NCBI RefSeq assembly: GCF_007991635.1
Contig: NZ_BJYS01000033.1
Span: forward strand, 1-64,000
Origin: Adhaeribacter aerolatus
Lineage (GTDB): Bacteria; Bacteroidota; Bacteroidia; Cytophagales; Hymenobacteraceae
Length of the DNA stretch: 64,000 bases
Reading direction: 5' to 3'
Part shown: positions 1 through 64,000 of the stretch, piece after piece
Numbering within the stretch: position 1 is the first letter of the stretch
Layout: every line of letters begins with the position of its first letter
Notes under the pieces: model-generated
Told to the model about the DNA's origin: nothing
The model's input: the letters and a program-made list of their open reading frames with translations, nothing else
Database searches by the model: none
Position numbers and translations under genes: made by a program

Positions 1-476
1 GGTATTTCTTTAAATAAATTATTTACTTCTTCTACTTCAACTTGAATAGTAATATCATCCTCAAAAAAGAGCCCATATTCTTTGCCACTTTGCTGTGCTA
101 TTTCCCATGCTTTAAAATGAGAAAACAAACAACCAATACTGCCCTTTGTCAAAAATTTTTTAGACCTAGGGGAAATTAAGCTTTCTGAAAAATAATCATT
201 ATGCAAAGACTTGCCATGTACTGCATCAACAAATATAAAATTTACTTTATTCTGCAATATGTTTATGATTCTCCTCCTTCTGTCATTCCTAAAATTTAAT
301 GAGATAACATAACAAGGTAATTCATGTAACCTAATCTGGATACTTTCAACTTCTACGCCACTAACCTTCCTTTTAGTATTATAAAATCCATAAATTATTC
401 TCAGCAAATTCTTTAAAGTATAATTGAGAGCTAACCCATTTAATATTCTCCTTTTAAATTTATACATTAGTCTCAT
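1..476 (-). CDS. Glycosyltransferase family 25 protein (partial, C-terminus beyond window)
   Basis: The reading frame is open through the left edge; about 158 residues are visible. After a basic N-terminal stretch it shows the GT25 (LPS glycosyltransferase) pattern: CYVISLNFRNDRR near residue 53, then FVDAVHG, GSIGCLFSHFKAWE, and the acidic FFEDD motif that binds metal and sugar nucleotide. Such enzymes transfer sugars onto lipopolysaccharide or capsule at the cytoplasmic face. The ATG at 476 was chosen because the ATG at 480 is out of frame and stops after six codons. The gene is visibly more AT-rich than everything to its right, which fits a transferred surface-glycan locus continuing to the left. 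The family call is fairly firm; the substrate is unknown. Confidence 0.75.
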   Translation of the reverse strand, partial: MRLMYKFKRRILNGLALNYTLKNLLRIIYGFYNTKRKVSGVEVESIQIRLHELPCYVISLNFRNDRRRRIINILQNKVNFIFVDAVHGKSLHNDYFSESLISPRSKKFLTKGSIGCLFSHFKAWEIAQQSGKEYGLFFEDDITIQVEVEEVNNLFKEI

Positions 477-560
477 TCATAATTTAATTTCATTATAATT
501 ATACACAAGCGGGACGCTCTCAAAAGCAAGAAAGACAATAAATATTAAAATATATAACAG

Positions 561-596
561 AAAAGGAGTCTGGATTTAATATTCCAGGCTCCTTTT
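561..596 (-). terminator. Rho-independent terminator hairpin
   Basis: Arms 561-574 and 583-596 pair over 14 bp with one G-T wobble around an 8-nt loop. The outer pairs are AAAA/TTTT, so it can work in both directions. It lies 19 bp beyond the stop of the aminotransferase remnant and is probably that gene's original terminator. Confidence 0.7.
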
Positions 597-614
597 CAGT
601 GAGAAGTAAAAATA

Positions 615-893
615 CTATTTTAAACTACTGCTGTTGGTGGCTGAGGTAGTTTCTTTTGCAATGGTCTGGATGGTACTCACCAGCCTATCTAAATCTTTTA
701 AAGGGGTATACACGTGCGGGGTAACGCGAACGCCGGCAATATTTTCCCAAACCGTGGCCGAGGTATGAATGCGGGCTCTTTTAAATAATTCGGAGGCTAA
801 ATCGCCGGGGGCAATTCCTTTCAGGGCAAAGGTGGAAATGGCCCCGGATAATTCCGGTTTAAGCGAGGTAATGGCCTGTGTATAAGGCCAGTT
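615..893 (-). pseudogene. Class V aminotransferase, C-terminal remnant
   Basis: About 92 codons run without a stop from the TGG near 890 to a TAG at 615-617. The translation reads like the C-terminal small domain of PLP-dependent class V aminotransferases (isopenicillin N epimerase/SufS-like), with the stretches GAISTFALKG and GVRVTPHVYTPLKDLDRLV. The frame is closed by a TAA at 897-899 and contains no start, and the catalytic lysine domain is missing. This is a truncated relic whose 3' end and terminator remain. The break lies near 890, beside a short GC-rich repeat. Confidence 0.65.
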
Positions 894-984
894 ACTTTAA
901 AAAGAATTTGTTAAGAATAGTTCTTCTATCCATCTTGAGAAACTAAATTCGGAATTTCGCAAATTTATCCTTTCAATCTTAAAT

Positions 985-1012
985 CCTCCCCCTACCCCCT
1001 CAAAAGGGGAAC
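985..1012. repeat. Short C-rich/G-rich hairpin repeat, copy 1
   Basis: A C-rich run followed by CCCCT (996-1000), loop CAAA, then AGGGG (1005-1009). A diverged copy lies at 16963-17002. Here it sits 40 bp past the end of the first SusCD operon and may help end that transcript. Confidence 0.4.
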
Positions 1013-1050
1013 CTTTAAATAACTTTGCGAAAATCCTGTTTATATTAAAC

Positions 1051-1491
1051 CTACTTAACCTGTACCCGCGCGGACTTGGTAAAAGCCTGACCTTTGTGGC
1101 TGCCCGAAAACTCTATGTTCACGGTATTACCTGCTTTTGGCGCGGCCAACCCTAATTCAGACCAGGTTTTGAAAAGAATTATTTTGCCCGCCTGGTCGGT
1201 GGTAAGGTCAGCTAAAGTGGTTGCGTTTAACTTTACCTTAATGGCTAAATTAGAAAGCGGAATAGAATCGATGCCTACTTCGTGGTTCAGGAGGCCGCTT
1301 TTATTTAATTCGTAAATAGTAGCGGATAAATTTACCGGTTCGGCAGCCGTAAAGGAAGAGCCTGCTACGGTTACCAGCACCGGCGATACCACCCTATCTA
1401 CCACCATGGCGTCTTCTTTTTCACAACTCATCAGCAAAAAGGCTGACCCTACCAGGCTTAAAAATAATTTAGAGATATATTTTGATTTCAT
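1051..1491 (-). CDS. Small lipoprotein of the first SusCD operon, unknown function
   Basis: 146 residues. A signal peptide ends in the lipobox LLMSC, so Cys23 is the predicted lipidated residue. The rest is a single domain rich in beta strands, with alternating hydrophobic residues and Ser/Thr/Asn; I recognise no family. It lies 33 bp after the SusD-like gene and on the same strand, so it is probably the last gene of the operon. Position and lipoprotein character suggest an accessory surface protein of the uptake complex; that role is inference. Confidence 0.7.
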   Translation of the reverse strand: MKSKYISKLFLSLVGSAFLLMSCEKEDAMVVDRVVSPVLVTVAGSSFTAAEPVNLSATIYELNKSGLLNHEVGIDSIPLSNLAIKVKLNATTLADLTTDQAGKIILFKTWSELGLAAPKAGNTVNIEFSGSHKGQAFTKSARVQVK

Positions 1492-1524
1492 GTTGCTTAC
1501 ATATTTGGTTCTGAAAATTGAATT

Positions 1525-3006
1525 TTACTTTTCTATCCACCACATTTTGGTCTTCTTGTCGTCGGCGCCGCCCATAAGGGTAATGCCTTCTTCTAATTTT
1601 GCCTTGTTCAAAGAATATTCTGAAGAAGGATATTGCAAACGGGTTGGCAGCACGCCATCGTTCAGGAAAATAGCCCGGGCATCAGGGGTTGGCAGAATTG
1701 GGTACCCGGTCCGGCGATATTCGGTCCAGGACTCAATACCCTGGCCAAACAAAGCGATCCACTTCTGGGTTAGAATATTTTCTTTCGTAGCGGGTCCAGC
1801 ATTCGTTAAATAATCAGCCGGCATGGTTAAACCGTACTGCCCGAAAGAAGCGGCAATCCCTTTCTCATAATATTCCTGCGCTTTAGTGGTGCCGCCTTCA
1901 ATATCACCGTCCAGGGCGGCTTCGGCCAAAATAAAGAGCAATTCGGAATAAGTCATAACCACACTGGGGGTAGTAGGTGCGGTAAAGTAAGTACCAATTT
2001 TAGCGCTATTCGCCAGGTAGGTAGTGGCAATCGCATCCGGCAAACCGTTGGGCACGCCTTCGTATTTACCGTTTACCGCTTGTCCGAAAACCGTTAAGCG
2101 GGTATCATTCAACGATTGTAATTTATCTACCAGGGTTTTGCTCAGGTTCCAGTCGGTGCGGCCGCCCTGAATCATTACTTCGTGCCATTCGTTGTTGCTC
2201 GGCCTTACGGTAGAATGCGTCAGCACGGCATAATCGGTGTTGCTGGTAAAGATGGGGTACTTTGCGGCATCGCTTAATATTTCCTGCATAATGGCTTTGG
2301 ATTCGGCGGGCTTTTTGGCCGCCTGCCGGTTGGCCAGTTTCAGGCGCAACGAATTGGCAAATTTTTTCCAGCGCAAAATATTGCCGTTAAACAAAATATC
2401 ACCCGTTACGGCCGGACCACCTACTACCAGCTTTTCGTTAGCCAAGGCCAGATCGTTCAGCAAGCCGGCATAAACTTCTTCCTGCGAATCGTACTTAGGC
2501 GTGTAAATTGGCGCTGAGCCGGTTCCTTGCAAGGCTTCGGTATAAGGCACAGCCCCGTAAATATCGGTCAGCAGCGAGAATACCCACGAACGCATCACTA
2601 GCCCGATACCTTCGTAATTGGTGTTAGGTGCCGTTCCTTCCGGCCCAGATTGCACCACAATCCGCTGAAAATTCAGGAGGGCATCGTTGTAAAAACCTTT
2701 CCAGTTGTTGGTGTAGTAGGCCGGGCTCATGTTGTAGTTGTCACCTTCGTCGGAATAAATATTCCGGGCTAAATATTGCACCCACAACATACCGCCATCC
2801 AGGTTAATCCGCTCAAAACGTTCGCGGTGGCCCCAATAACGGTCAATGCTGGTTTCGATGCCGGTGGGCAAGAGCACCGCTGAACTTACCGCGGTGGGCT
2901 TGTTCGGACTGGTGTTCATTTCGGCGAAGTCTTTGGTACAGGCTGTAGCCAGCAAAACCCCGGTGGCTAAAAAAATGGATTGCTTTACTTTTATATTTGC
3001 TTTCAT
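1525..3006 (-). CDS. SusD/RagB-like outer-membrane lipoprotein (SusD-like 2 type)
   Basis: 493 residues, normal length for the family. The signal peptide ends at LLATAC (Cys23) and is followed by DFAEMNTSPNKPT, typical of the SusD-like 2 subfamily. The C-terminal part carries the conserved MTYSELLFILAEAAL and WTEYRRTGYP stretches. SusD proteins are helical TPR-type lids on SusC that capture ligand at the cell surface. The stop of the SusC gene lies 48 bp upstream of this start. The substrate cannot be told from sequence, and no CAZyme or peptidase gene sits beside the pair. Confidence 0.92.
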   Translation of the reverse strand: MKANIKVKQSIFLATGVLLATACTKDFAEMNTSPNKPTAVSSAVLLPTGIETSIDRYWGHRERFERINLDGGMLWVQYLARNIYSDEGDNYNMSPAYYTNNWKGFYNDALLNFQRIVVQSGPEGTAPNTNYEGIGLVMRSWVFSLLTDIYGAVPYTEALQGTGSAPIYTPKYDSQEEVYAGLLNDLALANEKLVVGGPAVTGDILFNGNILRWKKFANSLRLKLANRQAAKKPAESKAIMQEILSDAAKYPIFTSNTDYAVLTHSTVRPSNNEWHEVMIQGGRTDWNLSKTLVDKLQSLNDTRLTVFGQAVNGKYEGVPNGLPDAIATTYLANSAKIGTYFTAPTTPSVVMTYSELLFILAEAALDGDIEGGTTKAQEYYEKGIAASFGQYGLTMPADYLTNAGPATKENILTQKWIALFGQGIESWTEYRRTGYPILPTPDARAIFLNDGVLPTRLQYPSSEYSLNKAKLEEGITLMGGADDKKTKMWWIEK

Positions 3007-3054
3007 AAAGATAAATCTGATGTTAAAAATCTATAATCCTCTGGCTGAATCCGT

Positions 3055-6000
3055 TTAGAACTTAATATCTAAGCTCACGCCCATACTGCGGCTGTTTGGC
3101 AACTGGCCGTAGGTAAAGCCCTGGGCATTACCGCCCTGTGAGTCTACTTCGGGGTCGATGTGCGGATTATTTCGGAACAGGATAGCCAAGTTACGGCCAA
3201 CTAACGATACCCTTGCCGATTGCGCCTTGATGCGGTTAGTCAGGAACGCTGGCAGTTGATAGCCTAAGCTTACTTCCCTCAGTTTCACGTAGCTGGCATC
3301 AATAATAGCGGCTTCGTGGTAAGTGCGCGGGTTGTTGTAGCTGTAAAATAATTTGGCATCGGCAATTACATCGTTTGGCACATATTCGGGCGCATCGGCG
3401 GTGCCAATATTTTTAACGCCTTTGCCAATTACCCCTTCTTCGCGGCCTACCGCGGTTTCTTCGTACTGGCCGGTCCAGCGGGCAGTTCCGGTTCCTTCGT
3501 CGTAAATATCACCGCCTTTGCGAATATCAATCAGAGCACTCAGCGTAATTCCTTTGTAGGTGAAGGAGTTGGAAAAACCGCCAATCCAGTCGGGTTGAAT
3601 ATTACCCAGAACGGCTTGACCAGGGGCTAAACTAGGCGTACCCAAAACTTTGTCGTAAATAATCTGGCCATCGGGTGAGCGCATGAAAGCATTGCCGTAG
3701 AATGTACCGTAAGCCTGACCTACGCGTGCTTCCGACGAAAGGCCGCGAGTGGTATATAAAGTGTAAGTAGTTAAACCTTCGGCCAATTCTACTACCATGC
3801 TGCGGTTGCGCGCGTAGTTCAACGATACTTCCCACTGGAAACCGTTAGGTAATTGTAAAGGTGTACCGCTCAGCATTAACTCTACCCCTTTGTTGGTTAC
3901 TTCCCCGGCATTTAGGAACCGGCGGTTATAACCGGTGGCTTTCGATATTTCCACGCCCAGAATCTGATCTTTCGTGCTCTTAGTATAATAGGTAGCATCT
4001 AAACCAATCCGGCCACCCAGGAAACGCACATCCGCGCCAAACTCGGTACCGGTAGTTATTTCGGGTTTTAAAGCCGCGTTGTTGATATCGGTGCTTTCAC
4101 CGAAGGCCGGCAAGGAGCCGTTCCAGGGCGTTTTGGATTCATACAACTGATACAACTGGTAAGGATCAGCATCGTTACCTACCTGCGCCCAGCTGGCTCT
4201 TAATTTCGCAAACGACAAGGTATTGCTGTTCATGCCCATTAAATCCGTTACCACCGCACTTAAGGAAACCGACGGGTAGAAGAATGAATTATTGTTAGCC
4301 GGCAGCGTACTGGACCAGTCGTTTCGGCCGGTTACATCCAAAAACAAGGCGTTGCGGAAACCAAACTGTGCTGCGCCAAACAAGCTTTGCACATTAAATT
4401 CTTCGATTGAACTTTCGTTGGTATTTGGCACGGCGTTATTGTTCAGGGTATAAAGCCCGTCAATTACCAATTGAGCTACCGAAGCATAATTGCGCTTGTA
4501 ATAGTTGTTGCGGTAAATACCACCGGCCTGGCCGTTGATGGAGAAATTTTCACCAAAATCCTTTTTATAAGTCAGCATTAAATCGTGGTTGGTTTCCTGG
4601 TTCCGGAGCACCTCTTCGTTGTAAGCCCCAAACAAGCGGTTGCCGTTCGAAACCCGCTCCCAGTTAGTCACATTTATCCGGGTATCCGACCACATATCGG
4701 TTCCGCTCCGCAACATTAAACTAAAGTTGCTGTTAATCTCGTAGCTAAGCGACATATTACCCCGCAGCCGGTCTTTATCGTTGCTGTTAGGCAAATAATC
4801 CTGCTGGTAAAAAGGGTTGCTAAAAAAAGTATGTTGCCAGTTAGGTGGCAGGTTATCGCCGGGCCGCTGAATATGCACTCCGGTGTAATCGCGCCAATTT
4901 TTCAGTTGATCCCAGGAAACAGACCGGTGTGACCAGATAAACTGCTGGCCGGATTGGAAAGACCGGTTGTCGGAACCAGATTTAATATATTCGCCGCTGA
5001 CGGTGGCTTTTAACTTGGGTGTCAGGTTATAAGCCGAGCTCAGGTTGATGTTATTCCGCCGGAAATCGTTGTTGTACATAATACCAGTTTGGTCGAGGCG
5101 ACCTAAGGATAGGCGGAAGCTGCCTTTGTCGTTGCCACCTGTAAGGGCCACCGAGTTCACAAAAGTCTGGCCGGTTTCCCAATATTCTTCCCAGTTGTCG
5201 GGCTGCGGCGTTAAGGGTGCCACCCCGGTTCCGGTCCACCATTGGCGTACCAAACGGCCGTCCATTGGGGCACCCCAGCTTTCGTCGGTACCTTCCGTAC
5301 CCGATAAAGGCGCATTTGGCCCGTAAGCGGCGCGGTATTGCTCAATTTCCAGCGGGTCGGTTATAGATCCGCTCCGGCCGTTGTTGTACCAGGTGCGGTA
5401 GCCGTTACCGCCGCCGTAAATATCCTGAAAATCAGGCTCTACCAAAGGCCGCTCGGCCGTTACACTCGAACTAATTTCGACCCCAATTCCTTTAGTGCCA
5501 GCACCGTTTTTAGTTGTAATTAATATTACTCCGTTGGCTGCCCGCGAACCGTATAAAGCTGCTGCATTTGGTCCTTTCAATACCGACATAGAGGCAATAT
5601 TTTCGGGGTTTACTTCCGAAATACCGCCGCCATACCGGTTATTGTTTGATTGCTGAATCGGAACACCATCTATTACCACCAGCGGCTGGTTATTCCGGCT
5701 TACAGAGCCCATACCGCGGATTACAATATTAGAGCTGCTGCCCGGACCACCGTTGGAGCTTACCTGCACCCCGGCTACCCGGCCGGACAAGCTATTTACC
5801 ACGTTGGAGGATTTTACCTGGGCTAATTTCTCGCCGCTCACTTCCTGGATGGTATAGCCCAGCGCTTTTTTCTCTCTTTCAATACCAAAGGCGGTAATTA
5901 CCACTTCGCCGAGTTGTTTGGCATCCATGGCCATTTCCACGTTCAGGGTTGTTTTGTTACCTAATGCTACTTCCTGGGTAGCGTAGCCAATAAAAGAAAA

Positions 6001-6207
6001 TACCAGGGTACTGTTGGCGGGAGCTTCTAAGGCAAAGGAACCTTCCAAATCGGAAGCGGTACCGGTATTGGTGCCTTTCACTAATACGGTTACCCCAGGC
6101 AAAGCACCGCCGCCGGCTTCGGTAACCTTGCCGGTAATTTTTGAATTTTGCGCCATTGCCTGCGATATGCATAACATGACAAGGAACAGGGATAGAATTC
6201 TTTTCAT
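3055..6207 (-). CDS. SusC/RagA-family TonB-linked outer-membrane transporter
   Basis: 1050 residues. Signal peptide 1-20, carboxypeptidase-regulatory-like beta-sandwich domain about 23-100 (GKVTEAGGGALPGVTV), TonB-dependent plug about 115-230 (VIRGMGSV, VVIDGVPI, ALYGSRAANGVI), then a long barrel ending in aromatic Phe. It imports a large ligand with its SusD partner, powered by TonB. There is no STN signalling domain, unlike the second SusC in this window, and no sigma/anti-sigma pair nearby, so regulation must differ. It is the first gene of the operon, behind a 618-bp AT-rich upstream region. Confidence 0.95.
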   Translation of the reverse strand: MKRILSLFLVMLCISQAMAQNSKITGKVTEAGGGALPGVTVLVKGTNTGTASDLEGSFALEAPANSTLVFSFIGYATQEVALGNKTTLNVEMAMDAKQLGEVVITAFGIEREKKALGYTIQEVSGEKLAQVKSSNVVNSLSGRVAGVQVSSNGGPGSSSNIVIRGMGSVSRNNQPLVVIDGVPIQQSNNNRYGGGISEVNPENIASMSVLKGPNAAALYGSRAANGVILITTKNGAGTKGIGVEISSSVTAERPLVEPDFQDIYGGGNGYRTWYNNGRSGSITDPLEIEQYRAAYGPNAPLSGTEGTDESWGAPMDGRLVRQWWTGTGVAPLTPQPDNWEEYWETGQTFVNSVALTGGNDKGSFRLSLGRLDQTGIMYNNDFRRNNINLSSAYNLTPKLKATVSGEYIKSGSDNRSFQSGQQFIWSHRSVSWDQLKNWRDYTGVHIQRPGDNLPPNWQHTFFSNPFYQQDYLPNSNDKDRLRGNMSLSYEINSNFSLMLRSGTDMWSDTRINVTNWERVSNGNRLFGAYNEEVLRNQETNHDLMLTYKKDFGENFSINGQAGGIYRNNYYKRNYASVAQLVIDGLYTLNNNAVPNTNESSIEEFNVQSLFGAAQFGFRNALFLDVTGRNDWSSTLPANNNSFFYPSVSLSAVVTDLMGMNSNTLSFAKLRASWAQVGNDADPYQLYQLYESKTPWNGSLPAFGESTDINNAALKPEITTGTEFGADVRFLGGRIGLDATYYTKSTKDQILGVEISKATGYNRRFLNAGEVTNKGVELMLSGTPLQLPNGFQWEVSLNYARNRSMVVELAEGLTTYTLYTTRGLSSEARVGQAYGTFYGNAFMRSPDGQIIYDKVLGTPSLAPGQAVLGNIQPDWIGGFSNSFTYKGITLSALIDIRKGGDIYDEGTGTARWTGQYEETAVGREEGVIGKGVKNIGTADAPEYVPNDVIADAKLFYSYNNPRTYHEAAIIDASYVKLREVSLGYQLPAFLTNRIKAQSARVSLVGRNLAILFRNNPHIDPEVDSQGGNAQGFTYGQLPNSRSMGVSLDIKF

Positions 6208-6825
6208 AAAGTCACTTTTTAGTCCTGAAACTGTTTAAAGATGATAAGGCGTAAGGGCAATAGATTTTACTACCCCACTAAATAATAGGTTTGTTTGCTT
6301 GTAAGAGGAACAGATTTTTTTTTGAAAATTTGTTAAATATATATCTACATAGTTAAATTATTTTAACTATAAAGGCAATACAATTTAAAAATTTACAATA
6401 CAGTTAAATAGTAGAAAAATCTGTAAGGTCAGACTGACAGGGAGGCAGATATCCAGGAGCATATATTAAAATTTTTTAATGATATATATACCATCTGAAT
6501 ATTCATAATTTTTAAAACACCCTAAGATTTATATCGGATATTATAAAATATTGTAAACAAATGAATAATTAACCTTATGAATAAGGTCATTTAATTTAAA
6601 ATACAGACGAAAAGTCATAACCCACCTGTATTTTCATACAACATCTAAATTCTATCAACCTACTCGAAACTATATTATTTTTTGATTGACATGTTTATAC
6701 CTTAAAAACTTACTTAGTTTGTTTCGCCTTAACTGAAAAACAGAAAGGCCATTACTTCCGGGGCGGTGATTCCAAGGAAAGTAATGGCCTGCTAATATTT
6801 AAGGCGTTCTGTAAACGTGAGTCTT
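6208..6825. other. Intergenic region upstream of SusC
   Basis: 618 bp of AT-rich sequence. It contains the terminator of the neighbouring ATPase gene (6746-6790) and must hold the promoter of the SusC operon, but no match to TAnnTTTG was found on the minus strand near 6207. No ORF of protein-like composition was seen. Confidence 0.5.
6746..6790 (-). terminator. Terminator of the P-type ATPase gene
   Basis: Perfect 12-bp arms AGGCCATTACTT (6746-6757) and AAGTAATGGCCT (6779-6790). On the minus strand the stem is followed by a T-rich stretch. It begins 36 bp past the ATPase stop codon. Confidence 0.8.
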
Positions 6826-9438
6826 TTACAACTCGGAGGTGCTTACTGCAAGGGCAACTTTAGCGCGGGCGCACCTTTTAAATAATTTCTCAATTTCAAC
6901 GGCAAAGAAAACAATACTGGAAACGGCAAGCACCAGACCTAATTCTTCTAAACTTAAAGGTTTGGTCCGGAAAATGGGATTTAAAACCGGCACGTAAATA
7001 GTAAGTAATTGCAGCACTACGGTGAGGAGCAGCGCCCCGAGTAAAGGTTTATTGCTGAATAAGCCTTGCCGGAAGAGAGATTGGTCATCGGAGCGAATGG
7101 CGAGCAAGTGGCCCATCTGGCTAAAACATAACACCGAAAAAACCATGGTTTGCCAGTTCTCCGGATCGTGTTTTATGGCCCATGCCTGCGTACCAATACA
7201 TAGTAATCCGAGCAAAAGACCTACCCATAATATATGTATAGCCAAACCACCAGCAAATATATTTTTGGTAGGATTGCGGGGCGGCCGGTTCATAATATTG
7301 GTCTCGGCCGGCTCCGATGCCAATGCCAAACCAGGCAAGCCATCGGTTACCAGGTTAACCCACAAAATATGGATGGGCAGCAGCGGCACGGGCAAGCCAA
7401 AAAACGGTGCTAAAAAAATAGTCCAGATTTCGCCGGAGTTACCGGTTAAAACATATTTAATAAAGCGTAGAATATTATCGAATATCTTGCGTCCGCTCCG
7501 CACCGCCTTCACTATGGTGGTAAAATTATCGTCGAGCAATATCATGTGGGCGGCTTCTTTCGAAACTTCGGTTCCGTTGATGCCCATGGCAACGCCAATA
7601 TCGGCATTCTTTAAAGCCGGGGCGTCGTTTACGCCGTCGCCGGTCATGGCTACAAACTGGTCTTTATCCTGTAGGCCTTTTATTATTTTTAATTTTTGTT
7701 CGGGACTTACCCGCGCATACACTTTTACTTTAAGCACTATTTTTTCAAAATCCTCCTGGCTCAGCGCAGCCAGTTCGGTGCCGGTTAAAATCAGGTCGTC
7801 TTCCGACTGAATAATGCCAATGGTGCGGGCAATGGCGCTGGCTGTAAGCGGATGGTCGCCGGTAATCATTACCGGAATAATGCCGGCATGGCGGCATTGG
7901 GCTACGGCATCTTTGGCTTCTTCGCGGGCCGGATCGATTAAGCCGGCAAAGCCCACAAAACGGATATCGTTTTCTACCTGACCGGCGGTGATTTTTTCCG
8001 GCAGGGTATCCATTAATTTAACACCGTACCCGAGCACCCGCAAGCCTTCGGAGGCCAACTTATCAGCCGCTTCCTGCCACACCCCAATTTTAGGCTCATC
8101 TTCGGGGGCCAGTTTATTAAAAAGTACATCGGTGGCGCCTTTGGTAATAACTAAATATCCGTTTTGAAAAGCATGCACCGTCGTCATCAGTTTCCGCTGC
8201 GAATCGAAAGGCAATTCGGTATAACGAGGCAGTTTTACTTCCCAATCGGGCCGCAGAAAGTTCTTGGCCGCCGCATATTCGTAAAGCGCCGTTTCGGTCG
8301 ATTCGCCCAAAATATTACCTTCTTCGTTGCGGGTAACATCGTTGTTCAGGGCCATACAAATTAATAGCAGTTCTTCTTTGGCGTAAGGAACCTCCGGCAG
8401 GTTTACCGCTACGGCTACGGCAGCTTGCACCGTCATTTTATTAATCGTAAGCGTACCCGTTTTGTCGGAGCAGATATAAGTAACCGAACCCAGCGTTTCT
8501 ACAGCCGGCAGTTTCCGGATGAGGGCATTTTGGATAACCATGCGTTTAGCGCCCAAAGCCAGCGAAATGGTTACCACTGCCGGCAAGGCCTCCGGAATAG
8601 CCGCTACCGCCAGCGAAATGGCCGTCATGAGCATAACCAGTACAGCTTCGCCCCGCAATACCCCCATCACAAAAACAATGATGCATATAAATATGATCAC
8701 AATGGTCAGGCGCTTACCAAAGGCCGCCAGTCTTTTTTGCAGCGGCGTGGTGGTATCTTCGCCCTGAATCATTTTGGCAATATTGCCCAGTTCGGTGCCC
8801 ATACCCGTACCCGTAACGTACCCTACACCGCGGCCGCTCGTAATATTAGTACCCTTATATGCCAGGTTTATCCGGTCGCCGAGTGGGTATTCGCCGGGCG
8901 GCAAAGCTTTAACATCTTTATCTATGTTATGCGATTCGCCGGTCAAAGCCGATTCGTCTACTTTTAACTGGTGCGTTATTATAAGCCGTAAATCAGCCGG
9001 CACAATATCACCTCCTTCGAGTAAAACTTTGTCGCCGGGTACCAATTCTGCCGAAGGAATGGTAACAGTCTGGCCGTTCCGGATTACTTTGGAAGCCGGC
9101 GAGGTCATTTTTTTCAGGGCTTCCATCGCTTTTTCGGCCCGGTATTCCTGCACAAAACCCATGATGGTATTCAGCAGAACTATAGCCAGAATAATAAAGG
9201 TATCGGTCCATTCGCCGAGTAAACCCGAAATAATAGAAGCTACAATCAGCACCAAAATCATAAAATCGGCCAACTGATCCAGCACCATGCGCCACCAGGG
9301 TTTCCGTTTTTGTTCCTCCATCTGGTTATAGCCATGTTGCTCCAGGCGGCGGGCAATTTCAGCGGTCGTTAAACCATTAGGGTTGGTTTTAAGAGCTGCA
9401 ATGGTATCGTCGGGGGTTAACAGGTGCCAGTCTTTCAT
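6826..9438 (-). CDS. Calcium-type (P2A) cation-transporting P-type ATPase
   Basis: 870 residues, full length. N-terminal cation-ATPase domain; actuator loop TGES at 166-169; PEALP in M4 at 282-286; phosphorylation motif CSDKTGT with Asp325; nucleotide-binding KGA at 433-435; MITGDHPLT; hinge GDGVNDAP at 600-607. In M5 the NSGE motif and in M6 the NLVTD motif keep the Asn, Glu, Thr and Asp used for Ca2+ by SERCA-like pumps, so Ca2+ export is the best guess; Mn2+ cannot be excluded. It stands alone with its own terminator. The ATG at 9438 fits the usual N-terminus of the family. Confidence 0.93.
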   Translation of the reverse strand: MKDWHLLTPDDTIAALKTNPNGLTTAEIARRLEQHGYNQMEEQKRKPWWRMVLDQLADFMILVLIVASIISGLLGEWTDTFIILAIVLLNTIMGFVQEYRAEKAMEALKKMTSPASKVIRNGQTVTIPSAELVPGDKVLLEGGDIVPADLRLIITHQLKVDESALTGESHNIDKDVKALPPGEYPLGDRINLAYKGTNITSGRGVGYVTGTGMGTELGNIAKMIQGEDTTTPLQKRLAAFGKRLTIVIIFICIIVFVMGVLRGEAVLVMLMTAISLAVAAIPEALPAVVTISLALGAKRMVIQNALIRKLPAVETLGSVTYICSDKTGTLTINKMTVQAAVAVAVNLPEVPYAKEELLLICMALNNDVTRNEEGNILGESTETALYEYAAAKNFLRPDWEVKLPRYTELPFDSQRKLMTTVHAFQNGYLVITKGATDVLFNKLAPEDEPKIGVWQEAADKLASEGLRVLGYGVKLMDTLPEKITAGQVENDIRFVGFAGLIDPAREEAKDAVAQCRHAGIIPVMITGDHPLTASAIARTIGIIQSEDDLILTGTELAALSQEDFEKIVLKVKVYARVSPEQKLKIIKGLQDKDQFVAMTGDGVNDAPALKNADIGVAMGINGTEVSKEAAHMILLDDNFTTIVKAVRSGRKIFDNILRFIKYVLTGNSGEIWTIFLAPFFGLPVPLLPIHILWVNLVTDGLPGLALASEPAETNIMNRPPRNPTKNIFAGGLAIHILWVGLLLGLLCIGTQAWAIKHDPENWQTMVFSVLCFSQMGHLLAIRSDDQSLFRQGLFSNKPLLGALLLTVVLQLLTIYVPVLNPIFRTKPLSLEELGLVLAVSSIVFFAVEIEKLFKRCARAKVALAVSTSEL

Positions 9439-9569
9439 CCGGATTAAGGTTATGGTAAAACGATGATCGTAAAGAGAGTCTTTATTACGAATTATATACT
9501 TATAGGCTGATACCTGCTTCTAAGCCCGGGAAATAATGGTAATGAAGGATAATAATGCTTAGGGTTTAT

Positions 9570-9902
9570 TTATTTGCTTTTAATCCGGATAAAGCCGCGG
9601 TCGTAAATTCGTTTGCCGCTAACCGCATCAAAAACATACCAGATATCTGCAACGTGGGTGGGAGTTGTATAGGAGGTTACAAATTCTTCGCTACCGTTTA
9701 TAGTTTTATAATCCGTTACCATTTCGTAACCGTCGGCCAGAGCCTGTTGATGGGCTTCTTCCTCATCGTCAGATTGGTCGAGGTAATTGTTGTAAACCTG
9801 GTGGTAAGCGTCGGTTACTGTTTCGTATAAGCGCTGCAAAGCCGATGAGTCGAATTCCATAAAACCTTCCGCATCTCTCGTCCATTTACCTTGTGTTTCC
9901 AT
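9570..9902 (-). CDS. Small acidic protein of unknown function
   Basis: 110 residues from the ATG at 9902. The same frame stays open to 10040, but that extension is AT-rich and unlike coding sequence, so the shorter start is preferred. The protein has an acidic middle (DQSDDEEEA) and a C-terminal part reading like a small alpha/beta fold (YVFDAVSGKRIYDRGFI). There is no signal peptide or membrane segment and I recognise no family. It is divergent from the response regulator gene and upstream of the ATPase gene on the same strand. Confidence 0.6.
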   Translation of the reverse strand: METQGKWTRDAEGFMEFDSSALQRLYETVTDAYHQVYNNYLDQSDDEEEAHQQALADGYEMVTDYKTINGSEEFVTSYTTPTHVADIWYVFDAVSGKRIYDRGFIRIKSK

Positions 9903-10217
9903 AGGTGGTAAAATAACAGAACAATTTTTGCATTTTCGGCTATTGCTACCATTAAGTTTTATTTCCGAAAAACATTTTGGCCACTTATTTGCTTTTGGCT
10001 TAGCTTTTATAACTATGTCAAAAACAACCGGCGGCTGCAATAAAATTTATTTCTCCCGTATAGGTTGTATTCCTCCGTAAAAGGCCCGAATAGCTTTGCC
10101 GGAAAGCGTATTTTGTAAATTCCGGTACCATCTCTGATAAAACTGGTCTGGGAGTGTTTAGGCTGGATTTTCAGGCAAAGGAAAGGATGAGATTAAACTT
10201 AAATTATAAATATTATT

Positions 10218-10225
10218 TACCTTTG
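10218..10225 (+). promoter_or_regulatory. Promoter -7 box (TAnnTTTG) of the response regulator gene
   Basis: TACCTTTG matches the Bacteroidota -7 consensus exactly. No good -33 TTTG lies 19-21 bp upstream. A start a few bases after 10225 would give a leader of about 15 nt before the ATG at 10244. Confidence 0.5.
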
Positions 10226-10243
10226 GGCATATAAGTTTAGTGA

Positions 10244-10639
10244 ATGGATAAGCTATTGCATAATATTTTGTTGGTAGATGATAACCTGACTACGATAAGT
10301 CTGAACAAGTTATTGATTGCCAAAGTTGAAAATGCGGTTGAATTGCATACTGCCCCCGATGGCAAAGCTGCCCTGGAGCTTTTACAGAAACTCGCCCAGG
10401 AAGGCACCCGGTTTCCGGATATTATTCTGGTTGATCTTAAAATGCCGGTGATGGATGGGATAGAATTTTACCGGCACTACAAGCAGGTTTTTACCCCGGA
10501 ACAAGTTTCGAACACCAAAGTCGTGATGCTTACCACGTCTTTGGCTCCCTCCGATTTTAAACAGGCAAAAGACGAAGGCATTGAATATTTCCTAAACAAG
10601 CCGTTAACCACTACCAAACTGAAAGAAATTTTAGTTTAA
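10244..10639 (+). CDS. Single-domain response regulator (CheY-like receiver)
   Basis: 131 residues, only a receiver domain. Acidic pair Asp12-Asp13, phospho-acceptor Asp64 (ILVDLKMP), Thr97/98 in MLTTS and Lys119 in NKP are all in place. It resembles the small Rcp-type receivers that accept phosphate from phytochrome-linked kinases. It lies 277 bp upstream of the phytochrome gene on the same strand, with its own promoter box. As there is no output domain, it probably passes phosphate on or binds a target protein. Pairing with the kinase encoded at 12502-16608 is inferred from position. Confidence 0.9.
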   Translation: MDKLLHNILLVDDNLTTISLNKLLIAKVENAVELHTAPDGKAALELLQKLAQEGTRFPDIILVDLKMPVMDGIEFYRHYKQVFTPEQVSNTKVVMLTTSLAPSDFKQAKDEGIEYFLNKPLTTTKLKEILV

Positions 10640-10916
10640 TATTTCGCTGCACTTAGGTGTACCCGGTTTTTAGCTGCCGGGCAAAACCCGTTATGAGCTA
10701 ATTTATTTAACTAAGTACCAGCAGCCAACGTAAATCAGGCCCAGGTAATGGAGGCCGTTTTATTCATATTAAATTTCAGGAGTGTTGCTCTAATATTAAA
10801 GCGCAAATGAAAGTTAGGCAGCTAAATAATTTCGTTTACGGGCTAAACAAAATAACCGGTTCTTTATTTATAGTTTTCTGCCCCATTGCCCATGCGGCTA
10901 AACCTGTTTTAACCAG

Positions 10917-12476
10917 ATGAGAAATCCGAACAGCAACCCAATAAATATTACCATAGAAAAAAATTACGATTCTGATTTTTGCGGTTCCATTCCGTTGCAT
11001 TTGGTTAATTTAATTCAGCCGCACGGCCTGTTGCTGGTGCTCGACAAAACTGATTTGCGGGTTGTGCAAGCGAGCGAAAATGTAAGCCGGCAATTTGCCG
11101 TACCCATCGAAGACATTTTAGAGATACCTTTTGCGGCGTTTCTGCCGGCCGCACAGTTCGAGGATTTCCAGCTTAAAATTCATCGCCAAAGCAGCCAGGA
11201 GAAAATACCCTTTAGCCTTGACTTTACGGCAAACGGCCGGTCCACGGCCTTTACCGCCCTGGTGCACCCCAAAGAAGAATATATTTTAATTGAACTGGAG
11301 GAACACGCGCCTACTACCCCGGAAAATTCATTTATCGGACTTTACCAGCAAATTAAATATATTACCTCACTGCTGAAACAAACCACCGATACGGCCGAAA
11401 CCGCTCACCTAACGGCCACCGAATTAAAACGCCTGACCAATTTCGACCGGGTTTTGGTTTACCAGTTCGATCCGCAGTGGAACGGCATTGTCATTGGCCA
11501 GGCCAAAGAACCGGATATGGACGATTACATGGATTTGCGTTTTCCGGCCTCCGACGTTCCCAAGCAGGCCCGCGATTTATATTTTCGCAACCCTTACCGG
11601 TTAATTCCCAGCCGGTCGTACCAACCTGTTGGCTTAATTCCGGTTATTAATCCGTTAACCATGCGGTTTACCGATTTATCGGATTGCAATTTACGCAGCG
11701 TAGCCACCGTTCATTTAGAGTACTTGCGCAACCTGAATGTAATGACTTCCATGTCTTTGCCCCTTATTATCGATGACAAGCTTTGGGGGTTAATTTCGTG
11801 TCATAACAAAACCCCGCTGAATCCGAGTTATGAATTAAGATCGGCACTGGAACTGCTGTCAGGTATTATTTCGGCGCAGCTGGCCGCCAAAGAAAAAGAA
11901 GCCGCCATGACGTTGCGGGTACACCTGCAGCGCATTTACGCCAATTTGCTGGAGCAAATGTATAACCAGCCAAGTTTTACCGAAGGGTTACTTTCCGGCG
12001 AAACCAGTCTGCTGGAGTTACTCCATTTATCGGGGGCAGCGGTTGTATACGATGGCGGCATTACGGTTATTGGCGACACACCCAACGAGCAGGAAATAAA
12101 AGAACTTACTTACTGGCTGCGCCGGCACGAGTCTAATAAATTATACATCACCAATACCTTGCCCTCGGTTTATGCCCGCAGCCAGGAATACAAAGCCATC
12201 GCCAGCGGTTTAATCGCTTTGTCTATCAACCCCGACCAGGGCGAATATATCCTGGGCTTCCGGCCCGAGGTGCTGCAAACCATTGCCTGGGGCGGCAACC
12301 CGAACCAGGCCATACAAATGGAGCCCGACGGCAAAGCTTACCACCCGCGTAATTCTTTTGCTACTTACCAGGAAATTGTAAAGGATACCTCTTTGCCCTG
12401 GATACCTCAGGAAGTAGAAGCCGCTGAAGCCTTGCGCAGTGCCGTGCTGGAGAAAATTATTAAAGAAAATTACTAA
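10917..12476 (+). CDS. Bacteriophytochrome photosensory core (PAS-GAF-PHY) without output domain
   Basis: 519 residues. PAS about 20-125 with Cys22 placed exactly before IQPHG, as the biliverdin-binding cysteine of bacteriophytochromes. GAF about 140-320 with PASDVP (Asp213), His266 in VATVHLEYLRN and His296 in SCHNKTP. PHY about 325-515 with the FRPE and WGG stretches and the tongue motif PRNSF (477-481). These are the parts needed to bind bilin and switch between red and far-red states. The protein stops right after PHY: the histidine kinase normally fused there is absent. The next gene starts 25 bp later and encodes a kinase, so signalling through a partner is likely. Confidence 0.88.
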   Translation: MRNPNSNPINITIEKNYDSDFCGSIPLHLVNLIQPHGLLLVLDKTDLRVVQASENVSRQFAVPIEDILEIPFAAFLPAAQFEDFQLKIHRQSSQEKIPFSLDFTANGRSTAFTALVHPKEEYILIELEEHAPTTPENSFIGLYQQIKYITSLLKQTTDTAETAHLTATELKRLTNFDRVLVYQFDPQWNGIVIGQAKEPDMDDYMDLRFPASDVPKQARDLYFRNPYRLIPSRSYQPVGLIPVINPLTMRFTDLSDCNLRSVATVHLEYLRNLNVMTSMSLPLIIDDKLWGLISCHNKTPLNPSYELRSALELLSGIISAQLAAKEKEAAMTLRVHLQRIYANLLEQMYNQPSFTEGLLSGETSLLELLHLSGAAVVYDGGITVIGDTPNEQEIKELTYWLRRHESNKLYITNTLPSVYARSQEYKAIASGLIALSINPDQGEYILGFRPEVLQTIAWGGNPNQAIQMEPDGKAYHPRNSFATYQEIVKDTSLPWIPQEVEAAEALRSAVLEKIIKENY

Positions 12477-12501
12477 GAGCCCGCAGGTTTTTGAAATAAA
12501 A

Positions 12502-15500
12502 ATGTCGTTACCCAGTAAAGATACAACATCCTCCTTGCCCGATTTTAAGCAGCCCAAAGCAAAAACCGACCATTATTTAATTGGGATTGGGGCTTCGGCC
12601 GGTGGCCTGGAAGCTATTCATAACCTTTTCGATCATTTTCCGAGCAACTCCAGCTTCTCTTTTGTGATTGTACAGCATTTATCGCCGGATCACAAAAGTT
12701 TAATGGCCGAGCTTTTATCGAAGCACACCCGCATGCAGGTACAGGAAGCAGAAGACGACATGCGCACCCGGCCCAACTGCATATATGTATTGCCCAGCGG
12801 CAAGCAACTTACTTTAAAAAAGGGCCGGTTACGGCTTACCGAAAAACTGCGCAGCCGCGAACCCAATTTTGCCATCGATGTATTTTTCGAATCGCTGGCC
12901 AAAGACCGGGGCCGTTACGCCATTGGCATTATTTTATCGGGCACGGGCACCGATGGCACCAAAGGCAGCCAGGCCATAAAAGCAGCCGGCGGCATGGTGG
13001 TGGTACAAGACCCCAGCACCGCCCGGTTCGATGGCATGCCCCGCAGCGCCATCGAAGCCGGCGCCGCTGATTACGTGCTGGGACCGGATTTAATGGCCCA
13101 TGAAATTCTGGAATACGTCAGGCAGATTCCGTTGGTAAAAGCGTTGGTAGAAACCCCGGAAGAAGACAGAAGACACCAGTTGTTGCACGAAATACTGGAT
13201 TTGATATGCAGCCATACCAAAACCGATTTTAAAGATTACAAAGAAGCTACCCTTTACCGCCGCATTACTAAACGCATGAACGAGGTAAAGGTAGACTCCC
13301 TGGAAGATTACCTGCATTACCTGCATAACCATCCGGCCGAAATTAAGCGTTTATGCCAGGAAATTTTAATTGGCGTAACCCGGTTTTTCCGCGACCCGGA
13401 GGCGTTTGAGCTGCTGAAACACGAGATTCTACCTAAAATAATAGCCGCCAAAACCAACGACGAAACCACCAAGGTTTGGGTAACGGCCTGCAGCACCGGC
13501 GAAGAAGCTTATTCTATCGCTATGCTGTTTCAGGAATGTTGCGCCGAAGCCAGCCACGAAGCCAAGGTTAAAATATTCGCCACCGACATCGACCAGCGGG
13601 CCCTGGACCGGGCCTCCAAAGGCATCTACCCGGCTTCTATTGCCAACGATGTATCAGCCGAGCGGCTGGAACGCTTTTTTTACACCAAAGGCAATAAATA
13701 CATTATTAATGCCGAGGTCCGCAAAATGGTGGTTTTTGCGAAGCACGATCTGCAGAAAGACCCACCCTACAGTAAACTGGATATTATTTCGTGCCGGAAC
13801 ATGCTGATTTATTTAAATCCGGGCTTGCAGAAGAAAGTGATGGCCACTTTTCCGTACGCCCTGAATATGAACGGCTACTTGTTTTTAGGTCCCAGTGAAC
13901 AACTCGGCGACATAAAGCCGTTTTTTAACGAAGAAAACCGCAAATGGAAAGTCTACCGGAAAATAAAAGAAAGTACCCGGCCACAATCCAGCTACGGTTT
14001 TAATCATTTGGTCCCGACTTTAGGCAGTAACAGCCATTTTCAGGTTAAAACCAGCCAGATTTCGCAATTTAACGAATCCTTTATGGATGCCGTAGGCGAA
14101 ACCTTTAAAATAACGGCTTTGTACGTAGATGAAAATTACCAGTTGCTTCACGGCATTGGCGATATAAACCAATATTTAAAATTCCCGAACAAGCGCCTGC
14201 AGTTTAACCTGCTAAAGGTAGTCCCCAAAGAGCTGGCTGTAATCCTAAGTGTCGATATCCGGAAAGTGCTGCGACACAACCAGGAGCCGGAAACCCGTCA
14301 GGTAGTTTTAAAACTGGGTCAGAAAAACCAGTTAATGCAAATTAATGTCCGGGCCCTCGAACTAGATAAAAACCAGCCCCGGGTAATCCTGGTGTTGTTG
14401 CAGGAAATCGGGCAAAGCGATATTACCCAGAAGCCCATTGAAACCTTGCAAATACCCGAGTCGGATTTTTACCGGCAGCTAACGGCCCTGGAACTGGAAT
14501 TAAAAGATGCCCACGAAAGCCTGCACCTGACCGTACAGGATTTAAGTACGGCCAACGAAGAACTGCAATCGTCTAACGAAGAGCTTATGTCTTCGAACGA
14601 GGAGTTGCAAAGCTCCAACGAAGAAATGCAATCGTTAAACGAAGAGCTGCACACCGTAAATTCCGAGCATCAGTTAAAAATAAAGGAGCTGCAAGAACTG
14701 AACGAAGACCTGGATAATTATATCCGGAGCTCCAATATTGCCCAGCTTTACCTCGATCACCAACTCGTCATCCGCCGTTTTACCCCCTCAGTAAAAACCC
14801 TGATTAACATTATCCAGAGCGATGTGGGACGGCCGATTCACCATTTGTCGCATAACCTGCGCAACAATACCCTTCTGGAAAATATTAAAGCGGTTAATAA
14901 TTCATCGGGGGAAGTAGAACAGGAAGTAGAAACCACCACCGGCCAATATTTTTTGATGCGGATAATCCCGTACCTGAAACAAGACGGCAACAAAGACGGC
15001 GTGGTGCTGAGCTTTGTGGATGTTACCGCCCTTACCACTTTAAGCAACGTAGTGCAGGGCGTACTAAACAGCTCCTTTAATAATATTATGGCTTTTGGCG
15101 CCATCCGCGACGAACACCATAAAATTACCGACTTCAGCTGGAATTTATTAAACCGGAAAGCGGAAGAATTAATCCGTAAACCACAGGCCCAACTGCAGCA
15201 TAGCAGCGTGCTCACTGAACTACCCATTTTAAAGAAAACCGGGCTTTTCCGGAAGTTTGCCGACGTAGTAGAAACCGGCAAACCCTTACATACCGAACAC
15301 AACCTGGAAATAAACGGCCGGAAAGAATGGTACGAAATATCGGGGGCCAAGGTAGGCGATGGTTTAACCATTACCATGGCCGAAATAACTCAGAAAAAAG
15401 CCAGTGAAGAAAAAATATTACTAGCCTACGAAGAGCTGAAAAAAGCCGAGGGTGAATTAAAAAAATTAAACAACAAACTGGAAGAACGGGTAGCCGAGCG

Positions 15501-16608
15501 TACCCAGCAGCTAACCGCCAGCGAAGAACGCTTCCGGCTGGTGTCTATGGCTACCAACGATGTGGTGTGGGACTGGGATCTGGTATCGAATGAGATTTGG
15601 TGGAGCGAAACCATTGAAGCCATGCTGGGCTACCCGGCCGGCCACATGGAAAAAGGGGTAGACGGCTGGTTTAATAAAGTGCATCCGGAGGATAGGGCTA
15701 AAATTAAAAAAGGCATTAACCAGGCCATAAACCTGGGCCGCGACCAGTGGATGGACGAATACCGGATTGCCAAAGCCGACGGCTCGTACGTGTATGTGTT
15801 TAACCGGGCCTATATTTTACACAACGAATACAAAATTCCGTACCGCGTTTTAGGTTCTTTTATTGATTTAACCGATTTAAAACAGGCGCAGCAAAAGCTG
15901 CAAAACACCAACGAACACCTGGTCCGGGTTATCGAAGATCTCGATATGTTTGTGTACACAGCTTCGCACGATTTAAAAGCGCCGGTAGCCAACGTAGAGG
16001 GCCTGGTGTTGCTCCTGGAAGAAGAAATTAATTCCGATGATCTTACGCCCGAAAGCACACAGCCTATTTTCGCGATGATTAAGGAATCTATCAATAGTTT
16101 TAAAACGGTTATTCACGATTTAACCGATATTGCCAAGGTTCAGCGCGATGTGGACGGCGAGGCCGAACTGGTAGATTTATATGATATTCTGGGGCAGGTG
16201 CGGGCCAATATCCAGGATTTAATCTCCGAAGTTCCCGTACAATTTCACATTAATTTTGAGGTTACGCAGCTAAACTTTTCGCGTAAGAATTTGTACAGTA
16301 TTTTCTATAATTTACTCAGCAATGCGGTTAAATACCGGTCCCCGGAACGTAATCCTGTAATTACCCTTATAACCCAGCGGCAGGATAATTATATAAAATT
16401 AGCAGTGGCCGACAACGGCCTGGGTTTGAGCCAGGAGAATGTCTCTAAATTATTTGTTTTGTTCCGGCGGTTCCACTCGCACGTAGGTGGTACGGGCATG
16501 GGCCTTTACATAGTAAAACGCATGATGGATAATGCCGGCGGCAAAATTGAAGTAGAAAGCGAAGAAGGCCAGGGCACCACCTTTAGCCTATTTTTTAGAG
16601 AAAATTAA
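12502..16608 (+). CDS. CheB-CheR-coiled coil-PAS sensor histidine kinase
   Basis: 1368 residues from the ATG at 12502; an upstream in-frame ATG at 12439 overlaps the phytochrome gene and gives an atypical N-terminus. CheB methylesterase about 25-205 with triad Ser32, His59, Asp151; CheR methyltransferase about 225-490 with the SAM motif TACSTGEEAYS and CRNMLIYL; a repeated SNEEL coiled coil near 680-750; PAS regions including one around 1020-1130; HisKA with His1156 in SHDLKAP; HATPase with N box near 1274, DNGLGL and GTGMGL. It combines receptor-type methylation chemistry with autophosphorylation. No sensory domain of clear ligand type is seen, so the neighbouring phytochrome is a plausible input. 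Confidence 0.88.
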   Translation: MSLPSKDTTSSLPDFKQPKAKTDHYLIGIGASAGGLEAIHNLFDHFPSNSSFSFVIVQHLSPDHKSLMAELLSKHTRMQVQEAEDDMRTRPNCIYVLPSGKQLTLKKGRLRLTEKLRSREPNFAIDVFFESLAKDRGRYAIGIILSGTGTDGTKGSQAIKAAGGMVVVQDPSTARFDGMPRSAIEAGAADYVLGPDLMAHEILEYVRQIPLVKALVETPEEDRRHQLLHEILDLICSHTKTDFKDYKEATLYRRITKRMNEVKVDSLEDYLHYLHNHPAEIKRLCQEILIGVTRFFRDPEAFELLKHEILPKIIAAKTNDETTKVWVTACSTGEEAYSIAMLFQECCAEASHEAKVKIFATDIDQRALDRASKGIYPASIANDVSAERLERFFYTKGNKYIINAEVRKMVVFAKHDLQKDPPYSKLDIISCRNMLIYLNPGLQKKVMATFPYALNMNGYLFLGPSEQLGDIKPFFNEENRKWKVYRKIKESTRPQSSYGFNHLVPTLGSNSHFQVKTSQISQFNESFMDAVGETFKITALYVDENYQLLHGIGDINQYLKFPNKRLQFNLLKVVPKELAVILSVDIRKVLRHNQEPETRQVVLKLGQKNQLMQINVRALELDKNQPRVILVLLQEIGQSDITQKPIETLQIPESDFYRQLTALELELKDAHESLHLTVQDLSTANEELQSSNEELMSSNEELQSSNEEMQSLNEELHTVNSEHQLKIKELQELNEDLDNYIRSSNIAQLYLDHQLVIRRFTPSVKTLINIIQSDVGRPIHHLSHNLRNNTLLENIKAVNNSSGEVEQEVETTTGQYFLMRIIPYLKQDGNKDGVVLSFVDVTALTTLSNVVQGVLNSSFNNIMAFGAIRDEHHKITDFSWNLLNRKAEELIRKPQAQLQHSSVLTELPILKKTGLFRKFADVVETGKPLHTEHNLEINGRKEWYEISGAKVGDGLTITMAEITQKKASEEKILLAYEELKKAEGELKKLNNKLEERVAERTQQLTASEERFRLVSMATNDVVWDWDLVSNEIWWSETIEAMLGYPAGHMEKGVDGWFNKVHPEDRAKIKKGINQAINLGRDQWMDEYRIAKADGSYVYVFNRAYILHNEYKIPYRVLGSFIDLTDLKQAQQKLQNTNEHLVRVIEDLDMFVYTASHDLKAPVANVEGLVLLLEEEINSDDLTPESTQPIFAMIKESINSFKTVIHDLTDIAKVQRDVDGEAELVDLYDILGQVRANIQDLISEVPVQFHINFEVTQLNFSRKNLYSIFYNLLSNAVKYRSPERNPVITLITQRQDNYIKLAVADNGLGLSQENVSKLFVLFRRFHSHVGGTGMGLYIVKRMMDNAGGKIEVESEEGQGTTFSLFFREN

Positions 16609-16659
16609 TTTTATCCGGGCAAGCAGCACCTGGACGTTTTTGAAAGTAGAAAATTAAAT

Positions 16660-16959
16660 ATGTTTATATCCTTAAGTTCTTTTACCGTGGCCAACGACAT
16701 GGGCCAGGCCACCAAAGAAGCCTTTATTAACCGCCCGCACCTGGTAGATAAGGCTCCCGGGTTTATACGGATGGAAGTTTTTACAGCCCATGAAAATCCT
16801 AATGAATTCTGGCTGATGAGTTACTGGGAAAACGAAGAAAGCTTTAAAGTTTGGTACGACAGCCATCAATACCACGACTCGCACAGCGGCATTCCGAAAG
16901 GCGTAAAACTGGCACCCAAAAGCGTCTGGGTAAAATATTTCAACCACGTGGGTGATTAA
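16660..16959 (+). CDS. Antibiotic-biosynthesis-monooxygenase fold protein, IsdG/HmoA-like heme monooxygenase candidate
   Basis: 99 residues, a single ABM ferredoxin-like domain. Read against IsdG, the GF near residue 34 and the whole second half align: Trp65 and His75 fall at the spacing of the catalytic Trp67 and heme-ligand His77. The third catalytic residue, Asn7, is Ser here. IsdG-type enzymes open heme into a bilin-like product and release iron. The gene starts 51 bp after the kinase gene on the same strand and is followed by a hairpin, so it probably belongs to the phytochrome operon. Making the chromophore is an inference; a generic ABM quinol monooxygenase is the alternative. Confidence 0.7.
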   Translation: MFISLSSFTVANDMGQATKEAFINRPHLVDKAPGFIRMEVFTAHENPNEFWLMSYWENEESFKVWYDSHQYHDSHSGIPKGVKLAPKSVWVKYFNHVGD

Positions 16960-16962
16960 GGA

Positions 16963-17002
16963 ACCTCATCCCCCAACCCCTTCTCCTTTGGGCGAAGGGG
17001 AG
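16963..17002 (+). terminator. Hairpin repeat, copy 2, likely terminator of the phytochrome operon
   Basis: CCCCTTC (16977-16983) pairs with GAAGGGG (16994-17000), preceded by a C-rich run. Similar in make-up to the repeat at 985-1012. It lies 18 bp past the stop of the ABM-fold gene. There is no T tract, so termination is only possible. Confidence 0.4.
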
Positions 17003-17396
17003 CCGATCTGACAGTTATCTACTTACAACTCTTTTCACTTCGTCTTTTAAAAACTTTAATGTCTTTATTGGCCGTTTTGGTTTTTAGATTAGAATAAGCT
17101 GAACTCGTGAAACAATATTTATTTTGAAAGGCGATTTTTATGGCAAAGCCCTTTATTAATAATCATTCATCCTTTCAATATGCCGCAATAATTCTATAAT
17201 CCAAAATAATGCCTTTAATAGTTCCACTTAAAGCTGTCAGCACTCATATTGCCTATATAGCACTAAACCCGATCGCTAGCTTTTTAAATAAAGCTTTACT
17301 AAGCATTAATTCTATTTTTAACCCCTGATAGAACTGGACAATTCTAAGGCAGCCCTTTGGGTATATCATAAACCTAGCTGGCTATTCGTTTAAATA

Positions 17397-17410
17397 GTGA
17401 TATAAATCAC
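17397..17410 (+). promoter_or_regulatory. Candidate CRP/FNR-family binding site
   Basis: GTGATATAAATCAC is a palindrome of the GTGA-N6-TCAC form. It lies about 130 bp upstream of the hemoglobin ATG. Oxygen- or NO-responsive Crp/Fnr regulators are known to control globin genes; the link here is inference. Confidence 0.35.
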
Positions 17411-17538
17411 GCAAGGCTTTGATTTTCCTCCTAACTAAACTAAATAATAGGAGTGAAATTTGCATATGCTTTAATCATGAAACGGATAAGTTGGCGCTTA
17501 ATGCGCCTGCAACCGCTTACTATTTAAAAGAATAAAAG

Positions 17539-17910
17539 ATGAACTTACCTAAAAAAGATATAGCCAGCGCCGCCGACATCCAGTTATTAGTAGATGCTTA
17601 TTACCAAAAACTTAAATCTCAACCTTACCTGTTAGCGCTTTTCGAAGACCTCTCTTCCCGCGACTGGAACCAGCATTTATTCCAGATGAAAAGCTTCTGG
17701 CAATCGGTGGTACTGAAATCAGCGTCTTTTACCGGGCACCCTTTAATTTTACACGCTTTTCTGCCTGCCCACCAGGCCCAAGTTCGGGAATGGGTACATT
17801 TGTTTCACGAAGCGGTAGAGGAGCATTTTAAAGGGCCCACTGCCGCCGCCACCAAAAACTTTGCCGAGCAATTGGTACGCATATTTTCTTATAAACCTGC
17901 TAATACCTGA
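17539..17910 (+). CDS. Group III truncated hemoglobin
   Basis: 123 residues, normal for 2/2 hemoglobins. Proximal His72 in GHPLILHAFLP matches the F8 histidine of Campylobacter Ctb in position and context; Trp85 in REWVHLF matches the group III G8 tryptophan; Tyr21/22 supply B10. Group III globins bind O2 and are linked to microaerobic life and nitrosative stress. It follows the phytochrome block on the same strand but has its own 579-bp upstream region, so it is probably a separate unit. It is convergent with the next gene, with only 2 bp between the stops. Confidence 0.9.
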   Translation: MNLPKKDIASAADIQLLVDAYYQKLKSQPYLLALFEDLSSRDWNQHLFQMKSFWQSVVLKSASFTGHPLILHAFLPAHQAQVREWVHLFHEAVEEHFKGPTAAATKNFAEQLVRIFSYKPANT

Positions 17911-17912
17911 GG

Positions 17913-18449
17913 TTACCAAACCACTTGCTGGGACCGGCGTTTTACCTCCCGGATATATTTTCGGTCTAAACCGGTTTCATCGGCAATTTGCTTAACGGTT
18001 TTGCCTTGTTCCAGCTTTCTTTTAACCAGCTGCTCATTCGATAACCGGCTCCGTTTGGGTTTGGTCTTAGGTTTGGTTTTGGCCTTGGTGGTTACTTCGG
18101 TTTTACTTTTGGTAGCAGAAGCAACAGCCGGTTCGTCCCGGTTTTCAACTGGTTTCGGTTCCGGCTCCACCCGGTCCGGCGAATCGGGCTCTGCCGCTTC
18201 AGGTTCGCGGGAGGTATGAACGCTATGATGGAGCGACGCGGAATCCCGGCCGTAATTTTGGCTTTCTGCTTCGTAAGTTTCTTCGGGGGGAATATAGGTT
18301 GCTTCCGCAAAAGCCGGTTCGGGTTCGTATAACAGGTTAGATGGCCCGTATTGTACCGCGTAGATGGCCGCCGCAATAATTACAATTATCAGAATAGCTC
18401 CCAGGCCTCCCCCTCCTTTTTCCTCTCTGAGCCAACGTTTAAAATTCAT
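17913..18449 (-). CDS. Membrane-anchored protein with C-terminal HTH-like segment
   Basis: 178 residues. One transmembrane helix at about 15-33 after a basic N-terminus, a low-complexity acidic/proline linker (about 42-110), a Lys/Thr-rich stretch (115-135), then QGKTVKQIADETGLDRKYI (148-166), which reads like a resolvase-type helix-turn-helix. I know no named family. The positive-inside rule would put the C-terminus outside the cytoplasm, which clashes with DNA binding; the HTH may bind cell wall or protein instead, or the topology may be reversed. It starts 18 bp after the RHH-like gene and is likely co-transcribed with it. Confidence 0.6.
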   Translation of the reverse strand: MNFKRWLREEKGGGGLGAILIIVIIAAAIYAVQYGPSNLLYEPEPAFAEATYIPPEETYEAESQNYGRDSASLHHSVHTSREPEAAEPDSPDRVEPEPKPVENRDEPAVASATKSKTEVTTKAKTKPKTKPKRSRLSNEQLVKRKLEQGKTVKQIADETGLDRKYIREVKRRSQQVVW

Positions 18450-18467
18450 GGTAATATTTTCTTTCGG

Positions 18468-18647
18468 TTAAAGCCCGGGGTAATTCTTGGCTTCTTCAGT
18501 TTCCAGTTTTTCCAGGAGCAATTGCCGGAATAATCCGGCTAAGCTAATGCCTTTTTTATCGGCCAGCGACTTTCCCTTTTCGAGTAAATTTTTTTCCAGT
18601 CTTATCTGAAACGAAGTTTTAGCTATTTTGTCAATTGTTCCGGCCAT
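18468..18647 (-). CDS. Small ribbon-helix-helix-like protein
   Basis: 59 residues. After a short lead, TSFQIRLEKNLLEKGKSLA followed by a Gly turn and FRQLLLEKLE matches the beta strand-helix-helix order of Arc/MetJ-type DNA-binding dimers. AAGGAG lies 8 nt before the ATG at 18647, an unusually good ribosome binding site for this genome and the reason for trusting the start. The stop is 18 bp before the membrane HTH-like gene. It could be an antitoxin-type repressor, but no toxin gene was found beside it. Confidence 0.65.
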   Translation of the reverse strand: MAGTIDKIAKTSFQIRLEKNLLEKGKSLADKKGISLAGLFRQLLLEKLETEEAKNYPGL

Positions 18648-18845
18648 GAATCAGTACTCCTTAAAATCTATTTAAAATAATTGGTGGCAGTAAGTATTTG
18701 CCGATACGTAATTTCAGGAGCAGCGATACACATTTGTTACACAAATGTATTTATAATATTTGGCTAATTAAATAAAAGCCGCGATGCTCCTTACCAGGAA
18801 AACCGTGCCAGAATGCAGAATAGCTAATTTATAGGACGAAAAAAG

Positions 18846-18868
18846 AGCCTGCTGGCAGGGAGCAGGCT
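18846..18868 (-). terminator. Terminator of the SigZ gene
   Basis: AGCCTGCT (18846-18853) pairs with AGCAGGCT (18861-18868); on the minus strand the stem runs into CTTTTTT. It lies 28 bp past the sigma gene stop. Confidence 0.85.
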
Positions 18869-18896
18869 TGGTTAAGAGTTGGGAAAAGCAGAAGGC

Positions 18897-19511
18897 TTAT
18901 TGCTTTTTATCTAATAACTGTTGCAAAGGCAGGCAATCTGGCCGGGCCTCGGCTTGCATAATCCGGCCGCTCCGGTCTAATTCGAGGTAGCAGCACTCCT
19001 GGAACAAAACCTTTAGTTTTTCGCGGCCCCGCTGAATTCTGGATTTAGTATTGGAAAGAGAAAGGTTTAATTGGGCGGCAATATCTTTATGTGATAAGCC
19101 TTGGATATCGCTCAGGTAGAGCGGCTGAGCGTATTTTTCGGGCAGCATCGAAATTAAAGGCGCTACCAGTTCCAGCACGTCTTGCGCAAAATTACCATCG
19201 TTTTCGGACAGTGTTTCTTCGGCCACTTCCAACGACAGGCCGGGTTTGTTCATGCGGAAATAATCCATTACGGCGTTGCGGGTAACCTGGTACAGCCAGG
19301 CTTTCGGATTCTTAATTTCCGGTAAACTTTCGCAATGCTGGTATATTTTCAGGAAAAGCCCCTGGGCAATATCGTGGGTGGCGTCCGTATCCCGGACCTG
19401 TTTCTGAATAAAGCCTTTTAACTTTTCTTCGTAAGCTAAAAAAAAGGGTGCCACCTGCCCGCAGAGCGCCGGTGCGGTTTGGCAGCAGTTATTTTCCGTT
19501 TGGTTATTCAT
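18897..19511 (-). CDS. ECF RNA polymerase sigma factor, SigZ type
   Basis: 204 residues. Region 2 (DATHDIAQGLFLKIYQH) and region 4 (LSHKDIAAQLNLSLSNTKSRIQRGREKL) are clear. The C-terminal tail FQECCYLELDRSGRI with a later cysteine is characteristic of SigZ, and further cysteines sit near the N-terminus (CC at 9-10, C17), hinting at thiol or metal sensing. No FecR or zinc-finger anti-sigma gene is adjacent. The gene starts 10 bp after the acetyltransferase stop and is last in its operon. Confidence 0.85.
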   Translation of the reverse strand: MNNQTENNCCQTAPALCGQVAPFFLAYEEKLKGFIQKQVRDTDATHDIAQGLFLKIYQHCESLPEIKNPKAWLYQVTRNAVMDYFRMNKPGLSLEVAEETLSENDGNFAQDVLELVAPLISMLPEKYAQPLYLSDIQGLSHKDIAAQLNLSLSNTKSRIQRGREKLKVLFQECCYLELDRSGRIMQAEARPDCLPLQQLLDKKQ

Positions 19512-19521
19512 TTGTATAATA

Positions 19522-20034
19522 TTAAACGCCTACTACTTTACTCCGGCGTTCCAGCAGGCAAACGTCCCGCCATACTCCGTGTAACTGCCCTATTTTTTCG
19601 CGGATGCCGACTACCCGAAAACCACTATTTCGGTGCAAAGCCAGGCTGGCTGCATTCTCTTTAAATATTCCGGCTTGTAAGGTCCACAGGCTATTGGCTT
19701 CCGACTCCTGTATTAAAGCTTGCAGCAGGAATTTACCAACGCCCCAGCCCCGGTATTGGGCGCCCACATACACGCTTACTTCGGCCACGCCACGGTACAC
19801 ACAACGGCCCGATACGGGCGTTAAGGCTGCCCAACCGGCTACCTCCTCCTCTATGAAAGCAACCAGCCGGCAGTGCGGCAAGTGGCTATTATCCCAGGTG
19901 GGCCAATCCGGCGATTCGGTTTGCAGGGTAGCATTTCCGGTCGCAATGCCTTCGCGGTAAATCCGGGAAACGGCTTCGTAGTGGTTTGCCAGAAGGGGTT
20001 TTAAGGTTAGGTTCGCGGTGATTAGGGCAGCCAT
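19522..20034 (-). CDS. GNAT N-acetyltransferase, PAT/ArsN1-like
   Basis: 170 residues. Acetyl-CoA-binding motif QYRGWGVGKFLLQALI, then NAASLALHRNSGFRVVG and a final GVWRDV typical of the phosphinothricin acetyltransferase group. That group includes ArsN1, which acetylates the arsenic antibiotic arsinothricin. Lying between an ArsI/CadI gene and a SigZ gene makes the ArsN1 reading attractive, but sequence alone cannot separate ArsN1 from generic PAT or other amine acetyltransferases. Confidence 0.75.
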   Translation of the reverse strand: MAALITANLTLKPLLANHYEAVSRIYREGIATGNATLQTESPDWPTWDNSHLPHCRLVAFIEEEVAGWAALTPVSGRCVYRGVAEVSVYVGAQYRGWGVGKFLLQALIQESEANSLWTLQAGIFKENAASLALHRNSGFRVVGIREKIGQLHGVWRDVCLLERRSKVVGV

Positions 20035-20177
20035 TAAACTTTCATTTTTGCTTTAAAGTAATAAATATTTATTTATGATAAATAGCCGAAAGCATCTGGT
20101 TTAACTGGTTTAAGTAACAGGCGCAGTTTAGAAAAGAAAATAATTTTTTCATACAGGATAAAGTAAGTTGTTGAAAG

Positions 20178-20606
20178 TTAATTTTTGCAGCAAGCGGGCC
20201 CGCAGCAAGCCGTGTTGGCTGGTGATTTTTCTGCTGCGTAAGTAACGGCGGAGCCAAAGGTATAAAAAGCTTCCCACTCAATGCCTTGGGGGTCGGTAAT
20301 CCATGATTTTTGGGATTGCGCGTAACAACAGGTGGTCTGGCCTTCTTCCCGGATGGTTCCTTTGGCTTCTACTAACCGCCCGTAAACCTGGTTTAACTCC
20401 TCCGGGGTTTCGGCCTGAATACCTAAATGTTCGATGCCGGTTTTATCCGGGTGCAACGAAATGGCAAAATTCACACGCGGATCTTCCAGCATCCATTTGG
20501 CATAATCGGGTTTTAAAACAGTGGGGGCAGCGGCAAATAATGCATTGTAAAAAGCTACCGATTGGTTAAGGTCTTTTACGCGGACATGCACGTGTAATCT
20601 TTTCAT
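20178..20606 (-). CDS. ArsI/CadI-family VOC metalloenzyme
   Basis: 142 residues, one vicinal-oxygen-chelate domain with HVHVRVKDL at the start, GIEHLGIQ in the middle and GIEWEAFY near the end, giving the His/His/Glu iron site. The vicinal cysteines TTCCYA match the trivalent organoarsenical site of ArsI, and the tail CCGPACCKN is a Cys-rich metal-binding end seen in this family. ArsI breaks the carbon-arsenic bond of methylarsenite-type compounds; CadI proteins are cadmium-induced relatives. A GGTATAA/TTATACC inverted repeat lies just upstream. Confidence 0.85.
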   Translation of the reverse strand: MKRLHVHVRVKDLNQSVAFYNALFAAAPTVLKPDYAKWMLEDPRVNFAISLHPDKTGIEHLGIQAETPEELNQVYGRLVEAKGTIREEGQTTCCYAQSQKSWITDPQGIEWEAFYTFGSAVTYAAEKSPANTACCGPACCKN

Positions 20607-20623
20607 GGCTCTTGGGTTTTAGC

Positions 20624-20644
20624 GGTATAAGTTTTGTTTATACC
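20624..20644 (-). promoter_or_regulatory. Inverted repeat, candidate operator of the ArsI/CadI operon
   Basis: GGTATAA (20624-20630) and TTATACC (20638-20644) form perfect 7-bp arms with a 7-bp spacer, 18-38 bp upstream of the start codon. The geometry suits a dimeric repressor; no ArsR-like gene is in the window. Confidence 0.4.
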
Positions 20645-20700
20645 CCGAAGACGCCAAGCCTGCCCGAAAGACGCAAAGTTTTTAAAATATTTTCAAATAT

Positions 20701-21354
20701 TTATAAACTAAACCATTTAGCCGCATCGTGGCCGCTAGCAATGGCGAGTTCCATCGGGGTTTTACCGCTTTCGGTCATAGCGTTTATGTCGGCCATGTGC
20801 TCGAGTAAATATTTAATCAGTTCTTCGTCGCCGTTCTGGGCGGCGGCATGTAAGGCAGTATAACCGCCGGCCTGGGTGGCATTTATATCGGCGCCGTGGT
20901 CTACTAAAAACTTAACCAGTTCGGTATTGCGGGCCGCTACCGCACTATGAATAGGACTTACCCGCAGCCCGTTTTGCGAGGGGGCATTCACATCGGCACC
21001 ATTTTCTATTAAAAGCTTCGCCAGTTCGGGTTGATTAAAAAAGCAGGCCAGGCCCAGGGGCGTAAAACCATCGGCCGAAAGCGCGTTTACTGCGGTCTGG
21101 TCTTCCTGCAAGTGCTTTTCCACGGTTGCCAACTGGCCCGTGGCGGCCGCTTCGTGAATGGTTATATCCGGACTTTTGGCCAGCAGCACCTGGGTAATAT
21201 CGGGCTGGCGGTGGTACACCGATAAAAGGATAAGCGATTCGCCGTTTATTCCTTTAGCTTCCTGCAACAAATGCGGTTGTGCTTCCAGCATATTTTTTAC
21301 CTGAGCAATATCACCGGCTTTTACCGCATCAATTAAAATAGGCGCTTCTGACAT
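20701..21354 (-). CDS. Ankyrin-repeat protein
   Basis: 217 residues from the ATG at 21354; an earlier in-frame start at 21408 would add 18 residues unlike the family. The chain is almost entirely ankyrin repeats, five to six by eye, with GFTPLGLACFFNQPELAKLLIENGADVN, the best copy (here split by wobble residues), followed by TALHAAAQNGDEELIKYLLEH. No signal peptide or enzyme domain. It is a protein-binding scaffold of unknown partner, about 94 bp upstream of the ArsI/CadI gene on the same strand; membership of that operon is uncertain. Confidence 0.85.
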   Translation of the reverse strand: MSEAPILIDAVKAGDIAQVKNMLEAQPHLLQEAKGINGESLILLSVYHRQPDITQVLLAKSPDITIHEAAATGQLATVEKHLQEDQTAVNALSADGFTPLGLACFFNQPELAKLLIENGADVNAPSQNGLRVSPIHSAVAARNTELVKFLVDHGADINATQAGGYTALHAAAQNGDEELIKYLLEHMADINAMTESGKTPMELAIASGHDAAKWFSL

Positions 21355-21781
21355 AGATATAATTTCTTTAGCAGGTTTGGTTATGAAATAATCCCCGCAT
21401 TTAAACATTAATATAGATTTACATTCTTTCGTTTATCGGGGCTTTTTAGTTACATCTATGCGCTGCATTTTATTTACTTTACCTGGCTAATTATTTGCCG
21501 GCGAAAACTTGCAGGAGAGGCATTGATTTTACCTGAATAAAACAACCAGGCAGCATCCTGATAACTTATTTATTTTTTACTGCCGTTAATTTAGCAGGCA
21601 TACTTTATTTTTAAACTTGTGGCTGGCCTTGGGTGTTCAGCTAATGCTGGTATTTTTTAGTAAAGTAAAAGTTTGTTCTTTTACGTCCTATTTAAAATAT
21701 ACCGTACTTAATAAAAAGCGTATCACATGGAATTTTGGATTAGGTATAATAACCGAACAGAAGCCCGTAAAAATTAGAAAA

Positions 21782-22663
21782 GTGTCGACATTATTAGATC
21801 TTATAGGAAATACCCCTTTGGTAGAATTGCAAAATGTTATTCAAAAACCAAAAGTTAAATTATTAGCCAAGCTGGAAGGTAACAATCCGGGGGGCAGCGT
21901 AAAAGACCGGGCGGCTTATGGCATGATTAAAGGCGCCCTGGACCGCGGAGAGTTAAAACCCGGCATGAAACTGATAGAAGCCACCAGCGGCAACACCGGT
22001 ATTGCCCTGGCTATGATTGCCCGTTTGTTTGGCGTAGAAATTGAGTTGGTGATGCCGGAAAACTCAACCGAAGAACGGGTGAAGACCATGGAAGCCTTCG
22101 GCGCGAAAGTAATATTAACTTCCGAAAAAGGGTCGATGGAAGAAGCCATTGATTACACGTTGGCCAAAGTAGCCGGGGGTGGTTATTTAATGCTGAACCA
22201 GTTTGGTAACCCCGATAATTTCTGGGCGCACTACCAAAGTACCGGTCCGGAAATATGGCGCGATACCGACGGGCAAATTACACATTTTGTTTCTTCGATG
22301 GGTACAACCGGTACCATTATGGGCGTTTCGCGGTACTTGAAAGAAATGAACCCGGCCGTGCAGATTGTGGGGGTACAACCATTGGAAGGCTCACAGATTC
22401 CTGGTATCCGCCGCTGGCCGGAGGCTTACCTGCCCAAAATTTTCGAGCGGGAACGCGTAGACAGGATTATAGACGTAACGCAGGCCGAAGCTACCGCCAC
22501 TACCCGCCGCCTGGCCAGTGAAGAAGGGGTTTTTGCCGGCATGAGCAGCGGCGGCGCCATTGCGGCTGCCCTAAAACTGGCTGAAGAACTGGAAGAAGGC
22601 ATTATTGTTTGTATTATCTGCGACCGCGGCGACCGCTATTTATCTTCTAATCTGTTTAAATAG
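21782..22663 (+). CDS. cysM: Cysteine synthase B (O-acetylserine sulfhydrylase)
   Basis: 293 residues from a GTG at 21782, matching the typical CysM N-terminus STLLDLIGNTPLVEL; the longer frame to 21617 adds residues unlike the family. PLP lysine Lys41 lies in GGSVKDRA, the substrate loop is TSGNTGIALAM, and GTTGTIMG is the phosphate-binding loop. It makes cysteine from O-acetylserine and sulfide or thiosulfate. CysM is preferred over CysK because of its length and the C-terminal IICDRGDRYLSSNLF. It stands alone, closed by a strong terminator. Confidence 0.88.
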   Translation: MSTLLDLIGNTPLVELQNVIQKPKVKLLAKLEGNNPGGSVKDRAAYGMIKGALDRGELKPGMKLIEATSGNTGIALAMIARLFGVEIELVMPENSTEERVKTMEAFGAKVILTSEKGSMEEAIDYTLAKVAGGGYLMLNQFGNPDNFWAHYQSTGPEIWRDTDGQITHFVSSMGTTGTIMGVSRYLKEMNPAVQIVGVQPLEGSQIPGIRRWPEAYLPKIFERERVDRIIDVTQAEATATTRRLASEEGVFAGMSSGGAIAAALKLAEELEEGIIVCIICDRGDRYLSSNLFK

Positions 22664-22782
22664 GGCTGGCAGTAATTATTTCGATAAATATTTATTTCGG
22701 TAAATATTCTTGGGAATTAAAAGCTACTCTTTAGAAAAATTAGAAAAAAAACGCCGGCATTAGCTGCGTTGATTTCATACTT

Positions 22783-22834
22783 ACCAGTAAAGCCGGCACC
22801 TGTCTGATAGAGGGTCTGCTTTACTGGTTTTTTG
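22783..22834 (+). terminator. Terminator of cysM
   Basis: Perfect 10-bp arms ACCAGTAAAG (22783-22792) and CTTTACTGGT (22819-22828) followed by TTTTTTG. Confidence 0.85.
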
Positions 22835-22959
22835 TTTATAAATATTGGCTAATCTGTCCTGAAGCGATCTAAAACCTACTTTGCATTATAGTCCTTAAAA
22901 CAAAACCGGCCAAAAGCGGTTAAATGCAATATTATTGAACCAACCTTAATCTTACTACT

Positions 22960-24291
22960 ATGAAAAAACGAAATACTTTGCTCTTAAGTGGCGCTGTGTT
23001 TTTGGCTATGGCTGGCTGCCAATCCAAAACAAGCGAAAACCAAAACGAAAAGGGTCAGCAGCATGAGACCAATACTACTGCTGCTGTTTCCGATTCGTTG
23101 CCTGCTCCATTTGCTACCGAACCAACTGCCAAAATAAGTAAGGTAATTGGCTGGCCTGCGGGCAAAACCCCTACTGCGCCGGCTGGCTTTGTGGTTTCCA
23201 AATTCGCCGCCGAACTGCAGAACCCGCGCTGGATTTATGTAACCCCCAACGGCGACATTCTGGTAGCGGAAGCGAATTCGGCGCCCCGCTTAAAAGAAAA
23301 AGTGAAAGCCCAGTTAAATGGCAAAGCTAAATCGCAGAACATGGGCGAAAGCGCCGACCGCATTACCTTGTTCCGCGATGCCGACAAAGACGGAAAACCC
23401 GAAGTGCGGGCAATATTTCTGGAAGACCTGAACCAGCCCTTGGGCATGTTAGCCTTAAATAATTATTTCTATGTAGCCAACACCGATGGGCTCTGGCGTT
23501 ATCCGTACAATACCGGCCAAACCAAAATTTCCGGTAAAGGCGAAAAAATATTAGAATTGCCGGCTGGGGGTTATAACAACCACTGGACCCGCAATATTAT
23601 CGCCAATGCCGATGGGTCTAAAATATATATCTCGGTGGGTTCGGGCAGCAACATTGGTGAAAACGGCATGGAGCACGAAGTTCGCCGGGCCAATATTCTG
23701 GAAGTGAACCCCGATGGAACCGGCGAACGCATTTTTGCCGGCGGCTTGCGCAACCCGGTTGGCATGGACTGGGCACCTAATTCCAACACCCTGTATACGG
23801 TTGTGAATGAGCGCGATAACCTGGGCGATGACTTGGTACCGGATTATTTAACCAGTGTGCAGGAAGGTGCCTTTTACGGCTGGCCTTACTCCTACTTTGG
23901 CCAACACGAAGACCCGCGCCTGAAAGGCCAACGCCCTGATTTAGTAAAAAAAGCCATTGCCCCGGATGTGCCGCTGGGCGCGCATACGGCCTCTTTAGGG
24001 TTGGCTTTCTACGACCAGAAAAATTTCCCGGCCAAATACCAGAACGGCGCCTTTATTGGGCAGCACGGGTCCTGGAACCGCTCCCAACTGGTAGGTTACA
24101 AAGTAGTATTTGTGCCTTTTAACAATGGTAAGCCCAGCGGCAAACCAGAAGATTTTTTAACCGGCTTTATGGCTGATTTAGAAAAAGGGGAAGTTTACGG
24201 CCGGCCGGTAGGAATAGCGGTTTCACCCAGCAATGGTTTGCTGGTTGCCGACGATGCCAGTAACACCATTTGGCTGGTACAGGCCCATTAA
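22960..24291 (+). CDS. Sorbosone dehydrogenase-like PQQ beta-propeller lipoprotein
   Basis: 443 residues. Lipobox AMAGC with Cys20, then a Ser/Thr/Gln-rich linker and a propeller beginning LQNPRWIYVTPNGDILVAEANS. The stretches GLRNPVGMDW, VNERDNLGDDLVPDY and FIGQHGSWNRS mark the L-sorbosone dehydrogenase/AA12 group of PQQ-dependent sugar or aldose dehydrogenases. It would oxidise sugars in the periplasm or at the outer membrane, passing electrons through PQQ. No PQQ synthesis genes are in the window. It is transcribed alone and is convergent with the Sua5/YciO gene. Confidence 0.85.
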   Translation: MKKRNTLLLSGAVFLAMAGCQSKTSENQNEKGQQHETNTTAAVSDSLPAPFATEPTAKISKVIGWPAGKTPTAPAGFVVSKFAAELQNPRWIYVTPNGDILVAEANSAPRLKEKVKAQLNGKAKSQNMGESADRITLFRDADKDGKPEVRAIFLEDLNQPLGMLALNNYFYVANTDGLWRYPYNTGQTKISGKGEKILELPAGGYNNHWTRNIIANADGSKIYISVGSGSNIGENGMEHEVRRANILEVNPDGTGERIFAGGLRNPVGMDWAPNSNTLYTVVNERDNLGDDLVPDYLTSVQEGAFYGWPYSYFGQHEDPRLKGQRPDLVKKAIAPDVPLGAHTASLGLAFYDQKNFPAKYQNGAFIGQHGSWNRSQLVGYKVVFVPFNNGKPSGKPEDFLTGFMADLEKGEVYGRPVGIAVSPSNGLLVADDASNTIWLVQAH

Positions 24292-24348
24292 AATATTTTA
24301 AATCTAATTCCAGTATTTAACTTAAGAAAAGATAAAAAAACAACATCC

Positions 24349-24399
24349 GGTAAGGGTTATACCATAAATGCCTGCGGGTAATTTTGGGTAACCCTTACC
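24349..24399 (-). terminator. Terminator between convergent genes
   Basis: 11-bp arms GGTAAGGGTTA (24349-24359) and TAACCCTTACC (24389-24399). On the minus strand the stem is followed by a seven-T tract, so it ends the Sua5/YciO transcript; it may also stop the sorbosone dehydrogenase transcript. Confidence 0.75.
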
Positions 24400-24425
24400 A
24401 GATGAAATTGCTATCAGAAAAAATA

Positions 24426-25058
24426 TTACACGTACTCTTCTAAAATGCCGGCGCCCTGGCGAATAATTTCGTACTGGTCGTTCTGGCAATCTACCACCGT
24501 CGACGGAATATTATGCCCGTAACCGCCGTCAATTACCACATCTACCAAACCTTTAAACTTTTCGAATATTAATTCCGGATCGGTTGAATATTCAATTACT
24601 TCGTCCTCGTCGCGGATAGAGGTACTGATAATTGGGTTGCCTAGTTCTTTTACCAGCGCCAGCGGAATCTGGTGATTGGGCACCCGGATGCCGACCGTCT
24701 TTTTCTTAGCACCGGCCAGCTTGGGCACCTTGCTGCTGGCTTCCAGAATAAAAGTAAACGGACCCGGCAAAGCTTTTTTCATTACTTTATAGGTTTGGGT
24801 TGAGATAGACCGGGCGTAATCCGAAATATGCGTTAAATCGCTGCAGATAAAAGATAAATTTGCTTTATCGGGTTTAATACCTTTTATCTGGCACAAGCGC
24901 TCCATGGCCCGCGCATTGTGCAGGTCGCAACCCATACCGTAAATGGTATCGGTGGGATAAATAATAATCCCGCCTTTCCGCAGAATATCAATCACCTGCA
25001 ATATTTTATTTAAAGGCGGATTTTCCGGGTGAATTTTTAAATAAAGGGCGTTGCTCAT
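24426..25058 (-). CDS. L-threonylcarbamoyladenylate synthase family (Sua5/YciO/YrdC)
   Basis: 210 residues, a single YrdC domain. GGIIIYPTDTIYGMGCDL starts the nucleotide-binding surface, KGIKPDKANLSFIC and ALPGPFTFILEAS follow, and TVGIRVPNH and PIISTSIRDEDE complete the fold. It is closest to the YciO type. Sua5/TsaC makes threonylcarbamoyl-AMP for the t6A modification of ANN-decoding tRNAs; whether this copy does so or is a YciO-type paralogue needs comparison with the rest of the genome. Confidence 0.88.
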   Translation of the reverse strand: MSNALYLKIHPENPPLNKILQVIDILRKGGIIIYPTDTIYGMGCDLHNARAMERLCQIKGIKPDKANLSFICSDLTHISDYARSISTQTYKVMKKALPGPFTFILEASSKVPKLAGAKKKTVGIRVPNHQIPLALVKELGNPIISTSIRDEDEVIEYSTDPELIFEKFKGLVDVVIDGGYGHNIPSTVVDCQNDQYEIIRQGAGILEEYV

Positions 25059-25270
25059 AAAGTTAAAGGTAAATGCTTTAATGATACTCGCATTCGCAAC
25101 GGAAGGTTATTCCGGCAGCTGCCCCACTTCCGGAATAATAGCCGGACTTAATTACACCCCGCAGCAAAATAAAACGCCCGATTGAATAGTTTAAATTAAA
25201 AAATTGTTAATCAGCCAAAACGCCGGCCAAAATAATTTTCCGGGGCGCTTACCGGAAGAGGCTTATTTAT

Positions 25271-25278
25271 TAATTTTG
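25271..25278 (+). promoter_or_regulatory. Promoter -7 box (TAnnTTTG) directly before mltG
   Basis: TAATTTTG ends 4 nt before the ATG at 25283. If transcription starts three to five bases after the box, the message would be leaderless. No -33 TTTG at the standard distance was seen. Confidence 0.4.
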
Positions 25279-25282
25279 TAGC

Positions 25283-26347
25283 ATGACTACCTCTAAGAAA
25301 AAAAGTAAAAAACAACCCACGAGTAAATTCCGGATATTCCTGGCCATTTTTGCCGTATTATTTGTCAGCTTTTCTTATTACGCCTACCAGATTGTTTATA
25401 CGCCCAACGTAGATACCAAAGGCGACCGGACCTACATCCGGATACCCGAAGGAGCCACGTTTGAACAGGTGATGGACTCCATAGATAAGAAAAATGTAAT
25501 AATAGATAAGCTGTCGTTCCGGTTTATGGCCAAACTGATGGATTACCCGGAGCTGGTTAAAGCCGGTCATTACGAGCTGAAAGACAACTATACCAACCGC
25601 CAGTTAATATCCGATTTGCGGGCCGGCCGCCAATCGCCGGTAAAACTCACCTTTACCAATATTAGGGTTAAAAAAGATTTAACGAAGAAGCTGAGCGAAG
25701 ATTTAACGGCTACCCAAACCGAGCTCGACTCGCTGTTAAGCGATGAAAAATATGTAAAAAGCCTGGGGTTTGATACAACCACGGTGCTTACCATGTTTAT
25801 TCCGAATACCTACGAATTGTACTGGAATACCAATGCCCGCGATTTGCTGAAGCGGATGAAAAAGGAATACGATGCTTTCTGGACCACGCAGCGCGAAGAC
25901 CGGGCCCGGGCATTGGGCTTAACCAAACCCGAAGTTTCTACCCTGGCTTCTATTGTGCAGGCCGAACAATCGCAGCACGCCGATGAGCGGCCCCGCATTG
26001 CGGGCGTGTACCTGAACCGCCTGGAAAAAGGAATGCCCCTGCAAGCCGACCCGACGGTGGTTTATGCGGTCGGCGATTTTACCATTCGCCGGGTGCTGAA
26101 CGTGCATTTGCGTACCGATTCGCCGTATAATACCTACAAATATAAAGGTTTGCCCCCCGGCCCCATCAATCTGCCTTCCATTAGCTCGATTGATGCGGTG
26201 CTGAATCCGGAACACCACGACTATATTTATTTCTGCGCAAAAGAAGATTTTTCGGGCTACCACAGCTTTGCCCGCAACGAAACGGAGCACATCCGCAATG
26301 CGCGCCGCTACCAGGCCGCTCTAAACGAGCGTAATATTTTGCGGTAA
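25283..26347 (+). CDS. mltG: Endolytic murein transglycosylase MltG
   Basis: 354 residues. Basic N-terminus, one transmembrane helix at about 17-36, a small LysM-like region (about 45-120), then the YceG catalytic domain: FIPNTYELYWNT, LASIVQAEQSQ with the conserved Glu228, RPRIAGVYLNRLEKGMPLQADPTVVYA, and PSISSIDAVLNPEHHDYIYFCA. It cuts nascent glycan strands at the inner membrane and is thought to set glycan length. A consensus -7 box lies unusually close to the start codon. The downstream thioesterase gene is 147 bp away. Confidence 0.93.
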   Translation: MTTSKKKSKKQPTSKFRIFLAIFAVLFVSFSYYAYQIVYTPNVDTKGDRTYIRIPEGATFEQVMDSIDKKNVIIDKLSFRFMAKLMDYPELVKAGHYELKDNYTNRQLISDLRAGRQSPVKLTFTNIRVKKDLTKKLSEDLTATQTELDSLLSDEKYVKSLGFDTTTVLTMFIPNTYELYWNTNARDLLKRMKKEYDAFWTTQREDRARALGLTKPEVSTLASIVQAEQSQHADERPRIAGVYLNRLEKGMPLQADPTVVYAVGDFTIRRVLNVHLRTDSPYNTYKYKGLPPGPINLPSISSIDAVLNPEHHDYIYFCAKEDFSGYHSFARNETEHIRNARRYQAALNERNILR

Positions 26348-26494
26348 GAATTCTTAATCAAAAATTAAAATATGGAAGGCGCTTGCAATATTTCTTTACT
26401 AAGCGTAAAGCCTCTCTTTTAATTTGATTTTTTAAATTCCTGCTGTAGATAAAATTTCTAATTCTATATTTATAATTTCTAATTCAAAAAAAGC

Positions 26495-26905
26495 GTGTTT
26501 CAATCTGAAGTACAAATACGGGTGCGGTATTCCGAAACCGACCAAATGGGGTATGTGTATTATGGCAATTTTGCCGCTTACTACGAAGTTGCCCGCACCG
26601 AGGCATTCCGGAGTTTAGGTATTTCGTACAAAGAAATGGAAAAAGAAGGCATTATTATGCCCGTACTGGAAATGCGCACCAAATATATCAAACCGGCCCG
26701 CTACGACGATTTACTAACGGTTAAAGTACAGGTTAAAAATAAACCCCACGGCACCCGCATCGTTTTTCATTATGATGTTCTGAACGAAGCCCAGGAATTA
26801 TTAAATGTAGGCGAAACTACTTTGGTTTTCGTAGATGTAAAAACCGGGCGGCCTATTGCTTTGCCCCAGAGCATCCTTACGCAAATGGATAGGTACTACA
26901 ATTAA
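26495..26905 (+). CDS. YbgC/4-hydroxybenzoyl-CoA-type acyl-CoA thioesterase
   Basis: 136 residues, a single hot-dog domain. Starts at GTG 26495, six residues before the conserved RVRYSETDQMGYVYYGNF, which carries the catalytic Asp16. GIIMPVLEMRTKYIKPARYDD and the strands after it complete the fold. It hydrolyses acyl-CoA thioesters in the cytoplasm; the substrate is unknown. Its stop codon overlaps the start of the YihY gene by one base (TAATG), so the two are probably translationally coupled. Confidence 0.9.
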   Translation: MFQSEVQIRVRYSETDQMGYVYYGNFAAYYEVARTEAFRSLGISYKEMEKEGIIMPVLEMRTKYIKPARYDDLLTVKVQVKNKPHGTRIVFHYDVLNEAQELLNVGETTLVFVDVKTGRPIALPQSILTQMDRYYN

Positions 26906-27828
26906 TGGGTATAACCGGAAAATACGTTAAAAAGCGGCGCTCCTACCGTAAATTTATCCTGTTTCTGAAACGGCTGACTTTTCAGAACGGGCAGGTTTCG
27001 GTTTACGATGTGCTGGATGTATTATTAAACGAACTAAAACTCGATTCCATTACCAAGCGGGCTTCCTACATGGCGTTTAACTTTACGCTGTCTATGTTCC
27101 CGACCATTATCTTCCTGTTTACGCTTATTCCTTATATTCCTATTCCGGATTTAAACGTGAGCATCCTCAACTTTATGGAAGATTTTATGCCGAAAGAGAT
27201 GTACGAAGCTACGGCCGGCACTATCAACGATATTGTAAATATTCCTCGGGGGGGATTGTTATCCATCAACTTTCTGTTTGCTCTGGTGCTTTCTACCAAC
27301 GGCATTATGTCGTTGATGGATGCTTTTGACAAAAAATACAAAACTTTTCGGAAGCGAACCTACCTGCGCAAACGCATTATTGCCACGCTGTTAACTTTTG
27401 CTTTGTCCTTTATTCTGATAACGGCTATTGCAGCAATATTCTTCGGCACGTATATTCTGGATGTGCTGGTGTTTTACGAGGTAGTAACGGAGCGTTTCAC
27501 GTACTCGCTTATTGTTCTGCTTAAATACATTGCGGTAATCTTCCTGTTCCTGATTGCTACCTGCTCTATTTATTATTACGTGCCCGCCATTCACGACAAG
27601 TGGCCCTTCTTTTCGGCCGGGGCCGTGGTGGCTACCCTTTTAATATTTCTGGTTTCGTGGCTTTTTTCTTTATACATCAGCATTTTCGATACTTATAACC
27701 ATTTTTACGGTTCTATCGGGGCTTTGGTGGGTTTAATGATTTGGTTAGACTTTGTGTCGATGATTTTAATTCTGGGATTCGAAATTAACGTGAGCATCGA
27801 CTCGGTAACGAAACGATTTGAACGATAA
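26905..27828 (+). CDS. YihY/BrkB-family inner-membrane protein
   Basis: 307 residues with about six transmembrane helices. The family pattern is visible: RASYMAFNFTLSMFPTIIFLF in helix 1, RGGLLSINFLFALVLSTNGI, YYYVPAIHDKWPFFSAGAVVA and FYGSIGALVGLMIWLDFVSMILILGFEIN at the end (each is a separate stretch of the conserved core). These proteins were once misnamed ribonuclease BN; their function is still poorly known and may be transport. Start overlaps the thioesterase stop. Confidence 0.9.
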   Translation: MGITGKYVKKRRSYRKFILFLKRLTFQNGQVSVYDVLDVLLNELKLDSITKRASYMAFNFTLSMFPTIIFLFTLIPYIPIPDLNVSILNFMEDFMPKEMYEATAGTINDIVNIPRGGLLSINFLFALVLSTNGIMSLMDAFDKKYKTFRKRTYLRKRIIATLLTFALSFILITAIAAIFFGTYILDVLVFYEVVTERFTYSLIVLLKYIAVIFLFLIATCSIYYYVPAIHDKWPFFSAGAVVATLLIFLVSWLFSLYISIFDTYNHFYGSIGALVGLMIWLDFVSMILILGFEINVSIDSVTKRFER

Positions 27829-27910
27829 GGAATTATGAATTCAGAGCGACCTCCCGTAATATTTACCCAAATGTTTAACTAAAAAACCTGATAATTTTTT
27901 TCCGTATCAT

Positions 27911-27941
27911 TTTGAATATTTAAGTTAATCGTATACTTTTG
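27911..27941 (+). promoter_or_regulatory. Promoter of tRNA-Ser
   Basis: -33 TTTG at 27911-27914, 19-bp spacer, -7 TACTTTTG at 27934-27941: an exact match to the Bacteroidota consensus. The mature tRNA starts at 27951. Confidence 0.85.
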
Positions 27942-27950
27942 TTCCCACTT

Positions 27951-28035
27951 AGAGAGATGGCAGAGTGGTCGATTGCGGCGGTCTTGAAAACCGTTGACTG
28001 TAACAGGTCCGGGGGTTCGAATCCCTCTCTCTCTG
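27951..28035 (+). tRNA. tRNA-Ser (anticodon TGA)
   Basis: 85 nt, CCA not encoded. Acceptor AGAGAGA pairs with TCTCTCT (28028-28034), discriminator G. Anticodon stem GCGGT/ACCGT around loop CTTGAAA gives TGA; a long variable arm marks a class II tRNA; T arm GGGGG-TTCGAAT-CCCTC. Confidence 0.95.
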
Positions 28036-28044
28036 CTGAAAATT

Positions 28045-28079
28045 AAAAAGCCTGCAAATGAAAGTTTGCAGGCTTTTTT
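28045..28079 (+). terminator. Terminator of tRNA-Ser
   Basis: 14-bp perfect arms AAAAAGCCTGCAAA (28045-28058) and TTTGCAGGCTTTTT (28065-28078) with a T tract. Confidence 0.9.
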
Positions 28080-28150
28080 CATGTCTGGCTTTAGCGTCCC
28101 ATCCTTTAAAGAAGATACCTCACCCATATGCCAATGAGATTGGGGCTACA

Positions 28151-28345
28151 TTATTTAAGGTCTGCTTGTACAGGATATTCATCGAAGAAAAATTTTGTAC
28201 CATCAATCAATTCTACTTCCCTTATTAATTCTGATATCCCTGAACCAAGACATTCGTTAAATTTAGTTTTATTATTAAATCCTAAAATCGTCTTTTGTCG
28301 AACTATAGGTAAAATAACCCCAGTAGCCGAAAACCTTAATTGGGG
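28151..28345 (-). pseudogene. Possible C-terminal gene remnant, unknown family
   Basis: An open frame of 64 codons ends at TAA (28151-28153). It contains no start codon and is closed upstream by TAG (28346-28348). The composition is protein-like (GSGISELIREVELIDG, FFFDEYPVQADLK at the end), whereas the overlapping plus-strand frame is not. Family not recognised. It lies just beyond the tRNA-Ser terminator. Confidence 0.3.
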
Positions 28346-28465
28346 CTATTTTAAAACTGTTAAAAAAACAGTAGAGTTGTAAGCTTTGGGCAATGAAGGA
28401 AGCTAAGTGATAATCCTGTAACCAAAGCAACGCATAGGTATATAGTTTTGATAAGCACTTTATCC

Positions 28466-30940
28466 TTATTCATACTTTAACCAGGACGTTGCTTTACAAT
28501 CCCTACTCGAACTGAATCGGACCCAGCGTGCCTGGAATGAATCAGGGAAAGTATAGTCGATGGATTTTCCGGCTGGTACAGTTATTTCCTTATAGGTCAT
28601 CCAGGGCCCATGACCAATAGGCTCTACTTCCATCGTAAAAGTTACCGGCTCTTTCGCATCATGCGACAAGCTAAGTTTACGCTTATCGTAAAATCCAATC
28701 AGATAAGGGTCAGAGGCAATACCTTTCTTAACCTGGCTGTTTTTCCAGGGACCACCTTCGCCTTTGGGTTTACCCAACTTCCACAAATCGTCAATAGTAC
28801 CGGCCCACACACTAGCTTTGCCGTCGGTAGAACGGATGATATGCTCCGCGTTCACTTTAGAATTTGCCTCCACCCCGGTCATGACTAATAAGCCCCTATA
28901 AGAGGCGTAATCATGAATAGCTAAATTATGCGATGAAACCGGTCTTATTTTGGCAAACCCATCCGCGTTTTCGGCCGGTAATTCATAGAAGGTACCGTGG
29001 GCATTTAGTAAATCGCGTTCGGTGGCTACTTCGCGGCAAACCCGGAGCAGGCTATTATTGGTTAAGTTGGTATAATTGGCGTTACCAAGAGGGAGGCGCC
29101 ACCGGCGGCCCTGGTCATCTACCATCAGCACCGAGGATTCATCAACGGTCATGACTTTACCCGGAATTGCAAATTTTTCCCGGATAAATTGGGCGGTTTT
29201 GGAATCTTCTTTTTTTACGAGATTCATGTTTCCATCCAGTTCGTAGTAACCGCTCTCTTCAAACTTGCCATTAGTAATATTTCCAGCCAATAGGCCCAAG
29301 GCGCGGCGATCTTCGCCTAACCCAAACATTAAACCTCCGTTATAATTTGTCTTGCTTACAATGGCCAGGCCCTGAAATAAAGCGTTATCAGGGGTATTAA
29401 AGCGGCTTTCATCGGTGTAGGAGAAATGAACCGTAGCTTTCGTGCCTTTATCGCTGCTTACCCGTATCCACTCCCCTTTTTCGTTAGGTTCAAAAGGTAA
29501 GGCCACGGCTTTACCTGGTTCAGCTTTTATGGTTTTTAGGGTACTCCATTTTCCGTTGCCAGCACGGTCTACTTCAAATTTAAAAGCAGCAGCGGTATTG
29601 CCTTCGTTTAATACCCAAGCCATGCGGTTTTTCCAGCCCGCAAATAAAAATGGTTCAGAGGGCTTGTTCGCGGCGATTTGTTCCGATAACAACACGGCCC
29701 CTTCGGCGGTATTCGGACCTAATTTATCTGGCTGGTCAACCGAAGTAAACCAGAGGTTGGAATTAGACTGACCCGTACCTTCTATGTTGCCTTTGGCTTT
29801 CCGCTTATTTAAAAATTCCTTTTGTGCCGAATCATCACAACCAAATACCAATCCATCTTGCCAGCGGGTAAAATCGCCGATAACTTTTAAGTAAGCCGAC
29901 CGGGGACGAATACCGGCCGTATTTTTAGAAGTAAAGGTGCCGGGAAACCGCCAAAACATGCCGTGCATCGTCATTAAATAGTCAGGTTGGGCAGTGGTGC
30001 CGATATCGCGGATGCGGGGCCACTCGGTGTTCCAGCCGTGAGCGCCGTCGTAGCTGTGGCTGGCTTTAGGTAAACGGTAAAAAGACCAACCACCATTATC
30101 CCGCACCCCTAACAGTACCGATTTGTGGTCCCAGCCGGTGGCCCAAATAGGATCAGTAGCTGGGTTAGCATTGCCGTAAATGCCACCGGGTCCGGTTACT
30201 TCCACAAACTGGTTGCGGCGTACTATTTTCCAGTCCTTCCCGTTCCATTCGGCCAATGAACCGGCTTTAATATCAAATTTCTTCAGTGCCTCCGGGGAAT
30301 CTTCGCCATTGTTCGAATAAACCAAAACCCCTTGGCCCGAATAAGAACCTTTGCCGTGCGCACCCGGCAACAATGGACTAAATTGGCCGGCATCACTTTC
30401 TTTTCTAACTGTATTACCATCTACATACAGGGTTTTGGGTTTTAAAGTGTTTACGTCTATTTCGTAAAAACCTTCTTCCATGGTGGCGTTATAAACCATT
30501 TCTTTGGGATTGGTTAAATGCCTGGCGGTAGCCGTAATCCGGCCCGGAGCTGCTCCTTCGCCCTTGTAAGGAATTACCCTAACCTTGCGGTTGGCATCTA
30601 TTACATAGGGTCCAATAAAAAGCTGGCTGCTTTCTCGGTGTATCAAGCGGTTGGCCGGGGTGCCCCCAATACTCTCCTGCCGGACAGCCTGCTGCAGATC
30701 GGTGGTTATTTCGTACAACTTATCAGAAGAACCAAAAGGTAAATGCGGGCCGTAGGTTATTACATATAATCGGCCTGCCCAGGGCACCACCGCGCCCGTA
30801 CCGCACTCGCCCTCGTTGTTGTAATAAGCTAAATGGGGATAAATACCACTGTAAGAGGGCTCCTTTTGCTGGGCTAAAACCTGAATAGAACTACCAGCAA
30901 TGATAAAGGCCACTATGCAGGAAAGCTTAGATAATTTCAT
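28466..30940 (-). CDS. Large secreted protein of unknown function in the second SusCD locus
   Basis: 824 residues, signal peptide 1-24 cleaved after VLAQ. The body has many short beta motifs with aromatic and Gly/Asp turns, suggesting a beta-propeller. The C-terminal part is internally repeated: a module at about 420-490 (GKWSTLKTIKAEPGKAV ... GEWIRVSSDKGTKATVHFSY) recurs at about 755-824 (GPWMTYKEITVPAGKSI ... ARWVRFSSSRDCKATSWLKY), so two similar beta-sandwich-like domains are present. No glycoside hydrolase or lyase motif recognised. It is the last gene after SusD, 182 bp downstream, and so probably acts on or binds the imported substrate. Confidence 0.75.
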   Translation of the reverse strand: MKLSKLSCIVAFIIAGSSIQVLAQQKEPSYSGIYPHLAYYNNEGECGTGAVVPWAGRLYVITYGPHLPFGSSDKLYEITTDLQQAVRQESIGGTPANRLIHRESSQLFIGPYVIDANRKVRVIPYKGEGAAPGRITATARHLTNPKEMVYNATMEEGFYEIDVNTLKPKTLYVDGNTVRKESDAGQFSPLLPGAHGKGSYSGQGVLVYSNNGEDSPEALKKFDIKAGSLAEWNGKDWKIVRRNQFVEVTGPGGIYGNANPATDPIWATGWDHKSVLLGVRDNGGWSFYRLPKASHSYDGAHGWNTEWPRIRDIGTTAQPDYLMTMHGMFWRFPGTFTSKNTAGIRPRSAYLKVIGDFTRWQDGLVFGCDDSAQKEFLNKRKAKGNIEGTGQSNSNLWFTSVDQPDKLGPNTAEGAVLLSEQIAANKPSEPFLFAGWKNRMAWVLNEGNTAAAFKFEVDRAGNGKWSTLKTIKAEPGKAVALPFEPNEKGEWIRVSSDKGTKATVHFSYTDESRFNTPDNALFQGLAIVSKTNYNGGLMFGLGEDRRALGLLAGNITNGKFEESGYYELDGNMNLVKKEDSKTAQFIREKFAIPGKVMTVDESSVLMVDDQGRRWRLPLGNANYTNLTNNSLLRVCREVATERDLLNAHGTFYELPAENADGFAKIRPVSSHNLAIHDYASYRGLLVMTGVEANSKVNAEHIIRSTDGKASVWAGTIDDLWKLGKPKGEGGPWKNSQVKKGIASDPYLIGFYDKRKLSLSHDAKEPVTFTMEVEPIGHGPWMTYKEITVPAGKSIDYTFPDSFQARWVRFSSSRDCKATSWLKYE

Positions 30941-31122
30941 GCGTTAATTACATTATTTAATTAATGGAAAAATCGATTTTAGGTACAAGCTTGGCAACCG
31001 GAAGTGCGATTCATAAAACGACACTTCCGGCGACACAGCCTTATTAAACTTATGCTGATTTGGCGTTTCTGTTTTCTGAAATATTGTTTTTAAATCAGCT
31101 TTGGTATTAGTTTGTTTAGCTT

Positions 31123-32808
31123 TTAATAACCAGTATTTTGTGTGAGATTGGTATTTACGCGTCTTTCGGTTGCCGGAATAGGCCATAAATATTGTTTTGT
31201 TTTATCGAAATTGCGTATGGCCAAAACTTTAACATCGGAGAGTAAAGCCGAATAATCTGGAATACCATCTTCGTCGATGGTTGGTACGCCCGGGAAAGGC
31301 CATTTGGTGCGGTCTTGTTTATTCGGGTCGGGTAAACCTACGACGGGTTTGGTTAAAGCTTTTTCAGCAATTCCCCAACGGATTAAATCCATGTACCGCA
31401 GCCCCTCTTTCGCAAATTCTACCCGGCGTTCCCGCTTGATGATGGTTCTTAACCCATTTTTATCGGTGGTGGTAACAGCGGGGTATTTGTCGGTTTGGTT
31501 TACATTTACACTGTAAGCCCGGGCTCTTACCTGGTTTAAGGCATTCAGGGCCGCTGCATCTATCTCGCCAAGTTCAATCTTAGCTTCGGCATAGGTAAGC
31601 AGCATTTCGGCATAGCGTAAAATAATCTGGTCATTATCTTCCACTAACCGGTCGGCCCAGGTCAGGTCAACGCCTTTTTTCCATAACAAGCCGGTATAAC
31701 TGGCAAAGGTTGCTACCGCGCGGCTATCCAGGTTATTCACGAGCTGCCCGGTTTTATAATTTTTTACCCGCAGCGTATCCGGGTGTGGCTGGTACCGGAA
31801 GCCTAACCAGGTACTACCGATTTCTACAATGGAAGCAGCCAGTCGGGGGTCGCGGTTAGCGAAAGGCCGGCGGGGGTTATACAACGGCGATTCATCAATG
31901 GGCAAACCATCGGTCGCTTCGTAAGAATCCATTAATTCCCAGGTCGGAATCTGAGCGCCAAAACCGGTTGCATTCCGGGAAATCTGATCTTTAACAGCTG
32001 CCGTTTCGGTGAAAACACCTTGAGCCTGCGATCGCGGCACACTGATAATAATTTCTTTACTGGTTTCTGCGGCGGTTAAAAACAAATCGCGGTAGCTGGG
32101 GTGCAGGGCATATACGCCAGTGCCTGCTAAATCCATTACGGCTTTAGCGGCATCCCGCGCTTCGGCCCATTTGTCCATGTACAAGGCCGTACGGGCTTTA
32201 ATGGCCAGCGCCGCTCCTTTAGAAAAACGCCGCAATTCGCCGGAGCCATAAGTGGCCGGTAAATTTTCGGCGGCCCAGTCCAGCTCACTAAAAATAAACT
32301 GCAAAATTTCGTCTTTGCTGGCGCGGTTAAGCTTATACGATTCTTCCAGGCTTACCTGGTCCTTTAAAAAGGGCACATCGCCGAAATGCGTAATTAAACG
32401 GCTATACTGGTAGGCGCGCACAAACCGGGCTTCGGCTTCCAGGCGGGTCATGATGTTGGCCGGCGTATTATTTTTAGCCCGGTCTTTATTCGCCAGAAAA
32501 CTATTTACCCGGGCTATTTGCTTATAAGCATTGTTCCAGAAATTAAGCACGGCGCCATCATCGGCGTTAAGGGTTCCGTAGGTAACGGCATTCCCGCCCT
32601 GGGCCCGGTGCCAATAATTATCGGTGTATAGCTCATCGTCATTGCCAAAAAAGCCTGTCCGGTACAAATCGTTTACGGCTAATTCTAACTCCTTTTGGTT
32701 CGAATAAAAAGTACTGGTAGAACTTTCGGATAAGGGGTTCAGGTCCAAGTCGCTGCAACCGACCAAACCCGCCAGCATAACAACAGCTATAAATTTTATA
32801 CATTTCAT
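31123..32808 (-). CDS. SusD/RagB-family outer-membrane lipoprotein
   Basis: 561 residues. Lipobox GLVGC with Cys18, then SDLDLNPLSESSTSTFY, typical of RagB/SusD N-terminal domains; the C-terminal domain carries ILRYAEMLLTYAEAKIELGE, LNQVRARAY and IIKRERRVEFAKEGLRYMDL. It is the surface ligand-capturing partner of the adjacent SusC, whose stop is 13 bp upstream. The pair is led by a sigma/anti-sigma couple, so expression is likely induced by the transported substrate itself. Confidence 0.95.
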   Translation of the reverse strand: MKCIKFIAVVMLAGLVGCSDLDLNPLSESSTSTFYSNQKELELAVNDLYRTGFFGNDDELYTDNYWHRAQGGNAVTYGTLNADDGAVLNFWNNAYKQIARVNSFLANKDRAKNNTPANIMTRLEAEARFVRAYQYSRLITHFGDVPFLKDQVSLEESYKLNRASKDEILQFIFSELDWAAENLPATYGSGELRRFSKGAALAIKARTALYMDKWAEARDAAKAVMDLAGTGVYALHPSYRDLFLTAAETSKEIIISVPRSQAQGVFTETAAVKDQISRNATGFGAQIPTWELMDSYEATDGLPIDESPLYNPRRPFANRDPRLAASIVEIGSTWLGFRYQPHPDTLRVKNYKTGQLVNNLDSRAVATFASYTGLLWKKGVDLTWADRLVEDNDQIILRYAEMLLTYAEAKIELGEIDAAALNALNQVRARAYSVNVNQTDKYPAVTTTDKNGLRTIIKRERRVEFAKEGLRYMDLIRWGIAEKALTKPVVGLPDPNKQDRTKWPFPGVPTIDEDGIPDYSALLSDVKVLAIRNFDKTKQYLWPIPATERRVNTNLTQNTGY

Positions 32809-32821
32809 GGGATATGCGCTT

Positions 32822-35065
32822 TTAAAATTTAACAGATACTCCGCCCATCAGGGTAGTTACAATTGGGTAAGTAGAACCATCTACTTCGGGGTCCCAGCCC
32901 TTGGGGAATTTACTGAAGGACTTTAGATCGTTGGCCGCTACATAAACCCGCAAGCCTTGTAGCCGCAGGCGGCTGGTTAATACTTCGGGCAGGTTATAAC
33001 CTAAAGTCAGGTTTTTAACGCGGAGGTAAGAGCCATCCATCAGCCAATAATCCGACATCTGGTAATTATTGCCTTCGGAGGCTTTGGAAAGCCGCGGATA
33101 CTTAGCGCTTAAGTTTTGCTCGGGTGTATTGGTCAGGCTCCAGAAATTACCATCGATTTCGGCCGGTACATTGCCAAAGTTTTCGAGGAATGGTTGAATG
33201 ACATTACTGCCCAACTGGCGTTTTACTTTACCGACCCCTTGCAACACCAGGGTAAAATCCAGACCTTTAAAATCTAACCGAATGTTGCCGCCATAAATGT
33301 ACCGGGGCAAAGAGCCGCCCAAGAGTACTTTATCACCTTCGGGGGTAATTTTTCCGTCTTCGTTAATATCCACGTACCGGATGTCGCCGGGCTTGGTATT
33401 ATTATTTAACACGGGCGAATCTTTTACTTCTTCGGCGGTCTGGAATAATCCAGCCGATTTGTAACCAAACCATTCGTTAAATTCACCGCCTTCTAACTGG
33501 GCCTGGTCGCCCCGCATTTGGGTACCCTTCAGGTCCACAATTTGGGTTTTCGCATCAGATAAGTTAAGGTTTACCGAGTAGCCTAAAACGCCAATTCTAT
33601 CGCGCCAGCCGGTTGCCAGTTCCCAGCCCCGGGCGCTTACCATGCCGGCATTCTGATTAGGGTTATCGTAGCCCAGATACCGGGGAATATCCAGGGCAAG
33701 TAAAATATCGCGCGTTTTCTTATCGTATACATCGGCCGTCAAGGACAAACGGTTACCCAGGAATCCAGCGTCCAGGCCAAAATCAACCGATTGAGTAGTT
33801 TCCCAGGTAATATCTTCCACGGCGTATTTCACCTGCGCACCGGTGGTCTCGGTGGATATTTGGGTACCCCGGTAAAATAAAGCATTGTAGAACTGAATAG
33901 AGGACTGGTATGGATAATTGCCAATCCGCTCGTTGCCTACTACGCCCCAGGACCCACGTATTTTCAGAAAAGAAAGCGGGCGGACATTTTTCAGAAAACT
34001 TTCTTCCGAGAGGGTCCAGCCAGCCGAAAAAGATGGAAACAACGCCCAGCGGCGGTCCTGGTGGAACCGGGACGAACCATCGTAGCGTACATTACCCTGG
34101 ACATAATATTTATCGCGGAAGCTATATTTTAAACGGCTGAAAACCGAACGCAACGCCGACTCAGCAGCGCCACCGCTATTATTACGGAGTTCCAGATTAC
34201 CTACATCGAGAAAAGGGAAATTGTTAATGGTAAAGGAACCGCGCGAGGCGGATAAACCTTCGCTGTAATAGTAGTTTTCTTCGTAACCCAGCAAAGCATC
34301 CAGTTGATGGCTCTCTCTTATATTTTTAGAGTAGTTAGCCAAAAGTTGTCCGTTTATATAGCGAGACTCCGGCCGGCCTTCGGTTAACGTAGTATTGGCC
34401 TGGTTGGCATTTAATATTTTACCCGGATCGGCTACATCGGTAAACTGAATTACTTTCGAAAAAACTTTTGTTTTGTCAAAATTCAGGGTTGGCGAAACTA
34501 TAGCGGTAAGTGAAAGGTCATTGATCGGCTTAAAGTTAAAAGCTAACCGGCCGCCCATTTGGTTGTAAAAAGCCTCGTTAAATCCGCCGTCGTAAATTTG
34601 AGCCAGGGGATTACGGCCATCCTTGCCGGGGGCCCAGCGGCCATCTTCGTACTTATCGTCGTAAAAGCCCGGCAACACCCGAGAAGCGTAAATTGGGTTT
34701 TCGCCGGGTACTTCCTGGTTGTGGGTACGCTTGTAGAACAGGTCTAAATTAGCATTCAGGCTTTTATTGATGTTCATGTCATTGTTTATCCGGACGGTAT
34801 ACCGGTAATAAGCCCGATTGTCGTACAAGCCGTCTACTTTTGCATAACTCAAAGAAGCTTTTGTTTTGATTTTTTCGGTACCAATTGTAAAAGACAAATC
34901 GTGCATTTGCCGTGGTGCATAGCTTTTCAGCACTGTTTGCTGCCAATCAGTAGCCGGAAACTTATCAGGATCCTGGCGGTTGTTTTCTCTATAATTTTCT
35001 ATATGTTGCTGCGAATACAATGCCGCACCGCCATCGTTTGTCTGGTATTCGTTAAACAACTGCAT
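32822..35065 (-). CDS. SusC/RagA transporter, C-terminal part after a frameshift
   Basis: 747 residues: the remainder of the TonB-dependent transporter after the plug, starting just upstream of MQLFNEYQTNDGG and running through the barrel to the terminal VSVKF. It overlaps the N-terminal part by 14 bp in another frame. Translating this frame further upstream gives SEYVDVVRY before the Met, natural SusC sequence, so this is not an independent gene but the continuation of the reading frame at 35052-36176. If the frameshift is real, this part lacks a signal peptide and cannot reach the outer membrane. Confidence 0.85.
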   Translation of the reverse strand: MQLFNEYQTNDGGAALYSQQHIENYRENNRQDPDKFPATDWQQTVLKSYAPRQMHDLSFTIGTEKIKTKASLSYAKVDGLYDNRAYYRYTVRINNDMNINKSLNANLDLFYKRTHNQEVPGENPIYASRVLPGFYDDKYEDGRWAPGKDGRNPLAQIYDGGFNEAFYNQMGGRLAFNFKPINDLSLTAIVSPTLNFDKTKVFSKVIQFTDVADPGKILNANQANTTLTEGRPESRYINGQLLANYSKNIRESHQLDALLGYEENYYYSEGLSASRGSFTINNFPFLDVGNLELRNNSGGAAESALRSVFSRLKYSFRDKYYVQGNVRYDGSSRFHQDRRWALFPSFSAGWTLSEESFLKNVRPLSFLKIRGSWGVVGNERIGNYPYQSSIQFYNALFYRGTQISTETTGAQVKYAVEDITWETTQSVDFGLDAGFLGNRLSLTADVYDKKTRDILLALDIPRYLGYDNPNQNAGMVSARGWELATGWRDRIGVLGYSVNLNLSDAKTQIVDLKGTQMRGDQAQLEGGEFNEWFGYKSAGLFQTAEEVKDSPVLNNNTKPGDIRYVDINEDGKITPEGDKVLLGGSLPRYIYGGNIRLDFKGLDFTLVLQGVGKVKRQLGSNVIQPFLENFGNVPAEIDGNFWSLTNTPEQNLSAKYPRLSKASEGNNYQMSDYWLMDGSYLRVKNLTLGYNLPEVLTSRLRLQGLRVYVAANDLKSFSKFPKGWDPEVDGSTYPIVTTLMGGVSVKF

Positions 35066-36176
35066 GTACCGGACTACATCTACATACTCCGAAGTGGGTT
35101 GGGGTCTGTACGCCGTATTCGTAATTATATTCCAGGCTCGACTGACCGGCTTTGGCCCGTTTAGTGGTTACCAGAATTACGCCGGCTGCCGCTCTTGATC
35201 CGTAAATAGCCGCTGAAGCCGCATCTTTTAACACCGTAATACTTTCAATATCATTGGGGTTTACATTATTGATATTGTCGTTGGGTACCCCATCTATTAT
35301 GATAAGTGGATTATTTTCGCCGATGGTGGTAATACCCCGTAACCGGATGGTAGAAGTGGCTCCCGGCGCTCCGGAGTTGCGTGTAACCGTTACCCCTGGT
35401 ACACTTCCCTGCAGGGCTTCCGATACCTGCATGGCCCGGCGTTCCCCTACATCCTTGGCGTCGATGGTAGAAACCGCTCCCGTTATGTCTTTCTTTTGCT
35501 GGGTACCATAACCCACCACCACTACTTCCTCCAGCGATTTTACATCCGGGGCCATTGTTACATCAACTGTAGTTGCATTCTCAACGGCGACTTCCTTGGT
35601 TAAAAAACCAATGTAAGAGAAAACAATAGTGCCTCCATTATCCGGAACAGTCATAGAATACCTACCGGCAACATCAGTACTGGTTCCCATGGTGGTTCCT
35701 TTCAGCACAACTGTTACCCCTATTAAAGGCTCCCCGGCTTCAGAAATTACTTTCCCCGAAATAGTTAAATCTATCCTGGTATCTGAAATGAATTTTTGTC
35801 CTTCATTTTTACTTATTTCCTTGGGCTTGATGATGACTGTTTTATTTAAAATTTCATAGGTAAAAGGTTGCCCTTCAAAGCAATTTTTTAAAGCTTCGTC
35901 CAGGGTTACACCTTTTAATTGCAGGTTTACCGGCCTGGCTTTTTGCAGCAAATTAACCCGGTAAAAAAAAGAATAGCCGGTCTGCTTCCGCAAGGATTTA
36001 AATACCTTTTCCAAGGGTATATTATTCTCCGTTATGGTTATTTGTTGTGAAACTGCGCTCGCACTTACCTGAAGACAGATAACTGTAAGTAAAATAACAA
36101 GATTCATGATTAAAAATGGTTTGGGTGGATAAAAACAGAGGCGCCTTCCACTCTTGAAGAGTCGATTTAATTGCAT
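35052..36176 (-). CDS. SusC/RagA transporter with STN domain, N-terminal part before a frameshift
   Basis: 374 residues. Long signal peptide (about 1-43), STN domain about 45-115 (NNIPLEKVFKSLRKQTGYSFFY), carboxypeptidase-regulatory-like domain about 130-215, plug about 225-350 (VVVGYGTQQKKDITGAVS, RIRGITT-like segment, ALYGSRAAAGVILVTTK-type end). The STN domain contacts FecR in the periplasm and reports ligand uptake to the sigma factor; both partners are encoded upstream. The last 12 residues before the stop (HFGVCRCSPVHAVV region) are out of frame with the family, placing a one-base insertion near 35094-35104. Confidence 0.85.
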   Translation of the reverse strand: MQLNRLFKSGRRLCFYPPKPFLIMNLVILLTVICLQVSASAVSQQITITENNIPLEKVFKSLRKQTGYSFFYRVNLLQKARPVNLQLKGVTLDEALKNCFEGQPFTYEILNKTVIIKPKEISKNEGQKFISDTRIDLTISGKVISEAGEPLIGVTVVLKGTTMGTSTDVAGRYSMTVPDNGGTIVFSYIGFLTKEVAVENATTVDVTMAPDVKSLEEVVVVGYGTQQKKDITGAVSTIDAKDVGERRAMQVSEALQGSVPGVTVTRNSGAPGATSTIRLRGITTIGENNPLIIIDGVPNDNINNVNPNDIESITVLKDAASAAIYGSRAAAGVILVTTKRAKAGQSSLEYNYEYGVQTPTHFGVCRCSPVHAVV

Positions 36177-36299
36177 AAATTTGTTTTTAAGGTGAGGTAA
36201 TAGTATTCTTTCGCAAGGGTATTTAACCCGCAGCCTTTTGGTACCGGTGGTGTTGGCGCACTGCCGGTATTTTTATTTAAAGCGGCAAGGGTGTATTCA

Positions 36300-37493
36300 T
36301 TATTTAGGTTCTACCATAATCCTCCTTCCTTCCAGCTTAAATTTAATGGAACCCGATAATTCTAACATGTGCAGCACCTGATTAAGACTGGTACTGCGCG
36401 GAATCGCACCGGCAAATTCCCAGGAGCTCATGGTAGCCGGATAGATAAATTCTACATCATACCACCTTTCGAGCTGGGTAGCTATAGAATTAAAATCTTC
36501 CTTATCAAACTGAAAATAGCCTTCTTTCCAGGCAATTACCTGATCCAGGTCAGCAGCTGTCAATTTTATTTTACCGGCTTCACCCGTTATTGCCTGAAAG
36601 CCAGGCTCTAATACTACGCCCGCGTTTTCTTTATTTACTTTAACTGAACCTTCTAACAGGGTAGTTTTGGTCCAGTTTTCCTCGGAATAAGCATTGATGT
36701 TAAAATGGGTGCCGAGTACTTCCACGGTAGTATGGTTGGCAACCACTCTAAAAGGCTTTTCCTTGTTTTTTGCCACCTCAAAATACCCTTCCCCAGTTAA
36801 GGTAACTTTGCGTTCGTAGTTTGAAAAAGCAACCGGGAACCGTAAGGTGGAGGCGGCATTCAGCCAAACCTGGGTGCCATCGGGAAGTGAAAGCTGATAT
36901 TGCCCCCCTCTAGGGGTTGAAATAGTATGGAATTCTAGCGCTGTTACGGCCATCGGGTTACCCGTAAACTGGTAAACGACCCTTCCGTTTTGTTTATTTA
37001 TTTTAACGTGGTCGTTAGCCTGCAATAACCCATTTTCAGATTCATCAAGAATTATTTCCGTTCCATCGGCCAAGGTAAGTTTGGCCTGGTCCTTACCGGG
37101 CTTAATTTCCGGCTGGTTAGAAGAGGGGGGTGAAGAGACAATTGTGGGCTCTTTATTATTATCGATATAAATCGTTAAAATAGTTAAAGCGAAAAGCAGG
37201 AAGACAGCCGCATATTTGACTATAGCCGGTTTATGCCAAAGCTTAATTACTTTGGGTTCTGTTTGTGCTTTGCCAACCAATTCCTGCCAGTTCTTTTTAG
37301 TATTGATGGCAGCATAAAAGTCCAGCTCCTGCTGCAGTTTCTCCTCATCCTGCACTTTTTGCAGAAACGCTTCATTTGCTTTATTCTGCTTCAACCATTT
37401 CTCAAATGCCTCCACTTCAGAAGAATTTAATTCCCCGCGCAGGTACTTTAATACAATATCAGCATTTTTGAAGGGGTCTAAATTATTTTCCAT
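36300..37493 (-). CDS. FecR-family anti-sigma factor
   Basis: 397 residues from the ATG at 37493; a frame start at 37532 adds 13 atypical residues. Cytoplasmic N-terminal sigma-binding region (KYLRGELNSSEVEAFEKWL), one transmembrane helix at about 92-110, then the periplasmic FecR domain with STPRGGQYQLSLPDGTQVWL and GEGYFEVAKNKEKPFRV, and a C-terminal DUF4974-type domain. It holds the sigma factor until the STN domain of SusC signals ligand. It is separated from the sigma gene by 332 bp that hold a MITE-like element, which is unusual because such pairs are normally close together. Confidence 0.93.
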   Translation of the reverse strand: MENNLDPFKNADIVLKYLRGELNSSEVEAFEKWLKQNKANEAFLQKVQDEEKLQQELDFYAAINTKKNWQELVGKAQTEPKVIKLWHKPAIVKYAAVFLLFALTILTIYIDNNKEPTIVSSPPSSNQPEIKPGKDQAKLTLADGTEIILDESENGLLQANDHVKINKQNGRVVYQFTGNPMAVTALEFHTISTPRGGQYQLSLPDGTQVWLNAASTLRFPVAFSNYERKVTLTGEGYFEVAKNKEKPFRVVANHTTVEVLGTHFNINAYSEENWTKTTLLEGSVKVNKENAGVVLEPGFQAITGEAGKIKLTAADLDQVIAWKEGYFQFDKEDFNSIATQLERWYDVEFIYPATMSSWEFAGAIPRSTSLNQVLHMLELSGSIKFKLEGRRIMVEPK

Positions 37494-37589
37494 AAGTGTG
37501 CTTCTGAATATAGGACACACTCCCTTGCTCATCGGATGGAATAAACTGAAAGTATTTTTTTATTTATTAGAAAAGACTGATGAACCTGA

Positions 37590-37729
37590 GAGACTGTTTT
37601 AAAACCTATTTAAGCAGGAAAATAAATAAATTCAGGTTTAATAAGAACTGGCTTTACAGCTTTAAAATGGCTTTTTTATTTAATGTAAACTATCATAAAG
37701 ACATGTTCAATAGGTTTTAAAACAGTTTC
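37590..37729. mobile_element. 140-bp MITE-like element with terminal inverted repeats
   Basis: The ends share a perfect 18-bp inverted repeat, ACTGTTTTAAAACCTATT (37593-37610 and its complement at 37709-37726), extended to GAGACTG/GAAACTG at the tips. TGA flanks both sides (37587-37589 and 37730-37732), a possible 3-bp target duplication. The interior (about 98 bp) codes for nothing. Size, termini and duplication suit a non-autonomous element moved by an IS5-like transposase; that family is inference. Confidence 0.6.
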
Positions 37730-37825
37730 TGAATTTTGCCGGCAAATGCAGGCAGTTTTTAGGATTATAAAGCCTGGCTTATCCGGAAAAGGTAAGTATT
37801 AAATGCCGATAAGGCTCAACGATGT

Positions 37826-38371
37826 TTATTCTGAAAGTAAAATTAATAAGATAGCGCCGAATATTTCGGGGTTTAACCGGAGCCGGAGCAATTGCAGAGA
37901 CCGTTGCTTCTGTGATTTAACCGTAGTAACAGAAATACCCAGCTCCTGGGCAATTTCCTGGTTTTTCTTTTCTTGGATAAAGCTTAAATACGAAATCTTT
38001 TTGCAGCCCTCGGGTAATGTTTCCAAGGCCGCATATAATTCAGCTATAACCTCCGCCCTCGTAATAGAGGCCATAATATAGTCTTCATCTACTTCCGAAA
38101 CAGCCAATTGTTCTTTGTATTTTGATTCTACTTTCTGATGCCTTAAGAAATTAAGACTAGCATTTCTAACCGAACTATATAAATAGCTTATCAGGTCGTT
38201 AACTTCCGCATCAACCTCCTTCTTATTCCTGTAATATTTCAGAAATACTTCCTGCACAGTATCTTCTGCCGTTTCTTTATTAGCCACAATTTGATAGGAA
38301 AAATAAACCAACCTTTTAAAGTAGGTATTAAATAAACTTTCCAAATCCGTGTCAACCGAGCTAATTATCAT
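37826..38371 (-). CDS. ECF sigma factor (FecI-like)
   Basis: 181 residues. Region 2 (YQIVANKETAEDTVQEVFLKYYRN) and region 4 (TLPEGCKKISYLSFIQEKKNQEIAQELGISVTTVKSQ, read as two adjacent segments) are present. The family in Bacteroidota works with FecR and STN-containing SusC to induce polysaccharide or siderophore uptake loci. It is first in the locus and is followed by the anti-sigma gene after the MITE-like element. A slightly hydrophobic C-terminal tail (AILLILL) is typical. Confidence 0.92.
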   Translation of the reverse strand: MIISSVDTDLESLFNTYFKRLVYFSYQIVANKETAEDTVQEVFLKYYRNKKEVDAEVNDLISYLYSSVRNASLNFLRHQKVESKYKEQLAVSEVDEDYIMASITRAEVIAELYAALETLPEGCKKISYLSFIQEKKNQEIAQELGISVTTVKSQKQRSLQLLRLRLNPEIFGAILLILLSE

Positions 38372-39094
38372 TTCTTTTCTTTTAAGATTATTCTTCCCAA
38401 AGAATAATTACTTTAAATTCTTAACTGCTGCAGAATAGATTACTTCTTTTGTATAAAATTTATATTATTTAAAAAAATTTGAAACTTCAAGCTAATAAAA
38501 TTAAAATTTCTACACAATATATATAACTTGAATTCTTCAGATTCAATTAGAGAGTAGCTTACGCCGGCTATTTTACTCACCGGCATTGTGTTCAATTATT
38601 ACTTCTCCTATACCTTCTCCTTAAACCAGCAGTTAACCACTAACCGGCAAGCTACGTTTATCACTGCCGGCTAGGTATATGGGGAACCTCCCTCCTGCTC
38701 AAAGCAAAGTAAGCTGCTGTCACCTGAAGTGAGCAAAAAAGCGATCTTCTCCGCAATATCTAGCCGTTACTTACCGGACTGACCAAGCCTATAACTCTCA
38801 TCACAGCTACGCGCCTGAACGTGTTTCCCTGTAAGCCAGCAGTAGTTGGCAGGTAAGCAATTATTTAGAATTTTATTTGTGGTAAATTATCAGGTTAATT
38901 AATTTCACCAATTCACGTACGTGTTTGTTATTTTAACTTTCGGGTTGTTGTTTTAAGCCTAAATAGCTCATTAGTACAAGCTCAAAAGAAACTTAACAAC
39001 GTTTTAGGGTACAAAAATCCATTTTGGTAAAGGCAGGCTTTTTTCAATTACTTGCTAAAGTTAAATCATGAACTAAACACTAATAATACTACCT
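38372..39094. other. Intergenic region between divergent genes
   Basis: 723 bp. It must hold promoters for the sigma factor gene (-) and the exo/endonuclease gene (+). GTAGCTTACGCCGGCTA (38554-38570) and TAACCGGCAAGCTAC (38641-38655) form an imperfect inverted repeat. No coding sequence recognised. Confidence 0.4.
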
Positions 39095-39955
39095 ATGCGC
39101 AGCCTACTCTTTCTCATGCTATTAGTCCTGCTGGGATTCCCGAATTTTGCTCAAAAAGTAAAAAACACGAATAATTTACGGATAATGTCTTACAACATCC
39201 GCTACCTGAATAAAATAGATAGTATTAACGTTTGGGATAACCGCAAAGACAAAGTTGCCGCTTTAATGAAATACCACCAGGCCGATTTAATTGGAGTACA
39301 GGAAGCCGTAATCAGTCAGATAAAAGATTTGGAAGCCAGATTGCCGGATTTTGCCTGGTATGGAGTTGCACGGATGGACGGGAAAGAAGACGGTGAGTTC
39401 AGTGCTATTTATTACCGCAAGAGCCGTTTTAAATTATTAGATTCGGGTACGTTCTGGTATTCCGAAACCCCCAATATACCCGGCAGCAAGAGCTGGGATG
39501 CTTATTTTCCGAGAGTAGCGTCGTGGGTTAAGCTAAAAGATTTGCGGAGCGGCCGGACCTTGTTTCACTTTAATACCCACTACGACCACCGGGGCTCTTT
39601 TACCCGGGAAAAAAGTTCAGAAATATTGGTAAAGCAAGTGGCCAAAATAGCCGGGAACTTACCGGTACTGATTACCGGCGACTTTAATACCACCGAAACT
39701 TCTAAGCCTTACCAAATATTAGTAAACAATACGGGTTTGTTTGATGCCAAGAGTATTTCCAAAACGCCGCATTATGGCCCGGCCGGCTCTTCGAGCGGCT
39801 TTTGGGTAAAGAATCCGGTTAGGGCCAGAATAGATTATATTTTTGTAAATAAGCCCGTGCAAGTTTTACAACATGCTATTTTAACCGATCAGCAGGACGG
39901 CCGCTACTTCTCCGATCATCTGGCGGTTATCGCCGAAGTTGTCATTAATAAATAA
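39095..39955 (+). CDS. Secreted endonuclease/exonuclease/phosphatase-family protein
   Basis: 286 residues, signal peptide ending FAQ at residue 20. EEP fold motifs: SYNIRYLN (Asn34), IGVQEA (metal ligand Glu70), HFNTHYDH, ITGDFNTTE and the final FSDHLAV. This family cuts phosphodiesters in nucleic acids, lipids or phosphatases substrates; exported Bacteroidota members are often annotated as metal-dependent hydrolases. It is divergent from the sigma gene and is not part of the SusCD operon. Confidence 0.9.
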   Translation: MRSLLFLMLLVLLGFPNFAQKVKNTNNLRIMSYNIRYLNKIDSINVWDNRKDKVAALMKYHQADLIGVQEAVISQIKDLEARLPDFAWYGVARMDGKEDGEFSAIYYRKSRFKLLDSGTFWYSETPNIPGSKSWDAYFPRVASWVKLKDLRSGRTLFHFNTHYDHRGSFTREKSSEILVKQVAKIAGNLPVLITGDFNTTETSKPYQILVNNTGLFDAKSISKTPHYGPAGSSSGFWVKNPVRARIDYIFVNKPVQVLQHAILTDQQDGRYFSDHLAVIAEVVINK

Positions 39956-40090
39956 TATTTAACGGCTATTTGCTGTCAGGTACTAGCTTGCAGCTATCCT
40001 TTGAGCATCAGCATGGGTTATTAAAATCGGATTAGCTACTTGTACGGAACTACTGTAAGTTATGAAGATGTATAGTAAAGCAAGAAAATA

Positions 40091-41221
40091 TCAGGGCTGT
40101 TTGTGCCACCAGGAACTGGTTGGGAGGTCCTGATTTAAAGTAATGGTTTCCCCGATTTGCGGTGTGGTAATGGGTACCTGTAAAGCATTGGCTTTGGCTT
40201 GCAATCTTTCGATGGGCTCGGTCCAGCTATGCATGGCTAAGGTAAAAGCCCCCCAGTGAATGGGCATGAGTACTTTTCCCTTCAGGTCGAGGTGGGCTTG
40301 TACGGTTTGTTCGGGCATCATGTGAATATTGGACCAAAGTTCGTTGTATTGGCCGCATTCCATTAAAGTTATAGCAAAAGGACCGTACTTGTCGCCGATC
40401 TGTTTAAAACCCGGGAAATAGCCCGAGTCGCCGCTGAAGAATATTTTATCCTGTTTTCCCTGAATTACCCAGGAAGTCCAAAGGGTTTTCATCCGGTCGG
40501 TCAGGCCCCGGCCGGAAAAATGCCGCGCCGGGGTAGACACTAATTTCAGCCCCTGAAATTCGGTTTCCTGCCACCACTCCAGCTCCGTTATTTTAGCAGC
40601 GGGTACACCCCAGGCTTCCAGATGCGCACCAATGCCTAAAGGCACGTAAAAATGGCCGGTTTTAGCTTTTAACTCCTGTATTGAACCATAATCCAGGTGA
40701 TCGTAATGGTCGTGCGAAATCAGAACCGCATCGATGGCGGGCAAATCTGCGATGGCTATGGGCAGTGTTTTGCTAAACCGCTGCGTACCCAAAAACGAAA
40801 TCGGCGACGGCGCATTTCCCAGCATTGGGTCGAGTAAAAGACGCTTGCCGTCTATCTCTATTAAAAAAGCCGAATGGCCAAACCAGGTAATTTTGGTAAG
40901 GGAATCGGTTTTAGCAGTAAACCGATGGGGATCTATCTTCTGCACCGGAATGGACCAATCAGGCTGCTGGTTTTTGTCTTTGTTAAAGGTTTTGGCGATA
41001 ACTTTCAGGTAACCCGAGAAGCCTAAGTCCATATTGGTTTCTACCGGGTTCCGGAATTTGCCATCTTGGTAAAGCGGCGAATGCTGCATAGCTGCTAAAC
41101 GGTCGCCGGTAGCTTTCCCGCCAAACTGCGGCGAAATATTCATAAACACGGCACCGCCCAGAAAGACTAAAAATATTAATCCGAGAAACGTTAACAAAAT
41201 ATATTTAAATAGCTTTTTCAT
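40091..41221 (-). CDS. MBL-fold metallo-hydrolase (NAPE-PLD/RomA-like), membrane-anchored
   Basis: 376 residues. N-terminal hydrophobic helix at about 7-27 anchors it; TWFGHSAFLIEIDG and LLLDPML open the fold, SHDHYDHLD is the HxHxDH metal motif, followed by TPARHFSGRG, FFSGDSGYFPGF and MPIHWGAFTLA. The pattern suits the N-acyl-phosphatidylethanolamine phospholipase D/RomA group, possibly acting on lipids at the membrane. A terminator-like hairpin lies immediately before the start codon, so its expression is unlikely to be simple read-through from the upstream gene. Confidence 0.88.
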   Translation of the reverse strand: MKKLFKYILLTFLGLIFLVFLGGAVFMNISPQFGGKATGDRLAAMQHSPLYQDGKFRNPVETNMDLGFSGYLKVIAKTFNKDKNQQPDWSIPVQKIDPHRFTAKTDSLTKITWFGHSAFLIEIDGKRLLLDPMLGNAPSPISFLGTQRFSKTLPIAIADLPAIDAVLISHDHYDHLDYGSIQELKAKTGHFYVPLGIGAHLEAWGVPAAKITELEWWQETEFQGLKLVSTPARHFSGRGLTDRMKTLWTSWVIQGKQDKIFFSGDSGYFPGFKQIGDKYGPFAITLMECGQYNELWSNIHMMPEQTVQAHLDLKGKVLMPIHWGAFTLAMHSWTEPIERLQAKANALQVPITTPQIGETITLNQDLPTSSWWHKQP

Positions 41222-41227
41222 AAAAAA

Positions 41228-41251
41228 GCACCCGCCTTGGCAGTTGGGTGC
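41228..41251 (-). terminator. Terminator-like hairpin abutting the metallo-hydrolase start codon
   Basis: GCACCC (41228-41233) pairs with GGGTGC (41246-41251). Read on the minus strand the stem ends in TTTTTT directly followed by the ATG at 41221. It may end the acyl-carrier-like transcript or attenuate the hydrolase. Confidence 0.65.
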
Positions 41252-41404
41252 CGGAAAAACTTGTTATCAATTTCAATATTTTCAGGAATTACGCGCCTTG
41301 CTTCGATAGCTGCCCCGGCGGTATCTGCTGCCCACCAATGTCGGGCGAAAACAAGCGGAATTAGCATCTACCGCGTGGGAAGATGCATTAGGTGTAAATC
41401 CTGA

Positions 41405-41665
41405 TTAATGAACGGCCAGCGGCGCGGCGGCACCCTCTCCCTTAATAAAAGAGACAAAATCATCTACCGAATTTAAGGGAACCTCGTCTGGTATGGTAAC
41501 TTCAAATTTATGCTCTACGGCCAGAATAATATCAATTAAATCTACTAAATCGAAACCGAGCTGCTCGAAAGATTGGGTTAGAATACGGGAAGTCCGGATA
41601 CCTTTTTGTTGTTGAATTAGCTGGGCAATATTTTGACGAAGCGAATTGGTTTTATGCGTGATCAT
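41405..41665 (-). CDS. Acyl-carrier-protein-like protein lacking the phosphopantetheine serine
   Basis: 86 residues with the four-helix ACP pattern: SFEQLGFDLVDLIDIILAVE then FEVTIPDEVPLNSVDDFVSFI. In canonical ACPs the helix II start is GxDSL, with Ser carrying the 4'-phosphopantetheine arm. Here it reads Asp39-Leu40-Val41-Asp42, so the attachment serine is missing. The protein may be a structural ACP that binds partners without carrying acyl chains. It follows the TetR gene by 95 bp on the same strand and has its own -7 box. Confidence 0.75.
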   Translation of the reverse strand: MITHKTNSLRQNIAQLIQQQKGIRTSRILTQSFEQLGFDLVDLIDIILAVEHKFEVTIPDEVPLNSVDDFVSFIKGEGAAAPLAVH

Positions 41666-41699
41666 TGGGATTGATAAAAATCTGTTTTAAAAATTTTTT

Positions 41700-41707
41700 C
41701 AAAAGTA
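41700..41707 (-). promoter_or_regulatory. Promoter -7 box (TAnnTTTG) of the ACP-like gene
   Basis: On the minus strand TACTTTTG matches the consensus exactly and would give a leader of about 30 nt before the ATG at 41665. No -33 TTTG at standard spacing. Confidence 0.45.
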
Positions 41708-41760
41708 CGGCTAATTGTTGAACCGCTTTAAGTAAAAGGTCAATTTGGCTTAAAAAAATA

Positions 41761-42375
41761 TTAATTACAGTGTTTTAACTGAACCTGGCTTAAAATTTTA
41801 TAGCCTTCTTTAGAAACCAGGCCCAGCACAAAATGTTTTAAGTTCTGCTGGTAAGTTTCCTGCCGGTTGTATTCCGCCGGCGGGAATAAATCGGAATAAT
41901 AAATAGATTGCAATTGCCCCACGTATAGCCGGGCCGTAACATCAGGATTTAAATCGGAACGGTACAACCCACTTTGGACACCGCGTAAAAAATTATCCTG
42001 AAAAAGCTGCACAATATGCTCCTGCTTATATTGCAGCCAGATTTGGTAAGCCGGCTGGTAATATTTTTTTAAATCATAAAAGAAGGCGGTATGCAAATGC
42101 AAAAGCCGCTGAATAGATAAATTTATAGCGCTGCAAAATTCTTCCACGGGATTATCGGCAGCGCCGGTGCAAATATTCTTTACTTCCTGCAGGTAGGCCG
42201 TAACGGTTTCTGCCACCAATTCGTCTTTATCGGAGAACCACTTATAAAGCGTTTTCTTGGAAATGCCTAAATCCACGGCTATATCGGCCATCGAAATGGT
42301 TTTAATGCCGTATTGCCGGAACAAGTCAAAAGCACGCGCTACTATTCTTTCCTTCACTTCTGTCCCTGCTTCCAT
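41761..42375 (-). CDS. TetR/AcrR-family transcriptional regulator
   Basis: 204 residues. N-terminal HTH about 10-55, with TISMADIAVDLGISKKTLYKWF as the recognition region, and a variable all-helical C-terminal ligand domain. It lies beside the RND efflux operon (ends 42581) but is separated from it by a terminator, and the efflux operon already has its own GbsR-type gene. It may control the efflux operon, the ACP-like gene, or itself. Confidence 0.9.
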   Translation of the reverse strand: MEAGTEVKERIVARAFDLFRQYGIKTISMADIAVDLGISKKTLYKWFSDKDELVAETVTAYLQEVKNICTGAADNPVEEFCSAINLSIQRLLHLHTAFFYDLKKYYQPAYQIWLQYKQEHIVQLFQDNFLRGVQSGLYRSDLNPDVTARLYVGQLQSIYYSDLFPPAEYNRQETYQQNLKHFVLGLVSKEGYKILSQVQLKHCN

Positions 42376-42519
42376 TTACTTATAATGTGTTCTTTATTTA
42401 GCTTTTATTTTTAGCCGGATTAGTGCGACGGCCCTACAACCGCTACTTACTTATTGTAATTATTTATGTGTTTTGTGGCTTTGGAATAACTTGTTGGAAA
42501 TAAGTTTTAACCCTTAAAA

Positions 42520-42559
42520 AACCCGGCTGCAGCACTAATACGATTGCCGCAACCGGGTT
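42520..42559 (-). terminator. Terminator of the efflux operon
   Basis: AACCCGG (42520-42526) pairs with CCGGGTT (42553-42559), with further TGC/GCA pairing inside; a T-rich stretch follows on the minus strand. It begins 22 bp past the RND stop. Confidence 0.75.
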
Positions 42560-42580
42560 GCTTTAAACAGAGGCTACTGA

Positions 42581-45500
42581 TTAAAAGCTATGCGCCATTT
42601 TCTTTTCTTCCAACAGGGCAGTTTCGTGCTCCAGTTCTTCCATGGTTTTCTCTTCCAGCTCAATTTTGGTGCTCTTATCTAAACCAAACTTCGCCAATAC
42701 ACGGTCGAAGAGGTAATAAATAATGGGCACTACAATCAGGGTTAAGAACATCGAACTGCTCAAGCCACCAATCAGGGCCCAGGCCAAACCGTTTTTAGAA
42801 GCCGCTACGGCACCACCGGCTAAGGCAATCGGCAACATACCTATCACCATCGCCAGCGTGGTCATCAGAATTGGGCGGAAACGGATGCGGATGGCTTCAA
42901 CCAGCGCGTCTTTTACCGGCACGCCTTCAGACTTCAGTTTGTTCGTAAAGTCTACCACCATAATGGCGTTCTTCGCTACCAAGCCAATCATCATGATAAT
43001 ACCCAGGATAGAGAAAATACTCAGGGTTTCGGAAGACAAGGCCAGTGCTAGTAATGCTCCGATAATCGCCAGCGGAATTGAGAACAATACCACAAACGGA
43101 TACACGTAGCTGTCGTACAAGCCCACCATAATCAGGTACATGAAAATAATAGAGGCTAATAAAGCAACTCCCAACGTACCAAAACCTTCGGATTGGTTTT
43201 TCAGGTTACCTTCGTAGGTAATACCTACGCCCTGTGGCATTTTAATAGCCGCTAAACGTTGCTGAATTTCGGCACCTACCGAACCAGACGGACGACCTAC
43301 TACCTGCGAATTTACGTTAACTGAAGTTACCCGGTTGGTACGCTCCAGTTTAGAGGGGCCCGATGATTGTTTAATATCGGCAAACTGACCTAAACGAACG
43401 GTTTGTCCGGTATTATTCACGAATGATAAATTCGCAATATCGGTTACGTTGCGGCGGTCGAATTCATCTAACCGGATGTTGATATCGTAGTTGTTCGTGC
43501 CTTCGCGGTATTCGGCATCGGTATTGCCACTAAAGGCAATCTGCATACCGGCACCCACGCTTTCGAGGGTTAAGCCCAGGCTGGCCATTTTGTCGCGGTC
43601 TACCTGCACTTCAATTTCCGGGTTACCACCTTCAACTGATGTTTCTACATCGGAAGTACCCGGTACCTGCACTACTTCGTTCATTACGCGTTGGGAGAAA
43701 GAAAGTAAAGTATCCAGGTTCGGACCAGACAATACAATCTGGATAGGCGCTTGCGCGTTACCAACCATACCAACCGGAACCGGCGTAACTTTAACGCCAG
43801 GAATCAGACCTTCTACATCGGCTTTCACCACCCGGCTAAACTTCTCGGTGCTGAAACCACGTTTTTCTACCGGCACCAAAGCCACGAACACCTCCGATTC
43901 ATAAGCCGTACCCTGGCCTTGCTGCGAGGCAGCAGTAGCACCTACCGTGGTAAATACCCGGGTTACTTCGGGATATTTTCCTAAGTATTTTTCAAATTGC
44001 ATCGTGGCCTGGTTGGTTTGTTCTACCGTCGCATTTTTAGGTAATTCTAACTGGAAATTAACCTCACCGCGGTCACCGGCGCCAATAAATTCGCTACCAA
44101 TAAATCCACCCGGAATCAGCATAACCGAGCCAATAAAAGCCGCAATGGTTAGGACGATTACAATAATTTTGTGGTTAAAAGACCACTTTAAGGTACTGGT
44201 AAAACCATCGATTACCCGGTCCAGGAAGCGTTCAAACGCCAGAATAAAGCGGCCAAATAAGTTTTTGTCTGAAACATGCTCTAACTTAGAGAAACGGCTG
44301 GCCAGTAACGGAATTAAGGTAAAGGCTACAAACAAACTGATTAAGGTTGCAACGGCTACCACTACGGCAAACTGCCGCAGAATATCCGAAACCAGACCCG
44401 TAGAAAGCGCCAGCGGCACAAACACCACCACAATTACCATGGTAATGGAAGTTACAGTAGCACTAATTTCCCGGATTCCATCGTAAGCAGCCTGCGCCGG
44501 CTTTTTACCCATTTCCATGTGCCGGTAAATATTCTCAATTACCACAATGGCATCATCCACCAGAATACCTACTACCAGCGAAATTGCCATTAACGACATC
44601 AGGTTAAGGGAGAAACCGAACAAATAAATGGCAATAAAAGTAGCTACCAACGAGGCGGGGATGGACACCATTACAATAATCGCGTTCCGTAAACTGTGCA
44701 AAAACAACAACATTACCACAGCTACTAATATTACCGCCAGGAATAAATCGTGCATTACCGAATCGGCAGCCTCCAGCGTAAAGATGGAGGTATCGTTGGC
44801 AATGTTAAATTTCAGGCCCACATTCGCATAGGTTTTTTCGAGCTGAGCCAGCGTGGCGCGGGTTTGCTCACTTACTTCCACCGCGTTGGCATCTGATTGC
44901 TTCTGAATGGTAATACCTACCGAAGGTTTCGAATTTACCCGGTTGAGTATATCAATATCTTTTTGTGAATCCTGTACTTCGGCTAAATCGCTTAAGCGCA
45001 CAATACCCCGGTTATCCTGACGCACCACCAGGTTTTGCAACTGATTTAAAGACTGAAATTTACCGGCCAGACGAATCTGGGTTTGGCCATTCGCATCTTT
45101 TATTTCGCCGGTCGGGAAGTCTAAGTTAGATGTGCGAATAGCCTGCATAACCTGCAGCGCCGAGATGCCGTAGGCTTCCAGCTTATTGGCGTTCATGTTA
45201 ACTTTAATCTCGCGTTCCTGACCACCTAATATTTTAATCTGCGCTACCCCCTGGGCCCGCGATAACTGCGGTTTAATCTGTTTATCAATTAAGTCGAAGA
45301 ATTCGGTAGCGGGCATGTTGGCCGTAGCACCCAGGTTCATGATGGGTAAATCATCAAAGTCGAATTTACCCAGGGCAGGGGCATCCGCATCCTCGGGCAA
45401 ACGGGCCAGCATGGCATTTACTTTCCGTTGGGCATCCTGTAAGCTTAAGTCTACGTTGGTACCTTGTTTTAACTGGATAACAATAATAGAGAAGCTTTCC

Positions 45501-45754
45501 TGGGACGTACTTTTAATATTTTCTACGTTTTCCAGGGAAGAAATTGCGTCTTCAATTTCCTTTGTAACCGAGTTCTCTACCTCAGAAGGCGAAGCACCCG
45601 GATAAAGGGTAGTAATGGTAAGCACCGGGGGGCTGAACTTAGGCAGCAACTCGTAGTTTAACGAGTTGTAAGACACTACCCCCAGTAAGGTTAGAACGGT
45701 AAACACTACCACCACCAGGGTAGACCGTTGTATAGATACTTTTGTAATATTCAT
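42581..45754 (-). CDS. RND-family efflux permease (AcrB/HAE1 type)
   Basis: 1057 residues, twelve transmembrane helices with two large periplasmic loops. N-terminal YPGASPSEVENSVTKEIEDAI porter motif; helix 4 carries VGILVDDAIVVIENI with the proton-relay Asp pair; the second half repeats the fold. It pumps hydrophobic drugs, bile-like compounds or metabolites out through the TolC-type channel. The adaptor gene ends 39 bp upstream. A Lys/Glu-rich tail of about 40 residues follows the last helix. Confidence 0.96.
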   Translation of the reverse strand: MNITKVSIQRSTLVVVVFTVLTLLGVVSYNSLNYELLPKFSPPVLTITTLYPGASPSEVENSVTKEIEDAISSLENVENIKSTSQESFSIIVIQLKQGTNVDLSLQDAQRKVNAMLARLPEDADAPALGKFDFDDLPIMNLGATANMPATEFFDLIDKQIKPQLSRAQGVAQIKILGGQEREIKVNMNANKLEAYGISALQVMQAIRTSNLDFPTGEIKDANGQTQIRLAGKFQSLNQLQNLVVRQDNRGIVRLSDLAEVQDSQKDIDILNRVNSKPSVGITIQKQSDANAVEVSEQTRATLAQLEKTYANVGLKFNIANDTSIFTLEAADSVMHDLFLAVILVAVVMLLFLHSLRNAIIVMVSIPASLVATFIAIYLFGFSLNLMSLMAISLVVGILVDDAIVVIENIYRHMEMGKKPAQAAYDGIREISATVTSITMVIVVVFVPLALSTGLVSDILRQFAVVVAVATLISLFVAFTLIPLLASRFSKLEHVSDKNLFGRFILAFERFLDRVIDGFTSTLKWSFNHKIIVIVLTIAAFIGSVMLIPGGFIGSEFIGAGDRGEVNFQLELPKNATVEQTNQATMQFEKYLGKYPEVTRVFTTVGATAASQQGQGTAYESEVFVALVPVEKRGFSTEKFSRVVKADVEGLIPGVKVTPVPVGMVGNAQAPIQIVLSGPNLDTLLSFSQRVMNEVVQVPGTSDVETSVEGGNPEIEVQVDRDKMASLGLTLESVGAGMQIAFSGNTDAEYREGTNNYDINIRLDEFDRRNVTDIANLSFVNNTGQTVRLGQFADIKQSSGPSKLERTNRVTSVNVNSQVVGRPSGSVGAEIQQRLAAIKMPQGVGITYEGNLKNQSEGFGTLGVALLASIIFMYLIMVGLYDSYVYPFVVLFSIPLAIIGALLALALSSETLSIFSILGIIMMIGLVAKNAIMVVDFTNKLKSEGVPVKDALVEAIRIRFRPILMTTLAMVIGMLPIALAGGAVAASKNGLAWALIGGLSSSMFLTLIVVPIIYYLFDRVLAKFGLDKSTKIELEEKTMEELEHETALLEEKKMAHSF

Positions 45755-45793
45755 CTTGTTTTATTTCTCTTGATATTGGGTTTAAAACCCAGC

Positions 45794-46843
45794 TTACAGA
45801 ATGCTCACTTTTAAGCCATCGCGCAGGTTAATCTGGCCGCTTTGTACCACCTTTTCGCCGGCGGCTAAGCCTTCCAGCACTTCCACTTTATCCTGGGTAA
45901 TTTTACCAATTTTAATTTTCTTCAGTTTGGCTACATTATTTTCCACCACATAAACCGCCGGGTCCTGTACGCTACCTACCAGTGCTTCCCGGGCCAATAA
46001 AAGCGCATCACGGGAATCGGCAATATCAAAGGCAGCCGTACCGTACATACCGGCCCGCAGGCTGTTGTTATCTGGGTTTTTCACTTCTATTTCCACGTCG
46101 TATTTCAGAGAGTTATCGGCTTGGGCGGCAATAGCAGTTACGGTACCTTGTACTTCGCCGGCGCCGGCATTGGCTTTCACGTTTACTTTATCGCCTTTTT
46201 TAACCAGCAATACCTGGGCTTCGTCTACTTTCACATTCAGCTTCAGGCGATCTACGTTTACAATGTCGTACAGCTTGGTAGCCATACCCAGGTAAGATCC
46301 TACTTCCACGTATATTTCGTTTATTTCACCGTTAATGGGCGAAGTGATACGGGTTTTGTTTACCCGCTGACGGGCTGCTACTAATTGGGCCTGCGTAATT
46401 TTTACATTTAAGCGGGCATCTTCTAACTGCCGTTTGGTAATGGCTTCACCGGCAGCTAAATTCTCGAAACGGCCTAAATCGCGTTGGGCTTTCTCGAAAT
46501 TGGCCTGAGCGGTAGCTAAATCGGCGCTCATGGTATTGGCTTCTACCTGCAACAGCAAATCGCCTCTTCTTACGCGGTCGCCTTTGCGCTTCAGTACGCG
46601 TTGTACCTGGCCGGAAGTTTCTGACATTAAAGCCAGCGTTTGAATAGGCTCGAAATTACCCTGAGCCGTAAAAGAACGGTCGAGTTTGCTAACTTCGGGC
46701 TGGGTTATCTGCACCGAAATAGCTTCGCTTTTTATTTCGGCCACGGCAGCTTCGGCCGCCATTTCTTTTTTATTATTTACCAGCGTGTAAGCGCCAAATC
46801 CTACAATGGCTACAGCAATAATGATATAAATAATCTTTTTCAT
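45794..46843 (-). CDS. RND efflux periplasmic adaptor (membrane fusion protein)
   Basis: 349 residues. N-terminal signal anchor (about 3-20) without a lipobox; lipoyl-like halves (LALMSETSGQVQRVLKRKGDRV and the mirrored ITSPINGEINEIYVEVG region), an alpha-helical hairpin between them (about 100-150), then beta-barrel and membrane-proximal domains ending NLRDGLKVSIL. It links the inner-membrane pump to the outer-membrane channel. Its start is 13 bp after the TolC gene stop. Confidence 0.95.
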   Translation of the reverse strand: MKKIIYIIIAVAIVGFGAYTLVNNKKEMAAEAAVAEIKSEAISVQITQPEVSKLDRSFTAQGNFEPIQTLALMSETSGQVQRVLKRKGDRVRRGDLLLQVEANTMSADLATAQANFEKAQRDLGRFENLAAGEAITKRQLEDARLNVKITQAQLVAARQRVNKTRITSPINGEINEIYVEVGSYLGMATKLYDIVNVDRLKLNVKVDEAQVLLVKKGDKVNVKANAGAGEVQGTVTAIAAQADNSLKYDVEIEVKNPDNNSLRAGMYGTAAFDIADSRDALLLAREALVGSVQDPAVYVVENNVAKLKKIKIGKITQDKVEVLEGLAAGEKVVQSGQINLRDGLKVSIL

Positions 46844-46856
46844 TTTGGGTTATGTA

Positions 46857-48209
46857 CTACTTAATTAGGGTTCTTAAATTTCCTTTTGCTTGTAAATAGG
46901 TCAGCTGCGCCAGCTGGTATTTTAATCTTTCGTTGTTTAAATTCGTTTGGGCTTCGCGTAAGTTCACTTCGGTATCGAGTAACTCGGTCAGCGGCGATAA
47001 GCCTTCTTTATACAATTCGTTGGTATTGCGGTAAACCTCCTGGGCCAGGGCCACATTGCGTTCCTGGGCCTGAATAGAAGATAAACTGGTTTTCATTTGA
47101 GTATTGGCGTTCAGTAGCGCCATTTGGGTATTGCGGGTCAGCAACTGAATATCCTGGTCTACTTTGTCTACTTCTATCTGGGCCTGGCGCATCTGGTTGC
47201 GGCGCTGGAAGCCATCGAAAATAGGAATATTTAAACGTACGCCTAAAGTAACCGCTTTAAACCAGGGCTGGCTGTTATCAAAAAAGTTAAACTGGTTGCG
47301 TTGCGCGTTGGTGCTGAAAGAACCAAAACCCGAAAGAGACGGATAATAGCGGGCCTGAATATTCTTTACATTTAAGTTGTAAAGCGATTTCTGGGTAGTC
47401 AGCAATTTAAAGTCGATGCGGTCGGCCAGAATGGCATTGGCATCGTCTTGCACCGGCACGGCTTCATTTAAAACCGTAGCCGACTCGGAAATCTGAATAT
47501 CCTGATCCATGGGTAAACCCATAAAAAACTTCAGGGCATTTTTTTGTTGTTCGAAAGCGGCATTAAGGGTCTGGCGCTGGTTTTCGAGATTGGTTTTGCT
47601 AACCGTTACCCGGTTTACCTGTACTTTGGTAGCTACATCGTTGCGGTACTGCAGGTTTAATATTTTTTCCAGTTGTTCCAGCCGGTTAAAGTTAGCATCA
47701 ATGGTATTAAACTGCTCTTTCGTTTGCAGCAACTGTAAATACGCCGAGCCCACGTTGTAAATAATTTGTTCTTCACTCAACTGCTTGCGCAAAGCATACA
47801 ATTCGCGGGTAGTATTGGCCGCTTCCAATCCTACAAAAAACGACTTACTGAAAATTAACTGCTGCAAGTCCAGGCCTCCGGATACGTTGTATTTGGTACC
47901 AAACTGCACCGGAATAAGGGTACCCGGCTGGCCGGCTAATTCGCCGGGCAATAATTGGGTAGCTAATGCCGGAAAAGTATTTAACTGACCGGTGCCATTT
48001 AATTGTGGCAAGCCGGAGCCTTTGGTTTCTTTTATTTTGTATTCGGCGCTTTGCTCATCCAAAGCCGCTTTTTTAATATTCTCGTTGTTAGCCAGGGCAA
48101 ACTTAATAGCATCCTGCATCGAAAGCCGACCGGCTGGTAGCTGATTCTGTGAGAATGCCGGCCAAAAAGCAGTTAGCATCAAGGCCAGGGAAAAAATTTT
48201 CTTTTTCAC
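46857..48209 (-). CDS. TolC-family outer-membrane efflux protein
   Basis: 450 residues, signal peptide ending AFSQ at about 21. Two repeated outer-membrane-efflux domains with long coiled-coil helices; the second ends TELLDTEVNLREAQTNLNNERLKYQLAQLTYLQAKG (read in pieces), a standard signature. It is the exit duct of the pump. It is the second gene of the operon, 69 bp after the GbsR-type regulator. Confidence 0.95.
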   Translation of the reverse strand: MKKKIFSLALMLTAFWPAFSQNQLPAGRLSMQDAIKFALANNENIKKAALDEQSAEYKIKETKGSGLPQLNGTGQLNTFPALATQLLPGELAGQPGTLIPVQFGTKYNVSGGLDLQQLIFSKSFFVGLEAANTTRELYALRKQLSEEQIIYNVGSAYLQLLQTKEQFNTIDANFNRLEQLEKILNLQYRNDVATKVQVNRVTVSKTNLENQRQTLNAAFEQQKNALKFFMGLPMDQDIQISESATVLNEAVPVQDDANAILADRIDFKLLTTQKSLYNLNVKNIQARYYPSLSGFGSFSTNAQRNQFNFFDNSQPWFKAVTLGVRLNIPIFDGFQRRNQMRQAQIEVDKVDQDIQLLTRNTQMALLNANTQMKTSLSSIQAQERNVALAQEVYRNTNELYKEGLSPLTELLDTEVNLREAQTNLNNERLKYQLAQLTYLQAKGNLRTLIK

Positions 48210-48278
48210 GTTTGGTTTTAAAATAGTTTTGTTTATTATAAAAGGTTCAGAATTAAAAGAACTAGGAAAGCAAAAAAA

Positions 48279-48773
48279 TTAGATCTTATTATTTTTTTCT
48301 TTATCCCACTGCTGCAATAGCAGGGGCAGTTGCTGGAAAACATAGTCTAGAAAATCCGCTAATTCTTTAATGCGTTCATTGTATTCAGGAGTCTCTTTGG
48401 TACGTATTGCCAGTACTTCCCGCATAAGCGAATTAAAACCGGCCATCACTTCAATTTTATGTTTGAATTCTTCCCGCCAGTTAGAAATCTTTAGCCGGAA
48501 ATAGCGTCTTCTGTCACCAGAAAAGGTTATATATTCGATGCGCTGCATTTGCAGCAACAGGTTTATGCCATTGCTGGTAGCACTTTTGCTTATTTGTAAT
48601 GCTTCGGTTATTTCGTCGAAAGTAAGATGCGGGTTATCTGCCACGTACAATAGACCCGAAATACGGGCTGCAACGGGCTGTAAACCTTCTTTTTCGTAGC
48701 TAATGCCTATCTTCTCAATTAAAGTTTTTTGCTTATCCGTCAGCACTATTTTGGATTTACAATTAAAAATCAT
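48279..48773 (-). CDS. GbsR/MarR-type transcriptional regulator of the efflux operon
   Basis: 164 residues. Winged-helix core: ISGLLYVADNPHLTFDEITEAL, then ISKSATSNGINLLLQ as recognition helix and the wing ITFSGDRRRYFRL; a helical dimerisation tail follows. This is the GbsR-like branch of MarR, common in front of efflux operons in Bacteroidota. A perfect 20-bp palindrome lies in the promoter 58-77 bp upstream, so autoregulation is likely. The start at 48773 has a purine-rich AAGGAAA just before it. Confidence 0.9.
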   Translation of the reverse strand: MIFNCKSKIVLTDKQKTLIEKIGISYEKEGLQPVAARISGLLYVADNPHLTFDEITEALQISKSATSNGINLLLQMQRIEYITFSGDRRRYFRLKISNWREEFKHKIEVMAGFNSLMREVLAIRTKETPEYNERIKELADFLDYVFQQLPLLLQQWDKEKNNKI

Positions 48774-48807
48774 TTTCCTTCTCCATGTATTTCCTTTATT
48801 AACGGCG

Positions 48808-48815
48808 CAAAGGTA
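48808..48815 (-). promoter_or_regulatory. Promoter -7 box (TAnnTTTG) of the efflux operon
   Basis: Minus-strand TACCTTTG, exact consensus, 35 bp upstream of the GbsR-type start codon. The expected -33 position (about 48835-48838) lies inside the palindrome. Confidence 0.6.
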
Positions 48816-48830
48816 GCATATAGTTCAGTC

Positions 48831-48850
48831 AGTTCATAATTTTATGAACT
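48831..48850. promoter_or_regulatory. Operator palindrome of the efflux operon
   Basis: AGTTCATAATTTTATGAACT: perfect 9-bp arms with a 2-bp centre. A further half site AGTTCA lies at 48822-48827. It covers the -33 region, a repressing position. Confidence 0.65.
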
Positions 48851-49282
48851 AAAAAAATAATAAATTTATTATTAGGAATTATCTATTGACAATCAAGTAT
48901 ATAAGTTAAAAATAGTCAGTTTTTAAATGTTAAGAAAAGTAAACTGCGGAATAAATAAAGAATTAAATAACCTAATAGGGCTATATTATCTTGTTAACAA
49001 GTCAGTAATAACTTGCCTTACATAATTATAACTAAATTTTCTGTCCTTAGCCGAAATTCCGTTCGATTAAACCAGCAATACCGGAGATACGCTAAACTTG
49101 CTCCCTTGTAATTTTTAAAAGAATTGCATAATTAGGTATTAAATATTTTAAGCCACTCACGGTATATTGGCTTTCCATCTTAAATTATTAAATCTCAGTT
49201 TAAACAGGTTACTCATGGTTAACCGGTATGTTAAAAGCTTATAAAAATATTACCTTCTGGTGCTCTGGGCTGATACATAAAT

Positions 49283-49331
49283 TGTGGGCACTATTAAGAT
49301 AACCCGAAAGTTTACCTTAATAGTGCCCACA
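49283..49331. repeat. Long perfect hairpin downstream of the beta-helix lipoprotein
   Basis: 16-bp perfect arms TGTGGGCACTATTAAG (49283-49298) and CTTAATAGTGCCCACA (49316-49331), 17-nt loop. It lacks a T tract on either strand. It may end the transcript of the gene stopping at 49459, or be an inserted palindromic unit. Confidence 0.5.
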
Positions 49332-49458
49332 GAAAAAGTAACCCTCTTAACCCAGAATACTTCAGGAACCGCTCAACCTCAAATATCCCAGGTTAACGTT
49401 TGCTTCTATTTTATCTTAAGGATGGCAGTTTTAATTCGGTTTACAGTCCAGCAATTAA

Positions 49459-51630
49459 TTATTGCTCTTTATAAAAGTTAGGTTCTACATTGTTTTCGAA
49501 ACTGTTCGAAGTAGCAGCATCGGCGTTAACAGACCCGCTTCTTTTAACGAATATACCGTAACCCGCACTGTTTTTAATAGTTGAATTCAGGATGGTTACC
49601 GTTCCGCGCACGCCCAGACTGGTTAAATCGCCGAAACCATTTAAGTTGCTGCTCCCGGCCCGGTTAATAACAACATAATTAAACCGGTTTTGGGCGCTGT
49701 TCGATTCAATACTGATACCTTTCCAGGGAGCGCCGGTTTTACTACTAAAAACCAATAAAGCAGCTTTGCTGCTGCCATGGGCATTCAGGTAACCATCGCC
49801 TTTCACGTATAACCCTTTATCAGCCGCAAAAGCAAATCCGGTCAGCACATTCCGGTGATTCCGGATGTTTACGCCTGATTCAAATATCAGATCATCAGTT
49901 ACCTGATAGGCTGCGCCATCGTTAAAAATAGGCCAGGTTACCTCTTCTGCCTGATAAACCCTGCCAGCCGTTTCTACTCCGTTATAACCATTATTGTCGT
50001 TCAAGCGCGAAGCGGCATCTAGTTTATGCACCTGGTTGGCATGCACAAAAAGCGCTGAGCCCGCATTCTGGCCGAAGCTATTATTGGCAAAAGCATGTAA
50101 ATAACCCGACGGGGAATCGACGTACATGCCATAACCACCGCTGTGGTTAAACGTGGAGTTGGCTACCTTCAAATAACCAGGTACACCGTTCCCCTGCTTG
50201 CCGTAAACCAACACATTTGTTTTTAAATTGCCAGACATATTGGTTAAATTACTACTACCCCCATAGGCTACATCCACGTAATCTAATTGATTTTCGTATT
50301 TAGATGCGGCAAAAGAAATGCCTTTCCAGTAGCCCTTATTCTTAACTAAACCCGTAAAGGTAATCCGCTGTGTAGGGGTACCTTTCGCCGACAGGTAGCC
50401 GCTGTTTCCCCTGACGTATAAACCTTTATCGGCCGTAAATTCAATGGTAACACCCGGCGAAATGGTTACTCCACCCTCAAACTCTAAGTCGCTTAAAGCT
50501 AAGTAATGGGTTCCATCGGCCGGGGCCGGCCAGGTAACTTCATAATTAAAAGGAATGGAGCCTCCGATGCCGATAGTTTTCCGGTTTTCACCGGTATTGT
50601 AAGAAGATGCGGCATCCAGTTTGTGTACTTGCGTAGCGGTAATGTAAAGCGGCAAAGAGGCATTATCGCGGAAAGTATTATGAGCGAATACCATTAAATT
50701 GCCGGACACATACATGCCGTAGCCGCCCCCACTTACAAACGACGAATTGGTGATTTTTGTAAGCGCCAGGCCACCTATACCTACGTTGGTTTTAATATTG
50801 GAATGAAATTGCTGCATCGGGCTACTGCCGGCATAAGCTACTTCTACGTAATCCAACTCATTTGTCTGGAATCCCGAGCCTATCAGCAGTCCTTTCCAGA
50901 AGCCTCTTTGTTTGATTTTGCCCGTAAATACAATTTTTTGGGTGGCGGTACCTTTGGCAATAATGGCGCCTTTCAGGTGTAACTCCGTATCTGCCTCAAA
51001 TTCTACTACCACGCCGGGTTCAATGGTTAATTTCCCAAAAACTTCTACACTTTTTGGCACAAAATAATCAGCTTTGGTGGGGTCGGGCTCAATATTGGTA
51101 AGGGTGCGGTCGCCGGGAATATAGCTTTCCAGCACCAGCGGGGTACCGTTGTTGGTTACCGTTACCACCAGCTTATCTTTACTTTGCCCGTTTTCGCTGG
51201 AAACCGTAACTTCTAACTCGTACTCACCCACCACATCTACATTAAAAGTTGGATTTACCTGGTTTGGATTAGTTAAATAACTGGCATGGCTGTTTTGGGG
51301 TTGCCGGGTAACTGCCCAGGCAAAAGTAAGCGGTTTTTGCTGGCTGTCTTTAGAGGCGCTGGCATCCAGGTTTAACACCTGCTGGCTCAACGGAATAGTT
51401 ACATCCGGTCCGGCCTGGGCCGTTACGGTTCCTTTTTCCGGGACTGGTTTTGGAATTTCAGTTTCCGGCTCTTCGCAACTAACTAAACTAATCAGAAATG
51501 CCAGTAGCACAAACCGCCATTGCCGGGTCAGGGAAAAGAATCGATCGCTAATTTTTAGAGCTTGAAATGGTATAATGGTAACGGGCTTGGCTGGAGAACC
51601 AGCCAGCGAAAAAGATTTTGGTGTTTTCAT
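49459..51630 (-). CDS. Surface lipoprotein with PKD-like domain and right-handed beta-helix repeats
   Basis: 723 residues. A hydrophobic stretch ends FLISLVSC (Cys52 lipidated); the 36 residues before it are unusually long for a signal peptide. Then a PKD-like domain (about 75-165: LNLDASASKDS, PTFNVDVVGEYELEVTV) and three similar beta-helix modules of about 170 residues, each with an FTG-K-GFWKGL-like strand, NELDYVEVAYAGSS and a closing YGMYV turn. No catalytic motif was recognised; adhesion or glycan binding is likely. It stands alone. Confidence 0.82.
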   Translation of the reverse strand: MKTPKSFSLAGSPAKPVTIIPFQALKISDRFFSLTRQWRFVLLAFLISLVSCEEPETEIPKPVPEKGTVTAQAGPDVTIPLSQQVLNLDASASKDSQQKPLTFAWAVTRQPQNSHASYLTNPNQVNPTFNVDVVGEYELEVTVSSENGQSKDKLVVTVTNNGTPLVLESYIPGDRTLTNIEPDPTKADYFVPKSVEVFGKLTIEPGVVVEFEADTELHLKGAIIAKGTATQKIVFTGKIKQRGFWKGLLIGSGFQTNELDYVEVAYAGSSPMQQFHSNIKTNVGIGGLALTKITNSSFVSGGGYGMYVSGNLMVFAHNTFRDNASLPLYITATQVHKLDAASSYNTGENRKTIGIGGSIPFNYEVTWPAPADGTHYLALSDLEFEGGVTISPGVTIEFTADKGLYVRGNSGYLSAKGTPTQRITFTGLVKNKGYWKGISFAASKYENQLDYVDVAYGGSSNLTNMSGNLKTNVLVYGKQGNGVPGYLKVANSTFNHSGGYGMYVDSPSGYLHAFANNSFGQNAGSALFVHANQVHKLDAASRLNDNNGYNGVETAGRVYQAEEVTWPIFNDGAAYQVTDDLIFESGVNIRNHRNVLTGFAFAADKGLYVKGDGYLNAHGSSKAALLVFSSKTGAPWKGISIESNSAQNRFNYVVINRAGSSNLNGFGDLTSLGVRGTVTILNSTIKNSAGYGIFVKRSGSVNADAATSNSFENNVEPNFYKEQ

Positions 51631-52300
51631 AGTTTTATTAGGTTAGGTTTTGGTGTTTAACTCGGATTTTAAATTTGAGGTCGTGGTGGTTGCAAAAGCT
51701 GCCGGATATGCCGCTGCGGCCGGCATTGTTTTACTACCGCGCCTTCGAGTATGCTGGTTTTTACAATCATGTTATCTGGTTTTAATATTCGTCTTTGCGG
51801 CTAAGACAAGCCGGATTACAGAAGGGTTGCCCGGCTGTAAAAATTTTTACAAATATTTAGGTAATTTCTCCCCAGGATTAGGAAAGGTGCTTGCAGAATA
51901 TTGGCACTAGCAGAATAGACAGGAATGCACCTGATAGTATTAGGAGAAAGAGTAAGGAGGCTTTATTTAGAAGATGTAGAAAAAGTCTAAGCGGACGCTT
52001 GAACCAGAATAATTAATATCATTTTAAAATGAGTCGCTATTAGTAACCGCTGGCCTAGAATAATACCGCCTCACCAATTTTCGCGGACCGAAGTAAATAC
52101 TAAAAGGGATTACATCAATATAAAAAAGACCAGTAACTAATGTCCAAAAGCTAAATCAACGCCAATGGGGCAGCCGGTGTTGGCAATCCGGAATAAAGAT
52201 TAAGCGCAATGCATTACCAAGCTAAAAATAAAGCTTTATTTTTCCTCTTTTGGCCGGCAATTAAAATATAAAATAACCCTATTTAAAGAAAGGGCAGGAA
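51631..52300. other. Intergenic region
   Basis: 670 bp without a supported gene. A 16-codon stretch on the minus strand ending near 52138 (IANTGCPIGVDLAFGH) looks protein-like but is too short to name. Confidence 0.4.
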
Positions 52301-53185
52301 TTATTTCATCCTCCCTCCGGTCTCTGCTAGCTCTTTATCTTCCAAGGAAATTAAATCTTGTAACAGCGCCTGCGTAACGCGGCCGGGTTTGCCGTTCCCA
52401 ATAATTTTATCGTCTATTTGCACAATGGGTAACACTCTTTTGGTGGTGCTGGTCAGGAAGGCTTCTTTGGCTTCATAAATATCTTTTAGAGTCACCGGTT
52501 CTTCTGCAAATTTAAACCGCGTTGCAGCAAGGGCTAACACATTCTTCCGGGTAACGCCCAAGAGTACGTTTTCGGCCGGCGTAACCACGGTATCATCCTG
52601 GCGCACAATAAAAAAATTACAGCGGGGAAATTCCGAAACTGCACCAGCTTGGTGGTATAAAACATCATCGGCGCCACTGTCTTTTATCTCTTGAATTAAG
52701 CGGATACCCATGGTGTAGTTAATGGTTTTGGCAGTCGGTAATTCCCGCACGTATTCATGGGTTATTATTTTAATGCCGGTCTGGTACTGCGCCTGGGTGG
52801 GCAGCGAAAAAGGCTGCTGGGTTATTATTAAGTTCGGAGTGCCAGGCTGGTAACCATCCGCCGAATAGCCACCGGTTAGCACCATTTTTACCCCGGATTC
52901 AGCTAAATTATTCTTAGTGGTTAATTCCCGAATAATAGTTTTCAGTACATCCTGTGCCACCGGAACCATTAAATTCATCTGGGTCGCCGAATGGTAAAAT
53001 CGGTCTAAATAATCATTTATAAAATAAGGATGTGTCTGTTTTACCTTGAAGAAATCGAAAATGCCGTATCCCCGCTGAATAGCCAAATCGCTGATATGCA
53101 AATAAGCTTCGGTAGAAGGAATAATCTGGTTGTTTACAAAAACATACAATCCTGTATCGGTTGGTAACTGGATATTTGCGGACAT
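52301..53185 (-). CDS. Class IV PLP-dependent aminotransferase
   Basis: 294 residues. QRGYGIFDFFKV near residue 37 and the PLP lysine Lys153 in LPTAKTINYTMG are typical; AVSEFPRCNFFIV and LLGVTRKNVLALA close the active site. The family covers branched-chain aminotransferase, D-amino acid aminotransferase and aminodeoxychorismate lyase. Length and motifs are nearest to the D-amino acid transaminase/ADC lyase branch; a specific function cannot be fixed. Single gene, upstream of nothing on its strand for 670 bp. Confidence 0.88.
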   Translation of the reverse strand: MSANIQLPTDTGLYVFVNNQIIPSTEAYLHISDLAIQRGYGIFDFFKVKQTHPYFINDYLDRFYHSATQMNLMVPVAQDVLKTIIRELTTKNNLAESGVKMVLTGGYSADGYQPGTPNLIITQQPFSLPTQAQYQTGIKIITHEYVRELPTAKTINYTMGIRLIQEIKDSGADDVLYHQAGAVSEFPRCNFFIVRQDDTVVTPAENVLLGVTRKNVLALAATRFKFAEEPVTLKDIYEAKEAFLTSTTKRVLPIVQIDDKIIGNGKPGRVTQALLQDLISLEDKELAETGGRMK

Positions 53186-53334
53186 AGCAAAACAATAATT
53201 TAGCTGATTTTAAAAGCAAATCAATATTTCAGATAGCACCAAGTTCCTGCGCCTGATAATTATGTTTTCAGGTTCAGGAGTCAAACCTGAAAAAGCTTTA
53301 TACTGGTAATTTACCGGTGGGTTTAAAAGAAAAA

Positions 53335-53358
53335 GCCCGCAGTAAAATTACTGCGGGC
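53335..53358 (-). terminator. Terminator of the molybdenum hydroxylase operon
   Basis: GCCCGCAGT (53335-53343) pairs with ACTGCGGGC (53350-53358); the minus strand runs into TTTTTCTTTT. It starts 22 bp past the stop. Confidence 0.9.
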
Positions 53359-53380
53359 TCCTGGTTATTTTTAATGTAAA

Positions 53381-55531
53381 TTAAGAAACACCTTTAAAAG
53401 GCTCCTGCTCGATAAAAGGCTGGTTTCGCAACCGTTTTTTAGTGGCTTTAAAAATAGCGTTGGCTACCGCCGCACCGGTTGGCGGCAAAGCCGGTTCGCC
53501 TAAGCCAGTTGGGTCAATGCCGTTATCAACAAAATGCACCTCCACTTCCGGTACTTCGGTCAGCCGGATTAAACGGTAATTATGAAAGTTATTTTGCTGC
53601 GGTGCCCCTTCTTTAAAAGTGAGGTTGCCAAACATGGCGTGGCCGATACCGTCTACAATGCCGCCCATTACCTGCTGGCGGGCACCACTTAAGTTTACTA
53701 CCTGCCCGCAATCGCCAGCGGCATAAACCTTCTTCAATACGGGTTTGCCTTTTACCAGAGCCACTTCGCCTACCTGTGCTACGTAAGAAGCATGCGAAAA
53801 ATAAACACTAAAGCCCTGGTAAACGCCTTTCTTTTTACCCCAACCTGCCTTTTCGGCTGCTAAATTAATAACGCCTTTCATGCGGTCAATGTCGTATTTA
53901 ATGTCTCCTACCGGAGCTTTTTTCGCCTTATCGAGTAGTTCTAACCGGAACTGCACGGGGTCTTTCCCGGCGGCCTGGGCTACTTCGTCCAGGAATGATT
54001 GCTCAGCAAAAGCTAAAAAGTTAGTAATTGGTGCCCGCCACGGTGCGGTGGAAATCGGCGATTTGTGTTCTACCGAATCAATCAAAAGGTTGTCAACGGC
54101 GCCGGATGGAAAGTTATTCTCACGGGTTGAGTTGCCGGTGTTCATGCCCACGCCCCGCAGTTTATAGCCGATTAAATTACCTTTGGTATCCAAAGCAGCC
54201 TCAAACCGGTAACGAACGGCCGGCCGGTAATAACCACCGGTCAGGTCATCTTCGCGGGTCCACATTAACTTTACGGGCGCTTTTACCAACTTAGATACCT
54301 CTACCGCTTCGGACACAAAATCGGCCATCAGCCGGCGGCCAAAAGCGCCACCCATCCGGGTTAATTCCAGGGTAATTTTTTCGGCGGGAATACCGGTTAT
54401 TTTAGATGCCGCATTGCGCGCCTGGTCCGGGGTTTGCGTAGGGCCAATAAGTTCAACACTGTCTTCTTTTACGTGCGCAAAAAAATTCATGGGCTCCAGC
54501 GGGCTGTGCGGTAAAAACGGACACTGGTACTCGCTCTTAATCACCTTGGCAGCATTTTTAAAAGCCGCTTCCACGTCGCCGTCTTTCCGGCGCACGGTCG
54601 CATCCGGTTTGTTTAATAATTCCTGAAAAATCCGGTCGTGGTCCGAGGTACTTTCCAGGTTACCGTCTTTTTCGTACTCAATTTTTAATGCATCTTTGGC
54701 TTTTTTAACCTGCCAGGTAGATTTCCCCACCACCGCTACGTTGTTGTTAAACGTAACCACATCCACAATGCCCGGCATGGCTTTAACCGCAGCTGTATCT
54801 ACTGATTTTAATTTCAGGCCGAAAGCTTTCGGGCGCTGGATCATGGCAATCAGCATTCCTTCGCGGTAAACGTCCAGACCGTAAAGCGGCTTACCGGTTA
54901 ATATTTCTTTGTTATCTACGTTCCGAACGGCTTTACCAATCAGTTTAAAATCTTTGCGGTCTTTCAGCTTTACTTCGGCGGGTGCGGGTAATTTAGATGC
55001 GTCCACGGCTAAATCGCCGTAACTGATTTTTTTGCCGCTGGCGGCGTGAATAACCATACCTTTATCGGTGGTTAACGACGAGGCCGGTACTTTTAAACGA
55101 TTGGCCGCCGCTTCTACAAGTAGATGACGTGCGGTGGCCCCGGCGTTGCGCAAACGTTTCCAGGAGTGGGGTACGGCCCCGCTCCCGCCGGTTAATTGCC
55201 TTTCAAATTTCTTGTTATCCAAAGCAGCCTGCACCACTTTTATTTTAGACCAGTCGGCATCCAGTTCCTCCGCCACAATCATCGGGAAAGAGGTTTTAAT
55301 ATTCTGGCCAATTTCGGGGTTCGGCGATAAAATGGTAATTACCCCATCGGCCGCAATCGATAAATAGCTGTTAAACTCAACGCCACCGGCAGCTACTGAG
55401 GTACCATTCAGTACTGCGGTTCCGGCGGCTTCGGCGGTGCTCCAGTTAAAGCCCAGCAGCAAACCGCCACCGGCAAATGCGCCAACTTTCAAAAAATTCC
55501 TTCTGCTGTTATTATTTATAGTCGAGGACAT
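53381..55531 (-). CDS. Xanthine dehydrogenase-family molybdopterin-binding subunit (IorB-like)
   Basis: 716 residues. Twin-arginine signal SRRNFLKVGAFAGGGLLLG, so it is exported folded. Two-part molybdenum-cofactor domain: NPEIGQNIKTSFPMIVAEEL, GGAFGRRLMADFV, APWRAPITNFLAFAEQSFLDE-type segment, and the catalytic Glu in GLGEPALPPTGAAVANAIF. Such enzymes hydroxylate aldehydes or N-heterocycles (isoquinoline 1-oxidoreductase type). The [2Fe-2S] subunit gene ends 3 bp upstream. No FAD subunit, so electrons probably pass to a cytochrome or quinone. Confidence 0.92.
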   Translation of the reverse strand: MSSTINNNSRRNFLKVGAFAGGGLLLGFNWSTAEAAGTAVLNGTSVAAGGVEFNSYLSIAADGVITILSPNPEIGQNIKTSFPMIVAEELDADWSKIKVVQAALDNKKFERQLTGGSGAVPHSWKRLRNAGATARHLLVEAAANRLKVPASSLTTDKGMVIHAASGKKISYGDLAVDASKLPAPAEVKLKDRKDFKLIGKAVRNVDNKEILTGKPLYGLDVYREGMLIAMIQRPKAFGLKLKSVDTAAVKAMPGIVDVVTFNNNVAVVGKSTWQVKKAKDALKIEYEKDGNLESTSDHDRIFQELLNKPDATVRRKDGDVEAAFKNAAKVIKSEYQCPFLPHSPLEPMNFFAHVKEDSVELIGPTQTPDQARNAASKITGIPAEKITLELTRMGGAFGRRLMADFVSEAVEVSKLVKAPVKLMWTREDDLTGGYYRPAVRYRFEAALDTKGNLIGYKLRGVGMNTGNSTRENNFPSGAVDNLLIDSVEHKSPISTAPWRAPITNFLAFAEQSFLDEVAQAAGKDPVQFRLELLDKAKKAPVGDIKYDIDRMKGVINLAAEKAGWGKKKGVYQGFSVYFSHASYVAQVGEVALVKGKPVLKKVYAAGDCGQVVNLSGARQQVMGGIVDGIGHAMFGNLTFKEGAPQQNNFHNYRLIRLTEVPEVEVHFVDNGIDPTGLGEPALPPTGAAVANAIFKATKKRLRNQPFIEQEPFKGVS

Positions 55532-55534
55532 GGC

Positions 55535-55996
55535 TTAAGACATTTTAGTGGAGGCTAACTTAACGGCTTCGCGAATGCGGTGGTACGTACCGCAACGGCA
55601 AATATTTCCATTCATGGCTGCGTCTATTTCGGCGGCGCTTGGTTTCGGATTCTTTTTAAGTAAAGCCGCCGCCGTCATCATCTGGCCGGCCTGGCAATAA
55701 CCGCACTGGGCCACATCCACTTCGTCCCAGGCCACCTGCACCGGGTGGGTTCCTTTCTCCGACAAGCCTTCAACCGTCGTTATTTTGGATGCCGCTACTG
55801 CCGATACTGGTAAAACACACGAACGGGTAGCTTCGCCGTTAATGTGCACGGTACAGGCACCACATTGGGCAATGCCGCAGCCGTATTTGGTACCAACCAA
55901 ACCAAGGTTATCGCGCAATACCCACAAAAGCGGGGTATCCGGCTCTACATCGGCCTGGTAGGTCCGGCCGTTAATCTGCAACTTATACTGGGCCAT
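55535..55996 (-). CDS. [2Fe-2S]-binding subunit of molybdenum hydroxylase (IorA-like)
   Basis: 153 residues. Plant-type ferredoxin cluster from Cys40, Cys45, Cys48 and Cys60 ([18 protein letters not shown]), and the second cluster in an all-helical domain from Cys98, Cys101, Cys133 and Cys135 ([11 protein letters not shown] and [15 protein letters not shown]). It has no signal peptide and would be exported with the Tat-bearing large subunit. First gene of the two-gene operon. Confidence 0.95.
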
Positions 55997-56431
55997 AATA
56001 ATGAGGTAGTTAAATTTTAGCTAAATTATAAAAATTTAAAAATAAAACGCGGTAAACAGATTAAAAATGAGTTTACAGGATGAAAGATGCTGCCAGATTA
56101 AAAATAATCTATTTTTGCTTATTGTCCAAATAACAGTAAACCAATATTTTAAATTCAGCCATAAGAAGATTTTTTCTTCCGTTTTTGCGCAGGAATTTAT
56201 GCCCGATGAATTCAAACCAGTATTTTCCGGAACCAGCTAACTAACCAACTATTATTAATAATATATTGTTTACGGTACCAGACAGCGCAAAGTAAAATTA
56301 TCGGTTATAATTTTTGACTATAAACAAAAGGCAAAAATTAAGCCCGTAACTTTTAATATTGGCAGATAAATTAACAACTTGTCGCGTTTTAAGAACAACC
56401 ATTAAGTTTACTTCTGATATATTTCTCTATT
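55997..56431. other. Intergenic region between divergent genes
   Basis: 435 bp, AT-rich, between the molybdenum hydroxylase operon (-) and the GH43 gene (+). No clear promoter box, repeat or ORF seen. Confidence 0.4.
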
Positions 56432-57463
56432 ATGCACCTCAAAAAATTAATACCAGCTTTAGGATTATCTGTAATTTTAAGCGGCATAGCCTGGCACCCG
56501 AGTAACGCGCAGGCAACCAAAGAGCCTAAAAAAGCAAAAACCGGAACCCAGAAAAACTATTCGGGCAATCCGGTATTTCCGGGCTGGTACGCCGATCCTG
56601 AAGGCGTAATTTTTGGTAAAAAATATTGGATCTATCCCACCTATTCTGCCCCTTATAACCAACAGGTTTTGATGGATGCGTTTTCGTCGCCGGATTTGGT
56701 AAACTGGACGAAGCACAGCCGGATTATTGATACAACGCAGGTAAAATGGGCCAAAAGAGCGCTATGGGCGCCGGCCGTTATAGAGAAAGACAAGAAATAT
56801 TACCTGTTTTTCGGAGCAAACGATATTCAGAACGATCAGCAGTTAGGAGGCATTGGCGTAGCCGTAGCCGACAATCCGGCCGGGCCTTTTAAAGATTTGC
56901 TGGGTAAACCGCTCGTCGATAAATTTCACAACGGTGCCCAGCCCATCGATCAATTTGTGTTTAAAGACAAAGACGGACAATATTATTTAATTTACGGCGG
57001 CTGGCGGCACTGCAATATTGCGAAGCTGAAAAACGATTTTACCGGTTTCCTGCCCTTTGAAGACGGCAAAATATATAAAGAGATTACCCCGGCCAATTAT
57101 GTAGAAGGCCCGATTATGTTTGTCCGCAATGGTAAATATTACTTTATGTGGTCGGAAGGCGGCTGGACCGGTCCTAACTATTCGGTGGCATACGCAGTGG
57201 CCGATTCACCGTTTGGCCCCTTTGAGCGGGTTGGGAAAGTTCTGCAGCAGGATCCGCAGATTGCTACCGGCGCCGGTCACCACTCGGTTATTCAAACGCC
57301 TGGTAAAGATGACTGGTACATGGTGTACCACCGGCGGCCACTCGGCGAAACCGACGCCAACCACCGCGTAACCTGCATCGATAAAATGTATTTTGATGAA
57401 AAGGGCCTGATTAAACCAATTAAAATTACCAACGAAGGCGTGGCCCGTAAACCGTTAAAATAA
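56432..57463 (+). CDS. Secreted glycoside hydrolase family 43 protein
   Basis: 343 residues, signal peptide ending SNAQ at about 27. Five-bladed propeller pattern with catalytic base Asp55 in PGWYADPEG, pKa modulator Asp173 in PIDQFVFKD, and acid Glu225 in YVEGPIMFVRNGKYYFMWSE. GH43 enzymes release arabinose or xylose from hemicellulose or pectin. It stands outside both SusCD operons. No carbohydrate-binding module is attached, so the catalytic domain is the whole protein. Confidence 0.92.
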   Translation: MHLKKLIPALGLSVILSGIAWHPSNAQATKEPKKAKTGTQKNYSGNPVFPGWYADPEGVIFGKKYWIYPTYSAPYNQQVLMDAFSSPDLVNWTKHSRIIDTTQVKWAKRALWAPAVIEKDKKYYLFFGANDIQNDQQLGGIGVAVADNPAGPFKDLLGKPLVDKFHNGAQPIDQFVFKDKDGQYYLIYGGWRHCNIAKLKNDFTGFLPFEDGKIYKEITPANYVEGPIMFVRNGKYYFMWSEGGWTGPNYSVAYAVADSPFGPFERVGKVLQQDPQIATGAGHHSVIQTPGKDDWYMVYHRRPLGETDANHRVTCIDKMYFDEKGLIKPIKITNEGVARKPLK

Positions 57464-57520
57464 ATTGGTTTAGAGTATACGTAATAAGTCGGGGTAAAAA
57501 GACCCGCGCTTTCATTTGAA

Positions 57521-57594
57521 AAAGCTGCAGCCGCTCCGGACAAGGAATTACAGGTTAACCCTAAATATTTCTGGTCTGGACCGGCTGCAGCTTT
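57521..57594 (+). terminator. Hairpin downstream of GH43
   Basis: 13-bp perfect arms AAAGCTGCAGCCG (57521-57533) and CGGCTGCAGCTTT (57582-57594), loop 48 nt, 58 bp past the stop. Strong stem but only a short T run. Confidence 0.55.
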
Positions 57595-57774
57595 ATAAAA
57601 AGCTAAACTGTTTATAAGCAATCACAGCACTGATTGGTCCGGTTAAAGGCATTTTAGTGATAGCGGATGATAACTTTAATTGGTAATAGCCTCTTTAAAC
57701 AAAAATTATTTTAGTGAATATTATTTTGGGAAGTGATAATGGCTTCTTCGATGGTAATATTGGTCTAAAATGTA

Positions 57775-57894
57775 CTATATAGGCACCCTGCCGAGCCTGG
57801 CGGATACATTGATAATAATTTTACTTACGCCAGCTTTTTTAGCGGCTTCGACTGCATTAATAGCCTGTTCTACCTCTATTGGTAATAGCTTTTT
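57775..57894 (-). pseudogene. NmrA-like NAD(P)-binding protein, fragment
   Basis: About 39 codons between TAA (57895-57897) and TAG (57775-57777). The stretch LLPIEVEQAINAVEAAKK followed by AGVSKIIINVSA matches the region of NmrA/SDR proteins where a helix leads into the strand ending in Ser. There is no start and both ends are missing, so it is a relic. Confidence 0.5.
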
Positions 57895-58205
57895 TTACCT
57901 ACTTCCCTTTCTATACAATTGATTTTTCTATCATAACAGGGTTCTTTGTTTGTGTTATAATCCTAACCTTAGGTTGGGCTGTAATCAAAATTACCTTGCC
58001 TGATTATTTTTTTCAGGTAGTGAACTTGGCAACTGATATTTTTTGATTTTTGGCGTTTACCCGTAGGATTAGAGAAAATTGCAGTAGCTAAACAAACCCG
58101 CCTTTTAGCCACCAATAAACCAAACAAAATCTCGCCAGCAGGCTTAAACCTTTTCCTGCTAAATTCATCAAAGATTAAATTAATTCTTAAGCCAAAACTA
58201 CTGCT

Positions 58206-59093
58206 ATGAGAAACAGAATATTACCCTTGTTATTCCTATTAAACCTTTGGGTAGGGCTGAGTTTTGCCCAAACCGGCAGACGCGGCCACCACCGTTTAAA
58301 TCAGGAAATGCATGCTGAGTTAAAAGCATACGTGCAGAAAAATATTACCCCGGTAATGCAGCAGCAACGCCAAAAACTGGAACAACAGCTTTCTTCCGGC
58401 GATAAAAAGCAAATTCGCGAATTAAGAACACAAGCGGCAGCCGCCCGCAAACAAGCCGCATTATACCGCGATAACTTTCGGGCGCAGCGGCCACCCGGTA
58501 ACCGCAGCCTGACCGAAGAGCAGAAAACCCAATTGCAGAACTTACGGGCAGAATCCCAAAGGATAAGAACCGAAGCCCGCGCCTTAGCGCAGAAATACAA
58601 CACCCAAATTCAGGCTTTGTATAAAGAAGTAGCTGCTCCGGCCGAAGCCTGGCGAAAAGAATTAGCGGCTATTACCCGGAAATACCACGAAAATAACCCG
58701 TCTAAACCAAATTCCAACCGGTTACATAAAGATGTGCCACACCCTTACCACAACCGGTTTTTAGAGGGATATTTCCGGCCAGTAACTTTCCTGCTTTGGG
58801 AGGTAAACCAACCTATTACTGATAATTTTAACGCTGCCACAAGTGAAAACCGGCTTTATCCGAACCCGGTTACTGCCAAAGCAACCCTGGAATATGTGGT
58901 TAAAGTGAAAGGGAAAGTAACCATTGATTTGCTGGATGAACAAGGGAGAACCATTCGTAATCTGCTGAACCTAAACCGCGAACCAGGCAGATACTTTCTA
59001 GAACTAAATTTGAGTGAACTGAAAAGCGGACTTTATTTCTATAAAATTACCAGTGGTTCCGGTAGTGCGACGGAGCGCTTCCTCAAAAAATAA
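58206..59093 (+). CDS. Secreted helical protein with type IX secretion sorting domain
   Basis: 295 residues. Signal peptide ending SFAQ at about 21; residues 30-180 are charged, Gln/Arg-rich and helical with repeated LRxxAxxxRxxA spacing; a short Pro/Asn linker; then a C-terminal T9SS type A sorting domain from about 218 (LYPNPVTAKATLEYVV, LDEQGRTIRNL, LKSGLYFYKI). The domain directs export through the outer membrane and attachment to the surface. The helical part resembles Spy/CpxP-like or coiled-coil proteins; function unknown. Confidence 0.85.
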   Translation: MRNRILPLLFLLNLWVGLSFAQTGRRGHHRLNQEMHAELKAYVQKNITPVMQQQRQKLEQQLSSGDKKQIRELRTQAAAARKQAALYRDNFRAQRPPGNRSLTEEQKTQLQNLRAESQRIRTEARALAQKYNTQIQALYKEVAAPAEAWRKELAAITRKYHENNPSKPNSNRLHKDVPHPYHNRFLEGYFRPVTFLLWEVNQPITDNFNAATSENRLYPNPVTAKATLEYVVKVKGKVTIDLLDEQGRTIRNLLNLNREPGRYFLELNLSELKSGLYFYKITSGSGSATERFLKK

Positions 59094-59117
59094 GATTACT
59101 ATTTACATTTTTAAGCG

Positions 59118-59148
59118 AAGCCGGTTATGTAAATTAACCGGCTTTTTT
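59118..59148 (+). terminator. Terminator of the T9SS cargo gene
   Basis: 10-bp arms AAGCCGGTTA (59118-59127) and TAACCGGCTT (59135-59144) followed by T residues to 59148. Confidence 0.9.
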
Positions 59149-59329
59149 AATGGCGGCGGCCCAGAAACGAACCTATTAGTTTAGCGTTAAAGGATTACCA
59201 GTAAGTTATAGCCCGTTATCAACCAAATTCATATTTGATTTGCAATGTAGCGTGGTTGTGCAAAAAACTTGCTCCTTTTCGATAACTTATCACACCGTTG
59301 CCTGTTGTCTTGAAGACTTTTAAACCTGT

Positions 59330-61651
59330 ATGAAAAACCCCGATGCCCGTTTACCTTTTAAAACTTTTCCATTTCGGACTTCTTTAAGTTTTGTGCCGCT
59401 CATCCGGTATTGGGAATCAAAAATAAACGACGACAACCGGGGTATCTCGCTTTTTGCCAGGGCCATTACCAAGCAACTCGAAAAATCACCGGAACTGCTG
59501 GAGCCTATTCTCAACCAATCTTTTCTGGCTGCCCACGAAGATATTATCGAAATTATGATGACGGCGATCTTCCCGCCGGCCACCTGGGAATCCGAAATCA
59601 GCGGTGCCCTTACGCCTTTCCTAAATACCAGCTTTTACCAAACACCAAAGTTCCGGGAAATATTTATCAGCGAGAACAATGAGTTAAAGCGACCGCTTAA
59701 TATAGATAAGCAAAAAATGCTAAACCTGAATATCCGGCTGGCTTTTTTGTTTATTTTAAATAAATGCTACCACTTTCCCGTACCCGCCGAGGAACCCTTA
59801 ATATTCACAGTGCCCGATTATGCGCTGGGCTTGTACCGGCATTACCGGGTATCATTAAATAATACTTTTCTGCAGGTAAAACATAACGGTGATCTCCCCA
59901 AGCTTTCCGATCCGGATATTCGCCTGTTGTTAAGCAACGTGGAAGATCTGGACTTGTGGCGGCAATTTATTCCGCCGGCTAATTTTGAGTTCGCAGGATT
60001 TTACGTGATGGAACTGGTTGACGTAACGGAGCAGGAAACTTTGTCGTCAATAAAACTGGATTTGCTCGAAAAAGACGTTTTAATAGCACCCGACCGCTTT
60101 GAACAACTGCAGGAAAAAATCAGAATATTTTTTAACCGGCCCCACTTGCAGTTAGGTTTAGCCGCTTTTCATAGCCGCAAAAATACTTTTGTAAATTTGG
60201 GCCGGAAAATCAACCACAGCTTTTTGATTCCGCAGACCGATGGGCCTACCAACTCGGTTACGTTTAAAGCGGTTTATGATAAACTCTTGGCCGAGGGTGA
60301 TCCGTTGGTGGCAGAAGATATTGACAAGGCATCGCTGCCGGATGGCGTGGGCGCCGAAATTTCAAAAATTGGTATTCGCAGCATTATTCTGGCTTTGCTC
60401 CGTTACGAAAACCAGGTTTTCGGCATTATTGAATTAGGTTCGCCGTATGCCGGCGATTTAAACAGCTTTTCGCTGGCTAAAATGCAGCAATTTCTGCCCC
60501 ACTTTGAAGCGGCAGTAAAACGCAACGCCGAGAACCTGGAAAGCCGCATTCAAAGCGTAATTAAAGAAAAGTTTACGGCCATTCACCCGGTAATGGAATG
60601 GCGGTTTAAAGAGGCGGCCCTTAATTTACTGGAACTCCAGGAAAGCGGCATCCAAACCGAAATTGAGCCGATTGTATTTCAGGATGTCTACCCCCTTTTT
60701 GCCGTATCGGATATCCGGAGTTCTTCTACAGAGCGCAATAAAGCCATACAGGGTGACTTAATAGAACACCTGCGCATGGTAGAAAAAGTGCTGAAAAAGG
60801 CCATTACTTTACAGCCGCTGCCTATTCTGGAAGAGTTAATATTTTACGTTTCAAAAAATCTGCGTAAGCTGCGTCGGAACGTCTTGTCCGAAGACGAAGC
60901 CGCCATCTTCGAAGTAATTCAAAAACATGTCGAGCCTATTTTCGAATATTTACAAAGCAATAATCCAACGTTGCGTCCAGCCATTCAGGCTTACCGCGCG
61001 GCCATGGATCCGCATTTAGGCGTGTTATACAAGCGACGGAAAGATTTTGAAACCAGCCTGACTCTTATTAACGAAACCATTTCGGATTACCTGGAGGCCG
61101 AAGAAGCCAAAGCCCAGCAGATGTACCCGCATTATTTCGAGAAATATAAAACCGATGGCGTAGAGTTTAATATTTATGTAGGTGCCTCCATTGCCGAAAA
61201 CCGGCATTTCGATCTTGTATTTTTAAGAAATCTGCGCCTCTGGCAATTAATGACCGTATGCGGTATCGCCCGCAAAGCGGCAGAGTTAAAACCAAAGCTG
61301 CCCATGCCCCTGGAAACGACCCAGCTTATTCTGATTTACAGCCAACCATTAGCCATCCGGTTCCGGCGCGACGAACGTAAATTTGATGTGGATGGTGCCT
61401 ATAATATCCGGTACGAGATTGTAAAAAAGCGGATAGATAAAGCCACCGTGGTGGGGACCCGCGAACGCCTGACGCAACCCGGCAGCATTGCCATTGTGTA
61501 TTCCCAGGGCCGCGAAGCCAACGAATACAAAGACTATATTGATTACCTCCAGAATATTAACCTGCTAACCCGCGAAGTAGAATACCTGGACCTGGAAGAG
61601 ATGCAAGGCGTCAGCGGCCTGAAAGCCATCCGGGTAAAAGTAAAGCTGTGA
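59330..61651 (+). CDS. GAF-domain-containing protein of unknown function
   Basis: 773 residues, cytoplasmic, no signal peptide. N-terminal helical region (about 1-240), a GAF-like region about 245-400 whose end reads IRSIILALLRYENQVFGIIELGSP, then a long helical part (410-600) and a final alpha/beta region. No kinase, cyclase or DNA-binding domain follows, so the output is unknown. I recognise it only as a type of large GAF protein seen in Bacteroidota. Single gene; the preceding gene is closed by a terminator. Confidence 0.75.
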   Translation: MKNPDARLPFKTFPFRTSLSFVPLIRYWESKINDDNRGISLFARAITKQLEKSPELLEPILNQSFLAAHEDIIEIMMTAIFPPATWESEISGALTPFLNTSFYQTPKFREIFISENNELKRPLNIDKQKMLNLNIRLAFLFILNKCYHFPVPAEEPLIFTVPDYALGLYRHYRVSLNNTFLQVKHNGDLPKLSDPDIRLLLSNVEDLDLWRQFIPPANFEFAGFYVMELVDVTEQETLSSIKLDLLEKDVLIAPDRFEQLQEKIRIFFNRPHLQLGLAAFHSRKNTFVNLGRKINHSFLIPQTDGPTNSVTFKAVYDKLLAEGDPLVAEDIDKASLPDGVGAEISKIGIRSIILALLRYENQVFGIIELGSPYAGDLNSFSLAKMQQFLPHFEAAVKRNAENLESRIQSVIKEKFTAIHPVMEWRFKEAALNLLELQESGIQTEIEPIVFQDVYPLFAVSDIRSSSTERNKAIQGDLIEHLRMVEKVLKKAITLQPLPILEELIFYVSKNLRKLRRNVLSEDEAAIFEVIQKHVEPIFEYLQSNNPTLRPAIQAYRAAMDPHLGVLYKRRKDFETSLTLINETISDYLEAEEAKAQQMYPHYFEKYKTDGVEFNIYVGASIAENRHFDLVFLRNLRLWQLMTVCGIARKAAELKPKLPMPLETTQLILIYSQPLAIRFRRDERKFDVDGAYNIRYEIVKKRIDKATVVGTRERLTQPGSIAIVYSQGREANEYKDYIDYLQNINLLTREVEYLDLEEMQGVSGLKAIRVKVKL

Positions 61652-61936
61652 TAGGGAGAAGTTAGTAGTTAGTCATTATGAGCTGGGTAGGACACAAGAT
61701 AGTGAATACTATATTGCCGATAGGGCGTATTTTAAGTTTTTCCTCTTGGAAAGAACTGTTAGTTAAAAAGTCTTACCGGTAAATGAGCAATAGCTTCTTT
61801 TACTTACTCCCTTGCTAGTCAATAGATGCTTTCAGCAGGACAGATTAGGTTTATGGTTGGTGTCCTTATCGGAGCTTTCAGGAGGAATAATTATGGTGCT
61901 ACTGGTTGCAGACCCGATAACTTGACAATATTTCAT

Positions 61937-62671
61937 TTAAGCATTCTTACGCTTTCTGTTTTCGGGTGCATTTTCTTCCTGTATTACTTCGGTTGCTTTG
62001 CGGGCGTTAGTAGGTTCAAATTTCCGGAGAACCCGCAAGGAAATAATTAAAAAAACAAACCCCGCCGACCAGCCGGCCAGGATATCGCTGGCATAATGCA
62101 CATTGAGGTAAACGCGACTATAGCCAATTAATACTATCCAAAGACATAACAGCAGCGTGAAAAACCACCGCCAGAAAAGTGACTTTATATTGGTCCAGAC
62201 CAGGTAAATAAACAAGCCGTAAAAGGCGCCGCCAATCATGGCGTGGCCGCTTGGGAAACTAAAGCCGGATTGCTCGTAAAAAGCCGTTTCGGGCCGCGGT
62301 CGGTCGAACCAGAATTTCATGCCCTGGTTTAAAAGAGAACTACCGGCCGCTATTACAGGTATTTTTACAGCATACCAACGGTGCTTTTTAATAAAGAAGA
62401 AAATAAAAGCCAAGCTGAGCGACCCATAAATTAGAAAATCCTTGGAGGCAAAAAAAGTAACGAAGCGCATAAAAGCTGTAAAACCCGGGGTGGTATGTCG
62501 CTTAGCAAAGGCAAAAGCGGCCATATCCAGGGTTTGGTTCTGGTCCAGAAAAACCAATTTGGCCATTAATAAAAACAGGGAAACACAAATAAAGGCCACG
62601 CCACCCAGGATAACCAGTTCTGCCCCAATTAATGTAAAAAGCGCTAAAATCTTTTTTACCAGATTTGTCAT
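61937..62671 (-). CDS. PAP2-family membrane phosphatase
   Basis: 244 residues, about six transmembrane helices. The three phosphatase motifs are complete: KFWFDRPRP (119-127), PSGH (140-143) and SRVYLNVHYASDILAG (185-200) with the nucleophilic His. These enzymes dephosphorylate phosphatidic acid, undecaprenyl pyrophosphate or lipid A. The charged C-terminal tail (EENAPENRKRKNA) is cytoplasmic. Substrate unknown. Confidence 0.93.
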   Translation of the reverse strand: MTNLVKKILALFTLIGAELVILGGVAFICVSLFLLMAKLVFLDQNQTLDMAAFAFAKRHTTPGFTAFMRFVTFFASKDFLIYGSLSLAFIFFFIKKHRWYAVKIPVIAAGSSLLNQGMKFWFDRPRPETAFYEQSGFSFPSGHAMIGGAFYGLFIYLVWTNIKSLFWRWFFTLLLCLWIVLIGYSRVYLNVHYASDILAGWSAGFVFLIISLRVLRKFEPTNARKATEVIQEENAPENRKRKNA

Positions 62672-62858
62672 CTCTTAAAAAAGTAATTCTAAAGCCTAAT
62701 ACTGTTTATAAACAGGTTTTGATTTAGGAATAAATAAGTTAAAGAAGAATATCCGGTGTTAGTGGTGGCACCATTAGCTTATCAAAAATACCGAGCTTCT
62801 TTTTTACGAAAAAATATTTGTGAATTTTCTCCCTCCGGTTAAGCTAATAAGCCCAATT

Positions 62859-63053
62859 CTATTCTTTAGAAGGCGCCGAATCTTGCTTTAAATGGGTTGG
62901 CAGGCTTTGTTTTTTCAGGTAATCTACCACGGCTTTCGTCAGGCATTTTAATTCGCATGCTTCTACCGTCCCCGGAATGGCTCCGGCCATTATTTCCAGC
63001 CTGGCTTCGGCTGTTTTGTACTCTTCTTCGGAATGAATGTTAAAATTATACAT
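62859..63053 (-). CDS. Small protein resembling the N-terminal part of HigA-type antitoxins
   Basis: 64 residues. The stretch EEYKTAEARLEIMAGAIPGT followed by EACELKCLTKAVVDYLKK follows the pattern found in front of the HTH in HigA-like regulators, but no HTH follows. No toxin gene is adjacent. It may be a stand-alone small regulator or an eroded antitoxin. Confidence 0.55.
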   Translation of the reverse strand: MYNFNIHSEEEYKTAEARLEIMAGAIPGTVEACELKCLTKAVVDYLKKQSLPTHLKQDSAPSKE

Positions 63054-63294
63054 ACCAACTACGGTCTTTGCTGCCTAACTATTTATGTTATAATTAAGTT
63101 ATCGAAGATGAAGATTTAATGAAATTGGAGGGCAGCAATTAAAATTAAAGGCAGTTTTCAAAAAAATTATTAAACTGTTTCCGCTGATTTCTCAACTGGC
63201 ATCTCCCTCGGGCCCAAATGCACGAAAGTAAGTTTCAGGAACAGCGCTATTACCGGAACAATTCGTTTAAGACCGAGTTAGATCAAAAAAACTT

Positions 63295-63510
63295 TTAAAG
63301 AAAGTTTTTAAAATGAGTGGAGTTTTCATTCAGTTCCAACATCCGTTTCCGCAACTGCTCCATACGCACTTTTATTAATTCTTTATCAATGGTTTCATCT
63401 TCTCTAAATTGCAAGTACCGGAAAATCAGCAGCAGTTCATAGCACTCATCAAAGGACATGTTTTCCAGTTCCTCTTCATCAAAGTTTTTTGCTTTATTAT
63501 ATAAGGGCAT
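63295..63510 (-). CDS. Small acidic helical protein, unknown function
   Basis: 71 residues, mostly helical and highly charged (DEEELENMSFDECYELLLIF; later KVRMEQLRKRMLEL). No family recognised. Codon use and composition look like a real gene, and the ATG at 63510 is the only sensible start. It lies between the small HigA-like gene and tRNA-Leu. Confidence 0.55.
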   Translation of the reverse strand: MPLYNKAKNFDEEELENMSFDECYELLLIFRYLQFREDETIDKELIKVRMEQLRKRMLELNENSTHFKNFL

Positions 63511-63725
63511 AGCGTGATTCTATTAATCTGGAACATTTACCCTAGCGCTGCCTCAGCCGATGCCGGGCCAGCTTGGATATCAAAAAGGAATGCCTTCATA
63601 CAAAAGAATATAAGTTTCTATTTCAGCAGAACCTATATTACAACGTTAGCGCTAGACTAGTTATTAATTACGCTAAAACTTTGCGCCTGCTAAAATAGAA
63701 ATTAAAAAGCAAGTGCCAAAAGTAA

Positions 63726-63759
63726 AATAGCCCCTCTACTAAGGCGTAGAGGGGCTATT
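63726..63759 (-). terminator. Terminator of tRNA-Leu
   Basis: 14-bp perfect arms AATAGCCCCTCTAC (63726-63739) and GTAGAGGGGCTATT (63746-63759), T-rich on the minus strand, 12 bp beyond the tRNA. Confidence 0.9.
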
Positions 63760-63771
63760 TAGTTGGTTAAG

Positions 63772-63855
63772 TGCGCACGGGGAGACTCGAACTCCCACGG
63801 GACAACTCCCACAGGCTTCTGAGACCTGCACGTCTACCAGTTCCGCCACGTGCGC
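63772..63855 (-). tRNA. tRNA-Leu (anticodon CAG)
   Basis: 84 nt, CCA not encoded. Acceptor GCGCACG pairs with CGTGCGC, discriminator A. D arm GGCGGAACTGGTAGAC is typical of tRNA-Leu; anticodon stem CAGGT/GCCTG around CTCAGAA gives CAG; long variable arm of class II; T arm GGGAG-TTCGAGT-CTCCC. Confidence 0.95.
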
Positions 63856-63904
63856 CTATTCTGGTAAAATCAAACCCGGCATATCGCGTCTGACAATCGG
63901 GACA

Positions 63905-63937
63905 CAAATGTAGCAGAATTAGATTTAATATTGCAAA
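63905..63937 (-). promoter_or_regulatory. Promoter of tRNA-Leu
   Basis: Minus-strand -33 TTTG (63934-63937), 21-bp spacer, -7 TACATTTG (63905-63912). It would give a 5' leader of about 45 nt. Confidence 0.65.
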
Positions 63938-63955
63938 CCCGTCCGGAATATTTTT

Positions 63956-64000
63956 TCAGGCCGGTTCTTCTACTATCGGGGCTATTTTGCGGCGGGAATA
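63956..64000 (-). CDS. Probable C-terminal end of a gene entering from the right
   Basis: Fourteen sense codons, ending PIVEEPA, run from the edge to TGA (63956-63958). The charged tail looks protein-like, but this is too short to identify. Confidence 0.35.
   Translation of the reverse strand, partial: YSRRKIAPIVEEPA

Follow-up and report, generated by a model that had tools for sequence, protein, structure and literature searches.

A conserved two-gene bacteriophytochrome arrangement in Adhaeribacter aerolatus and a candidate replacement for its heme oxygenase

In Adhaeribacter aerolatus the gene for a bacteriophytochrome photosensory core that ends after PHY adjoins the gene for a CheB-CheR-PAS-histidine kinase hybrid, here called CBR, and this split two-gene arrangement is a conserved genomic unit well beyond one strain. 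Taken as a whole, the explanation we favor and hold to be reasonably likely is a two-protein red/far-red sensor that works in trans and receives its bilin from a small ABM-domain protein encoded next to it. The window analyzed here is the whole stretch of 64,000 nt from contig NZ_BJYS01000033.1, in which the locus occupies positions 10244-16959 with four genes in one direction (Table 1).

Table 1. Genes of the receptor-CBR locus, with positions in the window.
Feature	Position	Strand	Length and support
Response regulator, receiver only	10244..10639	+	131 aa; PF00072 69.6 bits
Bacteriophytochrome photosensory core, PAS-GAF-PHY (receptor)	10917..12476	+	519 aa; Pfam, PDB matches, residues, orthologs
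CBR, CheB-CheR-PAS-PAS-PAS-HisKA-HATPase hybrid histidine kinase	12502..16608	+	1368 aa from ATG; Pfam, catalytic residues
ABM-domain protein, IsdG-like, candidate bilin-producing heme oxygenase	16660..16959	+	99 aa; PF03992 49 bits

Results

Between the receptor and CBR genes lie 25 bp, and 51 bp separate CBR from the ABM gene. An in-frame GTG at 12439, upstream of the ATG at 12502, is an alternative start for CBR that would give a protein of 1389 aa. An Rfam scan of positions 9000-19000 returned no RNA-element matches, and PADLOC had no match among the three locus proteins scanned. Scans for sigma-70 promoters, whose rules may not fit this phylum, and for terminators gave counts around the level of shuffled sequence (20 against 12.7, sd 3.9, and 18 against 12.4, sd 4.1, respectively).

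The receptor is composed of the Pfam domains PAS_2 (residues 25-128), GAF (159-323) and PHY (338-516) and matches no other family. By alignment its C-terminus coincides with the end of the PHY helix. A kinase fused after PHY is absent, and the open frames of the 66 orthologs among the matches listed measure 512-581 aa. In an alignment of 49 receptors (the window plus 48 loci, with some species included twice) Cys22, Ala211, Ser212, Asp213, Pro215, Arg228, Arg260, His266 and His296 are invariant, and the PRxSF tongue motif keeps Pro477 in 49/49 and Arg478 in 48/49 sequences. The domain order, the N-terminal Cys, the PAS(D)xP motif, the GAF His pair and the PRxSF tongue together identify a bacteriophytochrome core. 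This agrees with the initial annotation, which had described a 519-aa bilin-binding core ending after PHY and had placed Cys22, Asp213, His266, His296 and the PRNSF tongue at the positions we find. The nearest solved structures are phytochrome photosensory modules (best E 3.1e-113). The receptor may bind biliverdin and photoconvert between red and far-red forms. No second PHY gene was found in the A. aerolatus genome, which therefore offers no fused phytochrome kinase for the receptor to pair with.

CBR begins with CheB (27-202), CheR_N (229-278) and CheR (292-480), continues with PAS_10 (737-842), PAS_4 (877-966) and PAS_3 (1032-1118), and ends with HisKA (1148-1214) and HATPase_c (1262-1366). 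HisKA scores 26.6 bits, 0.3 bits short of the Pfam cut-off of 26.9, with all kinase motif residues kept; the predicted phosphoacceptor, by motif, is His1156. The catalytic residues are likewise retained among partner CBRs, since all 47 keep the CheB Ser/His/Asp, the CheR Asp/Asn and the His, N, G1 and G2 elements of the kinase, and CheR Glu334 is found in 46 of them. With its CheB, CheR and HisKA-kinase domains and these residues, CBR belongs to the CheB-CheR-PAS-histidine kinase hybrids, proteins that are annotated as 'chemotaxis protein CheB' or similar. Domains and spacing thus agree with the initial annotation of a 1368-aa CheB-CheR-PAS-histidine kinase 25 bp downstream of the core. Its remark that the kinase has no obvious ligand domain does not stand, as CBR carries at least three PAS domains, which are candidate sensor domains.

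The comparison set seven partner CBRs, drawn from five families, against twelve CheB-CheR paralogs. In its front part (CheB, CheR, PAS_10, PAS_4) CBR is equally near to both sets, with 51% and 50% identity for CheR. In contrast, identity among partners versus identity to paralogs is 55% and 13% for the coiled coil at 967-1031, 45% and 18% for PAS_3, 50% and 11% for HisKA, and 53% and 22% for HATPase. The PAS_3-HisKA-HATPase end is therefore common to partner CBRs and not shared with the nearest CheB-CheR paralogs; of the paralogs scanned, the one from A. aerolatus carries HisKA_3 and one from genome G002 gave no HisKA match. Since the back half sets the partners apart from these paralogs, it is the likelier site of input from the receptor. 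The kinase end as such is of a very common type, with 44 matches in the A. aerolatus genome (best 43-47% identity), and so is not specially phytochrome-like. The idea that it is the detached kinase of an old phytochrome was dropped on these 44 matches and on the best matches in other genomes, which are ordinary PAS kinases and not kinases fused to or adjoining phytochromes. The A. aerolatus genome encodes one MCP-type protein, a possible substrate for CheB and CheR.

The survey of the neighborhood covered 204 family genomes, of which 163 carry a PHY gene, and 390 genomes of the order, with receptor matches listed down to about 275 bits (family) and 244 bits (order). Among the family matches listed are 66 receptors of at least 49% identity and 66 CBR orthologs of at least 46% identity. 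These come from the same 66 genomes, and in 66/66 the two genes adjoin on one strand. Order-wide, the matches listed include 38 short receptors: 25 belong to the family and are a subset of the 66, and the other 13, from four other families, have an adjoining CBR ortholog in 13/13 cases. A conserved neighborhood, which the initial annotation had asked to see surveyed and whose absence it would have counted against its reading, is thus found within the family and in others. In a first scan of 22 loci, 21 (L032-L052; Adhaeribacter, Pontibacter, Rufibacter and Sabulibacter; 59-80% identity) had a CBR ortholog directly downstream; the remaining locus, L053, of about 20% identity and without the CBR arrangement, was left out of the counts. 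Named loci overlap the G genomes (L032 and L180, for example, are the same), so that genome counts are independent and locus counts are not.

The receptor gene comes first in most loci. CBR comes first in L153-L155, with 11 bp shared between the two frames. CBR is split over three ORFs in G268, and G379 has neither gene intact. The remaining family receptors listed have frames of at least 736 aa, that is, with a kinase, except in G128, and order-wide all other receptors listed have frames of at least 741 aa. The G128 receptor (L122; 506 aa, listed with a frame of 528 aa; 32% identity) is a short one of another clade with no CBR near, and its end is overlapped by a kinase ORF, a picture like that left by a frameshift. 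CBR orthologs without an adjoining receptor are a second copy in G324 (L151), one in G327 (L152) and four more on short contigs (L158, L160, L163 and L164).

Fused receptor-kinase loci look different. An ORF with a CheB or CheR domain lies within 5 kb in 4/52 of them (L120, L174, L176 and L177) versus 48/48 short-receptor loci, a comparison that describes the loci and is not a test with a probability, since the flanks vary and the loci are related; L122, which belongs to neither set, was left out of it. A FastTree phylogeny of 96 receptors places the short ones in a single clade of 44 (support 0.835). The branch drawn beside this clade is the fused PAS-GAF-PHY-PAS-HisKA-HATPase receptor of G327, a genome that also carries a CBR ortholog on another contig. 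We read this as a covalent kinase that was probably lost after the partnership with CBR had formed. Receptor and CBR tree distances correlate with r 0.94 over 43 tips. As no background was run, this value says co-inheritance only, and it was set aside as a sign of interaction.

In the lone receiver Asp64 is the likely phosphate acceptor, judged from its sequence. Of its 20 PDB matches the best is another response regulator, not a phytochrome one (3ilh); a fusion of bacteriophytochrome and response regulator (8avv) and RcpA (1k68) are also among them. The initial annotation had pointed to a lone receiver upstream of the pair, and this holds for part of the loci: the sister genome G005 has a receiver of 82% identity beside the pair, and 8/13 loci from other families have one of 34-43% identity within 8 kb, whereas the Rufibacter- and Pontibacter-type pairs have no adjoining receiver. 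Among the latter, L042 and L172 encode receivers of 28-30% identity some kb from the pair.

The fourth gene of the locus encodes a protein with a clear ABM domain (PF03992, 49 bits against a cut-off of 23.1). It lies inside the interval of the initial annotation but is absent from its text, as is the heme-oxygenase replacement described below. In the PDB it comes closest to TT1380 (1iuj) and to MhuD entries. The top NCBIfam match is HmuQ, at 38.6 bits far under the cut-off of 130; HmuQ/HmuD are counted among the noncanonical IsdG-type heme oxygenases. In 64/64 distinct ABM sequences Trp65, His69 and His75 are invariant and Ser6 occupies the position of the IsdG-type catalytic Asn, so the Asn-Trp-His triad is incomplete and we do not file the protein as an IsdG-type heme oxygenase. 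PMC5557675 and PMC6018153 define the type by Asn, Trp and His, describe the Asn as needed in all characterized enzymes and report lower activity for MhuD with Asn mutated to Ala.

No canonical heme oxygenase was found in the A. aerolatus genome by Pfam PF01126 or by a purpose-built model. PF01126 matched in 76/204 family genomes. In 17 PHY genomes without such a match a heme-oxygenase ORF adjoins the receptor, meaning that the Pfam model is incomplete, and we therefore built our own model from 15 sequences. Run on 80 genomes, it matched 0/70 with the ABM gene and 10/10 others. The ABM protein as query gave 71 matches in 70 of the 204 genomes, and an ABM profile gave 0/23 on genomes other than that of A. 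aerolatus; absence of ABM elsewhere is based on this one query and on the profile for those 23. Across the 163 PHY genomes, 95 have heme oxygenase (76 by PF01126, 17 by receptor-adjoining ORFs and 2 by the purpose-built model), 68 have ABM, none has both and none has neither. Heme oxygenase occurs in none of the 41 genomes without PHY, and ABM in two of them, G008 and G009. In these counts the ABM match of G173, which has an internal stop, is included, and G002 is scored as present with its heme oxygenase in two overlapping ORFs. G061 is counted by the purpose-built model, as its PF01126 match sits elsewhere and below cut-off, and weak ABM matches in G051 (22.7 bits) and G182 (second match, 22.6 bits) are left out.

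Within the genus of the window the two states are mixed, with ABM in G000, G001 and G005 and heme oxygenase in G002, G003, G004 and G007; outside it they follow genera. The replacement may be one event. Of the 71 ABM genes, 20 are near a receptor-CBR pair (16 downstream, 4 upstream) and 22 of the other 51 are near a fused receptor, so that 42/71 have a phytochrome locus close by, variously arranged. For the remaining 29 of the 51 no phytochrome was found within about 6 kb (12-kb stretch). By its pattern across genomes the ABM protein behaves like a bilin source, and its product may be biliverdin, another bilin or no bilin at all.

Discussion

Like the fused bacteriophytochromes of the DrBphP, PsBphP1 and Cph1 type, the receptor has PAS-GAF-PHY with the Cys, Asp and His residues and the PRxSF tongue, a receiver nearby and, in relatives, a nearby heme oxygenase. 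Unlike them it lacks a kinase of its own, and the locus has its kinase in a second protein, of CheB-CheR-PAS type. CBR for its part resembles the hybrid kinases in its N-terminal two thirds (CheB, CheR, coiled coil, PAS_10, PAS_4), its CheB/CheR being about 50% identical to those of hybrid paralogs, and differs from the nearest of them in its C-terminal kinase module and in the dedicated phytochrome gene that adjoins it. We found no report of the receptor-CBR pair or of a link between ABM and phytochrome in the open-licence literature.

In the mechanism that we propose, the photosensory core would carry bilin on Cys22 and would act in trans on the separate CBR instead of via a covalent helix to its own kinase. 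CBR would then autophosphorylate at His1156 under the control of light, and the small upstream receiver would accept its phosphate. CheB and CheR, for their part, may adjust how sensitive the output is by methylating and demethylating a partner, for example the single MCP-type receptor of this genome. In this lineage the bilin would come from the adjoining ABM gene and not from a canonical heme oxygenase.

That a recent frameshift or stop split a former fusion in this strain is a reading with next to nothing left for it. The break does coincide with the expected start of the helix leading into a fused kinase, but the next gene begins with CheB and not with a kinase, and all 21 relatives kept from the first scan, as well as loci in other families, have the same arrangement. 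This conservation rules out an accident of one strain, which the initial annotation had named as grounds for rejecting a two-protein sensor. Co-regulation of two physically uncoupled proteins deserves more weight, though we think it unlikely: the receptor would act elsewhere, as RpBphP1 does on the repressor PpsR2, and CBR would sense a cue of its own. The three PAS domains of CBR suit such a role, as do the CBR orthologs of L151 and L152 that have no adjoining receptor. Adjacency in 66/66 family genomes and 13/13 receptors of other families among the matches listed, in two gene orders and with the 11-bp overlap of L153-L155, argues against such uncoupling. Moreover, receiver, heme oxygenase and ABM come and go, and none of these searched types is as constant beside the receptor as CBR is. 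A physical contact between the two proteins is what our preferred reading predicts.

The ABM protein shares with the IsdG type (IsdG/IsdI, MhuD, HmoB, HmuQ/HmuD, LFO1) the ABM domain and the Trp and proximal-His positions. Unlike those enzymes it has Ser where they have the catalytic Asn, scores far below the curated cut-offs and accompanies phytochrome genes. With BphO/HO-1-type enzymes (PF01126) it shares the genomic place, since these stand beside BphP in sister genomes, and yet it belongs to an unrelated fold family, and by the purpose-built model the PF01126 type is absent from 70/70 ABM genomes. It is conceivable, if on balance doubtful, that we are dealing with an unrelated oxygenase, of heme-handling or quinone type, and that the bilin comes from another enzyme, for instance of the HugZ type, or by uptake from outside. 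The exchange of Asn for Ser in all 64 sequences would fit this, and so would the two ABM genomes that have no PHY. Characterized IsdG-type enzymes, according to PMC8801480, yield staphylobilin or mycobilin rather than biliverdin, which is a minor product of MhuD next to mycobilin. Our heme-degradation survey covered the PF01126 type and ABM, so an enzyme of the HugZ, ChuS or ChuW type would lie outside it. Set against this are the fact that 163/163 PHY genomes have either ABM or canonical heme oxygenase and never the two together, the closeness of 42/71 ABM genes to phytochrome loci and the invariant Trp65, His69 and His75, which are more consistent with bilin synthesis by the ABM protein.

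If the two-protein sensor is real, phytochrome light sensing and kinase output would be separable into two natural proteins, and the long-argued control of the kinase through the PHY helix could be tested on components free to be mixed, titrated and swapped. The pair would also be a ready-made two-part red-light switch, and it would link light to receptor methylation by CheB and CheR within a single kinase. The proposed replacement of heme oxygenase surprises more than the split does and is easier to test: if it holds, either ABM proteins can make biliverdin or some phytochromes use an undescribed bilin. As a wider and tentative proposal, in which we place less trust than in the explanation of the locus itself, there may be a family of phytochromes that signal wholly in trans to a kinase coupled to CheB-CheR methylation, with a chromophore made in Adhaeribacter, Rufibacter and Pontibacter by an IsdG-like enzyme altered from Asn to Ser, which would give these phytochromes either biliverdin IX-alpha by a separate, second route or a new natural bilin.

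Gene neighborhoods of short and fused phytochromes

The CheB-CheR-PAS-histidine kinase (CBR) partners in L156, L157 and L161 are 1506-1618 aa long and contain an additional PAS region ahead of the kinase. The other-clade receptor of L122 (G128) has its kinase in an overlapping ORF, an overlap that looks like a frameshift; no CBR lies near this receptor. Real decay or sequencing error left both receptor and CBR in pieces in L162 (G379), the CBR in L159 (G268) and the heme oxygenase in L137 (G002). G008 (L135) and G009 (L126) carry the gene for ABM, a small IsdG-like candidate bilin source, and lack both a phytochrome gene and a canonical heme oxygenase.

Downstream of the phytochrome locus in the window lies a small globin-like candidate gene whose counterpart in the sister genome G005, likewise downstream, is 81% identical. 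The only MCP signaling domain of the window's genome (G000) sits within a 1580-aa frame.

Coordinates of individual features
Feature	Location	Strand	Remark
Globin-like candidate	window 17539-17910	+	PF01152 (bacterial globin), 16.8 bits, below cut-off (21)
MCP signaling domain	C27:55723-56265
Receptor, overlapping kinase ORF	L122 6956-9255
Long CBR partner	L156 2948-7468
Long CBR partner	L161 6995-11851
CheB-only or CheB-CheR kinase gene	L174 4174-4776		by fused phytochrome
CheB-only or CheB-CheR kinase gene	L176 7509-11132		by fused phytochrome
CheB-only or CheB-CheR kinase gene	L177 8589-12209		by fused phytochrome

At the examined loci of the genus-level groups g3 and g6 (L106-L125, L168-L170), heme oxygenase is followed by a fused BphP-kinase, often a receiver, and then a kinase ORF, which bears an N-terminal receiver in both loci scanned (L107, L123). 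In L174, L176 and L177, fused phytochromes of other families adjoin CheB-only or CheB-CheR kinase genes, hinting that the CheB/CheR-phytochrome association is broader than the short-receptor/CBR pair.
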